This document shows positions 1 to 64,000 of a stretch of 64,000 nt of DNA, one piece after another; within the stretch, counting starts at the first letter, position 1; each line of letters opens with the position of its first letter. Position numbers and translations under genes: made by a program. The notes beneath the pieces are model-generated. The model saw only the letters and a list, made by a program, of their open reading frames with translations, ran no database searches and was not told where the DNA came from. The stretch lies in the NCBI GenBank assembly GCA_964023275.1, contig OZ029913.1, positions 46,069,976-46,133,975 of the forward strand, written 5' to 3'. The DNA is from Norana najaformis (lineage: Eukaryota > Annelida > Clitellata > Crassiclitellata > Hormogastridae).

Positions 1-143
1 ACACTTTACAATAGAACAAGAAGTGCCATGAAAAGTACTTTGCCCTTGTCAATCACAGCTTCTCATAGAAAACTGGAAGGGGAACCATGCACAGCAAAAA
101 AGTATTGGTATCGAGTATAGCTGATTTAAGGGCTAAAAGCTCT
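1..143. repeat. Dispersed repeat, second copy at 5973-6115
   Basis: These bases match 5973-6115 in the same orientation and at equal length, with few substitutions. The left copy is cut by the window edge. The right copy lies inside a composite repeat region (4.4-6.4 kb), so this is probably another copy of that element. It has no coding potential that I can support. Confidence 0.8.
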
Positions 144-656
144 ATTGTACAGGCAGTTTCATAATCAAGTATGGATCGAAGTTGGCATATATCACGAATG
201 CGCATGTAGCTAGTGCGATAGACATAACTATGGCCAACATGGTTGCAGACATGCACAGATAGCAACTCAACTTCCAAAGGAGAAAAATGTCACACTTTTG
301 GGATGGCCTGAATGCTGCAATCATTGGACCTGCCAAGTACTGGCAAGTCTGACAAATTAAGATCTGCTCAAGTAGTATATGTCTGATGAATTATGTACAC
401 TATTAATGTAGTCTATGGAAGTCTGTGATATTACCTGAATACAAAAGGAAAGGATGTATTTAGTAATCATGAAAAAAACAGCTGTGAAAAGGATCAGTCC
501 TTTAAGCCAAATTTGGGAGGCAGCCATGGGTGTGAAGCACAAGCAACTCTATCTCTGAAGATTGGTACTTGTTTTGTTACAAGCCATGTTTGGCAAGCAT
601 GCTAGTGGAACCAAACTGCAGAAACTGATTGGGTCTCCACTTTAGCACATTAGCCT
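144..656. other. Intronic sequence, no gene seen
   Basis: This stretch lies downstream of the last visible exon of the minus-strand gene at 2176-3501, so it is probably intron. Short minus-strand ORFs are present, but none has both good splice sites and a recognisable domain. Confidence 0.4.
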
Positions 657-1949
657 TTGGACAACTACTGGACAGCTGGAATCGATGAGTCGTCGCCTGC
701 GAATTTCAGACCGGTCTCCAACTTAACTTTCATCTCAAAAGTGCTCGAGCGGATTGCTCACCAACAGCTCACCGAGTACCTGTCTGAATCGCACCTTCTC
801 CCTCGATTCCAGTCTGCATACAGGCGCGGCCACTCCACCGAAACGGCACTTCTTAAAGTTTTCTCTGATTTAGTTAACGCCATCGATTCGGGCCAACTAG
901 CACTTCTGTCACTTCTTGACATGTCGGCTGCATTTGACACTGTTGACCATGACATCCTGCTCGAGCGTCTGTCGCGCACGTTCGGAGTCAAGGATGAAAT
1001 GCTGAATTGGCTTGAATCCTATATCAGAGGCCGCACTCAATCTGTCCACTTGGCCGGGGAGGCAACACCACCTAGACTGGTCACCTGTGGCGTCCCACAG
1101 GGATCAGTCCTCGGGCCCCTCCTCTTCGTGCTATACACAGCTGATGTGGAGAAGATTATACAAGCCCATGGTCTCCTCCACCACTTCTATGCGGACGATA
1201 CACAACTCTACTTCTTCTGTGAGGTAACGCAAACCGCGGAGTTGAAACAGAGAGTGCTGCTGTGTATTGAACGCATTTCGGAGTGGATGGCTTCCAACCG
1301 TCTCAGACTCAATCCATCGAAGTCTGAGTTCCTATGGTGCACCACTCTCCGACGTCAGCATCTACTCAACGACAGTTCATTCGCCGTCAACGAGGCAGTA
1401 GTTCGACCAGCCGACACCATCCGCAACCTTGGAGTACACTTCGACAGCTGTTTGACCAGGTCGGCCCATGTGAGTCAACTTGTTCGGGGCTGTTTCTATC
1501 AACTGCGTCGAATAAAGTCCATCCGCAGACTGATTCCTACCTCGACAGCCATCACCCTGGTCAACAGCTTCATAGTCTCCAGGGTTGACTACTGCAACAG
1601 CCTACTATCGGGGCTGCCTGCTTGCCAGCTAGATCAGGTGCAGTCAGTGCTGAACTCTGCAGCACGTGTCATCTACGGCCAGACACCATCCGATCATATT
1701 AGTGACCTGCTGCGCGACAATCTGCACTGGCTGCGCGTTCCTCAATGGATAACATACAAACTATGTCTGATCACTTTCAAGGCACTGAATGGCCTCATGC
1801 CAGACTACATCTCCGAATTTTGTATTCGAGTCGGAGATAATAAGAACAGATGTCGGCTGAGGTCCTCGTCGAGGAACCAACTGCAGGTCCCAAGGTCTAC
1901 CACGCGGTTTGGTGAAAGCTCTTTCTCGATAGCCTTCCTGACCACGTGA
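657..1949 (+). pseudogene. LINE reverse transcriptase fragment, 22-bp deletion
   Basis: The open frame of 430 codons covers most of a LINE reverse transcriptase. In order it shows the N-terminal FRPVSNLTFISKVLER block, AAFDTVDHDIL (first catalytic Asp), GVPQGSVLGPLLF, and the FYADD catalytic box, followed by the thumb and the C-terminal SRVDYCNSLL block. Compared with the copy at 45.2-45.6 kb it lacks 22 bases after about 1926. The deletion shifts the frame and ends the protein early, so the conserved C-terminal tail is lost. The endonuclease half is absent, so this copy cannot move on its own. It acts as an RNA-dependent DNA polymerase in intact relatives. Confidence 0.85.
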
Positions 1950-2126
1950 AGAATGCTCCATCCTTGGATAACTTTAAGAAAGGGCTTAAAACGTTTCTAT
2001 TTAAATTATCGTATGACTGTAGTTAATTTTCTATTGTCGCCTGAACTTATGTACAGCGCCCTTTTCTTCGGCCTCGGCCGTGTTACGGCGCTATATAAAT
2101 TGTCTTATTATTATTATTATTAATAT
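657..2126 (+). mobile_element. 5'-truncated CR1/L2-like LINE with (TTA)n tail
   Basis: This is a non-LTR retrotransposon fragment. It runs from within the RT domain to a 3' end reading GGCGCTATATAAATTGTC followed by TTA repeats (about 2090-2122). A second copy of the same family occupies 45232-45730, and an isolated tail of the same type sits near 52980. The copy lies in the antisense orientation within the inferred intron of the minus-strand gene that starts at 3501. Variable 5' truncation and a short microsatellite tail are usual for CR1/L2-type elements; the clade assignment is inference. Confidence 0.85.
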
Positions 2127-2175
2127 TCATAAGTTTTTAAACTGATTGGGTGATCATTAGATTTGAAGATCTTAC

Positions 2176-3501
2176 CATTTTCTGTCGGACTTGAGTGTTT
2201 TCAGTTTTAATCCAAGATGGCGACCCAACCGAATGACCAGAGGACCTTGTTGGAGTTTGTGATTGTGATGAAGAGAGGTGCCAAGAGGGGCTTGACATGG
2301 ACTGTGGTGGAGCTGAAGCATCCCATGACATCTGCAATGGATTCTGGTCAAAAAATGGCTTCATGTCGAGTCCACTGTTAAAATCATCCACAAACTGTGT
2401 ACCACCAAGTTCTGAAGTATCATATGCCAAATCAGATTCCGTCAGCTGAGAAGAGGACACAGGCTCCATCTTCTTTACAACTGATTCATTGTAGATTCCG
2501 GAAGAAGTCTGAAAGGAACCGATGTAATTACTGTCACCCTGGAAACTATCACCTTGGTAACTATCAGGAAGGCTGGAGCTCACCCCACGTGCTTCATTCA
2601 AAGCCTGATTCATGATTGCCTGTAGAGCCTTGGTTTTGTCATCTTCTACTGTGTCCTGCATTGCTGACTGTGCACCCCCCGAGTATGGCACTAGATCTGG
2701 CATCTTCTTTGCTTCTGAGTTCTCTTCATCAGATTCAACACAGATGACATCTCCATGCCCACGCTCCATCTTTACAGGGGGCATTTGGCCAAAGCCACCA
2801 CTAAACAGTTCCACCTTTTCCACTTTTGGCATGGGCTTAGCAGGCATTTGTCTCTGAAGAGCAGGAAGAGGCTGTTCCATGCCCTGTTTCTTTCCATCTT
2901 CCAGCATCAGCATCACTTTTCTTGGTTTCTGTTGACTAAGTGGCATTCGTGGGGATTGAGCAAAACGCACTGGAGGTGCATGAGTTGGGGTGACAGATGC
3001 ACTCATTCTTGGAGATGACTGTGGGGATCGCATTGCAAACATCTGCTTAGTATTTGCTGGACTTGCAGCAGAAGCAGCTGGATTCTGCATCTGCATCCCT
3101 CTCTGGGGGCTTGGGAAGTTCAACTGCTGCCGGACCTTTTGACGAGCCATTGCACTTCCTGGTGACACAGCGTTCATTCCACCGCGCATTCGACGTGGCA
3201 CAGTCTGAGCAACTCGGCGAACAGGTGTTCGAGCTGCAATGGTAGTCCTTGGTCTTTTGGCAGGAATGCTGCACATGGGGGTCCTTGCAACAGGAGGCAC
3301 GGCTCGCTCCATGCTCCCGGATGGCCCACCATCACCATACTCTTCATCAATCTGAATGATATAGAAATCAGCTTCATCAACTGTTATGCCGAGCAGACCT
3401 TGAACTTTCAACTGTTTATTGAAGGGCAGACTATTTCGACAGAGCAGGGTAACTGTGTCTGTCAGCAGTGCTCGAATTGTCTCTCTGTCAGCCTTTGCCA
3501 T
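2176..3501 (-). CDS. First coding exon of unrecognised Pro/Ser/Met/Gln-rich protein
   Basis: One long exon starts at ATG 3501, just inside a good 3' splice site (TTTTCAG, exon from 3521), so a 5' non-coding exon lies upstream. The start has A at -3 and G at +4. The first 60 residues look folded (MAKADRETIRALLTDTVTLL, then LKVQGLLGITVDEADFYIIQ). The rest is low-complexity, rich in Pro, Ser, Met, Gln and Arg, with short acidic patches and a VKMERG/WIKTE sumoylation-like pair. This suggests a nuclear regulatory protein, but I do not recognise the family. The frame stays open for a few codons beyond, yet the donor ATG|GTAAGA at 2176/2175 is near-perfect, so the coding sequence very likely continues in an exon to the left that I could not locate. 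A LINE sits in that intron. Confidence 0.75.
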
Positions 3502-3784
3502 TCTCACGTTATGTCTCGTCACTGAAAACAACCACACTAAATTTCAGCACATCATAACAATAATCAGCAGTATGAGTCTATCAAAAGGCAGAAAATAGGA
3601 GTATGCAAAGTAGTATGATTCACCTTTAAGTATGCAATAATCAATGACTCACAATCTTACCTCCTCAGAAATTAAGATGCAATTCAGCACAGCAAAATAC
3701 AAGCCCTTCCTTAGTAAGTAAATATCCCGTATCCCACAAGTGACACGTAGAGAAGGCCATCATTTCCTTTTCTTTGGACCCTTG

Positions 3785-4010
3785 AGTTGGCAATGGATCC
3801 AAGGTCCTATACACGCCCCACTGCATTGCAGGACTTGTCGTTTACTTCCCAGCTTACACTAGTACCAAATTCTACTGCTTGGTGACAGAGGCACGCTGTG
3901 CAAACGACTTGCCCAGGGTTGTTACATGGAGTTGAACCCACAACTGCAAGATCATTGACCAAACGCATTACCAACAGACCACCATGCCAATAGACCACCT
4001 TGTGAGAAAT
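3785..4010 (-). mobile_element. tRNA-derived SINE
   Basis: Read on the minus strand, an A-box-like TGGTCTGTTGG (about 3970-3983) is followed about 45 bases later by a B-box GGTTCAACTCC (about 3932-3943). These form the internal RNA polymerase III promoter of a tRNA-derived SINE. The body after the B box, with CCTGGGCAAGT and AGTAGAATT, recurs on the minus strand at 60125-60260. Not coding. Confidence 0.65.
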
Positions 4011-4399
4011 TGAAATCAGAACATCTTCCGGGCTGTACTGAGGCTGATTACCAAAATGCATTTGGCTTTCACCTCAGTATTTGGAGTTTAGATCCTGATG
4101 CGTCACACTCCTGTAAATTGACAATTCAGTGTCACACTGTGTAACCTTACAGGAAAGTTTTACCTCTTGTCCAAGTGGTGTTTTATGCTTATGTACTCAA
4201 TCTCTGAGAACTACTGTAGACATGGATGCCTAGAGACCTTTACACCTCCAAGACAAGCGACTCTGAGACATCCCTGAAAGTGCATTTATTGTCAACTTAC
4301 TTTGCACTGTTTTACACAAATAAACCTAGATTTTCTACCTAATCAGCAGATGTAACAAGCACAGACTCGACTTCTGGTCTACTTGAGAATGTCAACTTT

Positions 4400-4990
4400 G
4401 TTTTAGGAGGTATCACAATGATTAATAACTTGATAATTTGCTTCATATCTATTTGTTGCTGTTGTACTTAGAGTTGCATTTATGTGATGTTAGTTCATTT
4501 TTTGATTACTTCAAATCTCGCAAAGTAGTTAGCAACTTAATTAATACTAACAATAATACACAATGACAAACCAACAGCAGCCAGAGAAAGAACTATACAA
4601 AGTCATAGGTTTTTGCCCATCATGGGCCTATAACATAAAATCATCCAGTAGTAAAATAAAATTAATGAAATTAAACAATTAAAAGTGAATATGACTGACG
4701 GACGTTAATGTCACTGATTGGTGTCCTAGGTTGACATGTAGTACTGTAGTCTAATAATAGTTAGCAACTTAATATCAGCAGTCCTCTAACTCTCAGAATC
4801 AATCAATACATTTGTATTCATGAACACAGTTGATCCGAAGTTCCACATGTTGAGTAGACAGGAATTATTATTATACCAACACAACAGTAAGCTATGATGA
4901 GCTAAATCTATGGCTGTTAACAATAAATGAAAAACATAATGCGAATACTAATATTTCATTTAAACGTACTGACAGCACCAAAACCATTTT
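4400..4990. repeat. Dispersed repeat shared with 56.4-57.0 kb
   Basis: Several blocks align in the same order with 56380-56970, including TTCATGAACAC..GTTGATC..AAGTT.CACATGT and the CACAAnAGTAAGCTA block. GAGAC-rich sequence follows in both places (6245-6340 and 57720-57860), as seen in the subterminal parts of some DNA transposons. I infer two decayed copies of one non-autonomous element. I found no transposase. Confidence 0.55.
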
Positions 4991-6205
4991 TTATAAGTAT
5001 TGCAATATCGATACCAATACTTTCACCAACACCTTTTGGTAGGGAAATTAACCTTTATTGTCCATAAAACACACACACATACAGAGAATAAACAATAATG
5101 AAGCATGTGCTTATAATCTATAAGCACATACTTCACTACAAATGTCTTTTGTAATGACTGCAGACTTTTGTGTTAAGTTATAACAAAGTTTACAAAATGT
5201 ATAATCTAGAAGTAGGGTCAACATGACTTTGACTTGAACATTGATTTTGGTTTGCTTTATTGCGATCGTCTAGTTGTACAATTCCAGAGTTCTTTGCTTT
5301 GCGAATTATAACGTGTTTAAAATTTTCTCAAATGTTGACAGGAGGCCAAAGTGCTTTGCCTAAAACACAACAACATATTATTTAAGAAAGTCACCTGGCT
5401 GAAATATATTATTACATTCATACAACATCACCTATTCTGTGATGTACTATAAGGAACATTAGCATTAAATACTTTGAGAAGCAGTGAAAAGTATTTTAAA
5501 TTGTATTTTAAACCAAGAATTTCAGGGCTTGCAGTATCAATAAGGCTGATGCGAGAAGTCAGTGCCAATCGCAAACATAGTCTATAGTAAATTTTAAACA
5601 TGGTAACTATGCAAAATTATATAATAAGCAACATTTAGTAAGTAAAACAATACTAACCATTATAACTTTTTTAAAATTTTCCTCTGATTGATTGTGACAG
5701 AGCAATGTTTGCTCGATTTGCCTTTGGCTTATTTCATGCACCAGTAAAAAAAATTATTACTCGGATTCACTCAGGCTGACATATTTGAAGAGGCCTTTGA
5801 CCATTCTGCTCAGATGTTGCCTTGGCTTTCTTCGTTTCAGCAGGCCTGCTCATTTTTACTATTTAACTTCAAAAAATTTCAAAGCCACAAATTCACACAA
5901 ATTATTAAACTAAACCAGCCAGTTTTATTGTCGACTGCAATAGGACATGCAGTAATAGAAATTCAAAACCATACACTTTACAATAGAACAAGAAGCACCA
6001 TGAAAAGTACTTTGCCCTTGTCAATCACAGCTTCTCATAGCCAACTGGAAGGGGAACCATGAACAGCAAAAAAGTATTGGTATTGAGTAGAGCTGATTTA
6101 AGGGCTAAAAGCTCTCAGCAATAACATCAAAATAAAACTATCACAATACTTGCTGTGATACTTGCAAAAGTATCGGCAATACCAAGCGATGGTGATACTG
6201 CATAG
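4990..6205. mobile_element. Candidate element nested in the previous repeat
   Basis: Both edges carry loosely inverted motifs: AGTATTGCAATATCGATACC near 4998 and AAAGTATCGGCAATACC near 6167. The segment interrupts the homology between 4.4-6.4 kb and 56.4-57.9 kb. Its inner part 5973-6115 recurs at 1-143. No open frame with a recognisable domain is present, so it would be non-autonomous. Ends and class are uncertain. Confidence 0.35.
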
Positions 6206-7388
6206 TGACATTAACAGCCTTGGCTAAACCCCATTGTTTAAAACTAGTCATTTGGAATGGGACGAGACTTGAGACCAAGACGTTGACCAGTTGCTCCGAA
6301 ATGAGATCAAAACATTATGTACATCTCGGGACTGAGACATTAGGTATGTCTCAAAACCAAGGCGTCAAGATTAAGATTATTGTAGAATAAGGCATTAAAT
6401 AAATTGGCCATCACCTGCTTACCTTCTGAAGGGGAAATACTTAAACAAGAAAATACTGCCAAAAAGAACTGGCAGAAAAGAATGATTACAGCCATCGAGT
6501 GTGACGTTCTTTGGATTGGAAACATGGGCCACAAGAAAATAAGATAAATATGTAGAAATTCTTGGCCCTCCTAGGACCTGGAAGAGGCCAGTCGGACGAT
6601 CAAGACACACATGGATCCGGACGGTCGATGTGGGTCTTTGGCCACTGAACTTTGGGCTGCATACGAGCCCAAGACCATGACGGTTGGCAGAGAATTATGG
6701 AAACTGCAACGCAAGAGAAAGGGGCAAGCTATTGATGATGATGTAGAAACCACCATTTGCGATCACTCTACTTCAAAACAATATGGCGGCCACAGACTGC
6801 AAGAAAAATTAGAGCGCTGCCACCTACCAAAATCACTCTCAGTTAATAAGTAACCGAGTCATTCATAAGTAACACACTAACAAAAAGTTTTTTAAATACT
6901 TTTATTGGTGAAAGAAATCACAGAGTAACACAAAGGTATCAATAAATTAAGAAGTCAGGTAAGTTTCTGTGACACAAATAAGAATGTTGTGAAAAAGTTC
7001 TCATGAAATGCGTTAAGCATTACAACTTGAGCCAAACAGTCTTCTAAATTTGTGCTTGGCACGCATCCATGAGTACTCCACATTTTGTGAGTGTACTTCC
7101 ACTTCATTTGGATCTATAAAGTTGTGTTGATAAACAACAGCAGAATGCACAAAAATGCCGCCTTCGAAGTTCACATCTGTGGATATGATGAGTTCTCAGA
7201 AGATGTATTGTAATATTTCACTTTTCAGGGTTGCAGCATTCTGATCATCTATTGGAACTACAAAACACTTTCCAGACTCATGTCATTCTGGATGACTCAC
7301 TCACTATTAACTGGAAGTGCTTCCAGTAGGAGGTAGCCCTCTAATTTCGGCCATTTCTACATGCCTACCAAATAAAATATAGATAAAT

Positions 7389-7708
7389 CTTCTGCGGCAG
7401 AATATTCTGCCGCTAGACTGAAATATATTACTTATGCGGCGGAAATCTCATTCAAAACTTTCGCGCATGCGCATTCAAAACTTTTGCATACGATATTTAC
7501 ATTATAAAAATACGTTTTACAAAGTTAAAATGGCAGAATTAATCTTAGGACAAACTTTTGGTAGCCAGCAAGAAGCTGAACTGTTTGTGACTTCATATTG
7601 TGCTCGAAATTATCACCCAGTGTCATAAAGGCACAATGTAACGCGGAAGCTTCCGCCTAACAAATAATTTCTGCATGCACTGGGTGGCGGAATCATCCGC
7701 CGCAGAAG
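7389..7708. mobile_element. MITE-like element built of GCGG/CCGC palindromes
   Basis: About 320 bp lies between imperfect inverted ends (CTTCTGCGGC at 7389; its complement at 7699-7708), flanked by the 10-bp direct repeat ATAAAATATA (7372-7381 and 7717-7726). Inside are a perfect 20-bp palindrome (7394-7413), a perfect 14-bp palindrome GCGGAAGCTTCCGC (7643-7656) and a hairpin GGCGGA-N4-TCCGCC (7686-7701). A 64-codon ORF at 7434-7628 has no recognised domain. Confidence 0.55.
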
Positions 7709-8389
7709 CAATACGCATAAAATATACAGAAATTGATCAAATGTGTATCACAAAATAGATTGATCATACAACATATATAAAACTGTAAATTATACAAGGA
7801 TACAGACTGCTGATGGTCACAATATGAAGCATGAGCAGAATCAGTGGCAACTCATCAAGGAACATTGATGTATATAAATATACTTGATTGGGAGATTCCA
7901 AGACACTGAAACTTGGGAAAGCGGTTCAAAATGGCCACGAGTGGCGTCGCTAGAAACCGGAACCTGATCAAGTGTAAAGTATTTGATGCCGATTCTGATC
8001 AGGATCACTTTTCGTGTTGCCTTGATATAAACATGGCTTGTCCAGCTACTGCTAAACGTCAGTGCCTTGTTGATATTTGTCTTTGGATAGCATAAGATAC
8101 TGACCACAAATAGACTTACAATTTTTCTGTTACGGACCTTACTACCAAACACAGTCGATAAACGTGTTCTACTGAATGGAGATAACTAACAATCCAGTTA
8201 CTACACTTGTGAAAACAACTAATGTGTGCAAAACTCAAATCGCCAACTGCAGCGAACATCAGCGATTAGCAAATCGGTAAACAACCGATACATCGAGACG
8301 CCATTACATTCAGAGCTTATTCCAGTTCCACAGATAACATATATTATATAGGTGTGCCATCATTTAACAAGACGCAATTTCCTGTTTAG

Positions 8390-8660
8390 CACCATCGAAG
8401 TACCATTAATATCGAGATTTCTACAGCACCCATCGAGAGCTAAGTCGCGGGAACCAGTTTATTCACAGGCGCTCAGTCAAAACAAAATCGATTGGCAAGA
8501 AGGTTTCCGTTCCCTGTCGAGATCTAAGCGTTAAGGAGGCAGGCAGTCAGACGGCTTACGTTGGATGGTGTTTGGAATTGGATCTGCAGGATAGATAAAG
8601 GGAAGAAGAGGGATCAGGATAGGATTTGCGAAAGAGGAGCGTTTTCAGTTTTGAGTGGAA
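8390..8660 (-). mobile_element. LINE 3' end (family with GATTACG-type tail)
   Basis: The reverse complement matches 11655-12030 and 54125-54330. It includes CTATCCTGCAGATCCAATTC, GCGCCTGTGAATAA and GGGCGCTGTAGAAATCTCG, the 3' untranslated end of a LINE. It contains only two GCCTGCCT units where the 11.7-kb copy carries a long (GCCT)n array. Confidence 0.7.
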
Positions 8661-8676
8661 ATCCAATGTTGCTTCG

Positions 8677-8905
8677 TAATCGTAATCGTAATCAAAAACT
8701 TATAAAGCGCCACTTCAAGATAAAACTCAAAAGAGGCGCTCCCGGCCCAATTTCCCATGACTAATGGGGAATAACACGGTCTTCAAACGCTTGCGGATAA
8801 GAGAGGGAGGAAGAGAGAGGAATTCCCGCCTAAGGTCACCAGGCAGGTTGTTCCAAGAGGCAGGGCCAACAACGGCGAAGCTGCGACGCTGTGCAGTAGT
8901 AGTGC
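8677..8905 (-). mobile_element. LINE C-terminal fragment and 3' tail
   Basis: Translated on the minus strand, the segment gives the typical LINE ORF2 C-terminus (FAVVGPASWNNLPGDLR, then SLIRKRLKTVLF), followed by GGCGC-TTTATAAG and a tail of GATTAC units at 8677-8695. It is 5'-truncated and ends where the hAT remnant begins, so the hAT element may have inserted into it. Confidence 0.7.
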
Positions 8906-9102
8906 TTAGTAACGAAGTTAAAGTAACGCTTTACCGTGAAAAAGTACACTTTTTTGTAATTTTACTTGTAGCGAAGTATTAACAAATGGAAATACTTTGA
9001 CTTGTAGCGAATTAATATTATGCAAACTTTAAAATACTTTTACTTTGTTACAAGTTAAGCTTAGATGTACGTTTCTCGTTAACTTAATAAACTGTACACG
9101 GT

Positions 9103-9775
9103 CGTATTAGTTGTGACGTTGTTAGATCAAATCAGATGAATAATCGTAGTAGTTGTGACGTTGTTAGATCAAATCAGTTGAATAATCGTAGTAGTTGTGA
9201 CATTGTTAGATCAAATCAGATGAATAATCGTAGTAGTTGTGACGTTGTTAGATCAAATCAGATGAATAATCGTAGTAGTTGTGACGTTGTTAGATCAAAT
9301 CAGATGAATAATCGTAGTAGTTGTGACGTTGTTAGATCAAATCAGATGAATAATCGTAGTAGTTGTGACGTTGTTAGATCAAATCAGATGAATAATCGTA
9401 GTAGTTGTGACGTTGTTAGATCAAATCGGATGAATAATCGTAGTAGTTGTGACGTTGTTAGATCAAATCGGATGAATAATCGTAGTAGTTGTGACGTTGT
9501 TAGATCAAATCGGATGAATAGTTAATCGTAGTAGTTGTGACGTTGTTAGATCAAATCAGATGAATAATCGTAGTAGTTGTGACGTTGTTAGATCAAATCA
9601 GATGAATAATCGTAGTAGTTGTGACGTTGTTAGATCAAATCAGATGAATAATCGTAGTAGTTGTGACGTTGTTAGATCAAATCAGATGAATAATCGTAGT
9701 AGTTGTGACGTTGTTAGATCAAATCAGATGAATAATCGTAGTAGTTGTGACGTTGTTAGATAAAGTCAGATGAAT
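9103..9775. repeat. 42-bp minisatellite, about 16 units
   Basis: Near-identical 42-bp units (core GTAGTTGTGACGTTGTTAGA, then TCAAATCAGATGAATAATC) run head to tail. Because 42 is divisible by three, an open frame of 14-residue repeats (MNNRSSCDVVRSNQ) results. It is broken by a 4-bp insertion at about 9523, which argues against selection for protein. A CAG/CGG variant marks three adjacent units. Confidence 0.95.
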
Positions 9776-10213
9776 AATTTACTCGCACATATGGCACAAA
9801 GGAGAGCGTCGTTGAGGAACAGTGACTTTGACTAATTGCAGTGTTGGGTACATAATGGGTGTAACTCAGCCGACAAGTCGCGACATAGTGGGGGAGGAGG
9901 AGGTGAGTGGGGGTTGCGTGTTCGTTTCTGCTGGCGTAGGCTAAACATCATCTTCTTCAAGAGACCAAGCAATGATGAGTGAGCAGTAAAGCCCATCGGA
10001 TTATAAATCAGCATTACTATCTAAGGTTTAGCTTCACCTTTTGACCCTATCACAGCCTTAGAGCTACTGAAAAACAAGTGGACTGTTAGGAACAGAACCA
10101 AGAGAGAGTGAAGGGGGGAGGTGATGACTGAGTGAGGTGACATCATTGACATGGTGGCAGAACGGCCACTCCTCGGATCTTGGCTCAAATTGCAGGCGTG
10201 AGAGGTTCCCGCA

Positions 10214-10545
10214 TACACACATACATACATACATACATACATACACACACATACATACACACATACATACACATACATACATACATACACACATACATAC
10301 ATACACACATATATACATACATACACATACATACATACATACACATACACACATACATACATACATACATACATACACATACATACATACATACACACAT
10401 ACATACATACACATACATACATACACATACACACCTACATACATACATACACACATACATACATACATACACATACATACATACACACATATACATACAT
10501 ACATACATACATACATGCATACATACACATACACACACATACATG
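10214..10545. repeat. (CATA)n microsatellite with CACACATA variants
   Basis: About 330 bp of CATA units, interspersed with CACA steps. It gives long spurious open frames on both strands. Confidence 0.97.
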
Positions 10546-10684
10546 TAACATGATACATATATACATACATGATACATAGTACTGTATTGAGCGCTTACAC
10601 TTATGGCCTACATCTGTTTCTACCTGAAACCTAGCGGATATAGAGAAGAATTGTAGAAGACAGCTAAAATGCGAAGGAACTATT

Positions 10685-10800
10685 TATTCGGTTGAACAAT
10701 TCACTTCCTGCCAGTGCAGCAGTGGAACGCCTTTTCAGCTCTGGTGGTTTTGACAATGACCCATAAACGTACTTGACTAAATGATAAGCATTTTGAGAAC
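10685..10800 (+). pseudogene. hAT transposase C-terminal (hATC) remnant
   Basis: The frame reads ELFIRLNNSLPASAAVERLF then SSGGFDNDP, followed by in-frame stops. LPAS(A/S)AxVERLFSxxG is the hallmark of the hAT dimerisation domain. The rest of the transposase, including the RNase H-like catalytic core, is not visible here, so this is a pseudogene fragment. Confidence 0.8.
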
Positions 10801-11329
10801 TTAGTTTTAAAAAAAGTAAATAAGTGAAATGAGCTATAGAAGCAAAACTACTGCTGAATGAAAGATTATTTTAATACAACTCTCTGCGTTCCATGGACCT
10901 GGTACTTTTACTTTTACTTTGAAAGTATTATTTGGAACAATCCTGTTTTATTTTCATTGAAGTAAATTTCAGTACTTTTACTTTTACTTAAATACTTAAA
11001 GTTAGAGTTACTTTTATTTTTACTTAAGTACTTTAGCCCAGTACTTTGGCCAACACGGCGGCTAAATCATAATAAAGCATTAAGATTAGTAATGGCGCTG
11101 AATATCGCAAAGGTCAACATGCGCCATAATTACTGACTTTATTGTTCATTGTAATGCAGAAATATTCTTTATCTATAATGTGTAGTTTTAACAAAATATG
11201 AAAATAATTACTCTTAAGTGAGAAAGTACTTACTTAAGATTATACAACTTGTGTTGACAAACATTACCTCAACAGCGGCGTTTGTTTAGCCCTTTATTCA
11301 AGAGGAGTAAATATGAAAATCGCCTGTTT

Positions 11330-12037
<708 letters not shown>

Positions 12038-12850
12038 CTTTCAGATAGCCCGACAATAGCCCGTGAGACTATTTGACGTTTCATTGCAGCTGTGGCCCCT
12101 TAAACAATCTTCAACAAATTTTCCGTCATGGTATTCGCAACCTGCCCCAACACTGTCGTCATATGTAGACATATGAAGCTCACGTGACAGTATTCCTACA
12201 TGGGCTTTACATGTAAGACACATGAAGCACTTACGAGAATGCTGTCTTTTTGGCTTCATGTGCCCTACATAGTCAAGTTGCTTTGAGGGTAGATCCTATC
12301 GAAGTTGCCTTTATACGAGAATCTAATGTCATGAAGATCTACACTTAAGACTCGTCAGTTTCAACTTGTTTATCCACTGCAGTCTGAATTATTGGACCGG
12401 GCTTCTCCAACGGACTATGTTTTTGACTAGAGATTCACTTGCAGCAGCCATCCATTTATCACACAATAGATATGAGTGAATAAGGAAGCGTAAAAGTAAA
12501 TAAGCTGTTAAGGTTTTATCAAGAGTTGTATACTACAAAGTGGGCGGTTGGAAACTGATGGAGGCTTGGGAGAAAGTAGGAACAGTTACAGATAATGTCG
12601 ATGGGACAGAACAGATCAGGAAATAGGATTTGGGCTAGCGGTCATTGATCGAGTGCATGGACAATTAAGTAAGATCCTGTTGGTTCCGTGTGTAAGCAGG
12701 TTAAAGACAGAAGAATTTCCTAGTACGTTAAAGGGCAGGCCTAGGATAAGTTAAATCAAAATGGGCAGGCTAAACTCACTTAGGCCCAACCAGTAGTCTG
12801 ACTGAGAGATTTAGCACAGTAGGTTGTCCGACGTATCTTATTGAAGGTAT
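12038..12850. other. No gene seen; small LINE scrap
   Basis: A short stretch at 12395-12450 (GGGCTTCTCCAACGGA) matches the 3' end of the LINE family at 24.9 and 50.0 kb. I see nothing else I can name. Confidence 0.4.
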
Positions 12851-12855
12851 GTACT

Positions 12856-13402
12856 ATGGCGAACGGCGGTCTGCCTTTTCCGTCGACGAGTGTTCTGCAA
12901 GCCCGTCAGGTTCGGCTCCCCCTAAGTCTAGCGGAAGGCTTCTTATACTTCTCAAGTGAAGAACAACGAAGTAACTTTCTCGAATTTAATGGTGCTCAAC
13001 TCGAGCAACCAACTTTAATTAACTTCGAAGATCACAATTCGGTAAGAAAGTCAAACAATTAGCCAAGAGTCATAACTCGGTCACAAGAGAACTCTACAGT
13101 TAGGCTCACGCCCCGACGACAACACAGCAACGGCAGCAACCGCAACAACCGAACCACAGCCAAAACCTACGGCTCACTTATATACTAAGTTACAGCTTAG
13201 TTTAAGCCTGCAGCGAGTTTAAGCCTGCAGCTTAGTTTAAGCCTACAGCGAGTTTAAGGCTGCAGCGAGTTCAAGCCTGCAGCTTAGTTTAAGCCTGCAG
13301 CGAGTTTAAGCCTGCAGCGAGTTCAAGCCTGCAGCGAGTTTAAGCCTGCAGCGAGTTTAAGCCTACGGCGAGTTTAAGCCTACAATGGCGAGGGTCGCCA
13401 CA
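12856..13402 (-). repeat. 3' LTR of Gypsy element
   Basis: On the minus strand it starts TGTGGCGACC and ends CGTTCGCCAT. Positions 13191-13386 hold a minisatellite of 17-bp units (AGCGAGTTTAAGCCTGC and variants), present in both LTRs. Confidence 0.95.
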
Positions 13403-13650
13403 CTCTTCGCCCACCACGAGTTATAAACCTCCCTAGGTTTATCAGAAAAATCAGATAATTACAGACAAATAAAACCAAGTCCAATAATCACATAAAAACA
13501 AAACAGTACCGGCAGCAGCAGTTAGTCCAACATAACCACGTCGTCGTCGTCAACTTCATCACCATCCACGTTTTGTTGATTGATCAACGCACACGCGGCC
13601 TTTTATACCCTTTTAAGGTTGTCAAGGCGACGTTTATGAGGAGGTCCTCA
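13403..13650 (-). other. Gypsy region between pol stop and 3' LTR
   Basis: On the minus strand it ends in purine-rich GGGCGAAGAG next to the LTR, a plausible polypurine tract for plus-strand priming. No envelope frame is present. Confidence 0.6.
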
Positions 13651-15996
13651 CTATTGAAATCTGACTGGCTTTCGGACGGCCCGTCGTGGCCGCCCGGACA
13701 CTGGCTCAGGCGTCACTACCACGAGATCCCCCACCCTCTCTTCTACTGGGAAAGGGTCTGCCCCTCCCTTGTCCAGATAAGCCCGCAATTTGTCTACGTG
13801 GGCCACGAAGGGTTTGGCCTTAGGTGATTTCTGCAAAAGATAGGTCACCGGGCTCAACTGGCGTAAAATCTCAAAGGGACCACTGTACATCCGCTGCCAT
13901 TTTGGGCTGCGGCCTATACACCTCCTCGGCGTGAAGTACCACACCCGGGAACCCACAGCAAATCTAGCAGGGCGAACACGCAAATCATACGCGTGTTTCC
14001 TACGCTCAGCAGTTCTATGTAGCTGCTCACGTACAAGACTGTACGCGGCCTCAAGCCTCTCTACCAACTCCTCAGCATAAGTCGAACAAGTGATCGCTCT
14101 CTCATCCATGTCAGGAGGTCTGCCGTGCACCTCTCTCAGCCGATCAGGCGCAGGGAACAGGGCTACATCGCATACTTTGCCCAGATCCACCGCGATTCCC
14201 ATGAGTGTGACCACGTGATACTTACTGGACTTCAACGTGAAGTTTACTCCCCGAAGCCTTTGGAACATTTGTATCAGCCTTTCTAGGTGCCGCTCGGGCG
14301 TTCTCCCAAAGATCACATCATCATAGTACACCAAGCACTGTTCAAAGTTCAGTCCCGATAACACGATATCCATCAGCCTCTGGAAGGTAGCCGGTACATG
14401 GCATAACCCGAAGGGCATTACCCGCCATCGAAAAATTCCCCGACGCGTAATGAAAGCGGTCTTGTCTACATCCCGCGGGTCCATTTCAACCTGGTGATAA
14501 CCACTCCTGAGATCCAGCGTACTAAACCAACCCGCGCCAGCAAGAGAATCCAGGCACTCATCTATTCTGGGGAGTGGATATGAATCCTTCCGAGTTTGGT
14601 CATTCAAGCGACGATAGTCAATGCAAAATCTCATGCTTCCATCCTTCTTCTTAGCTAGGACCACATTAGCCGCCCACTCACTAACAACAGGCTCAATTAC
14701 TCCGTGCGCCAACATCTGATCCAACTGCTGGTCGATCACTGTCCTATGGGAAAACGGCTGTCGTCTTAAAGGCTGCTTAATGGGTCGGGCCTCTCCGGTT
14801 TCAATCATGTGCTTACAAAACGAGGTACGTCCCAGCTCCCCTTCGGTTTTGGAGAACACATCTTGATACTCCTTCAGCAATTCCCTTAATTGACACACCA
14901 GAGCCCCTGGGACTTCCTCGGAAACATCCTTTATCAGCTCTTCCACAAAAGGCGGCTCCTTGCCAATCCCGCCATCCCGACTACTGCTTTCACTACCATT
15001 TAACTTGACCGGGTGCAAATCTCCCAGTAATTGATCCTTGCTGAGCTTAGTAGGGGTCTCATTTAGATTCAACACTCGTACAGGCGCTACATTGGAGTCC
15101 TCTGATACAACAACCCGTGCCAAATGCACACCTGGCTGAACCTCTTTCGCCTCGGTCATCCAAGCTGGGGCGGTGAAGGATATGTTCCTATACAAGGCCC
15201 TGGCCGGTACATCACTCTGTGCTAAGGGGGATATCACTACGTCTTCGGCAACCATGACCCTGCGGCACCACTCTGAACCATCTCCTTTTACTAGTTGGAT
15301 GCGCTTCCTGCCGACAAACAGCGCGCCTGTTCCGAACCCCAAACGGCACCGATGCTGCCTCAGCCAGTCCATTCCTAACATCGGTTCCAGGATCTGGTCA
15401 GATACCAAAAAGGAGGTGTCCAGCACAAACCCGCGCCTAATCTTAATGGGGATGCTGATCTCTCCCAACACTCGGATTTCCGTGCCATTAGCAGCCAAAA
15501 GGGTGCGCCTACTAGGGTGCAATTCTAACCCCATTACCGTGGAAAAGGGTACCAGACTCACCTCAGAGCCAGTGTCGATTAGGCACTTCTGAGAACGTCC
15601 GTGGATCACACCTTGAATGTAGATCGTGTTCCCATCCGTTCGGCTCGATGACCTTTGCCAAGCAGTGTGGTTCACGGCTGTCGTCTCTTTCTCCGGCTGG
15701 TCGTTGGGCGCGGCGGCCTCCGTTGTCGAACTCCAGAATCTCCTCGGTTGGCGACAGCGTCGGGCAAAGTGTCCTCTTTTCCCGCAATTGTAGCAGGCTC
15801 CATCCTGCCTCATTCTCTCCAGTTGCGTCCCTTCGCGCCCAGCGGGTTGTCCCGTCCCTTCCGACGTCTCGTGCAGACTTCGTATGGCCGCTAGTTTCGG
15901 TCCATCTTCTTCTCCCATTCGGTCTGCCAGCGCCGCTGTGTCTCCCGTTGCGCCGAAAAGAACTGCTCCATCTGGTTCTGCTGTGGACCCATCCAA
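13651..15996 (-). pseudogene. pol: Gypsy pol: protease-RT fused to integrase tail by deletion
   Basis: The frame of 781 codons remains open through a large deletion. In order: zinc knuckle CYNCGKRGHFARRC (68-81), aspartic protease (LIDTGSEVSLV, Asp141), and RT with DYRRLN, the first catalytic Asp in STLDLRSGYHQ, and the YYDD box near 556-560. After about residue 595 (NFTLKSSKYH) the sequence jumps to text typical of the integrase C-terminal region (GRPPDMDERA, then YSGPFEILRQLSPVTYLLQ near 690). The RT end, all of RNase H, and the integrase zinc and DDE domains are missing, roughly 600 residues by family norms. The stop codon and 3' region are intact. Confidence 0.88.
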
Positions 15997-16808
15997 TCGG
16001 CTTCTTGTGTCCCCCGGACACGGTTGGTTGGTCGTCGACGATCGTCTGCATCCGACATCCGTTGATATGTCTCCAGCCGCAGGGCCACCCGGTAAGCTTC
16101 GTCGAGGGTTCTGGGTTCCCTTTCGCGTACTTTCAATGCCAGTTCACGATCGCGGATAGCCTCCAGAAACGCGTCTCGTGCCACAACCTCGGTCGTCTCA
16201 TTCGAAGGCGTCGGGTAGGCGAGCACCACTAACCGCCGGACATCATGTAGCAGGTCACCAAGAGTCTCATTAGGCTGTTGACGTCGGTAATAAAGCTGTG
16301 CCCGGAAGGTTTCCGCTTGGCCCTCTGTACCGTATCTCTGCCGCAGTCTCTTGGTCAGCTCTTCGTAGGTAACGTCTTGTTGCGCCCCGAAATCCCACAG
16401 CAGCTGGGTTGCAGCTTTATCGAGTGCGCAGCGCAGGAAATCAATCTTGTCCAACGCAGTCCACTGGTTATATTTCGCACATACTTCAAACTGTGCGAGG
16501 AAAGATTCCACCGATCCGGTTCCGTCAAATTTCCCGGGCTTCATCGGCATCTTCCGAGGTCCTGTCGCGGCGCCGTCTTCATCTCTGCGTGGTCGGGTGG
16601 ACATTGTTCTGGCTGAACCCCTCGCCACTGCCGATGCAGGGCTGTCGAAGTCGATCCCCTCCAAGAATCGGTTTTGCTGACTCTGGCGTCGGTCCGACAT
16701 CTCCCTCCTTGTCTCCGGCGTCGAGCTTTCCGGCTGACGATCAGATGAATCTGCCAGGTCCAACAGGGTGTATACAACTGTGTTCCCTTCTGACTCCGCA
16801 GCGTCCAT
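15891..16808 (-). CDS. gag: Gypsy gag (capsid) protein
   Basis: An intact 305-codon ORF codes for the retrotransposon capsid precursor. A disordered, charged N-terminus precedes the conserved retrotransposon gag fold at about residues 95-230 (KFDGTGSVESFLAQFE, then LRQRYG...AETFRAQLYYRRQ and LGDLLHDVRRLV). The protein would package element RNA in cytoplasmic particles. The nucleocapsid zinc knuckle is not in this frame but in the pol frame. The pol frame overlaps gag by 106 bases and lies at -1 relative to it, so pol is probably made by -1 ribosomal frameshifting; I saw no canonical slippery heptamer. Confidence 0.88.
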   Translation of the reverse strand: MDAAESEGNTVVYTLLDLADSSDRQPESSTPETRREMSDRRQSQQNRFLEGIDFDSPASAVARGSARTMSTRPRRDEDGAATGPRKMPMKPGKFDGTGSVESFLAQFEVCAKYNQWTALDKIDFLRCALDKAATQLLWDFGAQQDVTYEELTKRLRQRYGTEGQAETFRAQLYYRRQQPNETLGDLLHDVRRLVVLAYPTPSNETTEVVARDAFLEAIRDRELALKVREREPRTLDEAYRVALRLETYQRMSDADDRRRPTNRVRGTQEADWMGPQQNQMEQFFSAQRETQRRWQTEWEKKMDRN

Positions 16809-16872
16809 ACTGGCTTCCTACCGACAATCTTTGACAGGCGAACAACCCTCTCAACAGAAGTAAACAAACGTA

Positions 16873-16889
16873 CCCCACTTCTGGTACCA
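16873..16889 (-). promoter_or_regulatory. Primer-binding site
   Basis: Four bases inside the 5' LTR the minus strand reads TGGTACCAGAAGTGGGG. The leading TGG is complementary to the CCA end of a tRNA, and the sequence resembles the leucine-tRNA-type sites of Mag-like Gypsy elements. The tRNA identity is from memory and unverified. Confidence 0.65.
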
Positions 16890-16893
16890 AGTT

Positions 16894-17440
16894 ATGGCGA
16901 ACGGCGGTCTGCCTTTTCCGTCGACGAGTGTTCTGCAAGCCCGTCAGGTTCGGCTCCCCCTAAGTCTAGCGGAAGGCTTCTTATACTTCTCAAGTGAAGA
17001 ACAACGAAGTAACTTTCTCGAATTTAATGGTGCTCAACTCGAGCAACCAACTTTAATTAACTTCGAAGATCACAATTCGGTAAGAAAGTCAAACAATTCG
17101 CCAAGAGTCATAACTCGGTCACAAGAGAACTCTACAGTTAGGCTCACGCCCCGACGACAACACAGCAACGGCAGCAACCGCAACAACCGAACCACAGCCA
17201 AAACCTACGGCTCACTTATATACTAAGTTACAGCTTAGTTTAAGCCTGCAGCGAGTTTAAGCCTGCAGCTTAGTTTAAGCCTACAGCGAGTTTAAGGCTG
17301 CAGCGAGTTCAAGCCTGCAGCTTAGTTTAAGCCTGCAGCGAGTTTAAGCCTGCAGCGAGTTCAAGCCTGCAGCGAGTTTAAGCCTGCAGCGAGTTTAAGC
17401 CTACGGCGAGTTTAAGCCTACAATGGCGAGGGTCGCCACA
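16894..17440 (-). repeat. 5' LTR of Gypsy element
   Basis: Same length as the left LTR and nearly identical; one difference seen is C versus A in CAATTCGCCAAG/CAATTAGCCAAG. The promoter and RNA start would lie here. Confidence 0.95.
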
Positions 17441-18039
17441 GTACTTACGCTTTGTCTGCATGTTGCAAGAGGATCTAGCATTCTAGTAATTTTGACTGTT
17501 CATGTCATACGGATTAGACCAGGGATTGGCTTAGATTAGTCAATCTGATCCCATTTGACTCTAAAACGACTTGAGGTCGACGAATTGCAATAAAAATGAC
17601 TTGACTTATCGAAAAATTAACCAACTTTCGACTTAGAAATGACTTCAGATGTGCAACATAGCAGCATTGTTTTCGAATGATCTACTACGGCTGTAAATAA
17701 CTGACGAACAAGTAAGTAATGCGAGAGACACTGGAGTGACTGGCAAAGTCTGTCAATCTTGGAGCACCCAGGGGTAATTCTATAACTATTGGCCAATAAG
17801 TATATTTAACACATAACGCTGAGTAAAACAGCCGCAGACAAGCTCTGCCCTAAGCCAGTCTGGCTTGAGATGTCATACAGATCAGTCGATTAGCTCTGAA
17901 AGTCTACTCTCGGAGATAGAACTCAGTGAAATGTAGCCGAGTAGTGTCAAGTGTCTTCATAACACTACCGTGTAGAATTAGATCATTCAAAATTGAAAAC
18001 GGTACTAGTAAAAAAATTATAAGTTGATTCATCTTCTTC

Positions 18040-18175
18040 TTCTACCTTTCTCGTCGCTCCAGTTATTCCAAACATCATCTATCTGAGGTCTGTAGGTCTA
18101 TATACCTGCCTGATGCGAAACTGGAACCGAACCCACGACTGAACCGTTTGTGGGCTGAAGAAATCCGGAGATCAC
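18040..18175 (-). mobile_element. Possible tRNA-derived SINE
   Basis: On the minus strand, an A-box-like TTAGCTTTTGAAA precedes GTGGGTTCGGTTCC, a good B box, by about 50 bases. The family body was not matched elsewhere in the window. Confidence 0.35.
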
Positions 18176-19137
18176 GATTTCAAAAGCTAACGCTCTTCTT
18201 CAGTTGCCTGTCGCTCAAAGTGTTCTCGTTTCGTCTACTTGTGTAATACTTGCTTGATCTTCTTTGCCTTGGTCGGTATAGGCTACTTTGTCGTTGATCT
18301 CTGCTCTCTGTTAATCTTTTCACTTTTACTTTACTAAGTCGTCCGTATTTCACTTGGTTCTTAATAGATGTGCGGTAGCAGGAATCGATGTAAGTTCTCT
18401 GTCAACTAATGAAGATTAGGAAACGAAGGGAAGGCCACCGGAACATTGTTGATCTACAAGTGAGTCCCTAGGCTCCATATTTCTAACAGATCAAGGGAGC
18501 TGGAAATAACATCCAGACCAGAGAACGAAGGACGCCAATATGGTTGTTCTGGCAGAGATCTTGGTCAGTTAGGCCTATAAATAGCACTGGACGAGGGGTT
18601 CAAATGCACTCTACGTAGGTGTTGCCTCTGGATGAGGGTGGAGCCCAAGAAGAATGACCGTTGCTTGCTTTTCCATCTGGAAAGAATTTCTACCTCTGCA
18701 AGCGTTCGAACAGATGCGCGGAAATGGATTGCGCTCCAGGGCTGACGGGTGATCGATGATTGATCCCAGTGGAAAATATACTGGAGCTACATTACTTTAA
18801 TAATTAAATAAATTTAATTGTTTTGTTTTTTGACCTTGGCTTCCGGCCTTTTCCGTTGATGGCTGGAAAACTATGGCATGCTGGCATAGGCCTACTGTTT
18901 GCATGACAATCTTTATGCTATTCACATGGTAGCGTCATGCGAAACCAAATAAGGTCATCAGAACTCTTAGAAAACCAAATTAAATCATAAAAAGTCCAGG
19001 AAAACCAAACAAGATCATCAAAAATCTGACGACTACAAAGATGTCAAATAATCGGCGAAGTTAAGTATCAACTTCGCTGGTTTTCAACTACAGCCTTGCG
19101 CTCTTGGTCCTCTCTGCGCAATTCTGCATCCACCATT

Positions 19138-19240
<103 letters not shown>

Positions 19241-22119
19241 GTATTTGATGAACTTTAAAGTTCATCCAAAATTCTAATCTTAGAAGCATATACCTTTATG
19301 TTTTCAAGATCTATATGACCTTCTAATTAAGCTATCCAGACTTCTGATGACTTTTATTAGTTTCCTAGATTTATGATTTGATGACCTTTTCTTACTTGAG
19401 GTTAGTTGATGACCAGTTGTTTTATTTCCAAGTCTTTCATGCTTTCTTACTAAAAGTTTATTGGGCACTCCTCGCTTTCACACTTTGAATAAAGGCAACT
19501 CAGTCATCACCCACAAAAATGGGAGGGGCATAGCCGGGTTGGCCCCTGGGTCGTATGTATAATATGTATAATATTAAGCGTTTACTAACAACACAGTAGA
19601 CATCTTTTGAAGTATTGTGGAATCACCATAGTTACCCATATACACTAAAAGTAACTGTAATACATTCGTAAGCATCAGACCCTAATGTGGTTATGAACAC
19701 GATCCATCTGGTAACAGAGGGCACCAATGTGGCCTGACTTGGTGCTAGTAAGAAGACAACTCCAAGCTGCCTATGATTCGACGCCAAGCATCTTGTCTGC
19801 TGAAGTGCTGGCTGGCGACAATGTTAATGAAGTGCATGCATTGTCCGAAAATTGAAGTGCACAAAACACAGACATCAGATGGAGGTTGATAGAAAAACTT
19901 CCGAATGAATGAATTGAAGTCAGCGAGTCTAGAAAAAAGAGATAAATATACAAAATCTAACAACGAAGTGACTTAATTTTCTTAGATTTATATGTCAGTT
20001 TCAGCGCTGTGATAAGTTACTGATAGAGGCTTCAGACATGTCCAGATATCTGAAGCGCTCGAGGGCGCTATGCCCTAGGCAATCGTGCCTTAATAAATTG
20101 TCCATGGCCCGAGTGTTACGACTGACTGTCATGGATGGCGCAACCTACAGACTGGTATCAAGGCTTTGAAACGATAAAATAACGTATGGTACGGTAAGGT
20201 AATCAATTCTATTCCAATTACTTGTATAACGCCGTAATTAGAATGCAAAATGCACCAACTGGCTTCGAATGAAGCATAGTCAAAATTCGTTGAAGTCCAG
20301 TCGAAACAAGGTAAGGTAGTGGGAGGTAAGAGAATACTCTTTCTGTTACATGCACTTAGGCCTACATCTGACTGCAGATAGGAACTAGGTTAAAGGTATA
20401 AAATCCACACATCTACAGCAGATACGTCAGAAATTCAGGGTAATTGTGTAATTTAAAATCCATATGCAATCCACACAGATGCACCTTAAACAGTAAGTTG
20501 GCATTATAATACCAGATTTCCAAAGTTTTAGATTTCAGAACATCGTTACAGTACTCGAAAGTCTTAATTCAAATTCTCAAAATTGTGCAAATACATGATT
20601 TATTCCTAGAGTGCTGTAGAAATACCATATAGGGCTACTTACTTGCTTCATTTTCTAGCAGATTGTGTACAGCCAAATACATGTGCAGACTACGTACAGC
20701 TCTGAAAACATGCACTTTCTATTAGTTTAAGAATCCATTGCCAAAGTATAGAAACTTTCATAGATAATATCCGAAAATGTTTGCTGCTTGGGTTTCAAAT
20801 GCCGTGGATTTTAGATAAACTTTCTTCCCTGTCCATGCTGGAATATTATAATGTTTGGGGTGTGGAATGCGTTTGATTCAGATCACCTTGTTGGCAAGAC
20901 CTAGATTGCCTTGTTGGCAAGAAATTGAACGACTTCTCGACAGGATCAAACTCATCATGCGAGTCAATTTTTGCTTTTTGGCAAAAGCAAATCTCACGCG
21001 TTTTATGGCAACTACACAAAGAAACATTCGTCACAAAATTCCGTCTCTTCTCGGTATCGATTGATAGGCTAAGTCTATTGATTCACAGAAGATTTACAAT
21101 TTTTACAGTTCTATGTACACGTGCAGTTCTATAGTTACAATTCAGCAGTATTTGTGCAATCTCATTCTACAGTTTGAATACGTGTTCGTTTGTCGTTACT
21201 GTTGCAGTATAGGCATGGCTTGCCTTGATGAAAAAGTCTCTACTACGATTATCAGTCAGAGAAACAGCTGGTGTAATCTAGATCGTTCTATTCTTAAAGT
21301 AAAATGTAAATGCACATGGTTTTCTATAGCGACCCTATGGCCTCGACTCTGCTCATTTTTCAATGAATTTATCGAGTAAGATTCTTCACCACCGTTTGAA
21401 TGGGCGCCACGTCATTTAAGGTCTCCGAGTACGGACCGTGGTAGCCCGAGATTAAAATCTCTGAGATAAGTCACGATCGGTATGCAAACCGGCATCCTCA
21501 CGCACAGAGACACCTTCACGTACGTTTTAGCCAATGTAGCTAACAAGTCAGTCTATCTTAGATGAGCAGAGTTTAGCCGATGCAGAATACGCTGACTCAC
21601 ACCAAATTTACTATGATGTATTGGTATTTTGGCCAAGGTTCCCCCGTACATGATCGGAACATGCGTTCTTAAGTTTCTTAGTAAGATTAGGGCCTATATT
21701 GCCACTGTTTTCTTCTTTTGAACACTGCTAGTAATATATTCTGAAGACCGAAGTTGCGTGCAGTGCAATCTGACGTAAGCATTTTCCACACTGCATCTGG
21801 AAAGCCAGCTTTTCGTTTAATTTTTAAATTGAGTCCCGTAGTTCCTGTCGATCGTTCGGCCAAGAAAGGCGTGTGTTCTGTCGGTGGAGCTTCGTTGGAC
21901 CGAGATACAGCACAGCCGTCTGGCTCTGAATCTGTAGAGGCTTCGAGAACAAAGCCTTAGTGCGTTTGCATAGGTATTCGACTTTAAAAAGAAATCTAAT
22001 GACGAAGAAGGTGAGATTAAAAAGAGAAGCGTACTGACTTCGAAAGACAAGACTACGATTATTTAACTGTTGTGAGATCTGCAAATTCTTTCTTTGTAGT
22101 GAGAAAGCCTAGCTGTACC

Positions 22120-22230
22120 TTTAACCCGCAGCTGGGAGAGGTTAGGCAGCCGGTGAGCGGGCCGGCGGTAGGCGGTGTCAGACGGAGGTGAGTATGGTCG
22201 CCGGTTCGATTCCCGGCGTCGGAGAATTTG
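22120..22230 (+). mobile_element. tRNA-derived SINE head
   Basis: A near-perfect B box (GGTTCGATTCC at about 22203) lies inside the stem-loop CGCCGGTTCGATTCCCGGCG. A weaker A-box-like TAGGCAGCCGG lies about 60 bases upstream. The spacing fits a pol III promoter of tRNA origin. The following 300 bp (trinucleotide-rich, open on the minus strand at 22178-22558) is probably the SINE body or unrelated low-complexity DNA. Confidence 0.55.
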
Positions 22231-23399
22231 AATGAGTAGGAAGAAGAGACGAGGAGCAGTGAGTTGGGGTTGGGGAGAAAGCCTCTCTGTTGTTGTTGTC
22301 TACATCAGCAGCAACTGCATCAGCGTTGTCATTGTTTATTGGAGCATTTCCGTTGTTGTTACTCATCTGACAGTCTGCGTTGTCATAGCTACAGTCTATG
22401 GCTAGGTCAGCAGCAGCGCTCCCAGCGACCGAGGCGTCGGCGTCTGAAGATGGGAATATGACTAGTTTACGGTTGATGGTGGCGCAGTGGTCGGTGATGA
22501 TGAGCGGAGGTGAATTGATGCAGGGAGGCGGCCATCGCCTCTCCCTAGGTGGCACCACTGCGTTGTTCAGCTGATGATCTTTGTCGCATTTATTGTTAGT
22601 GCAGCTGTTGCTAAAACATCAGACAAAACTAACATCAAATGTTGCGTCACTGTCATTCAGATTACCACAGGTTTTGGTTCCCTACATAATTCTTTGCCTC
22701 CAGACTTTGAAAGGCGTCTCTTGGAAAGAATTTGCTTCTCTTAGACCATATTAACTTGCTTTGCATTATGTCGTCTAAGGATTCCCTTGCCTTGCCTTAC
22801 AATACTGAGTAAGAATTACCATCGTAAGTAACCACGTGACAATCAGCATTGTCGTATTTTAGATGCAAGGTCCGAAATGTAGCATTCTGTGGGAGGTTAT
22901 CCACGTGCCGCTCGTTAGTCTAGAGATTTGGATGCAGTGCCAAGCCCCGGGTTGGACTACATCGCCTGTTCAGTCCTTAGACGACAGGTAGAGGACTCTT
23001 GTGCAATATTACAAAGCGAATGACAGACTGCTCTTCCTCCCCATTCCATGCAACGATATGAAACCACACACGAACGAATCTTTTGGGAAGGGCGAATAAC
23101 CTTCGAAGTACTTCCATATCACTGCTACTGAAAATCTGGCGCTATACCATCGTCTGACATGAAATGAAGCGACGTCATCGCGCTAGATGTAGTGTCGTGT
23201 GACGCTGCTCTTTGTTATAATGCGTCACATCCTGTTGAGCGTCCTTTAAAAGGTTATGGAGTGTCGTGCTTCAAACGTTATGGAGAATTAGATACGTCGG
23301 ATAAAATGGGTGTTCGACCCAAAAGTCAACCTTAGCTATCATCACAAAAACGGCTCCGGTCGATTTTAACTCCACCAGCAACCGCTCTCTTCCAAAGAA

Positions 23400-23965
23400 A
23401 AGCGTTATGAGATGTTGCGCAAATTACTGGACGTTAGCCCTGGTCTCACATGCCAGTAAAATCATCCTGAGGATCATTCTGGAAAAGATTAGGATGGAAA
23501 CAGGATCTGAGGTGGCAGATGAACAAGCTGGATTTGGCAGAGGAAGGGCAACACGAGATCAAGTCACAAATCTTAGAATCATCATAAAGAAAACTAGAGA
23601 GCATCAGCAGCCTCTCTACCTGTGCTTTGTTGATTTTAAGCAGGTTTTCGATTGTGTCTCACTTGAGAAGTTCTGGCTGACTGCAGGAGTAGAGAGGAGT
23701 CTGCTCGAATTAATCAAAAAGAGGAAGTTTTCTTACTTCGGGCATGTGCTACGGAAGAGTGGAGACTGTCTAGAGGAAGAGATCATCCTAAGCACAAATC
23801 CTGTATCACGAGTTCAGGGAAGACCCAAGATGACATGGTAGACGACATCAAGTCGTGGATTGAAATATATCATCGTTCGACTAATTATTACAAGAGACGA
23901 AAACAGAAGCAGATGGCACAAAATTGTCCGTAGCGCAGCCAATGCTCGGTCGGCTCGAGGACGGT
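23400..23965 (+). pseudogene. LINE RT fragment with internal deletion
   Basis: The frame runs SHASKIILRIILEKIRME, then DEQAGFGRGRATRDQVTNLR and CFVDFKQVFDCVSLEKFW, the fingers/palm part of an RTE/CR1-type RT. It then jumps to LIKKRKFSYFGHVLRKSGD and QGRPKMTW, the C-terminal region, with RSRWHKIVRSAANARS in a shifted frame. The catalytic YxDD box is deleted. Confidence 0.75.
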
Positions 23966-24639
23966 TGAAGACAAGACAGGTTGGTCGAGAACTGTCAGCA
24001 CGAGAACTCCTTAGAAAGTTGTGGTGCATTGCAAATATACGTGTGAAGCTAAAAGTCATACACGCAGAAATGAAGCGTGAGACGTGTGATAGTGGGTAGA
24101 TGCATTGTCCAGTATAGGCCTACATGTGCCGAAGGCTTGCAAGACGCAGAGACACGACATAAGACTTCCCGGTCCCAATAACTCAGAGATATACTGGTGT
24201 CTCGTTATTAGCTGTCCTTCCACAATTACAATATGTGGAAAGGTGGTAAAGAGAAAGCCCACAGTAAAGAAGGCAAACAAAAAGGAAACGACTATTTCCG
24301 GTAAAGAAACAAGCCCTATTCTGGGAAAAGGCTATTCTCGGCCCGTTGACCATCCGGGGACAGCGGAAGAGGCTGCGTCAGGGTAAAAGTTTAACCCATA
24401 CACAAATTTCGATCTACAATTAAAATTTGATTGCATTGTTTCAAAAGATGCGCTTTAAAATCGTTGGCAGCCGGGCTGCAACTTTGGGGATCTTAACGAC
24501 TAGGTTAAAGTCAACCACTTCTAACTAATCTAATCTAATTCTGTGATGCAGAATGTTCATTGCACTGGCTGTCCATTGAATTTCAGAATCTGTTATATAG
24601 TTCACAAGGTACTACATTTAAATCAGCCGACTTATCTCC

Positions 24640-24990
24640 GTTCCATGCTCAGCCTAACACTGGTAGACATTGCATTCAATCAGTGGACGCTGTGACTCTT
24701 GCTGTGCCCAATACCCGAACAGTGTTGGGCTCCCAACGCCTTCTCGGTAGCTGGTCGAAAGCTTTGGAACTAACTGCCCAGTTCAGTTGGTTCTGCTAAT
24801 TCTTTGATGTCATTCAGGTCTAAACTAAAGACACACAACTCTTTCAACTTGCTTACACACTGTAGCCTGGAATCTGGTTTCTGACCTATCGGAATTCGAC
24901 CCGGGCTTCTCCAACGGATAATGATTTTGGATAGCGGTTTTGACTTGAAGCGACCATCGACTGATGCCCTGGACACGGCGCTATAGGAGT
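24640..24990 (+). mobile_element. LINE C-terminal fragment with 3' UTR
   Basis: The remnant reads VPNTRTVLGSQRLLGSWSKA in the LINE C-terminal block, then shares GGGCTTCTCCAACGGA and ACGGCGCTATAG with copies at 12.4, 33.5 and 49.8-50.1 kb. The frames are broken. Confidence 0.65.
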
Positions 24991-25021
24991 AAATAGATGA
25001 GGTATATGTTGTCACGTGTGA

Positions 25022-25366
25022 TCAGATGTGTGATACTGACTTCAAGGCTGGCGTCTCTTCCTCCACGTCCTCCTCCTCTTCTTCTTCGTCTTCGTCATTG
25101 TGGCGCTTACGAGTCTTGGAGGCGGCGGATCTCCGCTTGCTTCGCCAGAATTTGAAGCTGTGCGTTCGGACCATGAGGCACCAGAAGAGACCGGGCAGGA
25201 TCAGCAGGAACCCGAAGCCAACGAACCCCATTCCGATGATTGTCGCAGAAGTCTTGACGCCGATCGAGAATGTGATGGCCACCGGAACTGCTCCAACGAC
25301 TGAGAAGCCACTGCCCAGTCCGATGATCACCAATGGACCTCGATAGGCCGATCCTATCGACGGCAT
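25022..25366 (-). CDS. Small two-TM membrane protein, unrecognised
   Basis: The frame gives 114 residues from an internal ATG (25366, MPSIGSAYRGPLVI) or 147 from an earlier one (25465). The hydrophobic core falls into two membrane segments (LVIIGLGSGFSVVGAVPVAI and ATIIGMGFVGFGFLLILPGL), then a basic stretch (KFWRSKRRSAASKTRKRH) and an acidic tail of Asp/Glu runs ending SVSHI. Basic residues right after the second segment suggest a cytosolic C-terminus. Gly/Val-rich paired helices with a clean stop make this more gene-like than its neighbours. I do not recognise the family, and the upstream exon, if any, is unknown. Confidence 0.5.
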   Translation of the reverse strand: MPSIGSAYRGPLVIIGLGSGFSVVGAVPVAITFSIGVKTSATIIGMGFVGFGFLLILPGLFWCLMVRTHSFKFWRSKRRSAASKTRKRHNDEDEEEEEEDVEEETPALKSVSHI

Positions 25367-26599
25367 GTCTGCTCCTTGGTCAGTAGAGCTGCTGCTTGCT
25401 CTCGGGAGATTTCTAGTCAAGATCCGGCATCGTAGCGTCTTAGTGAAGGCAAAGATTGAACACAATGTAGGTTTCTGAAGCTTTTTATACGAAGGTCGGC
25501 CACTGAAGATTTTAAAGTAGGTCGCTAGAATCTATAAGACAAGGCCTTTCACTGAAGATACTTTGAGATTTTTAGTTGAAATTAGTCATAGCAGGTATTT
25601 TTAGGCAACAGGTGCGTCATTGAGGATCTCCAGCCGACAGAAACCCTGCTGGAATTTTGAGACCTCAAGAGCGAAGGACAACTAACGGCTTCTCTGCAGA
25701 CGGGGCGCGGGGATTACCCAACAAAGATTGCCCTGAGTTATCAAAGTAGTGGTCAGGTGACCAACATGGAAACACTAAACGGAAGCAAAACAAAACATTT
25801 AAAAATGCAGACATTTGCCATTTCGGTCTATTGATCCATTGATCCATATATCCATCCATCCATTTATCCATCCATCTAACCATTCATCGAGCCATCCTTG
25901 GATTCAGCTAACGATGAATCCTTGGAAATTTTATATGTAAGGTTGGGTTCTGGAATACTCATAATGAAGATTCGGTTCTTGAACACCCCTAAAGTAATAT
26001 TTTGGTTTTGGAACACTCCAAAAAAGTTGGGTTTGTTCAAGCCGTAATTTACAATTAAAATTTAGAAAACCAAAAAGTCTATTCTGATATGAAAAGTTAT
26101 GTTAGCTATAATGACGTCATAAAATTATATAAGCCTAACTATCATATTAACTAGCGAATTCGCAAAAAGGCTCTATCCATGTATATGTTCAGTTGTAATG
26201 ACAATAAAGATGATGAAAATATGTACTGAGTATTTGCTACATCATATTTCCCAAGTCAACCGTCAGTGCAGTCTAGGCTAACGTAAAATTGCCTTGAACC
26301 GTGAAAGAGAGGACAATTAATCTACCGTTCAGTTTTACCATCAAATCTTGACTGGACAAATTATAATGAAATCGGGCAGTCTGAATACTCCCGCACGATA
26401 CGAAGACAGTGTTCCCTAAATGGCGTCACAGGGACATCAGAGATGAATCTTTTATAATTCAACAAAAGATCGCACGCGCCTACATATACACACAATTCGG
26501 ATTTTGGAGGCTGGGGTATATTCTTTGTGTGTACTACTATTGCTGCATTTATTAAGCGCCACTATCTAACGACTAGGCATAAATTGATGGCGCTGACCA

Positions 26600-26705
26600 A
26601 TTGTGAGTAGGGCTAAAGGATTTGCTCAATGTCCCTGCACAGTAACCGTCTCAGAGGAGGAGGCTCGAACCTGTATTCTCCGTGTTACAAGCCGAACGCC
26701 CCACA
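26600..26705 (-). mobile_element. tRNA-derived SINE head
   Basis: The minus strand reads GTTCGGCTTGTAACACGGAG, then CAGGTTCGAGCCTCC, a perfect B box with tRNA-like spacing. It ends in a CATA/GTAT-type simple repeat (26706-26765). Confidence 0.5.
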
Positions 26706-27464
26706 TGTACGTATGTATGCATGTATGTTTGCATGCATGTACATATGTTTATGTATGTATGTAACTGAACAACTATCATATAGCACATTATAACAACCTG
26801 TATAAGGCTTCCATTGCTAGCCCAAATGATGTTAGTGTTCATTCAGAACAACAAGTATGCAATCGATCAGTATGCAAATAATGCTCAGATTCCTCAAAGT
26901 CACCACTTTGGCGCATTAGCATTTCGGAGTCATCGTCTCCGTCATTGTCCGGCCGCCTCCATCAACATGGACCGCGTCTCAGACATGCTTCACCAAACGA
27001 GGGCCTTTTGCGTGACGAACAGGGAGGGAGCCGTCGGTCCGTATGCTACATCAGTTTGGCAACCGGTCTAGGGAGTGGGGAATACGTGCACTGCTAATTT
27101 GGTAGAGGCTATAGTTCAGTACATCCCACTCGCAAATATACAACCGCGGCTATCAAGGGGGAGGACAAGGTTCAAGAAGGCTGACAAGTTATAAGAGAGA
27201 TTCAGCCGCCGGTAAGGTGCCAGTATCTTCGCAAATCATAATCGGCATACGATATAAGTCATAAGATATCTTAACAGACTGCAACTTTTATTTAGTTACA
27301 CAAAATGACAAACCACTGCGTCAATTATTCTGTTTCCAGTAACCGTAAAATCTCTTTCACCATGAAAAGCTACAGTTTTTGGTAGAACCAGAGATATGCA
27401 AATCAGATTACCTGGTCTAATAATGATAAATCTGGGAATTAAGGGTAGAGTTGAACTACTATTA

Positions 27465-27600
27465 TTGGACAGAATTTATTGTTTCATAAACTAGAAGCTC
27501 CAATTTCAACCAGATCCATTGCTGAACAGGAAGCCAGTGCAAAGACTTAAGTTCAGAGACCATGTGCTCAAATTCTGAAATATCAGTTATTGCAATTACA
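27465..27600 (-). mobile_element. LINE C-terminal scrap
   Basis: The minus-strand frame reads LKSLHWLPVQQWIWLKLELL then VYETINS, the conserved LHWLPV block of LINE RT C-termini. It is short and isolated. Confidence 0.6.
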
Positions 27601-28021
27601 ATTGCAAATGCACTGCCAAAGAGTTCTGAGTTTAGAGTTTCCGCATGTTTGACTTTGTGATATTGTGACGTTTTTTCTGGGGGTGTCATTTTCCTTCCTG
27701 GCAAGTTGTGGCCTCCTGTCCGCTGTGTTGTGGGTAGGCCTCCCGAGGTCTTCGGAAAGAAAGTCACCACACGAAGAGTCACCGTTTAAAACTTTATTAC
27801 GAACAACAATCGCAGACAAAAAGTATTTCAGTTCGTCAAATAGTCCGCTATAACTTCTTTACCGCCGCTGTTCTAAGAACTACGTGGCTTAAGCCTCGCC
27901 TACGAATTTTCCGGGTGTGTCCTCCGCGCCCTACGACGAACTAACGCTCTCTGTCCATACAACTCTGTCCGCAACTGTCCGCAACTGTATGTCTTACAGC
28001 TGCTTAACTGCCTTATATACC

Positions 28022-28312
28022 CTAGGCATGGGACATAGGACATAGTACATAGGACATGGGGTATAAGACATATAGAACATAGTACATAGGACATGGTACT
28101 TAGTACATGGGACATAGGACACATAGGACAAAGTACATGGGACATAGGACATGGGACATAGGACATAGTACATAGGACATAGTACATAGGACATGGGACA
28201 TGGGGTATAAGACATATAGGACATAGTACATAGGACATGGGGTATAAGACATATAGGACATAGTACATAGGACATAGTACATAGGACATGGGACATAGGA
28301 CATAGGACAATT
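28022..28312. repeat. Degenerate minisatellite of GGACATAGTACATA units
   Basis: About 290 bp of 7- and 14-bp units (ACATAGG/ACATAGT), with higher-order blocks containing GGGTATAAGACATATA. It yields Met/Ser/Tyr/Cys/Pro repeat frames on the minus strand that are almost surely not coding. Confidence 0.92.
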
Positions 28313-28379
28313 AAATTAAAAGAAACGGGTGCCCGACTAAACATGGAGTCCCTGAACAAAATTAAGGGGCACGGGGGCG

Positions 28380-28770
28380 TAACCTTAACAATATCGGTGA
28401 GGAACCAGTTACAGTAATCTAGGCGACTACAGACCAATGCATTTGCCAGAAATATCCTTGAAAACATGAGGACATAACGCCTAATTTTACATATGTCACA
28501 ACTGTGCATATATGACGACTCTCAGATACCATTTACACAGTCAGTGAGGTACATAGAGTCAAAAATTACGCCTACGATACGAGCAGCATCAACCGGTTCA
28601 ACAAGTGAGTCACGTAGTTTGAAAAGATTTAAGCCATTCAGACAGATTAAGTTGCTATGGAGTGCCCTGTAGTAAAAATTCAGTTTTCGACGGGTCAAAG
28701 AAGAGTCTGTTAGACGCCATTCAAGACTGCACCTCCTCAAAGGACAACAGCTGCACAGACGTGTCACAAG
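28380..28770 (-). mobile_element. LINE RT C-terminal fragment
   Basis: Minus-strand frames read RRKLNFYYRALHSNL...VGVIFDS then FLANALVCSRLDYCNWFLT, the LINE VxSRLDYCNSLL block, with frameshifts. The minisatellite at 28022-28312 lies next to its 3' side. Confidence 0.6.
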
Positions 28771-29615
28771 TTACTGCTACTGTTACATTTATATCCATTA
28801 GATTGCAATGACAATACAAAAAGTTTAGTTTGTTCACTACAGAGCATAAATAAACACTACGGCTGGTAATCCTTGGTCCGTAAAAATGTTAAGATGTCAT
28901 GATCGCAGCTGCTTTAGTTATTATTGCAAAGTGAACTTTATTAATACAATAAAGATTAACATTTATCAAATGTACCTAGTGCTAGGGTGCATAATGTAAA
29001 CAAAAGAGGATCGAGCCCAGAAACTTGAGGAACGTCACACGTGAACAAAAGCACCAGATGAATAATCATCATTAAAATGTGTTAACTGAGAACGTGGACT
29101 GAGCTAAGTAATAAACTAATGTAGAGTCGTATCAGAAACTCCTAACCAGTGCTGGAAATAAAACAAAAGAAAAGAATGGTCCACAATATTAAAAAAGCCG
29201 CAGAAAAAAGTGAAGGAAAACAAGAGCCGTCCCGCGTCCCTTGTCCATGGACCATATGATGTAAATATGAACGTCGAGACCCATATTTGTTGAGTGAAAC
29301 TTACAGTACGCAGATCAATGGGGAGTTTAGTGAGTTTGCGTTCCATTTATAACTACCCGTTCAAGAATTGTAAGTAGTACATTTAAAGTTGACACGGGCT
29401 GTAATTAGACAGGTCACCAGGTTTCTTCGGCAGAGGGCGAACAATGACATGTGCAAATCAGACGGGAAGGAACCCTCATGTCATGAGAAATTGATAACTG
29501 ATGCAATGGATCGACCCAGGATATCAAAGCACTTTATCCGATGCAGAGGAACTGACAAATTTCAGCCTTATACCAGAAATATTGTCTGCAAGAAAGGTCA
29601 ATATACTGGCAAGAT

Positions 29616-29625
29616 NNNNNNNNNN
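29616..29625. other. Assembly gap (10 N)
   Basis: Ten undetermined bases. Any exon spanning 29.4-29.7 kb could be broken by it. Confidence 1.
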
Positions 29626-30423
29626 AACTGAAATATGATAATGCCCAATTACAAAGTTCAGAAGTGTCTTTCATCTCTGTGCCTTGCATTTTTTACATGA
29701 CTTGCAATATGGTGTGCTAACAAATGCATATTAATGCATGGTTAGTCAGCCATGATTTTGAATCCAATTAACTTACAAATTAACCAGCTTTGGATTTCTG
29801 AGGGGCTTCACTCACTTTCCGAAGAGATGATTTTGTCAGCCACGGTCATGAAAGTAACTGGGCAGTGGTAACCGATGACTGTGAAGATCTTCCAAATGTT
29901 TTGCATCTACCTGTCAGCTTTGATGAACCTCTGAGAGATTAAGGCAGTCTCTGCAAGTTGCTGTCTTCTATCTTCTGGACAATTTTTGGACTAAGGAGTC
30001 GGAAATGTTATGAACTGTTGACTTTGGATGGAATTTCGTCGAACAGCATCCTGTCATTGAATCAAAGCCTTGTCCAGCTCAATGTGTTTTGACTATGAAC
30101 AAACTTGACCTTGGATAACTCGGCATTGCGGCACCCATACTAATAAATGCTGCTGAATGGTTTCGAGTTAAAAGACGCTAAACACATGTTTAGTTGTTAC
30201 ATTACACTGATGATTTTGAGCATATGATCATAATTTACACAAATTCTATGGCCCGCAATGGAAGATGATTAAACTTTTTGTACTTGTGTTTGGACAGTTG
30301 GTCTTCCTGCTGTTTGGTCTGGTCTTTGCCAGGCATTTCTGTCAGGTAGCAGTCCTGCTTTCAAATAGACATTTTATTGGGAAGAGGCTTCTGAAGAACA
30401 ATTTTGGTGTTTGTTTTGGCACA

Positions 30424-30700
30424 GAAAATGTCTTCTTGTCCTGGATCAATCAGAGCTGATGAGAATGCTGAGGAGGAGGAGGAGGATATGGAGGGAAATG
30501 ATGGATTGCAGCCTACCAGTGTATCACGTGGCATTGTTTACCCCAAATGGAAAGTAATTCCAGTGATGAACTTCATGTGCAGCTTGTGTGGCCAGTCGTT
30601 CCGACATAAATCGAGTCTGCTTCGTCATCAGATCACAGGCCACGGACGTCAGAAGAAGAAGCGAGGTCGCCAAGGGATTTTCTCATTGAACTTTCCCTAA
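30424..30700 (+). CDS. C2H2 zinc-finger exon A
   Basis: A strong 3' splice site (TTTGTTTTGGCACAG) opens this exon, and an ATG follows at 30428. The frame gives MSSCPGSIRADE, an acidic run, then one C2H2 finger: C-SL-C-GQSFRHKSSLLRH-QITG-H (CSLCGQSFRHKSSLLRH). A basic QKKKRGRQ patch typical of nuclear localisation follows, then a stop at 30698. A donor-like AG|GTCGCC at 30664 would leave in phase 1, which does not fit exon B. The exon may therefore be terminal, or an alternative to exon B. Probably a nucleic-acid-binding nuclear protein; the family was not identified. Confidence 0.6.
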
Positions 30701-31187
30701 AGTTGGCAGATGCTTCCACATTTCAAGAATTGGACTGCATTGATGTTTTGGCCTGCAAACCAGAAATCTGAATTTACCATTTTGATGTGCAATATGCTGA
30801 ACAACACTGTGACCGTTAGCCTCTCCTCAGCTTTCATTAGGAAACATTTCACAAGATCTGGCCATGTGACATTGAGTACCTTTTGTCTTGGCTATACTTA
30901 TTTGATGAATTTCGTCCATGTAAATTTCTACGCTTTTAACGCAAGAACCATTTCCAGACCATTCAAACTGTGAACTCTGTTCTTTTGAATAATCAGAGGT
31001 ATTTTTGGAGGTTTCTAGTAAACTGGTACAGTCAAATAAAGGTTTAACTTTATAAGTTTTTAAACATTGTTTAACAGAAGTTAGTCACTAGAATTAAGCA
31101 TTGTTGGGAATTGGAGGCATTTGGCTGATCTTATTGCATGTTAGTAGAAGTGGTTTCTGGATTAAATTCAGTTGATTTAACTTGTAG

Positions 31188-31532
31188 CTGATGAATGTGA
31201 TGCGAAACAAAGCCACACCATTAAGATCACCACAGCTGTTGGCGTCTGGCAGTGCCTATTCTTCCCCACAGCATAACTTAAGTCTTGCAGTTCCTTTGCA
31301 CCCTGCTGGCACTGCATCAATCCAGCAGCAGCAAGATGCAAGTGGCAGCTGGAAATCAGTAACAACAACAAAGTTCATCTGTAACATCAACAACTGCGAA
31401 AAAGAGTTCACCACAAAACGAGCAATGCGTCACCACCAGAAAACACTTCATGGGGCAGTCATGGGAGGTCAAAGTGCTTCAGAGTCACCAGTTAGTGCGT
31501 CGAATTTCCAATATGACACCTCAGATGTGTAA
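31188..31532 (+). CDS. C2H2 zinc-finger exon B (last exon)
   Basis: The exon opens after TTAACTTGTAG and reads 114 codons to a stop at 31530. A Ser/Pro/Gln-rich stretch leads to one finger, C-x4-C-x12-H-x4-H (ICNINNCEKEFTTKRAMRHH). A polyadenylation signal AATAAA lies at about 31774. It probably belongs to the same locus as exon A 500 bp upstream, but direct A-B splicing does not keep frame with the sites I can see. Either an unseen exon joins them, or they are alternative 3' exons. Confidence 0.6.
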   Translation: MMNVMRNKATPLRSPQLLASGSAYSSPQHNLSLAVPLHPAGTASIQQQQDASGSWKSVTTTKFICNINNCEKEFTTKRAMRHHQKTLHGAVMGGQSASESPVSASNFQYDTSDV

Positions 31533-31809
31533 CGAAACTGCCTGTTGTTGGTAAACTGCAGCTTTAAAGGCCACGAGAGTTAGCTGAAATGTGCACTTTG
31601 CTGTAGTTACAAGGTTCATTCTAGTTTTCTTTGTGTAAGCAAGGACAGGATGTCCTGTTGCTAAAATTGATAAACTTAAGAAATCCATGGCAGTGCTATA
31701 TAAGAATTGCATTTATCGTTCCCAGAATTTGTTGTTGTAAAAGATTCATTTTAGAGGTTCTTTCACTTCTGTGAATAAACTGTTTTAATTCTCCTTTTCA
31801 ATATTGAAA

Positions 31810-33760
31810 AGTTGAAGGTTATTTTAGTTTAGCAGTCCACATGTTGTTACACAAATGTTATTGGTCGTACTGAAACACAAGACAGAACATTATTATAATC
31901 TGTGAAAGGTTTTAGCTACTTGTGTTATGCTATTAGCTACTTGTGTTATGTTAGGCTCAAGTCAATTGTTTAAGTCAAGTGTAATGATAACTGCAGACTG
32001 ATGTCATTAGTAGTTCCCTGATCCTGTTTAATGTTTACAGCCATTCATTATATGAGCCATAAATTGTATACAATGGCCTAAATGAAGCTCTGCGATGAGT
32101 ATATCATAAATTAGCTTTAAAGTAGCCATCAGTATCTGTCATACAGGGTAAGCACCGATCACTAGCCTCAGCCTGAACCATTTCAGCATGATTACTTTCA
32201 AATCCACCTTACCTGAACTTCCTAAGGGCCAAAGGAAAATAAAATATTTAGCTGATTGATGTGATATATCCACCTATTGAATTTCGTGAAAGCAGTTGTG
32301 TGTTTTTTAGGGTTTGTATATTAGCACCCATGATCAGGCATCCAGGGTTGTAACGATTTCATGTGTGGAGTGTCAGAGGAAATACTAATGACAATTGGCA
32401 GACATTGTACAATGTAAGTAGTGCAACACTTGCATAGATCTTGTAAGTCAAGATCCAAGTATGTACAGGCATGAGGCAGCTCTACAAGCGACCAGTTCTT
32501 AATTAACCTACTTCAACTTATTTATGAAGTCTGAAGGGCACTGCCTTCTGAATTTAAACCAAGTTATTATCTAGTGAACACTAAATGCTCAAAACCCAAG
32601 GTGCAGTGAACCTTGAAAACTTGGCATTAACCTGTATTGGTGCTTCAGAGAGAGCAGGCTACGGTTCTGCTGCAGGAGACAATCTGATCACTTAGGATGT
32701 AATTTATTAAATAGAATTGGAATTGACTATGACCACGCTTCCAGCTGATATCCTCCTCTGTTGCTGTTCAATCAGGTAGGCATCTGCTTGCTCTTCTGTC
32801 CTCCCACTTTCCTTAATTATTACTTTTTCAGTTCTTATACACAGTTTGGCATGATCTGTGAATTTCTGTAACACAAAATCATTCGTGCATTTAGCCCCAG
32901 TTTTTCAATAGTTCGCGAAATCACTTGTTTTAAAGCATCAGTATCATCCTCCACAACATTGAAACATTTAGTACTTATCATTCAGAAGAATATGCATTAC
33001 TGCTTAGAGCCATAGTAACAGGTCTTATTCTCATACAGTATCAGTAGATTGGCTGACACTGTTACACAGTAGCACTTTGAAACAGTGTCTGGAAAATTCA
33101 GATAGAATGCCCGTAGGTATGTCTGGTAATAAATGATGACCTACATTACCAGACAGTTGTACCTATGAACACTGTTGCCCATAGTATATGGCCTTTTATA
33201 GTAAAGAGACAAACCGTTCAGGTCAATTGTTTAAGTGGCATTTAATGTGCTTTGATACCAAATAGATGAAACAGTGTCAAATAACCATACAAGTTGCATT
33301 ACTTTTGAATGTATCCAGATAGGTGAACTTGAGCATTATTACAGTGACGTTACAAAAGTTCATACATTATATTATATTAGACTTGTTAACGGCATTGCCT
33401 GTAAAACCGTCCAGGTCGTGTACCTTTTAGGCACAGCATTAGGCTACTAGGTCCTCCGATAGCCTCACTCTGGTGATATAGCACAGACTTAAGTATAAAC
33501 TTGGCAGAACAAAAGAGCGTTCTTAGGTGGCTGGGTAAACATTCGTGCACCATCTACCGATACTCGTGCATTATGTATTAAACGGCGCTATAGAAGTTAT
33601 AACAGATTAGATTTTGACCATCTGTTTTTGAGACTCGTGTTGTCTGATGTTACCAGTTTTTGAAATGCCACAGTGCCACGTATTATTTGATAGTGCGTGA
33701 AGTAATTTGGTTAGTTTCTCTGTTTTTGTTTGAGAAACAGTCGGTCTGTGCAGACATGCA
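31810..33760. other. Intergenic stretch between convergent genes
   Basis: It separates the plus-strand zinc-finger locus from the 3' end of the minus-strand SLC28-like gene. A LINE tail scrap (AACGGCGCTATAGAAGTT) is at about 33582. A 52-codon minus-strand frame at 32707-32865 follows a usable splice acceptor, but I do not recognise it. Confidence 0.4.
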
Positions 33761-33767
33761 ATCTTCT

Positions 33768-33862
33768 TCACGCTTTATAGAAAAGACCCGCAGAACAAGC
33801 TGTCGAAAAGCAGGCGAAGCTTCCTGCCACCAGAGCTCGGAATCCCATGCTGGCAATATCAC
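33768..33862 (-). CDS. SLC28-like: SLC28/CNT transporter, last exon (I)
   Basis: This is the terminal exon of the nucleoside-transporter-like gene. After the acceptor GTTGATGCAG it supplies the last two bases of a Gly codon and then DIASMGFRALVAGSFACFST and ACSAGLFYKA, ending in TGA. The (D/R)xASxxxRALxAGxxACFxTACxAGL pattern is the final membrane helix of eukaryotic CNT proteins. Entry in phase 1 fits exon H exactly (intron 590 bp). No further frame follows. Confidence 0.9.
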
Positions 33863-34452
33863 CTGCATCAACAGACAATGAAATAGTCAGATGGGCTACA
33901 CACAGCCTCAAATCGAATACTTTTAGGCTGCAATTCGTCACCAATGATTTTCCTAATTCCGTCAAAATTAGCAGCAATCCACAGTTAATGAACAGATTCG
34001 TATTCAATCCAGTTTGTCTTGTCTTTGCCATCTGTCTATCTAATCTAATACGAGAACTTCTGTTGATGATAATCGATGATCGCTTCTAAATGCAGTTGAT
34101 GCTCATGCCGAAATTCGGAGTGACTCAGGTAAACAAAAACCGAAGAGCAATGGCTAGGCGGAGACGTGGGAGCAATCATCAAGAGAAATGCATTTAGGTA
34201 GAAATCAATGTTCAGTTTCATTCTACGAAACGAACATGTTCAAGAAGAACGTTTAAAAGTCTGAGGCCAGCAACGGAAAAGGTGCACCTGCCAATAACTG
34301 TCTGCGTCTTGGGTTCGATGATCTATAGGAGACCATCAGAGAACCTCGTCGAGTAGGCCTATGTGATAAGTGATTTTTGTATGATTTTAATTACGTCGGG
34401 CTGCATCATAAAGGAAGGGTTCCGTCTTTTTTTGTTCATCGGCTTTATTTAC

Positions 34453-34558
34453 CTTTTTTGTTTGGCACTAGAGACGAAAGGAATCCGACCATGAACCCAA
34501 CCGTTCCTATGTTGGAATAGCCACAAAGAGCGTAAGTTGCAATTGTTTCCGATCTGAT
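34453..34558 (-). CDS. SLC28-like: SLC28/CNT transporter, exon H
   Basis: Between a TTTCAATTCAG acceptor and an AAG|GTAAAT donor the exon encodes IRSETIATYALCGYSNIGTV, then GFMVGFLSSLVPNKK. RSExIATYALCGF(A/S)N is one of the strongest CNT signatures; it forms hairpin 2 and the adjacent helix that help bind the nucleoside. It enters in phase 0 from exon G, 9 kb upstream across a large repeat-filled intron, and leaves in phase 1 into exon I. Confidence 0.93.
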
Positions 34559-34683
34559 CTGAATTGAAAGGCAATAAGCCCATGAGAAGCCATGCAGAAA
34601 CTACGCAGCCTCCAAACTGACACATAAAAGGGTGCGCAAAATATTCTTCGTCGTGCGCGCAACATATAGGCCTACTTATCTGG

Positions 34684-34897
<214 letters not shown>

Positions 34898-35112
34898 TTA
34901 TACAAAATAACGACAATTATTAAATAATATTATGATAAACTAGCAGTGAAACAATAAGAATATATAATAATAATTATTTAAGCACAAGATAACAGGATAC
35001 GCACAAGGGCGGATGCAGAGGTAGGCTAATGCCCCATTTGATTTAAGGGATCACACCATTGAGTTGCCTCCAAACCGGTGTCGGCGAGAGTTCCCCACAG
35101 AAGTTATAAATA

Positions 35113-37436
35113 CACTGGACAACAAATTTTTACAAAAGTCATGTTACTGAAATGAAATTAGTCAGTTCTTATCAATTTGTATGTGCTGAACACGAATATG
35201 ACAGTGAAAATGCCGAATTGGCTCTAGTTTTTTTTGTAATCTGAAATGAAGTAATTTTATATCGCACAGTGCATGCCAATAGTGATACACTTACAGTTAA
35301 TATTTGTAAAAACCAGGTCATAGACTAGTTCTTAGATTTTTTTGCCTGTCTCTTGTACAGCTGTTCGGGAGCATCTCTGCGGAGTGTCCAGCAGTAGTCA
35401 GCCAACATTGTAGTGGACCATTTTCCCTGGTACCTTTGCTCCATTGTTGCGATATCTTGATGAAAACGTTCGCCATGTTCGTCACTAACCATACCACAGC
35501 TGTCAGGGAAGAAATCCAGATGGGAATGAAGGAAATGCATCTTCAGAGACATATTGCAGCGAAATTTCTGTTACTGCTTGAGCATGTCTTCTACTAGTTC
35601 CTTGTAGTTTTCTGCCCTAACATTCCCCAGAAAGTCTGTAGACACTAGACGAAAACCATTCCATGCTTGTTTCGCATCACCCTCCAGCAAGTTGTTGAAG
35701 CGGTCATCTTTGAAGAGTTCTCTAATCTGAGGACCCACAAAAACTCCCTCTTTAATCTTTGCTTCGCTGAGTCGAGGGAATTTTTCATGCAGGTATCGGA
35801 AAGCTGGCGAAGTGCGGTCCATGGCTTTCACGAAGTTCTTCACCAAACATAGTTTGATGTGAAGGGGTGTTAGTAGGATTTTGTGAGCCTCGACCAGAGC
35901 TGGGTGCTGGATATTCTTCTGTCCAACTGCCATGTTTTGTCTGGGAGTCCATTCCTTCCGCACGTAGTGCAACTCTCTTGCTCGGCTATCCCACTCACAC
36001 AAGAAACACATATTTTGTATATCCTTGTTGCAGTCCCATTAAAATGGCAACTACCTTCAAATCACCACACAGGTGCCATTTGTACCTGTTATAGCCAATG
36101 GAATGCAGTAGCTGTTTTAGGTTATCGTATGTCTCTTTCATGTGGACAGCATGCGCTAATGGAATAGATGGAAGACGGTTTCCATTGTGCAAAAGCACAG
36201 CCTTAAGACTCAGTGTTGAAGAGTCTACAAAGAGTCTCCATTCTTGTGGGTCATGAGTGATCTGTAAGGCATTCATGAGGTCGTCAATATTGGAACAGAA
36301 TACCAGATTACCTTCCTTCATAAAGAAAGGTTCCAACTGCTGATGGCGCTTTCTATATGAAGTAATTGTGACATCTTCTTCTAGAAGATTCCATTGTTGG
36401 AGTCTTGATCCTAGCAATTCTGCCTTGTTTTTGGATAAGTCCAAATCACGAACAAGGTCATTTAGTTCTTCCTGTGTTATTCTGTGTGGGGTTGATGATG
36501 CACCACAGTGAAAATCGGGATCACTGCACGCTGACGGACCAGGAGAAGAACATGTCGGCTCACCCTTGTCCTCATCAGATGAATCAAGGAAAATATATTC
36601 TGCTGGAGGTTCTGGAATAGGAAGTCCATCACCATGTGGAACTGGTCTCAATGCTGACGGAATGTTTGGGTAGACTATTGTCGACTTCTTTTGCTTCGTT
36701 ATTCCACCGGAAAGAGGAGGAACCAAGCAGAAGTAACAGTCATCTACGTGGTTGCTTTGATCTCCACACCATGGGAACTGCAAACGGCATTGATGGTCTT
36801 TTGCCATTCAACCCCTGTGAAAGCTGTGTTGTACATGTAGCACAGCATATATGCGGGGCCCATGGCTTGTCTTGGTCACCAACCTTGCATTCGAAGTAAG
36901 CATGATATGCCTTCTTGACTTGATAAGTGATACTTTTCTTCTGGTTGGCAAATGTCACTTCCCCACAAATGTAACAAAAGTTGTCCACAGTATTTACGCA
37001 CTTCCGAGGCATTACTGTTCTGTATTGTATCTAAATGGATAAAGTAATAATAGTTTTATAAAACAGTAACTTAAACTGTCTCGCACAAAGTCTGTAATAT
37101 TGTAAATGCTCAACCGTTCCGACTCGCTTTATATAGTACACTGCTGACGTCATCTTACGTCAGCAGCCGACTGGCTGTAGTTTTACATTGCATCAGAAAA
37201 TGACGTAATCAACTGTGCATGATGTGTCCATGATGGGATTATGCAATGAGGTGGAATATTACATCATTCTAGACTTATTTAGGATATTGTCGCAGTCCTA
37301 CTGCATAAATATACATGGTGAAACATAAAAAATGAACTATATGAAATATTTTCAAAACGAGAGCCAATAAAAAATTTTTATGGTTATATTCGTGTTCAGC
37401 ACACCAAGATGCTACACATTAGGGCCTTTTCCAGTC
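35113..37436 (-). mobile_element. CMC-like DNA transposon, copy 2 (decayed)
   Basis: The 2.3-kb element starts CACTGGACAACAAATTT at the left and ends TTTTCCAGTC at the right, a complementary CACTGG/GACTGG pair. A 17-bp inverted block GTGCTGAACACGAATAT sits inside each end (35183-35199 and complement at 37386-37402). The 14-bp direct repeat AGAAGTTATAAATA flanks it (35099-35112, 37437-37450). The gene inside is frameshifted. It is clearly related to, but well diverged from, the intact copy at 45.7-48.4 kb. It sits in the G-H intron of the SLC28-like gene. Confidence 0.8.
35325..37012 (-). pseudogene. CMC-like transposase, frameshifted
   Basis: The same architecture as the 567-aa copy is spread over four frames: 37012-36740 (N-terminal CYIC...CATC zinc module), 36807-35995 (CYFC, linker, first Asp in EWRLFVDSSTLSLKAVLL, second Asp in CGDLKVVAILMG), 36011-35571 (CFLCEWDSRARE and PLHIKLCLVKNFVKAMDR) and 35552-35325 (FLHSHLDFFP, then DEHGERFHQDI). 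At least two frameshifts and one in-frame break separate them, so no full protein can be made. In intact relatives this would be the enzyme that cuts and pastes the element (inference). Confidence 0.85.
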
Positions 37437-38049
37437 AGAAGTTATAAATATCATTTAATGTTATGAGATTATATGTCGTGCGCACGACGTAAATATTTTT
37501 TCACGTTGGGTTTTCCGTAACTAACAGATGTAAATTTACTAGATGTAAATTGGCGTATTATTACACAAAAAACGGAACTGACCTTAATACTGACCTCAAC
37601 TGAGTTTTATGATGCCATTAATCTGCGTACCATATTGTGAGCTTATCTTATCTGTTAGGGGTAGCTATACTTTCCTCTATTCCTGTTGCTTGCCCTCTCT
37701 TCTAGAAGTAAATGTATGTACGTAAATGCAGATGACGTTAACTGATCAACATTGAGCAATGAACTGAACTGAAAATTCGAGGATTAAAGCACGCCTACTT
37801 TTGGGATTCAGACTTCGTTGCCTTACAGAAATTTACGCTAATATTCAAACCAACAAGCCAACAGCCTAAGGTAGTTACTGTGATGCTATATAGGGTCCAA
37901 AGATGTCAGATGGACCACTTTAAGCACTGTTTAATCAATACTGACAATAATTATCAACTTCTGGACTTCTGTTTTTAAAGACTTTTTGTATTCAAGCATT
38001 ACAGTATAGTTAACCAGCAGTAAACTCTTCCTGCTTAAAATATTCCTGT

Positions 38050-38620
38050 CGTATAAGCTATAATCTATATTGTGCGTCGTTCTGTTTCTTCCTCTGTCTT
38101 TACTATAATGATTCAAGCCATGATATGTGGTCGCATTGATTACTGCAACTCTGTGCTTGCTGGTTTGCCTAAGTATTGGCTGTCCTCGCTTCAGTTAGTA
38201 CTAAATTCTGCGGCCAGGTTGATAACACGTCTTCCTGTCTTCTCTCATATATCAGATTACACAATTCAGCAACTTCATTGGCTCCTCATCCTATCTCGTA
38301 TTCAGTTTGGATCAGGCTCCAAAATATCTTTGTGATCTTATTCGGTCTCCACATTCCAGTGCCTCATCCCGTCCTCTACGTTCTCTAGGTCGTCTGGATC
38401 TATTGGTTCCTCGTGTTAAGTCCTCGCTTGCGCAACAGAGGGCTTTTGCTGTTGTTCGCCTATCTCTATGGAATGGACTGCCGCTATCATTTCGTGCAAG
38501 GGTCACTGTTGTTGATAGAGCTCAGTCAGCTCGTTGTCTAATTAAAGGCCTTCTTATTTCCCCGGAGTTCTCATGCTGGATGCGCCTCTGAGTAGTTTGT
38601 TCTGTCAGAAGCGCTACACA
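38050..38620 (+). mobile_element. 5'-truncated LINE C-terminus
   Basis: Frames read CGRIDYCNSVLAGLPKYWLS, LQLVLNSAARLI, then KYLCDLIRSPHSSASSRPLR, and VVRLSLWNGLPLSFRA, the C-terminal half of a LINE RT with one frameshift. It ends near an ACAAGTTTCAAATACAATACAAT tail of AATAC units. It lies in the G-H intron. Confidence 0.75.
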
Positions 38621-38825
38621 AGTTTCAAATACAATACAATGAAATTCAAATATGACCTCAGGGGTCCATCTTGTCCTGCGGACTGGGGTAAGGTAGACAT
38701 AATGAAGAGGTAAGACGGACAGTCAAGATCTGCTGATCTATAGTACTACAGTTACTTAAAATTTTAGGGACCTATCAGAATGCTAAAGAATTGCATGTTA
38801 TCATGATAGGCCATCGTCTTTGATG

Positions 38826-38999
38826 TTACTGTTCACAATTTGTGCATACAAACGCTTCCTCGGTGTGCTTGGGCCTTCCGAGTTCACCGGCACATGACAA
38901 CTCGTACCACTTCTGACATTTGATGCAAGCAATCAAATATTCAAACGAGTCATTCTTGATCTCTTCACATCCTGCATAGCACACTGTAGGCCTATTAGC
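38826..38999 (-). pseudogene. PHD-like zinc-finger fragment
   Basis: The minus strand encodes RPTVCYAGCEEIKNDSFEYL, then IACIKCQKWYELSCAGELG and EEAFVCTNCEQ, then a stop. The Cys spacing (CxxxC...CxxC-xWYxxxC...CxxC) is PHD-like, though the usual His after WY is Glu. Such fingers occur at the C-terminus of some transposases and in LINE ORF1 proteins. Standing alone in this intron it is probably a transposon remnant. A Lys/Arg-rich frame precedes it at 39130-38933. Confidence 0.5.
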
Positions 39000-39189
39000 C
39001 TTAGTTTTCTTTCAAATCTTCTTTTCCTTCTTGTTCTTTTTAGATCCATAATCAAGACAAACTCTCTTTTCTTTATCTTCTGTGACTTTGAACTGCATGT
39101 TCGACTTTCTTTTCTTTGGCGTCTCTGCATACAAGTACAACTCCTTTTCTAAACCAGTAATATGCTTTTGTGACGTAAAGATACAATTA

Positions 39190-40650
39190 GCCCTGTCTTG
39201 AAAATTATTCTCTTTTGATGGGTAGCCAGTGCAACGATTTTTTGACTGTAGAAATATGCTGACACTGGAGTTTTGGTGATGGCTCTGACCAAGGCGTTGT
39301 GGAGCCTTTTAAGCTACATTAAGTTATATTTTAAAATGCCAATAAGAAGCAAGATGCGTGGGTCAAGACGGTAAGAAACCTGGACATTTGCCAGATAAAT
39401 CATATAGGAAAGAAAATGTAGCGCCTAATCCTTCGGAATTAATGAATTACTTATTGCATTAATGTGTTGACTGAATGACAAGGTTGGAGTCAAATACAAC
39501 ATCCAAATTACAAGCCGCACAGCTGCTTTGTATGGCAGACTTGCCTAAGTGGACCGAATTCGATTCGATTCGATCGACCATTCGATCATCAAGACGCTTA
39601 AAGACAAGGCCGACGCAGACAAGAACGACAAATCAAGTCAAGGATCTCGTGATGTTGCTCTTTGAAACATCGCTCCTTGCATCAGGCTCCTCCCTTGAAG
39701 GTCGAATTCAGTAATTTTAAATTGTTCAGTTGTCATATAGTACCAAAATTAGGAACTTAGTTTTGGACGGATTTAAGAGCAGTCCATTTTCTGTACTCGG
39801 TTCAAGACCTCAGCTGACAGAGTGAAAGAGCTGGAAGAAGAGGAATTATCAAAGGAAATATAAGTATCATCAGCGTACAGATGGTGTTTCAGACCACTTT
39901 GACTCAGTAAACCACTGAGTGGAGTGGAGTGATGTACAGGGAGAAATGTAAGGGGCCAAGAACAGAGCCCTGAGGGGTGCAGGGGGTGAGTGGAACCCGG
40001 TCCGACATTGCTCCACTGATGAAGACAGATTGAATGCGGGGAGTACGATATGACTGAAACCAGTTTAGGGGCAGACTTGATACACCAGTGCTCAAGGTGA
40101 TGGAGCATGATAGCGTGATCGAAAGCGTCGAATGCAGCATATAGGTCAAGAAGATCAGATTAGTTACTTTACCATAGTCCACACAGCAGAGAAGAGCCGA
40201 GTCGAGTGGAATTTGCGATGCGCTGAATAGAAAGGGGTAAGTAAAGAGTTATAAGACCGAGTGCCTCCAGTTGACTTTTAGCAACATGCTCAAGAAGTTT
40301 AGAAATAAAATTTAAGTTCTAAATTGGTTAGTAGTTTGACAGTGTCAGCATCTAGAGATGGTTTCTTCAACAAAGCATAGAATAACGCATGGAATTAACA
40401 TGATGAGGAAGAACCCCAACCAGTGACCGAGCACTTCAAGATAGTTTTGAGTAGGTGAACTGGAATTGCATCTAGAAGACACTTTTGTTAGGAGACGCAA
40501 AAACGAGTGACCGGATTTCATCCAAAGTGGCAGGAGTAAGATCTCGAAAATCAAGAGCTGGTGGTGGAAGTCAAGAGATGAAGACCATTTGATAGTGGAA
40601 TTCCAGAGAATATGTGGCGTTTTCGGTCGGGCTAACTGTCCACGGGGTGG
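39190..40650 (-). mobile_element. Decayed LINE reverse transcriptase
   Basis: Minus-strand pieces in shifting frames read LNFISKLLEHVA, STGVSSLPLNWFQSYRTPR, CTPQGSVLGPLHFSLYITPL and HHLYADDTYISF, in the order expected for a LINE RT (fingers, palm, YADD). A distal piece near 39.2-39.3 kb gives the C-terminal tail. Multiple frameshifts and stops make it inactive. It lies in the G-H intron, in the same orientation as the host gene. Confidence 0.7.
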
Positions 40651-40769
40651 GGTACTCCAGCTCAGTTCTACGCTCAGAGCCACCTGCCTCACTGCCCCTT
40701 GTATTTTCACTGTAAAATGGCCTCTCCGTATCGTCTCTGCCCGTATCGTTCGTTCTCTCTAAGGAAGTT

Positions 40770-42660
40770 TCAGGATGGGCCGCTTCCTTGAGTGAATCAA
40801 CACTGTAGCACTCGGTCTCAGGATCCGACTCTGCCTCTTCCGCGGTCGCCGGATGGGCAAACGTCCTGAGGATGGCCTTTACTCAGAACAGGGTTCGTTC
40901 CTTTACCGGCAATAGTCGTTCCCTTTCTACGTGCTTTCCTCACCACGGACTTTCTCGTAACCACCATTCTACATCATGTAACTCGCCCGCTACCGCCAAT
41001 ATTCTGAGACATCAGTCGTTTTCTAGGTTCTGGGAACAGGGAAGTCTTACGACGAGCCTCGGTGTCTTTCCGCTCTTGGTACATGGATATTGGGCGACGC
41101 ATCTTCCCGCTATCACCTGTCTCTCGCTCCATCTCCGTGGACTTCCGGAGTAAATTTCCGTACCAGGTCTCTATTGGCCATTGTCGACCAACAGTGCTTC
41201 AGGGGATAGGATACCCCTATGGATTACTCAAGAGAAGGTCCCCTCTCTAACCTTCTGTAAAACACACCAACCTTCGTACCGACCTACGCACGAGGGGGCT
41301 CTTCCCCGTACTTCAGTCAGTCCTCTGATCAGTGTGTGGCGACAAGCATATAGAGGAGTCGGTATCTTCCCGTGTCGACTCCGGTGTTATCGGGGGACCG
41401 ACCCGGACTATGTTGTACCGGGTATTTTCTTGGTCTGCGTTAGTCTCCGGTCTCTTACGTACCGGGGCTTTACTTGATATGCGTTGGTATCCGCTCGCTT
41501 TCGTACCCGGGCTTTTCTTGGTCTGCGTTTGTATCCGGTCTTAAACATTTCTTGGTCTGCGTTATGATTCCGCGGCGTCTTCCCGTTATCTCTTCCTGCA
41601 TTTCGACGGGGAGAACCGCGGCCGCCTCTTTCCCCGAGTTTCGCACAACCCGTTATCTCCCAACTATCGTGACTACTCAGACCGTCTCGCGACTTCCTAA
41701 CAGGGTGGGGCCCGAGCCCTGCTGGACCAACGGAGCCAGTCAGGAATCAAACAGATTGGTTTGCTTCGGTTGCGACTTTCTCAGGAGCGCAAGGACAAGT
41801 ATTACGGCACCAGTTATCTCTTACGGCAAATGCTATCCCTTGAATTCACACAGACCTGTCGCGGCATCTTTCCCCGAACTTCGCCCAGCCTCTCTCTTCC
41901 ACCTATCATGACTTATTCGACCGTCTCGCGACTTCCCAACAGGGTGGGCCCGAGCCCTGCTGGTCCAACGGAGCCGGTCCGAAATCAGACAGATTGGTTC
42001 GTAACGGCTGCGACTTTCTCGGGAGCGCACTGATCAGATTTTTCTCTCACGCGGTCAAAGGGTTAGCTTCCGCAACTTTCCCACTTGTTTTACACGGACC
42101 TGTTTTATCTTACACTAGCCGACTACTTGGGTAGGCTTCCCGATGCCAACCCTTTACTTGCCACAGACCTGTACTTATTTCTGACGAACGGGGTCTTTCC
42201 CCGGGTTCTGTCCAACCTCAACGTCCACCGTCGTGGCTCAGGCTGCCTCGCGATCTACGGTAGAGTGGGCCCTTGCCTCTAACCGGATCGGCGCCGTCAG
42301 CCCGAAACCAGAAGTGTTTGTCTCGGTCGTCCCGCCGGGAGCGCACAGATTAGTCTCTCCCCTCCGTATATTTTGTCGTAACCGGGACTTTATCGAACAC
42401 GGGCTTCTCCGGACGTCACCCTCGTCCGTATATGAATCCGCTTAAAAACACTCCGACTCGTACCCGTGAAGGCTCGCAACCATCCTTCACTCAGTTTTCA
42501 GGAGGCCCGCATCGCTCCTTCTATACTGTCGTATATGTGAAGGCACGCTACCATCCTTCACAACATAGGCATCGCAGCACACGACACCGTTTATTCAACC
42601 CTCTTTTTCCTATTTACGGCGGTTTGCTTATATACTAGCACGATCAATAAAACGTAAATA
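40770..42660. repeat. GC-rich block of degenerate repeats
   Basis: Base composition changes sharply here. Two units of about 245 bp align well (41615-41790 and 41857-42030; shared CCGTCTCGCGACTTCC and GGTGGGCCCGAGCCCTGCTG), with a weaker third near 42230-42350. Shorter repeats (TTTTCTTGGTCTGCGTT) occur at 41420-41560, and GTGAAGGC-CGC-ACCATCCTTCAC pairs at 42450-42560. Tandem AATAAA signals stand at 42647-42660. No conserved protein was recognised. It may be the regulatory end of an unknown retroelement. Confidence 0.55.
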
Positions 42661-42839
42661 AAGGTGTCTAACGGTCACCGATAACTTGCCTTAAAACAAA
42701 CATTTTAGGGCCTATAAATTTCAACCATTTTGTGCGTTACTTTACTAAAATTACACTAAGAATTTTCCACGACCTAATTATTAAGCTATTATTACATTAA
42801 GCTTAAATTTAATAAAATTTAATTCCTTAAAAATCCTAT

Positions 42840-42956
42840 GCAGCTAACGCGGCCGAACCGCGCACACAATCGAAGCACTCAGCGGCTACCTAAAGCGCGT
42901 CATAGCTACTCCTGCCTCTTACCCAGCAGGCTTGCCTTGTGGCCCATCCGCCACAA
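42840..42956 (-). repeat. Possible LTR-like end
   Basis: On the minus strand it begins TGTGGCGGATGGGCCACAAG, similar in style to the TGTGGCGACC start of the Gypsy LTR at 13-17 kb. The other end and a target duplication were not found, so a solo LTR is only a possibility. Confidence 0.25.
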
Positions 42957-43584
42957 ATATATGATGTAGTCAAGGAACGTCCATTAAGTCAGCCGGCAGG
43001 AAAGCGAAACAAGTTAATGTTGAAGTCTAGTCGATTTCATCATGGCATCATGATTAATTATCTACCTGTATCGACCGTCGACTGATAGATATCTCACCAT
43101 TGGCTACCCAAGACCAATAACTGACAGAAGTCATACCTTAATTAGGCTGTTGCTGTCGTCCTATATGCTATGACAACAATCAATTATTGCAATCTGGCTC
43201 AGGTAGACTCGACTATACAAGTCTGTTATTTATATCATTCATACAAATCTCAAAGTAATGCGAGCATTTCATCAAGGGATGGGCGATTAATAAATAACAA
43301 TTAATAAATAGGCTTAAGAATAGCGAGTTTTAACCAAACTGTTAGAGTGCCGACTGACATCGTGTTAGTTCTTAGGATACGTGCGTTCATCATAACATGA
43401 TCTGTCTGTCAGTCTGTCTGTCTGTCTGTCTCGTTCTGAAAGAGAACAAGAGCTCTCAATCTAATTTGGCTGCCTTACTTACATCTCTACATCTTTATGA
43501 CTACATAAGAAATATATATATATATTTATATAAAAATAAGGAAGCTATATGCATTTGCTTATTAAATTATGATCGGGTACAAAC

Positions 43585-43761
43585 TGAGATGCTAGGGGTC
43601 TGCCCGTTTTCCCTGTTCTTGATGAGTTGACCTAGTTCAACGTAAGCGACATATTCGTTGACGATCGTCTTTAGGCCAATCAGCTTTGCCACTTCCTGGC
43701 AATCCTCCCAGGCCACGCCCATCAGAAACGTCAGCGGAAGAAAGACGTAGGAACAAACCAG
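43585..43761 (-). CDS. SLC28-like: SLC28/CNT transporter, exon G
   Basis: The exon opens after TTTGTGTGCAG and reads LVCSYVFLPLTFLMGVAWED, then CQEVAKLIGLKTIVNEYVAY and VELGQLIKNRENGQTPSIS, closing at TCA|GTTTGT. GLKTIVNEYVAY is the CNT signature GxKxxxNE(F/Y)VAY, whose Glu contacts the ribose in known structures. LxCSYVFxPLxFLMGVxWED is equally family-typical. Both junctions are in phase 0. It joins exon F (5.7 kb upstream) and exon H (9 kb downstream). Confidence 0.95.
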
Positions 43762-43780
43762 CTGCACACAAACCATATAC

Positions 43781-43906
43781 TTCACAAATATTAATACTTG
43801 TGAAAACCATATACGTCATAAATATTAATACTTATGATGTCCATGACTTCGCGAATATTAATATTCACGATACCTATGAAGTTATCAGTAGTAATATTCA
43901 TGATAA
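43781..43906. repeat. Tandem array of four hairpins with AATATTAATA cores
   Basis: Four units of about 34 bp each carry complementary arms: TTCACAA/TTGTGAA (43781-43804), TCATAA/TTATGA (43816-43837), TCG-GAATATTAATATTC-CGA (43849-43870) and TTATCA/TGATAA (43882-43906). Spacers read ACCATATAC, ACCATATAC, GTCCATGAC, ACCTATGAA. The arms differ between units but keep pairing within each. It lies just upstream of the exon G splice acceptor. Confidence 0.75.
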
Positions 43907-44099
43907 GGCAAATGAAACCACAATAAATTGAAGGCAAAATATCAAGAGACACCCACAGCATGATTATCATGTTTGTGAACTTAACTTAGGTCTATTTCTG
44001 AACTTGGCTCAAGGCCATTTGTTTTATCTGGTTCCGGTCTTATTTGCTGCTGCTGTATAATGTCAGTAACATTTTTTAGTTCTTTGTTAAATGCGAATT

Positions 44100-45230
44100 T
44101 TTGTAAAACATTTTCGACTACCCATCATTAGTTGTCTTTGTATCTGCTTCTGAATCTGCTTCTGTTGCTTTGTTTGCTTGGCGATACTGAAATAAATCTT
44201 GGACTTCAGAATCTGGATATTGGGCAAATAAGCATTTGTTCTCTTCGAAATAAAGCTGCGACCATACATAATTTTCTTTTTGAGTATTCGTTGCATATAT
44301 TTGCTCTTACTGAGACCTAGCTGGAACTTGGTGATACATCTTCATTCATTTCCGATTTGATTCCTCCAACCTTGTATATACGCTGAATGAGCCTCGCTGC
44401 AGTGGTAAAAGTGGGGATTTGATTTCTTATTAGGTCATATCTATCGCTGCACAGATTCACTTTTCCGATTTGCACTCGGGTTATTTGCGGTCCTGGCTGC
44501 TACTCCCACTTCTGGCATCAGATAGGTAGGCCTATTGCTTTTGACTATTTATCAACCACCACCTCTCTCTTTGACTGACTTTTGAGTGATTTTCAATCAC
44601 TGAATATCTGATTTTCTCCCCTTCTGAAATAGTCATTATGGGAGACTTCAATATTCGTGATGTTTCAGCATTTCTTGATATGTTGGAAGTGTTTGACATG
44701 AAACAGTTCATTACCTTTTCAACACATAACAAAGGTCATACCCTGGTTGTCCTGATAACTCGTTCTGATTCGCAGTTGCTTCAGTCTGTTACTTCTGTTG
44801 AGATCATCACTTTCAGATCATATTGCCATCTTCTCAAAATTTGACTTCCCGTTTAAACCGCCTCCAAATTATAAAACTTTTAAATCTCACCATTGGCATA
44901 AATTGGTTTAAATACACTAAACATGATAGGTTGGCATCTCCGTTATTATTATTTCCAGCCCAGACAGCTAATGAGTTGGCTTTGCAATTTCAGTCTCCTT
45001 TATCTGAGCTCCTTGACAGAAAAATTCCTTTTAGAACTACGACAGTAATAGAGCGCACACCGCAGTCTTGGTTTAACTCTGCCACTTCTGAAGCTAAGCG
45101 TCACAGAAGGCAGTTAGAGTGTTGGTGGCGCCACTCTCGCCTTCTCTTGGACCACCCATACTAGGTTTGAGCAACAGTGCAAACTTGTGGGAAAATTTGT
45201 CTTATCTGCCATGTCTAACTCACTATTATC
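44100..45230 (+). mobile_element. LINE endonuclease region, decayed
   Basis: Frames give LLLCLLGDTEINLGLQ, ICSLRNKAATIHNFLF, FALTET, then MGDFNIRDVSAFLDMLEVFD and HNKGHTLVVLITRSDS: the apurinic endonuclease domain of a CR1/L2-type LINE, ending with RRQLECWWRHSRL. Stops and frameshifts are frequent. At 45232 it abuts the RT C-terminus of the next entry; both may be one element with an internal deletion. Confidence 0.75.
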
Positions 45231-45231
45231 G

Positions 45232-45730
45232 GGTGCAGTCAGTGCTGAACTCTGCAGCACGTGTCATCTACGGCCGGACACCGTCCGATCATATTAGTGA
45301 CCTGCTGCTCGACAATCTGCACTGGCTGTGCGTTCCTCAACGGATCACATACAAACAATGTCTGATCACCTTCAAAGCACTGAATGGCCTCATGCCGGAC
45401 TACATCTCCGAATTTTGTATTCGAGTCGGAGATAATGAGAACAGATGTCGGCTGAGGTCCTCGTCGAGGAACCAACTGCAGGTCCCAAGGTCTACCACGC
45501 GGTTTGGCGAAAGCTCTTTCTCGATTGCCGGACCCACTGCGTGGAATAGCCTTCCAGACCACGTGAAGAATGCTCCATCCTTGGATAACTTTAAGAAAGG
45601 GCTTAAAACGTTTCTATTTAAATTATCGTATGACTGTAGTTAATTTTCTATTGTCGCCTGAACTTATGTACAGCGCCCTTTTCTTCGGCCTTGGCCGTCT
45701 TACGGCGCTATATAAATTGTCCTATTATTA
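45232..45730 (+). mobile_element. LINE copy, RT C-terminus and (TTA)n tail
   Basis: From GGTGCAGTCAGTGCTGAAC onward this copy matches the LINE at 657-2126 closely. The frame 45119-45643 keeps the C-terminal SIAGPTAWNSLPDHVKNAP that the first copy has lost by deletion. The 3' end TATAAATTGTCCTATTATTA is cut by a DNA transposon at 45731, and the TTA tail resumes at 48355. Confidence 0.85.
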
Positions 45731-48354
45731 CACTGGCCAACACATCATTTGTTGCCTCAAATGTTAGAACTGTTTCTGGGTATATTTGACCTGCTGATTC
45801 CAGAAAAGGCACCAGTTTTCTCCCAGCAGGTCTAGTTTTCGAGATATAGAACATTATGCCATATACCAGTCCTTGCCTCTGCTCGCCCATAAAACATAAG
45901 GCTATAGCTATAATTATGTAGTGCTCAATTTATTATGTGATACACTAAATAAACATAATAATACAAATACTTAAAAGAAAATGGTAGTACCTGAAACTGT
46001 ACTTATATGATACCAAACAGAACAAGTTTGTTATAAAAATTTCAAGTCATTCGACACCGAAGAAGCTCCTTTTGTACGATTTCCGAGTGTGGCATCTGCC
46101 GGAACAATCGCGCATAATATTCCAGCAATAGTCTGCCATCATGTGTGCATCCCATCTTCCTTGATATCGATTTTCCATTGTTTTGATGTCTTGGTGAAAT
46201 CTTTCACCTTGCTCTTCGCTGAAGTCACCAAGATTCTCTGGAAAGCGATCTAAGTGACTGTGGAGATAATGGACTTTAATGCTCATGTTGCAGCCAAGCT
46301 TGTTGAAATGAAGAAGCATATCCTCTACTAGTTGTGCATAATTGTCTGCCTTCTTGTTGCCAAGAAAATTTTTAGTTACAAGAACAAAGGAAGACCAGGC
46401 ACAAGATTCGATTTCATTCATTGATGGTATGAAAAGTGGGTCATTCATAAGTTGCCTGATCTGTGGACCATCGAAGATTCCAGCCTTCAATTTTTCCATT
46501 GTAATTCCTGGTAACTTGTGTACTATGTATTCGAAGCATGAACCTTCTTTATTCAAAGCCCTGACAAATTGTTTCATCAGGCCTAGCTTTATATGTAGTG
46601 GTGGCAGTATGATCCTATCTCGTGCCACCAAAGATTCCTTGATTACATTTTGAGCTCCAACCACCATGTCTTTCCTCGAAGGCCAATCTTTTCTTGTCCA
46701 ATGTTCATGCTTGGCTCTACTGTCCCAAAGACACAAAAAGCAGGGATACTTTGTGTAGCCACTTTGTTGACCAAGGAGGAAATTTACCATCTTCAAGTCT
46801 ACACAAATTACCCATTGATGTTCTTTGTATTTTATCTTTTCCAGTACTAAAGAGATGGCATTGTACTCTTCTTTCATCCTGGTGGAGTGACCGATTGGAA
46901 TAGAACCAAATTTGTTGCCGTTATTTAAAAGCACACATTTCAGACTACGTTTTGAACTGTCGATAAAAAGACGCCACTCATCTGGGCTGTAATCCGACAG
47001 ACCAATTTTCTTCAATAAGTTGCTGATGTCATTACAGAATACTAGGTTGTTGTCTTCGGTAAAGAATGGCAGCAAATCCTTTTCTCTGTTTCTATAAATT
47101 GTAATTTTCGTTCCAGGCTGAAGTGCATTCTTTTCCTTTAGTCTGGACGCAAGCAATTCAGAGGACTCTTTGGAAAGATTTAAGTCCCTGATCAGATCAC
47201 TCAACTCTTTTTGGTCAAAACGTTCACTGTGTGAAGTTGATTGGAAATCACTGTCACTGCCCCCACTTTCTTCACTTTCGTCATCTTGTCCGATATTGGA
47301 CATGCAAGTCTCATCGTCTGAGAGCTGAGGTAGTTCGCGAAAAGGTGGAACTAGTACAATATCCGAATGCGGAACAGGTCTCCTGGCTGAAGGTATATCA
47401 GGGTAAGACAACTTGTGACGATTATTTCGATTGATGCCTATGATATTAACCATACAAAAGTAACAGTCGTCGAAGTGGTTTATCTGTTCCCTCCAAACCA
47501 TCGGTACACCAAATTTCAGGCAGCTTCTCTTTCCAATTGTCCAGTGGCGCAATTGTTCAATACAAGTTTTGCATACTGTATGAGGAGCCCATTGCTTATC
47601 TTGATCTCCAAGTTTGACACCAAAATAACCTACGTATGCTCTTTTTACAAACTCAGAAATCGGTTTCCTGTTTGCTTTTAGTGTGTATTCCCCACAAATG
47701 TAGCAGAATATGTCTGGATGGTTAATGCAGCTCCGTCTGGAAGTAGCCATAACCTTAAGGATGTTCGCATCTGAGGAATTAAATGACTAACCTAAAAAAT
47801 AGTAAGAACATGTAGTTATTTAATGCTCACATTCACAGATTGTTCTTGCGACCAACTCTTAATATGCCCTAAGACGACTGCGGCTGCTCTAGCTTTCAGG
47901 AGGCGGTTTTTTAGGCTATAAATGCTGACTTCAGCATAATCTATTTACATAGTTCGAAACCATGAAACGCTGTATAAGCACAAATAAATTCTAAATGAGG
48001 CCATGAATTTAGTGCTGAGTAAGCTGTAGGCTACGGAATAGTTATTTCGTTGAATCAGCAATATCTCAGCACGCGGCAAGATATGCTGATTTTACATTAT
48101 AAGGATGTAGGCATTATATGAATCAGCAAGAATTATAATTAGCCATAAATAAAGCTTATTATGACATTTTAGTTTTGCCAAAGACATCGTTTAAAGAGTG
48201 GACTGGGTTTTCTTTACAAAATCGACGATATCTCAGAAACTAGACCTGATGCACTCAATCCAATGACATTTTCTGAATCAGCGCCCAAAATTACCCCAAG
48301 AACAGGTCTAAAACCGAAGGCAACAAGAAAAAAAAATTTTTCTGTTGGCCAGTG
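45731..48354 (-). mobile_element. CMC-like DNA transposon, copy 1 (intact-looking)
   Basis: The 2,624-bp element is bounded by perfect 12-bp inverted repeats, CACTGGCCAACA at the left and TGTTGGCCAGTG at the right. A second inverted block lies inside (CAGGTCTAGTTTTCGAGATA near 45827, near-complement at 48228-48248). It sits in the (TTA)n tail of a LINE, giving a TTA (or TTATTA) target duplication. One long gene fills it. CACT(A/G) termini and a 3-bp duplication fit the CACTA/Mirage/Chapaev superfamily; that assignment is inference. It lies in the F-G intron of the SLC28-like gene. Confidence 0.9.
46047..47750 (-). CDS. Intact CMC-like transposase, 567 aa (inferred function)
   Basis: This is a single open frame. 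In order: zinc-like module C16-x2-C19...C60-x2-C63; VPMVWRE and D95-CYFC (C96/C99); a variable acidic linker (about 140-175); the KELSDLIRDLNLSKESSELL block; WRLFIDSS with Asp264 followed by two beta-like segments (SLKCVLLNNGN); VICVDLKM with Asp318; GYTKYPCFLCLWDSR (C337-x2-C340); PPLHIKLGLMKQFVRALN; and FLHSHLD-type HYLHSHLDRFP with EEQGERFHQDI (Glu516 or a neighbour). Asp-Asp-CxxC-Glu around an RNase H-like fold is how many eukaryotic DDE transposases look, so I infer a nuclear cut-and-paste transposase. As I recall, the family is common in invertebrate genomes under the label 'uncharacterised protein'. The short basic tail (RKSYKRSF) ends it. No intron is needed. Confidence 0.8.
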   Translation of the reverse strand: MATSRRSCINHPDIFCYICGEYTLKANRKPISEFVKRAYVGYFGVKLGDQDKQWAPHTVCKTCIEQLRHWTIGKRSCLKFGVPMVWREQINHFDDCYFCMVNIIGINRNNRHKLSYPDIPSARRPVPHSDIVLVPPFRELPQLSDDETCMSNIGQDDESEESGGSDSDFQSTSHSERFDQKELSDLIRDLNLSKESSELLASRLKEKNALQPGTKITIYRNREKDLLPFFTEDNNLVFCNDISNLLKKIGLSDYSPDEWRLFIDSSKRSLKCVLLNNGNKFGSIPIGHSTRMKEEYNAISLVLEKIKYKEHQWVICVDLKMVNFLLGQQSGYTKYPCFLCLWDSRAKHEHWTRKDWPSRKDMVVGAQNVIKESLVARDRIILPPLHIKLGLMKQFVRALNKEGSCFEYIVHKLPGITMEKLKAGIFDGPQIRQLMNDPLFIPSMNEIESCAWSSFVLVTKNFLGNKKADNYAQLVEDMLLHFNKLGCNMSIKVHYLHSHLDRFPENLGDFSEEQGERFHQDIKTMENRYQGRWDAHMMADYCWNIMRDCSGRCHTRKSYKRSFFGVE

Positions 48355-48893
48355 TTATTATTATTGTTATTATACTCGCTGAAAGTTCTGCATTACCAAT
48401 AATCTTGTGGTTGGCCCTAAATAAGTCCTTGCATCGGGAGAAGTTCCCAAAGATGATACTTCTGACAGACTTCGACAGGTTAGAGAGACTGTAATAAATG
48501 ACTGAGAAAAACTCTGACAATGAAGAAGAATGCAAATGAGTCTGTATAACGGATGTGAATGCTGCAGCCTAGTTATTGTTTTGGAGAAACTTGAAAGATC
48601 CTGGATAACGGAAGCCGTCAGAGCTACTTCAAAGACTTTGAGGATACGATGAATTAGAGCGAGAAAGAGAAGGAAAGTGTCGTTTATCGGCAGACACGTA
48701 AAGGATGGTTGTGACATTTGTTAGTGACGGAGTTGAGTTTCCTGAGGTAAGTAAGGTTAACTGAGCCTCTGTAGGCTCTGTTCCAGACGACGCCGGAAGG
48801 AGCTCGTATGGGCCTACGTCAAAGAAACGTACTTTATACGCTAAGAATGAACTTATCGCAAAGCGTTAACAATTTGTAATATACACTGTGTCC

Positions 48894-49265
48894 GGAAAAA
48901 TTCCAAGGCTTTACGGTAAATATGAAAATAATTAGTAAACATTAATCGATTTTTAAAATTCCAAAAACAGTTTAATCCTGAAATATTATTTGCACTATAA
49001 TTGTTGTTTTGGCGTTAAAATTTTATAACAATTTTGTCTTCCTCGCTGAACGCCATTTTTCTAGCTACTTTCTTTACAAAATATAAAATTCAAATACGTC
49101 ACTGTGACGTAATTTTAAACGGGGGCCGTTAATAAATTACAAAGAATTTTGTTGGTAATTATATATTTCAGGATTAAACTGTTTTTGGAATTTTAAAAAT
49201 CGATTAATGTTTACTAATTATTTTCATATTTACCGTAAAGCCTTGGAATTTTTCCGGACGCAGTG
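48894..49265. mobile_element. MITE with 93-bp terminal inverted repeats
   Basis: The left (48894-48986) and right arms are complementary over 93 bp with one mismatch, starting CACTGTGTCCGGAAAAATTC and CACTGCGTCCGGAAAAATTC. It is flanked by TA on both sides (48892-48893, 49266-49267), as for Tc1/mariner-type insertions. The 372-bp unit has no coding frame. Its centre holds the palindrome TACGTCACTGTGACGTA. It lies in the F-G intron. Confidence 0.92.
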
Positions 49266-49486
49266 TAGTAAAACACAAAAAGCCTAACGTAGGTCAGTAT
49301 GCCCACTTTCTCGTATTCACTATGTTAACTTAAAGTAGAATTGCTCAGTTTTTGTAAGCTACAGCATAGTAATAATTAAGAACAACGTTGCATGGAGTGT
49401 AGTATTCTTTAAAAGGCTAATAGAGAAGAATTAAGGCAAACAGTGTTTAAGGTTCGGTTTACATAGAAGTGTCAGCAGGGTCTGAC

Positions 49487-49655
49487 CTGTACAGTGAGTT
49501 CTTGGATGCCGACTCTTTGTCCAAAGTAGGTCATCGTAGCATTGACGAAGTCAAGCATTGAGACAAAGACGACGAGGACGCAGAGAGTGATGCCGATCAC
49601 TGGCACCGAGGCACAGGCGCCACTGACGAACGCATCCAATAAGCCAGAGTAGCTC
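49487..49655 (-). CDS. SLC28-like: SLC28/CNT transporter, exon F
   Basis: After GTTCTGTCACAG the exon gives one base and then SYSGLLDAFVSGACASVPVI, GITLCVLVVFVSMLDFVNAT, MTYFGQRVGIQELTVQ, ending CAG|GTCAGA. It holds one hydrophobic helix (VPVIGITLCVLVVFVSMLDF) followed by the DFxNATxTxFGxRVG block found in CNT proteins just before the LxCSYVF exon. Exit phase 0 fits exon G. Entry needs a phase-2 partner; the match to exon E is less certain. Confidence 0.88.
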
Positions 49656-49779
49656 CTGTGACAGAACGTTGTAGAGGATGAACAACGATAGGATGAGGAT
49701 GGACAAAAGGGTTGATAGGATTGGGCATCACAAATAAGATCAGCTTGCCTATCTCACCCCTCATATCAACATATAGGCC

Positions 49780-50125
49780 TATTACACTCGATCCACGGAC
49801 ACTGACTCCTACTGTGCCACTCCCTATGATAGTATTGGGCTTTCGGGCGGCGCGTTATCATTGGCTGGTCCAAAGCTTTGAAATTCATTGCTTTGTTCGA
49901 TGCGTTTTGTCAGTTCTTTAAAGTCATTCAGGTGTAAATTTATGACTCATCTGTTTTAACTTGCTTACTTACCGTAACGTAAGTTCTGGTTTCCCTCACC
50001 TTCTGTATTTCGACCTCGCTTCTCCAACGGATTGCGATTTTTGACTACAGTTTAACCTGAAGGGACCATCGGTTGATGACTTGCATATTATGGTAACGGC
50101 GATATAGAAGTCACTAGATTACATT
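49780..50125 (+). mobile_element. LINE C-terminal fragment and 3' UTR
   Basis: It shares TCATTCAGGT, CTTCTCCAACGGAT and GGTAACGGCGATATAGAAGT with the copy at 24.7-25.0 kb. The C-terminal protein block is barely readable. It lies in the E-F intron of the SLC28-like gene. Confidence 0.6.
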
Positions 50126-50254
50126 ATATTAGGACTGGCAGAAGGGTTATAAGATGAAGTCACTAGATTAGATTATATTAGGATGGGCAGAAGGGTTATA
50201 AGATGAAGATGAAAATAGGATATTGAAGACTAGGAGGATTAAGAATAGCTAGAT

Positions 50255-50700
50255 GAAGAGTGTAGGAAAATGGAGAGACGGAGGAATAAGAAAAGGATAA
50301 AAAGACGGAGAATGGAGAGACGGAAGAATAAGAAAAGGATAAAAAGACGGAGAATGGAGAGACGGAGGAATAAGAAAAGGATAAAAAGACGGAGAATGGA
50401 GAGACGGAAGAATAAGAACAGGATAAAAAGACGGAGAATGGAGAGACGGAAGAATAAGAAAAGGATAAAAAGACGGAGAATGGAGAGACGGAAGAATAAG
50501 AAAAGGATAAAAAGACGGAGAATGGAGAGACGGAAGAATAAGAAAAGGATAAAAAGACGGAGAATGGAGAGACGGAAGAATAAGAAAAGGATGAAAAGAA
50601 TGAGAATGGAGAGATGGAGGAATGGAATTAACGTGAAGAATAAGAGAATGGAACGACGGAGGAATTGAATGAGGATCAAGAGTAAGAGGATGAAAAGACG
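50255..50700. repeat. 42-bp minisatellite, about 9-10 units
   Basis: Units of 42 bp (AATGGAGAGACGGAAGAATA, then AGAAAAGGATAAAAAGACGG) decay toward the right. They give a Lys/Arg repeat frame (MERRKNKKRIKRRR) on the plus strand and a Leu/Phe/Ile frame on the minus strand, both probably fortuitous. It lies in the E-F intron. Confidence 0.95.
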
Positions 50701-50857
50701 GAGGAATAGGAAGAAGATCAAGAGTACGAGGATGGAGAGCTGGAGGAATAGAATGAACAGGCAGCTGAGTGGATCGATAGATAGAGATATCTTGGTGGTG
50801 AAAAGAGTGTTCTATAGTTACTTCTTTTCGAAGACGAGTCTTTTGTTAACTTTGGAC

Positions 50858-50931
50858 TTCTTCGTTTCTGGCAGAAGAAGCTTCGAGAAGACGATTGCCG
50901 CCGGAGCCGACAGCAACGACGCCGACACTAA
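50858..50931 (-). CDS. SLC28-like: SLC28/CNT transporter, exon E
   Basis: The minus strand reads LVSASLLSAPAAIVFSKLLL then PETKK. (L/I)xSAS(L/V)(M/L)SAPAAxxxSKL(L/Y)xPET is a highly conserved CNT segment. The phase-0 acceptor at 50932 (CCGGCCAGTCAG) fits exon D. The donor is uncertain: AA|GTCC at 50858 would give the phase 2 that exon F needs but is a poor site, and the frame runs on to a stop at about 50815. A small extra exon could exist. Confidence 0.85.
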
Positions 50932-51884
50932 CTGACTGGCCGGGATCTACCATGGCAGACAGATGACAGAACTGTCTGACAGTTTGAGACAGACAGACGC
51001 ACAGGCAGACAGGCAGAGAGATAGACAGACAAACAGACTTGAGATGGATATCATATCAACATATTTGGCAATTCCTGTTCAAAAGATAACGATTATAGAT
51101 TGCGACTTCACGTCAACTGCAACCACTTGCAAAATTATCAACTGCAGGTGTTTCGACGCGCGCACAGTTTATGCAGGTTTTCATATTTTCTCTGACCATA
51201 CACCAAATCTGCCATCGAATTTTGACCATGTAGACCTGTTCACATTCAGCAGTGCATGCGATCAGATGGAACTGGGAAATGGCCAGTGAGGGGTCGTATG
51301 GCATCTGTCACAGGTTCAGTCGTTTGAAATCTCTTAGTTAGCTAACAGTAGTTCTAGAAAAGACCAAGTCTTGCTGATACATGCAAATATCTTCAGACCA
51401 CTATAAGTGCACTTCTTCTCCCTCCCTCTCTGTGTCTGTATGTCTGCCTGTCGAGACCAGCGATTCATCTCAAGGGCTGAAGTCTGGAAAGTCAAGAGCT
51501 CATCTTACGGGAGGGAAGCCATTAGATTCTCTATTTTAATTGATTTAACTAGATTGGTAGCTGGCCTGAAGTAGTCATAGAATGAGGTAGTAATATATTG
51601 ATACTAGTTTAATTACACAGTGTGAACTGAAACATACTGTCATGACTATTAGTTTATTTTCATAATAAATCTGTTTAAAACTATACTATTAGTTTGAATG
51701 AGCCATCATTTCATCAAGATCAAATTCATCAATTTGAAATTGATAAGCTAAGAGTTGGGATAGATGTATATTGACCGAAGTTTCAGTCATTTGCATGCAA
51801 CCTTTCCCAAGGGCTTATAACTGAAAGAGTGGTCACGCCCTCTGGGGATTGTGATTCAAGTTACAATCTGACAGTAAGGGGTTA

Positions 51885-51975
51885 CAAAAGGTACAACCGA
51901 TAGTTGCCCGAAAGGTGTGCTACATTTGAGAAATTACTGGTACATGTTCAAATCCCCGTTAGGGCAGAACTTTTT
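51885..51975 (+). other. tRNA-like sequence, decayed
   Basis: GTTCAAATCCCCGTTAGGGC resembles a tRNA T-arm/B box, followed by a T-run, but the T stem does not pair and no cloverleaf could be drawn. Probably a SINE or tRNA relic in the D-E intron. Confidence 0.3.
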
Positions 51976-52206
51976 TGAAAATTTTGGCTCCACTTGCGCC
52001 GCCCAAGGCAACTCAACTATAATGAGATGACAGAGCGTCAGTGGGGAAAGGAATGGCCACCCGCCTTCATATACCGAGGGTAAGAAAATGAAGTCGCCAA
52101 CTTTTCATACCAATGGCTACCTCTCAGGGTTAGGTTAATTATATCGGGACTACTGCTTCTTCTTCGTCTCCTCCTCCTCCTTCTCCCCTCCTGTTCTTGT
52201 TCTTAC

Positions 52207-52332
52207 CCCAATCGATTCGTAGACAGGGAACATGCCAGCGTCGATCGTCGCTAGACTCGTGCAGAAGAGAGTGTGAAGCTGTGAATTCGTCATCGTTCGA
52301 AGCATCGACTTGATCATCACAATCGGAGTATC
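52207..52332 (-). CDS. SLC28-like: SLC28/CNT transporter, exon D (QTEAP motif altered)
   Basis: Exactly 42 codons in phase 0 lie between TTGTTGGCTAAG and GGG|GTAAGA: DTPIVMIKSMLRTMTNSQLH, then TLFCTSLATIDAGMFPVYES and IG. The MTxS(Q/E)LHxxxxxxxATIxxGxxxxY pattern is CNT. Joined to exon C the sequence reads FLGPDTPIVMIK where family members have a Q-T-E-A-P motif at hairpin 1, which contacts the nucleobase. Length is conserved but the Gln, Thr and Glu are not. This suggests changed substrate use, a diverged paralogue, or decay. Confidence 0.85.
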
Positions 52333-52344
52333 CTTAGCCAACAA

Positions 52345-52740
52345 CAGCAACAACGATAAATGTAACAGCCGCAACATAACAACAGTGCAACATAACAACA
52401 GTGCAACATTACAACAGTGCAACATAACAACAGTAAAACATAACAACAGTAAAACATAACAGTGAAGCATAGCAACAGTGAAACATAACAACAGTGAAAC
52501 ATAACAACAGTAAAACATAACAACAGTAAAACATAACAACAGTGAAACACAACAACAGTGAAACACAACAACAGTAAAACATAACAACAGTAAAACATAA
52601 CAACAGTGAAACATAACGACAGTGCAACATAACAACAGTGAAACATAACAACAGTGCAACATAACAACGGTGAAACATAACAACAGTGCAACATAACAAC
52701 GGTGAAACATAACAACAGTGAAACTAACGACAGTGAAATG
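52345..52740. repeat. 16-bp minisatellite (AACAGTGAAACATAAC)
   Basis: About 25 units of 16 bp with AACAGTGCAACATAAC and AACAGTAAAACATAAC variants. On the gene strand it becomes CTGTTGTTATG-rich, pyrimidine-leaning sequence ending only about 12 bp upstream of the exon D acceptor. Confidence 0.93.
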
Positions 52741-52974
52741 CAACGACAGTGCATAACATACATAGCATCAATGTGTACATGAATGCAACTCTTTAAATCA
52801 TCTCGCCGTCGCTTGGAATGAGCATAGGCCAACAGACGTTATGGTGACACTGATGTTTTCAGTAAACTAAAACTTTGACCAATAGACATCATAACCATCT
52901 TCTGTTTGGCAAGAAACGACATCTGTAATCTTTTGTTCACTCAATTTCATTCGATTCTCAAAATCTTTGGAAAC

Positions 52975-53008
52975 CGTAAAACGGCGTTATATAAATTGTC
53001 TTATTATT

Positions 53009-53085
<77 letters not shown>
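52975..53085 (+). repeat. LINE tail plus (TTG)n(TTA)n
   Basis: AACGGCGTTATATAAATTGTC, the 3' end of the LINE family at 2.1 and 45.7 kb, leads into TTA, TTG and again TTA triplets. It is an extremely 5'-truncated LINE or a SINE sharing that tail. Confidence 0.75.
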
Positions 53086-53086
<1 letters not shown>

Positions 53087-54124
53087 ACAAAATCGCTACA
53101 CTAACCGGTGACTAGAATTCAGAAACGATAGGCTACATAGTCTCCTCTCATCGTATAAGAGGAATACAGCGTCACCTCTTCCCGTTGGTAGTTGAACATC
53201 GTAAGACAAGCCTCATTCTACTAAGTTTGCTTAGTGTAAATATAAACTGGCTCGCATTCCCGTTAACTGCCTCATTAACACCTACAGTTGCAGCATGAGA
53301 AACGTTCCTTTTACTTGCCTCTCAATAAGCCGCTTCCCGCGATGGGCGCTGTAGGAATCTCGAGATTACGATCGGTGAAAGGTTCCTTTCGTCTCGTAAA
53401 CTTATATTATGGCACGACAGATAGGCCACTGAACTGTTTTCGTATCTGTGAACCCTTGCTTATGTAAAAACAAAGAGGGGCAATACGAGAATCGGCGTCT
53501 TTGATCGAAAGTGACTTTTTTAGATTTACTATTGAGTGGGATTAATAGATCATTAAAATAACAGGAATGCACTATAGAAACCAATCTAACGACTACTTTC
53601 TGTATTATTTAAATTAAATTATTATCAACAGCTGTTTTCCCTTGTTGGTCATGCATGTCGTCGCGGCTCCAGGTCCATATATCAGATTGAATTGTAGATG
53701 TCTTCTATATCGAATTTCTGAATACGAGTATCTTTCTGAAACTTTCTGAATACGACTATCTTTCTGATACTTTCTGAATACGAGTATCTTTCTGACACAT
53801 TCCAGATTTCTTCTGAGCTACATTACACTGAAGAAGAACGTTATGACTTTAAAAAGACCGGACGACTGTAAACGACGACCAACTGAGAATTGAACCTAAA
53901 TCCTTTGTCCTCAATCCAACAGAATGCAGATCTGAGATTACTGCCATTCTGCCTGGCCGTAAAACGACTGGTCCGAGAACAACTTAGACCTATTATCTAG
54001 CATTCTCTTTCGCTTCTATTTTCTATCTGCTATCTGCCTACTTCTGCTAGCTAGTCTTAGATAATAGCCCCCTCCCAAGAGGACACACACACGCTATGCA
54101 TGGGCGCCTGTAGTCCATTTCCAA

Positions 54125-54335
54125 CATGTCATCCTACCAATCCCAAACATCACCCACCGTACATGTAGCTGCCACGCTGTATTTCTGTCTGCCTCTTGGA
54201 TATTGACATGGAATCGAACACTTTTGCCTATCGATTTTGTTTTGACGGAGCGCCTGTGAATAAGCTGGTCCCCGTGACGTGGCTTTCGCTGGGCGCTGTA
54301 GAAATCTCGGGATTACGATTGCGATATATAAGAGG
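54125..54335 (+). mobile_element. LINE 3' UTR copy
   Basis: It shares CTATCGATTTTGTTTTGACG, GAGCGCCTGTGAATAAGCTGG and GGGCGCTGTAGAAATCTCGG with 11.9-12.0 kb and 8.4-8.6 kb, ending in GATTACGATTGCGAT. A shorter relative lies at 53330-53380. It lies in the C-D intron. Confidence 0.7.
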
Positions 54336-54892
54336 TACGCCTGCACGACTAAGCTTCAGGATTCTGCTGTAACTGTACGTGCCTGAACAGCTGCTATACA
54401 TTGTGTCTTGTCTGCTTACCAGGAACTACTGTATATGCCGAGCTGGCCAAACCTTGCTCCGCCCACTGTGTTAAATGCGTATCTACAGTATGCTATATTT
54501 TGCTGTCTTTCAACAGACATTGACTGAACCTCTTCATCCCTTGTCTCAAGCCTCCGTCAGCTGTCAAAGCGCTATTGTAAATTATACAAATCAGCGCAAA
54601 AGCTTACTTATTTACTCATTCAAATCTACACTGTGGTACATATATAAGATGTAGGCATCTCTGGTGTCTGAATAGATCGATTTATCACACTTCCATAGAG
54701 GGCAAAAACATACTTCTGTTTGAGAGTCCTCGTCCCACTGCTCGATTGAGGAGTTGTGGTGTTTCATCTTAACCCTAAGTAAGCTACTTAAAAATAGGCT
54801 CAAAGTGCAGGCGCTTGATGAGGTCAGATGTCTTGCAATGCATCCGGCCGAGGGGCCAATGAACTTAAGCGTTAAATGGTCCTACAACTGAC

Positions 54893-55054
54893 CGGTCCTA
54901 GGAAGACAGCAGCGACAGAGACGAATGTTTCTGCTTTAGTGACCCGAGTGACGATGCTGAGGACGGAACCAATGGCACCGACGACCAACTGCAGCACTCC
55001 CAACTGAGTCAGAAGAGACGTCACAGCCATGAAGAAGCATAAGACTGGCATCAC
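54893..55054 (-). CDS. SLC28-like: SLC28/CNT transporter, exon C
   Basis: Fifty-four codons in phase 0 lie between GCTGGTACAG and CCG|GTCAGT: VMPVLCFFMAVTSLLTQLGV, LQLVVGAIGSVLSIVTRVTK, then AETFVSVAAVFLGP. (V/L)xPVxxFFxxxxSxLxxLGVxQ followed by a Thr/Glu-rich ETxSVA segment is the CNT core before hairpin 1. The usual SVAGN(I/V)F(V/L)G reads SVAAVFLG here. It joins exon B as FAMA-VMPVL, a typical family junction. Confidence 0.92.
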
Positions 55055-55239
55055 CTGTACCAGCGAATCCAGCAGAAACAGCCGACAGCCATAAAAAAAC
55101 AAAATCTCATCATTAAATTCTGTAGAGAGATAACAGTGCTCTTGCTCTTATTTTTTTATTGTCGTCGTTATGGTCGTCATCCTCTCTTCCGTTTTCTTCT
55201 TCTTGCTATTGTCATTATTGCTATTATTGCATGTTATTG

Positions 55240-55345
55240 GTGTTATTCCCGTTGTTATTGCTATTATTGCTGTTGTTTTTCTTGACATTCTTATTGTTGT
55301 TGTTGTTGCTGCTGCTGCTGTTGTTTTTACTGTTGCTGATTGCTG
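55240..55345. repeat. Trinucleotide-rich (GTT/GCT) low complexity
   Basis: Imperfect TTGTTG and GCTGCTGCT runs give hydrophobic frames on the plus strand. It lies in the B-C intron and is not coding. Confidence 0.8.
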
Positions 55346-55980
55346 TTGCACCAGGCACCTTACCTGATTCATACTAGATGTTTATCTTATATATAAATGA
55401 CCTTCATTCGGCTACAATCTTTAAAACTACTCACTTTTGCAGATGAACAAATATGCTTGTCAGATTTCTATGTAAAATTATTAAAATAACAACTGGTTAA
55501 CGATTAACTGGTCATTTCATTTTTTATTTATTGCTCCCAAAGCAACATCATTAGACGCAATATACAAAATGCTTCTTGGATAGAAAAGGCAGACTCAGCA
55601 AGGACCGAAGTCCCGCTTAGTAGGTTCGCCTATATAACTGAAATCGGTGGAATACGAACGATCAACGTAATAACAGTCCAACTGAACTTTAACACAGACA
55701 GAACCAAAATGAATAGATCAAAAAAAAACTTAAATAACAAGAAGATTATTCGTATAATATTTATTTATTTTGTTCGTTTAAATAAGCGCGTATAGAGTTA
55801 TAAATAATTTTTATCAGTATTTTGGGCATTTTACGGATATCATTGGATAAATTGTTCAAGACATTGCATTTAAGACTTAATGTTCAATGCATTTAACTGG
55901 AAATGGTCGAGTGTTAGTGCGGACAGACCTTCCATAACAAATATCCTGCGATCTGATCGCATTAGAATTTCCTTAAAAAA

Positions 55981-56310
55981 TAACAGATGAAAACAGAGGG
56001 AAGTAAATTATGCGCAAACCGCAGTGACGCCCACGAGACCCTTACGACCGAGACGGAGACAAGACTCAAGAAGCCCCGCCTCGATACCGAGACGAGATCA
56101 AGACCTAGCAGATCTTGGGACTCCGAATCTAGACCAATGCCTAAGGATTCCGAGACGAAACCGAGACGTTTAACCTCAAGACAAGACCAAGACGAGACTG
56201 GGTTTGAGACGTAGCATAAAGTGTATTTTATTATCAGCACTGAACAGATGAAACCAGAGGGAAATAAATTATGCGCAAACCGCAGTGACGCCCACGAGAC
56301 CCTTAGGACC
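55981..56310. repeat. Local duplication in GAGAC-rich repeat end
   Basis: AACAGATGAAA-CAGAGGGAA then TTATGCGCAAACCGCAGTGA occur at 55981-56046 and again at 56244-56310 in the same orientation. Between them is GAGAC/GAGACGAGACC-rich sequence. It is probably the terminal part of the transposon whose interior matches 4.4-5.0 kb. Confidence 0.7.
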
Positions 56311-56379
56311 GAGGCTGTTTTACAGTTTTGTTACTGTTTTAATGTAGGCCTCTGTTGAATCCGTTTAGGAGATTTCTTG

Positions 56380-57865
56380 ATGATTTTTAAATAATTTATA
56401 ATTTGCTTGGCACCTATTTGTTGTTAAACTTACCATTGTTGATGTTAAGTTATTTCTTGTTAGCTACTTCCAGTCTTACGAATTAGTTAGCAAATTAGTT
56501 AATAATATCAATACACGACGACAGCCCTACAGCAGACAGGCAGAAAAACTATTATGCAAAGTTGTAGGCTTTCCCCTTCAATCAGCAGTTAAATCAAATT
56601 ACTGAATTATACGAGAAGTGAATAGGACAGATGCATGTCCATGGCAATTATTTCACTTCTGTCCAAGGTCGAAGCATAATAGTATGGTCTACGAGTAAGT
56701 AATCAGCAACTTAGTACTGCCAGTCTTCTAGTACACTCTGTCGAACTCAGTCATAACATTTATTCATGAACACCGTTGATCTCAAGTTGCACATGTCAAC
56801 CAGACAAAAGGCAGGCTTGTTTTTATTCTTATTATACTCGCACAATAGTAAGCTACGGTCTGCTAAAACTCATTGTCTGCAACCAGTCGATAGGAATGAT
56901 TGTGCAGTTGCTAAACGCGCTGAAGATAGCTACTGCCTAAATATAACGCTACGTAGGCAGGATTGGCTGATTTATAGGAATAATAAACAATACAGTTATG
57001 CAATAGCAAATACAGTACATGCAACTAGTACATCCAAATGACGTGGAGGATGAAAAATCTACGAAAAAATATTAACCGTGTAAATGTAAAAAAATGAAAA
57101 CATACTAACCCAATGAAAATATTAAAACACTGAGATTAATAACACAGTGAAATTATTAAGAACCAATGAGAGACAGTGAAATATAAAAATAGGCCCCTAC
57201 AATCTTTTCATTAGCTGGTGTGTACCTTATAAGAAAAATGCAAAAGTAAAACTACAGAGGTACAGTAATGGCTGTACAGTGCTTAACTGCAGATATCAGT
57301 CAAAACAGTGTTCACAAATTCCTGTCTTTAATGCACCTAGTGACGGGACTTCACCACAGCTGGACGAAGTCGGTGCCAGATGTTAGCAATACGACTTGAG
57401 AAGAAATATATGCAGGTGGCAATATGTACTTGAGGTTTGCAAAGTTTGAAGGCAAGGCCACAAGTGCCTTAGTACTAGGAGAATATGAGCCTCTCGGTAT
57501 CGTCAACGGGATGGTACTAAGAAAACAGAAAGTTGTTATGGTGAATAGAAAATCAGACGCTTATTTGAAATGCACAACAGCACAACTACCGCTGATGAAA
57601 TAACTGTCCTAGTGATAGCACGGTACATGGTCAACTTGTTTTCAACTACACATATTCTACGTGTGGGCAGTAATGCGAGTTTTTCAACCTGCCATAAGCA
57701 TTGAGTCTAATGACTTGCCCACGACACCTCACCGAGACGAGACCCAAGGCGTCCTGTTCCGAGAGCGTGTGTCCAAGACGAGACCGAGACGAAATGTTAA
57801 GTAGGGCCTATACTTCTCTAGACTGAGACGCCGATGAGACCCAGACTATACATCCCTGGCAAACC
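56380..57865. mobile_element. Decayed DNA transposon-like repeat, pair of 4.4 kb
   Basis: The first 600 bp align with 4400-4990. The right end is GAGACGAGACC-rich (57725-57850) and closes as AGACTATACATCCCTGGC, whose complement starts GCCAGGGATGTATAGTCT, a hAT-like terminus. Short frames inside have no recognised domain. It lies in the B-C intron. Confidence 0.45.
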
Positions 57866-59400
57866 GATACATATATTCACAAATCTGTAGTTTGTTGATA
57901 GAATCAAATTTAAAATTCTGAGTTCATGGCAGTTTTTATCAGTACAAGAGTATGGGGATCTTCCCGCAATGGTTTCTGAAGCAGAATTAGTCTCTTCAAG
58001 CGGGATAGACAGTTAGAAGCCTATGCGATACTGCAGTAGAGATAAAGAAGTGAATATTACAAGTTTATACGTATCTTACGGGTTAATACATTATTAATGC
58101 TCGACAGTACTCCAACATTTTTGGCAATTTTACTTTATATGTGCTTGATGTGCTCCTTCCGGGTTAGATGCTCATCGCCATAAACGCGTAGAAACTTAGA
58201 CGACTTAGGTTGCGAAATTGATCAATAGACTCTGTTATATTTTGATGCGGAAGTAGAGCTGGGTCGGTATCGTTTTTTGAACTCGGTTTTCGGTTTATTC
58301 TGTTTTTTAAAACTCGGTTGGGTTTCGCTTTCGGTTTTCTAAATCTCACGATATCGGTATCAGCGTTGGTTTTTTGTGTTCTTTATGCCTTAAGTTTATA
58401 GTCCGACTTTATTGCTGCGCAGTGTACACTTCATAGCTGTACAGTGTGCAGTGCTATTCGACTGTAACAAAGTTGTATGATAGAAATTACAATTCTATTT
58501 TAGAGATGAACTACATTTGTTATCAGTTCTTGAAATGTCGATATGTAGTTCTGTACAGGACGCCTCATTACTAATGAAGCAACCTATTGAAGTGTTATCT
58601 TCAATACGACAACACGGATATCCAGTAACTGCTGTTGAAGTCCTTGGTTTATTCGTCGTCCGGCAAATTTTGCGATAGAAACGCCGATCTGAAACGATTA
58701 CGTCATTTGCAACCGAAGTGCACGAGCCACAACTATCACTACGTATTACTTATGCCTACGTAATTTACTCCAGCATAGAGATGGGGCATTACTATTATTT
58801 TTGTCTGTATTGAAACCTCTCAAGCGGGAAAAAATGTTGGCCTATTAGTCAACATAAATACTTTCATCGATGTTAGAGTAAGCGTTATTAATAGAATTTT
58901 GAATTCACTACTGTCAGCAAATATAGATCTCTGTTGCCAAAGAAGAAATAGGTCTTGGTCTAGCATAGCATAGGCCTAAACTTGAGCTCCTTTCGCAGTG
59001 TATCACTGTTTGTGTTACTGACTGTAAGGTGTATTTTATTTCTGCAGTAGAAGATGAAATTCAAAGCCAGGATAACAACGAGCCCTTTAAGGCCGAGGCT
59101 AACTGCCTAGACAATGTAAACAGTCGGTTTGAAGTGAATTTAACACCGCTGCAAATCGTAAACCAACATAATTTCCCTAAATAAACTGCAGAGACCAAAA
59201 TCAATAATGCCCATTTGTTTGGATCAACAGCATTTTCTAACAACAACATCAATAATACAGGTAGATTAGACCAATGATTAGATTCGGTCATTTGAGGTAA
59301 GACAATTTATGTATGTACAACACAAGAATATAGCATTAGACTGATGTTGTATAGCGCTCGTCATAGTTGGTGCCTTACGCTCAATCTTTAAGTGGCGCTA
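57866..59400. other. Intron B-C remainder, no exon seen
   Basis: A GGTCGGTATCG-type motif and repeated CTCGGTTTTCGG at 58260-58330 suggest the end of another decayed transposon. A LINE tail (GGCGCTATAGAAATTTTGGA, GATTACGATTACG) is at 59394-59427. No coding feature is supported. Confidence 0.35.
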
Positions 59401-59451
59401 TAGAAATTTTGGATATTACGATTACGATGCAGAAGAAGAACACATTACTAC

Positions 59452-59643
59452 CGCCATGGCGAAAGCGTGGTCTGTGTACGTTTCTCCGAAGACGGCCCTG
59501 GCTCCGTACTGCGCAAAATTCAAGAACCACGTGATGAGACTAGCTAGCCATGAAATGGCTTCATTGCCAGCCTCCCATCGCATCACCACAACAGCCATCA
59601 ACTGCTGAATCAGGCAGCAAGCAAACACGACATTCCACGGCAC
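59452..59643 (-). CDS. SLC28-like: SLC28/CNT transporter, exon B
   Basis: Sixty-four codons in phase 0 lie between GTTAATTTTAG and GCG|GTAGTA: VPWNVVFACCLIQQLMAVVV, MRWEAGNEAISWLASLITWF, LNFAQYGARAVFGETYTDHA, FAMA. (I/V)PWxxVxxGxxxQ, then GxxxxxWLxxxxxxFLxxxxxGxxxVFGExYxDHxFA is the amphipathic and membrane region of CNT proteins ahead of the scaffold helices. Splicing to exon A reads SFPSK-VPWNVV, as in relatives. Confidence 0.94.
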
Positions 59644-60124
59644 CTAAAATTAACAACCAATGAGCATTTGATTTTGTTGTTGTTCGACTGTAGACAGTTC
59701 ACGCATTCAATTTAGGCCCAGCTGACAATTCGACTTTGTCACAGGTTGACTGACACCAATTATATTTACAAAGTTAGCGGTCTATTCAAAAGTAAGTAAG
59801 TAAATGAGCAAGTAAATAATCTCTGTTAGCGCGAGACAAACGTCCACACTTTACAACAACCAGGCATGCAAAACAGTAAAAAAATAGCACAATGTTAGTA
59901 AAAAACGATGCATGTTGTAAACAGTTTAAACGTCTAACTTTATATACAGTTGGAGAGTAAACTAACAGCATAAAACTTTATATATGGCTGAAAAGAAAAC
60001 TAACAGCATTGATATTGATGCAATCATGGGGAGGACTTGTGTAAAAGGGGCTTTGGTGCGATGACCGTTTCTTTCTCTTAGGCCATAATGGACGAATCCT
60101 AATTAGAATCCATTAAACCGGATT

Positions 60125-60260
60125 AGCTGACCCCATTGCCATTCACTTACCAGTTGTCGCCGGTACCTAATTCTACTGTTTGATGACCGCACAATCGCGG
60201 CAGACAACTTGCCCAGGGTGAGCAGCCTGCATTGGATCGCAATATCAGCACTCTAACGAA
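60125..60260 (-). mobile_element. SINE body, relative of 3785-4010
   Basis: The minus strand shares CACCCTGGGCAAGTTGTCTG and CAGTAGAATTAGGTACC with the SINE at 3.8-4.0 kb. The B box is eroded (TTGCGATCCAATGC). It lies close to the A-B intron. Confidence 0.55.
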
Positions 60261-60593
60261 CATACCTAAATATAAATTATAACGCTGCAAACTTTATGGT
60301 AAGTTCGTGTAAAATCTAGGGCACTCCTGTTTGTAGGCCCTAACATTACACACTTTAACCAGCCATTTTCATCTCATTGTTCCAGCGAAATCCTGGCTCC
60401 CATGAGATAAGCAAAATAACAACAGAAAACTGGCGCTGCATAAATTGACCTCTAGAATATTGGTAGTGTTGTTCGAATTAAGCAAAACTAATTTGTCATT
60501 TTAGGTTAGGTTAGCGTCCATCTAGAAGCCGAGACAGAGAAAGACAGAGAAAGACAGATAGAGAGGAGTCAGCTCATAATAACACTAATTGAC

Positions 60594-60735
60594 CTTCGAT
60601 GGGAAAGACGAGACGGCGAAGCTGATGATAAGAAGAGTGACCAGTCCAGCGAGCGAAATGAGGTTCTCGGGAGCTTCTGAGGCACCCAGGCCAATCACTA
60701 CGACGACGAATACTGCGACCAATATCCAGGCACAC
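60594..60735 (-). CDS. SLC28-like: SLC28/CNT transporter, exon A (first seen)
   Basis: The minus strand reads ILVAVFVVVVIGLGASEAPE, NLISLAGLVTLLIISFAVSS, FPSK, ending AAG|GTCAAT in phase 0. It holds two hydrophobic helices around (P/R)ENLxSLAGL, a conserved CNT motif. The 3' splice site could be GGTTGTAG (exon from 60735) or the closer GGTCGCAG (from 60712). The N-terminus and promoter must lie further right; I found no such exon between 60.8 and 64 kb, where a LINE and a DNA transposon sit. Confidence 0.85.
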
Positions 60736-61329
60736 CTACAACCACGTCTCTAGAACATTTAAGGTTGCAGAGGGCCAACAAGATAAATGGCCCCCGTTTG
60801 TGTCTCAGAAGAGGCCATGGCCCCCTCACCCTCCGCATGACAACAGCCTTCTTTTCAACCTCGATTAATTCCAAGTGGCTATGGGAAAATGAAAAGAATA
60901 ATGCCCTTGTGATTAAACCTCTGGTAAAACCTTCTCTGCTCGCAATCGCTCCTCCACTTGTGACAATGTGACACCAAAAAGTTATTATTCTCCAGAGAGG
61001 ATTACTTCGGACTTCGGCTTGATAATATGGTTTCATGACCTGGCTCTAGATGTTGACCTTGGGCCTCATATGTTTGGAGAGATAAGTTGAAGCATTGAAA
61101 AAGATTGAAGGAATAACAGCTTCCATCAGATACATTCTTAAGGCTTTCACAGATATTTCAGACTTTTTCTCTTAAAAACACTTGTGTCTCGCCACGCGTT
61201 TGTAAAATCACTAGTCTGGAAATGAAGTGAACATAATAGCAATGCTTTTAGGAGTAAAGTTATCCCGAAGATTAACCCGAACCCATTTTTTTACATAATG
61301 CCGCATTACTATTTGGAAAAGCATGATAT

Positions 61330-62856
61330 GGTATGTTTTTGCCAGTATCTTTAATACCTGTGCAATCTTGCTACAGTACACCTTGCTCCTCCAAATTATC
61401 ACCCTCTGCCAAAATCACTAGTGGGGGCATTGCCTTTCGCATCCAGAAACCTGCCACCGTTATAGATTCAGCTCATTACATTTTCACTCACTTGAATGCA
61501 CACTGGCAACTCAAACTTCCTAACACGAATATGACTATCCTTAATTTCTATCACTTTCTATTCTCCTCTTTATAATCGAGTCCTTTATCTGCATTCCTGA
61601 AAGAATTCACAACCCTTCTCTCAAATGTCGCCACTATACCTCATGAATTCCTGATTACAGGCGATTTTGATATACATGTCGATATCCCTCTGATACATTT
61701 GCTTCAGAACTCCTCACCTTATTATTATCAACTAACCTGATCCAGCATGTCAACTTTCCCATCCATATTCAAAATCGCACACTCGACCCAGTTAACACAT
61801 CACCGCTTTCTGAGCTATCACGTGATAGCTCTTTTCTTTTTTGATACACCATCCGATCCTCACCTCGTTTTCACATACCTTAGCATCCTACCTACTCCAC
61901 GTACTAATTCCATCTCCCATTCTTTTCGCTGCATTAGTTAGTTCAATAAACATTTAAGCCTTCATGAGGATATCTCCTGTTCAGACCTTGTTTAAATCCT
62001 CTCTTCTCCCTTGATGACATTCTCTATTTCTACAGCACCACTCTTTCCACGATTCCAGACAACACGATCATACTAATACAAAATTCTGCTCCAATTCTAA
62101 CAACCTCTAGTACCATTTCTCTCTGAAGGCCTTCAAATCATTCAGTCGAAGTCTACAGCGCGATTACTAAAGCATTCGTGATCATCAGCATATGTCAACC
62201 CTTAAATCCGCCACAGATAGATACCATCACCTACTAGCCACGGATAAAAGAGATTTTGCTCCTCAGTAATTCATTCCCAATCCTCTGGCATTCATCTTCT
62301 CTGGAAAACCATAAATCAACTCCTCCATCGGAACTCCTCAAGCCCACTTCCAAATTCTCTTCCATCCTCTTCAATATCCGAATCGTTCTGCTCTTTCATT
62401 TCAGACAAAGTCACTACCCTCCATCTTTCTCTTCAATTTCTTCTTCCCAAAACCATTAATAATCCATATGATGCTGCTTCCCCCTCTCAGACTCCACATT
62501 CTTCCCACATTGAAACTTATTGCCCGTCTTCCAACCATCATCAGACTGAAATATTACATCTGTTAAAATCTCAGCCAAACAAACCGTGCGAACTAGACAC
62601 TGTGTCTACCACTTTATTGAAAGACTGTGAATTTTTTCTTGCTCCCATCATTACCAAAATAACTAACCTCTCCTTGTAATTGCTAATTGTAAATTAGCTT
62701 CTTTAAATTAGCTTCTTCTCTTCAGACACTCTCCAGTCACTCCTCTTCTCAAGAACCATCATCTGACAGAGAATCTTCTCTAACTGCCGATCTGTTTCTA
62801 ACCTGTATCTCATCTTCAAATTAACTGAACGTATTGTCCTATCTCGGATTAAGGAT
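61330..62856 (+). mobile_element. Decayed LINE, endonuclease to start of RT
   Basis: Readable blocks in order: FLITGDFDIHVDIPL (endonuclease catalytic box), SHSFRCIS, then TPLLKNHHL- and ADLF-type pieces and ITxxRIKDH at the RT N-terminus. Frames are heavily broken. It stops abruptly at 62856 where a DNA transposon copy begins. Confidence 0.7.
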
Positions 62857-64000
62857 CACCGTGTAAAAAAACTTTTAATTATTTTTTGTTCCTGTGCAGC
62901 AAGCGTAATTTCCTAATTGTTTATACCTCAAAAGTATAGAAAATGGCTACTATTCCCCGTAAACTTTGCTTTTGTGACCTGCAGGACAGTGAAATTATAA
63001 AATTTAACTACTTTACAGAACATTCCAGATGAATTCAGTGTTGAGTAAACTTGGAGTAACTGCTAGAACTTTCTAGAAGTTTCGAGAATATTCTAGAACG
63101 ACAGAGAACCTTCTGGAACTGTCCAGAAATATAAATTACAGTGTAAATACAGTGGCCTTAAGCCCACCAGTTCAGTTTAATTGTAGCTGCCTAAGTTGAT
63201 ATATATCTGAAATGGCATCTGAAGGCTGCAAGCATCTGCAGACGCATTTTGCTATGTATGCAGCCAATTTATCAAGACAAGAGCGAAAAAGTACTCCGTG
63301 GAAGCATCTGCTAAGATGTGTGAAACTTACAAGGCATATTTCGGCATTCCTGTTGGGGATCAAGACAAACCCTGGGCACCTCATTTCACCTGCGAGCACT
63401 GAAATAAACACTCAAGGGTAAGATGGACAATTGATACTTGCTCAGATGGCGAAATTTTATGTTATAAAAGTTTTAAAAGTTTTAAATGTTGTAATTTCAC
63501 AATTTTTTGAAAATTTTCAAAGTTATTGAACAAATATATGATATATGAAATATGTTGCGAAAATGTCTTACACATTAGTCATGGGAGAAATACATTTATT
63601 TTGTTATGATCACAATTTAATTTTGTTCTTTTGCAGGATGGTACAGAGAAGAAAAGAGAGCTATGAAGTTTGCTATCTCAAGAATTTGGCGAGAACCCAC
63701 TGACCACTCAAGCAATTGCTACTTCGGCATGGTGGATCCTTCAAAACGTCGGAATGGCAAGAATGCACCTTCTTTCAGACATTGTCTTGGTGCCACACTG
63801 CCCTGAGTTTCCTATACCCACTCCTCTGAAAGCAATCGTCCAGAAGAGAGCAGTAAGTCATAGAGCAAGGAAGACATTGGAGCTCCAGATTACAATTTCC
63901 GAGATGAGGAGAGAAACCCATACTATCCCAATCAAAAAGACCTCAACAACTTGATCAGAAATCTTGGTCTCACCAAGTCCAATGCCGAGCTTTTGACGTC
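62857..64000 (+). mobile_element. CMC-like DNA transposon, copy 3 (cut by window end)
   Basis: The element seems to begin at CACCGTGTAAAAAAAC inside the LINE's RIKDH(L) codons and runs beyond the window. It encodes a third, clearly different member of the 567-aa family. The left terminus is proposed from the break in LINE homology and its CAC start; the other end is not visible. Confidence 0.65.
63212..64000 (+). pseudogene. CMC-like transposase, partial, with intron
   Basis: N-terminal family blocks are readable: SADAFCYVCSQFIKTRAKKY, YKAYFGIPVGDQDKPWAPHF, TCEH, then, after a GT-AG intron at 63418-63636 (AAGG|GTAAGA to TTTTGCAG|GATGG), LKGWYREEKRAMKFAISRIW, REPTDHSSNCYFGMVDP, and further on YPNQKDLNNLIRNLGLTKSN. 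Single-base frameshifts occur near 63233, 63399 and 63830-63850. The second Cys of CYFC is Gly. The catalytic part would lie beyond the window. The intron is absent from the 46-47.7 kb copy. Confidence 0.8.

Follow-up and report, generated by a model that had tools for sequence, protein, structure and literature searches.

Locus and anatomy of the element

The 64-kb stretch of DNA analysed here (the window) carried a unit of 2,624 bp at 45731-48354, bounded by perfect 12-bp inverted ends (CACTGGCCAACA). The repeat at 45731-45742 and its exact reverse complement at 48343-48354 were the sole exact matches in the 64-kb window, and the open reading frame (ORF) between them was the only frame longer than 103 aa within the unit, bearing out the original prediction of a 567-aa gene between perfect 12-bp inverted repeats. 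The second inverted block expected inside each end was also present, as part of an alignment in which inverted similarity extended imperfectly for ~120 bp inward from the ends. The features of the locus were as follows:

45000-45730, + strand: host LINE, 3' part with the (TTA)n tail that was hit
45728-45730: left copy of the TTA target duplication, 3 bp, within a TTA run
45731-45742, + strand: terminal inverted repeat CACTGGCCAACA, the 3' end of the element in transposase orientation
45731-45850, + strand: longer imperfect terminal inverted region (from alignment), holding the inner block CAGGTCTAGTTTTCGAGATAT at 45827-45847
46047-47750, - strand: transposase ORF, single exon, 567 aa
46074-47228, - strand: catalytic part, residues 175-559, predicted RNase H DDE core with D264, D318, C337/C340 (C(2)C), L385-H386 (LH), H494/H499 (H(4)H) and E513 (or E516)
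47526-47750, - strand: N-terminal module, residues 1-75 (C16, C19, C60, C63), putatively zinc-binding, with a ZAD-like predicted fold
48225-48354, - strand: longer imperfect terminal inverted region (from alignment), with the inner block at 48228-48248
48343-48354, - strand: terminal inverted repeat, the 5' end of the element in transposase orientation
48355-48357: right copy of the TTA target duplication

The unit had been read as splitting the (TTA)n tail of a LINE with TTA left at both edges, and a LINE relative aligned at 1633-2113 of the same window, with the same 3' end and an unbroken (TTA)n tail, agrees with that reading. Because the left copy lies inside a TTA run, the length of the duplication is ambiguous at this site alone.

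The window had other features of interest. A second, degraded relative of the transposase family occupied 35113-37436, with a left end (CACTGGACAACA) at 35113, a decayed right end, inner inverted repeat arms at 35182-35231 and 37354-37403, and protein pieces 42-54% identical in three frames; it was flanked, unexpectedly, by a 14-bp direct repeat (AGAAGTTATAAATA; 35099-35112 and 37437-37450) rather than one of 3 bp. A third, more distant transposase relative (63241-63998, + strand) ran off the window in two pieces of 27-44% identity, the ~200 bp between them being possibly an intron. At 13191-17419 lay a Ty3-like LTR retrotransposon (capsid, zinc knuckle, protease and RT) flanked by matching 17/52-bp tandem arrays (13191-13381 and 17229-17419) that are probably inside its LTRs; its pol looked internally deleted, since an integrase C-terminal piece came close after the RT. 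A 42-bp tandem array of 8-12 copies (50265-50757) was open on both strands, and its low-complexity ORFs are probably not genes. A 466-aa ORF rich in Ser, Pro and Gln (2137-3537, - strand) matched no Pfam family at E up to 0.001 and is possibly a host gene exon.

Copies, age and target duplications

The assembly comprised 608 Mb in 17 contigs. A protein search gave 6,417 first-look candidates, of which 77 were scored; all 77 were 99-100% identical over the full 567 aa and free of stops, and these at least 77 near-identical copies were spread over many contigs. We examined 49 of the 77 loci, with the best-scoring ones and the window's own copy (L001) included, a choice that favours young intact copies. 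These 49 copies shared their ends and differed in their flanks: both 12-bp ends (up to 2 mismatches each) were present at 35 loci, the 5' end only at 6 and the 3' end only at 8. Mean pairwise divergence among the 35 two-ended copies was 0.44% (595 pairs, range 0.08-0.76%), and 34 of them kept an uninterrupted 567-aa frame. The unit at 45731-48354 is a real, complete and young transposon that has multiplied recently. Single-base codon variants were synonymous in 35 cases and non-synonymous in 28 (codon positions 14/11/38), a ratio biased towards constraint because the sample was picked by protein score. A search with the 200-bp 5' end returned 799 candidates, and each of the 40 scored was 100% identical; short deletion derivatives (MITEs) are not favoured as the source of these matches, because all ten loci fetched from the 40 ran on into the element, an assessment that draws on those 40 and 10 loci.

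An exact 3-bp flanking duplication was found in 27 of the 35 two-ended copies, the window copy included, and exact flank matches of 2, 4, 5 and 6 bp occurred in 3, 1, 1 and 4 of the 35. When the left and right flanks of the 35 copies were re-paired at random, none of 20,000 shuffles reached 27 (mean 8.8, maximum 19). The 27 duplications read TAA (11), TTA (8), ATA (2), CTA (2) and TTT, TCA, CAA and TAT (1 each), so that 19 followed TWA, and 22 of the 27 had A before and T after. Eight two-ended copies had no exact 3-bp duplication (L002, L004, L021, L022, L025, L034, L044 and L047); L021 was flanked by a 4-bp duplication (TTAT) and L025 by one of 5 bp (GCTTA).

Unfilled sites were sought by joining the two flanks of each of the 27 insertions and comparing the result with the window and the 49 fetched loci. 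Four insertions (L001, L011, L020 and L041) aligned across the junction to another fetched stretch or the window, L011 with two relatives. The alignments of L001, L011 and L041 were good both up to the junction and beyond it; that of L020 was poor there and was given no weight. The unfilled relatives were diverged copies of the repeats that had been hit (69-97% identity), not allelic empty sites. Inverted ends and 3-bp duplications, for which a test across several genomes had been suggested, recurred at independent insertions, all within this single genome.

Predicted transposase core and protein family

Across an alignment of 73 family members, D264, D318, C337, C340, L385-H386, H499 and E513 were invariant and H494 was conserved at 90% or more, confirming the anticipated conservation of the two aspartates and a Glu; the third catalytic acid would be E513, with E516 as the alternative. 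In comparisons with RAG1, Transib, the P element and Hermes, the predicted fold of residues 175-559 matched HzTransib and RAG1 residues ~459-1008, at 9-14% identity. The RNase H-like DDE layout first read from the residues is therefore upheld by the predicted model, in which a RAG1-type RNase H core points to a shared fold, not to membership. RAG1 is the enzyme that cuts antibody genes, and it presumably has a CxxC after the second D and an H-x4-H before the E, as does the window protein. Its nonamer-binding domain, which we take to lie outside the aligned range, is not covered, since that range starts near residue 459. No CMC (Chapaev-Mirage-CACTA) transposase was among the solved structures listed in the fold comparison, and absences there carry no evidential weight. 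A viral fold library gave no match at E up to 0.001, a PDB sequence search with the family profile returned only a FYVE domain (E 0.49), and the window protein had no Pfam match above cut-off.

With the window protein as query, 2,100 homologues fell within an E value of 1e-3 (57-97% identity among the 120 listed), and a search with a 57% relative found 1,714, of which 120 were listed. Named hosts among the matches listed were the beetles Pyrocoelia, Callosobruchus and Onthophagus, Hydra, Rhineura (lizard), Ranitomeya (frog), Erythrolamprus (snake) and Saccopteryx (bat). The family had been described as an orphan protein of many invertebrates; invertebrate homologues do exist, but the bat, frog, snake and lizard take it beyond them. 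The named homologues among the matches listed bore no transposase name, several being filed as 'uncharacterized protein', and none of the homologues listed had a precomputed Pfam domain. In a comparison of the window protein with nine named ones, identity did not track host kinship: the Rhineura protein was 77% identical to that of Hydra, versus 56-60% to those of snake, bat and frog. This pattern fits the horizontal transfer reported for Chapaev3 (PMC4079192), although old paralogues could give the same. The database record of one close family member (P0099) assigns it to a Pseudomonadota MAG, on a contig of 2.65 kb; it is most likely animal contamination. Relatives in viral contigs numbered 0 pattern matches in a first search and 28 in a second, with 0 confirmed; in a genome contigs collection there were 81 pattern matches and 0 confirmed.

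Probable placement within Chapaev3

Chapaev3 was first described in 2008 (Repbase Reports, cited in PMC4411706) and with the same marks in 2014 (PMC4079192). The original prediction of a newly revealed transposon kind needs refining on this point: the kind is already known in animals, and what is new is probably a family within Chapaev3. The published marks are CAC/GTG ends, a 3-bp TWA duplication between A and T, the motifs C(2)C, LH and H(4)H, and mostly a single exon (PMC4079192). Here, CAC...GTG inverted ends were present at both sides of 35 of 49 loci, A[TWA]T was the prevailing target pattern with exceptions (19 of 27 TWA), and the three motifs and the DDE residues were found in the 73-sequence alignment. 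The element resembles the Chapaev3 elements Garfield, Merrow and Conan in its CAC/GTG ends, mostly TWA duplication between A and T, and DDE motifs; Garfield_BM, at 2,289 bp with a 556-aa protein, is of similar size, and Chapaev3 hosts likewise span insects to lizards and mammals (PMC4079192). The window element has one exon, as do most other Chapaev3 elements, versus two in Garfield and Merrow, and a minority of its duplications are non-TWA, unlike those of Garfield, Merrow and Conan; PMC4079192 reports no exceptions to the TWA rule for Chapaev3. We provisionally filed the element as a new family within Chapaev3 because the published marks were found as its prevailing pattern, likeness being judged by published descriptions. 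We put at roughly 0.9 the probability that it belongs to the Chapaev3 group of CMC as a complete and very young cut-and-paste DNA transposon, one that can probably still move.

It is unlikely that the element instead represents a separate lineage in the wider CMC/Transib clade, comparable to Plavaka, ESTA or Lanisha, that shares the ends, duplication length and motifs of Chapaev3. The whole clade has C(2)C and H(3-4)H, and most of it has CA..TG ends (PMC12730594), so that motifs alone do not separate lineages; the departures from TWA, and the reliance on descriptions rather than Repbase sequences, also leave room for this reading. Target preference is a more specific mark than motifs or ends, however, and published Chapaev3 elements show this A..TWA..T preference, an LH motif and a comparable size. 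In addition, the Hydra vulgaris protein was 61% identical to that of the window, and PMC4079192 lists Hydra magnipapillata for its Chapaev3 tree (fig. 1 legend), possibly but not necessarily with the same protein.

The ends starting with CACT and the CMC-type motif layout are also those of CACTA/EnSpm (tnp2) elements, and a CACTA/tnp2-style enzyme had been proposed; this was right in outline as to the CMC group, but the marks fit Chapaev3. The duplication leaned towards A[TWA]T, as published for Chapaev3, and the Pfam tnp2 domain, which we take to be Transposase_21, gave no match to the window protein at E up to 10 and was absent from the 25 of 30 families listed for the 73 members at E up to 1, profile absence being weak evidence; a tnp2-type CACTA element proper is thus very improbable. 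Several homologues are recorded as if they were ordinary genes for an 'uncharacterized protein', and single-copy orthologues could exist in some hosts, but a host gene, perhaps a domesticated transposase, lying by chance between inverted repeats is hardly conceivable and at this locus ruled out, given at least 77 near-identical copies, ends shared across differing flanks in the 49 examined, 3-bp duplications and unfilled related repeats.

Membership of Transib was considered separately. The window protein shares the predicted core fold of Transib/RAG1 and differs by its ZAD-like N-terminus and 3-bp duplication. Transib duplications are typically 5 bp (PMC4411706), and membership is ruled out by duplication length, 3 bp in 27 of 35 copies versus 5 bp in 1 of 35.

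The putative N-terminal zinc module

The N-terminal Cys-rich module was well modelled in the predicted structure and is followed by a second Cys/His cluster (H92, C96, C99). In insects, a very large family of C2H2 transcription factors dimerises through the ZAD (zf-AD) domain, which likewise has two CxxC pairs and whose treble-clef fold the predicted module may resemble. The zf-AD profile was the most frequent Pfam match among the 73 family members (E up to 1; best E 3.5e-5), and it matched 4 of 10 proteins tested at 12.8-15.3 bits, below the curated cut-off of 28; the window protein scored 17.3 bits and its trimmed N-terminus 20.9 bits, also below 28. RAG1_imp_bd matched 2 of the 73 members weakly (best E 0.011), the match not being tied to the N-terminus, and a PDB search with an N-terminal profile returned only a FYVE domain (E 0.36).

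Chapaev3 has an N-terminal 'Chapa' zinc domain that is also found in RAG1 (PMC4411706). We tentatively suggest, as a doubtful proposal, that the ZAD and the N-terminal zinc module of Chapaev3 transposases are homologues, so that the ZAD and the zinc region reportedly shared with RAG1 would have a single transposon-linked origin, and that the 2.6-kb element is an active animal Chapaev3. This lead is the part of the result that could surprise. Among the papers listed in literature searches, PMC9004415, PMC10547256, PMC7204232 and PMC4411706 included, we found no proposal of a ZAD-Chapaev/RAG1 link, a weak negative with most subscription journals outside its coverage.

Proposed mechanism and significance

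By analogy, the one gene would make a DDE transposase with a RAG1/Transib-type core, whose dimer may pair the two ends by gripping CACTGGCCAACA and the inner repeats through its N-terminal zinc modules and DNA-binding part. The enzyme would then cut the element out next to CAC/GTG and insert it with a 3-bp stagger at a near-palindromic A[TWA]T target, repair turning the stagger into the 3-bp duplication. Flank hairpins during excision, like those of Transib/RAG, are plausible because the predicted core is of that type. We infer both catalysis and current activity of the element.

The element is worth annotating. It lets nameless 'uncharacterized protein' entries of its family in animal genomes be identified as transposases, a point of importance to gene annotation. 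Being compact, near-identical across many copies and intact in frame, it is a good candidate with which to test RAG/Transib-like cutting by Chapaev3 enzymes, and if active it would be an animal Chapaev3 in which a CMC enzyme that has a RAG-type core could readily be studied biochemically. Should the ZAD-like character of the N-terminus be confirmed, it would also be relevant to where a major transcription-factor domain of insects came from.
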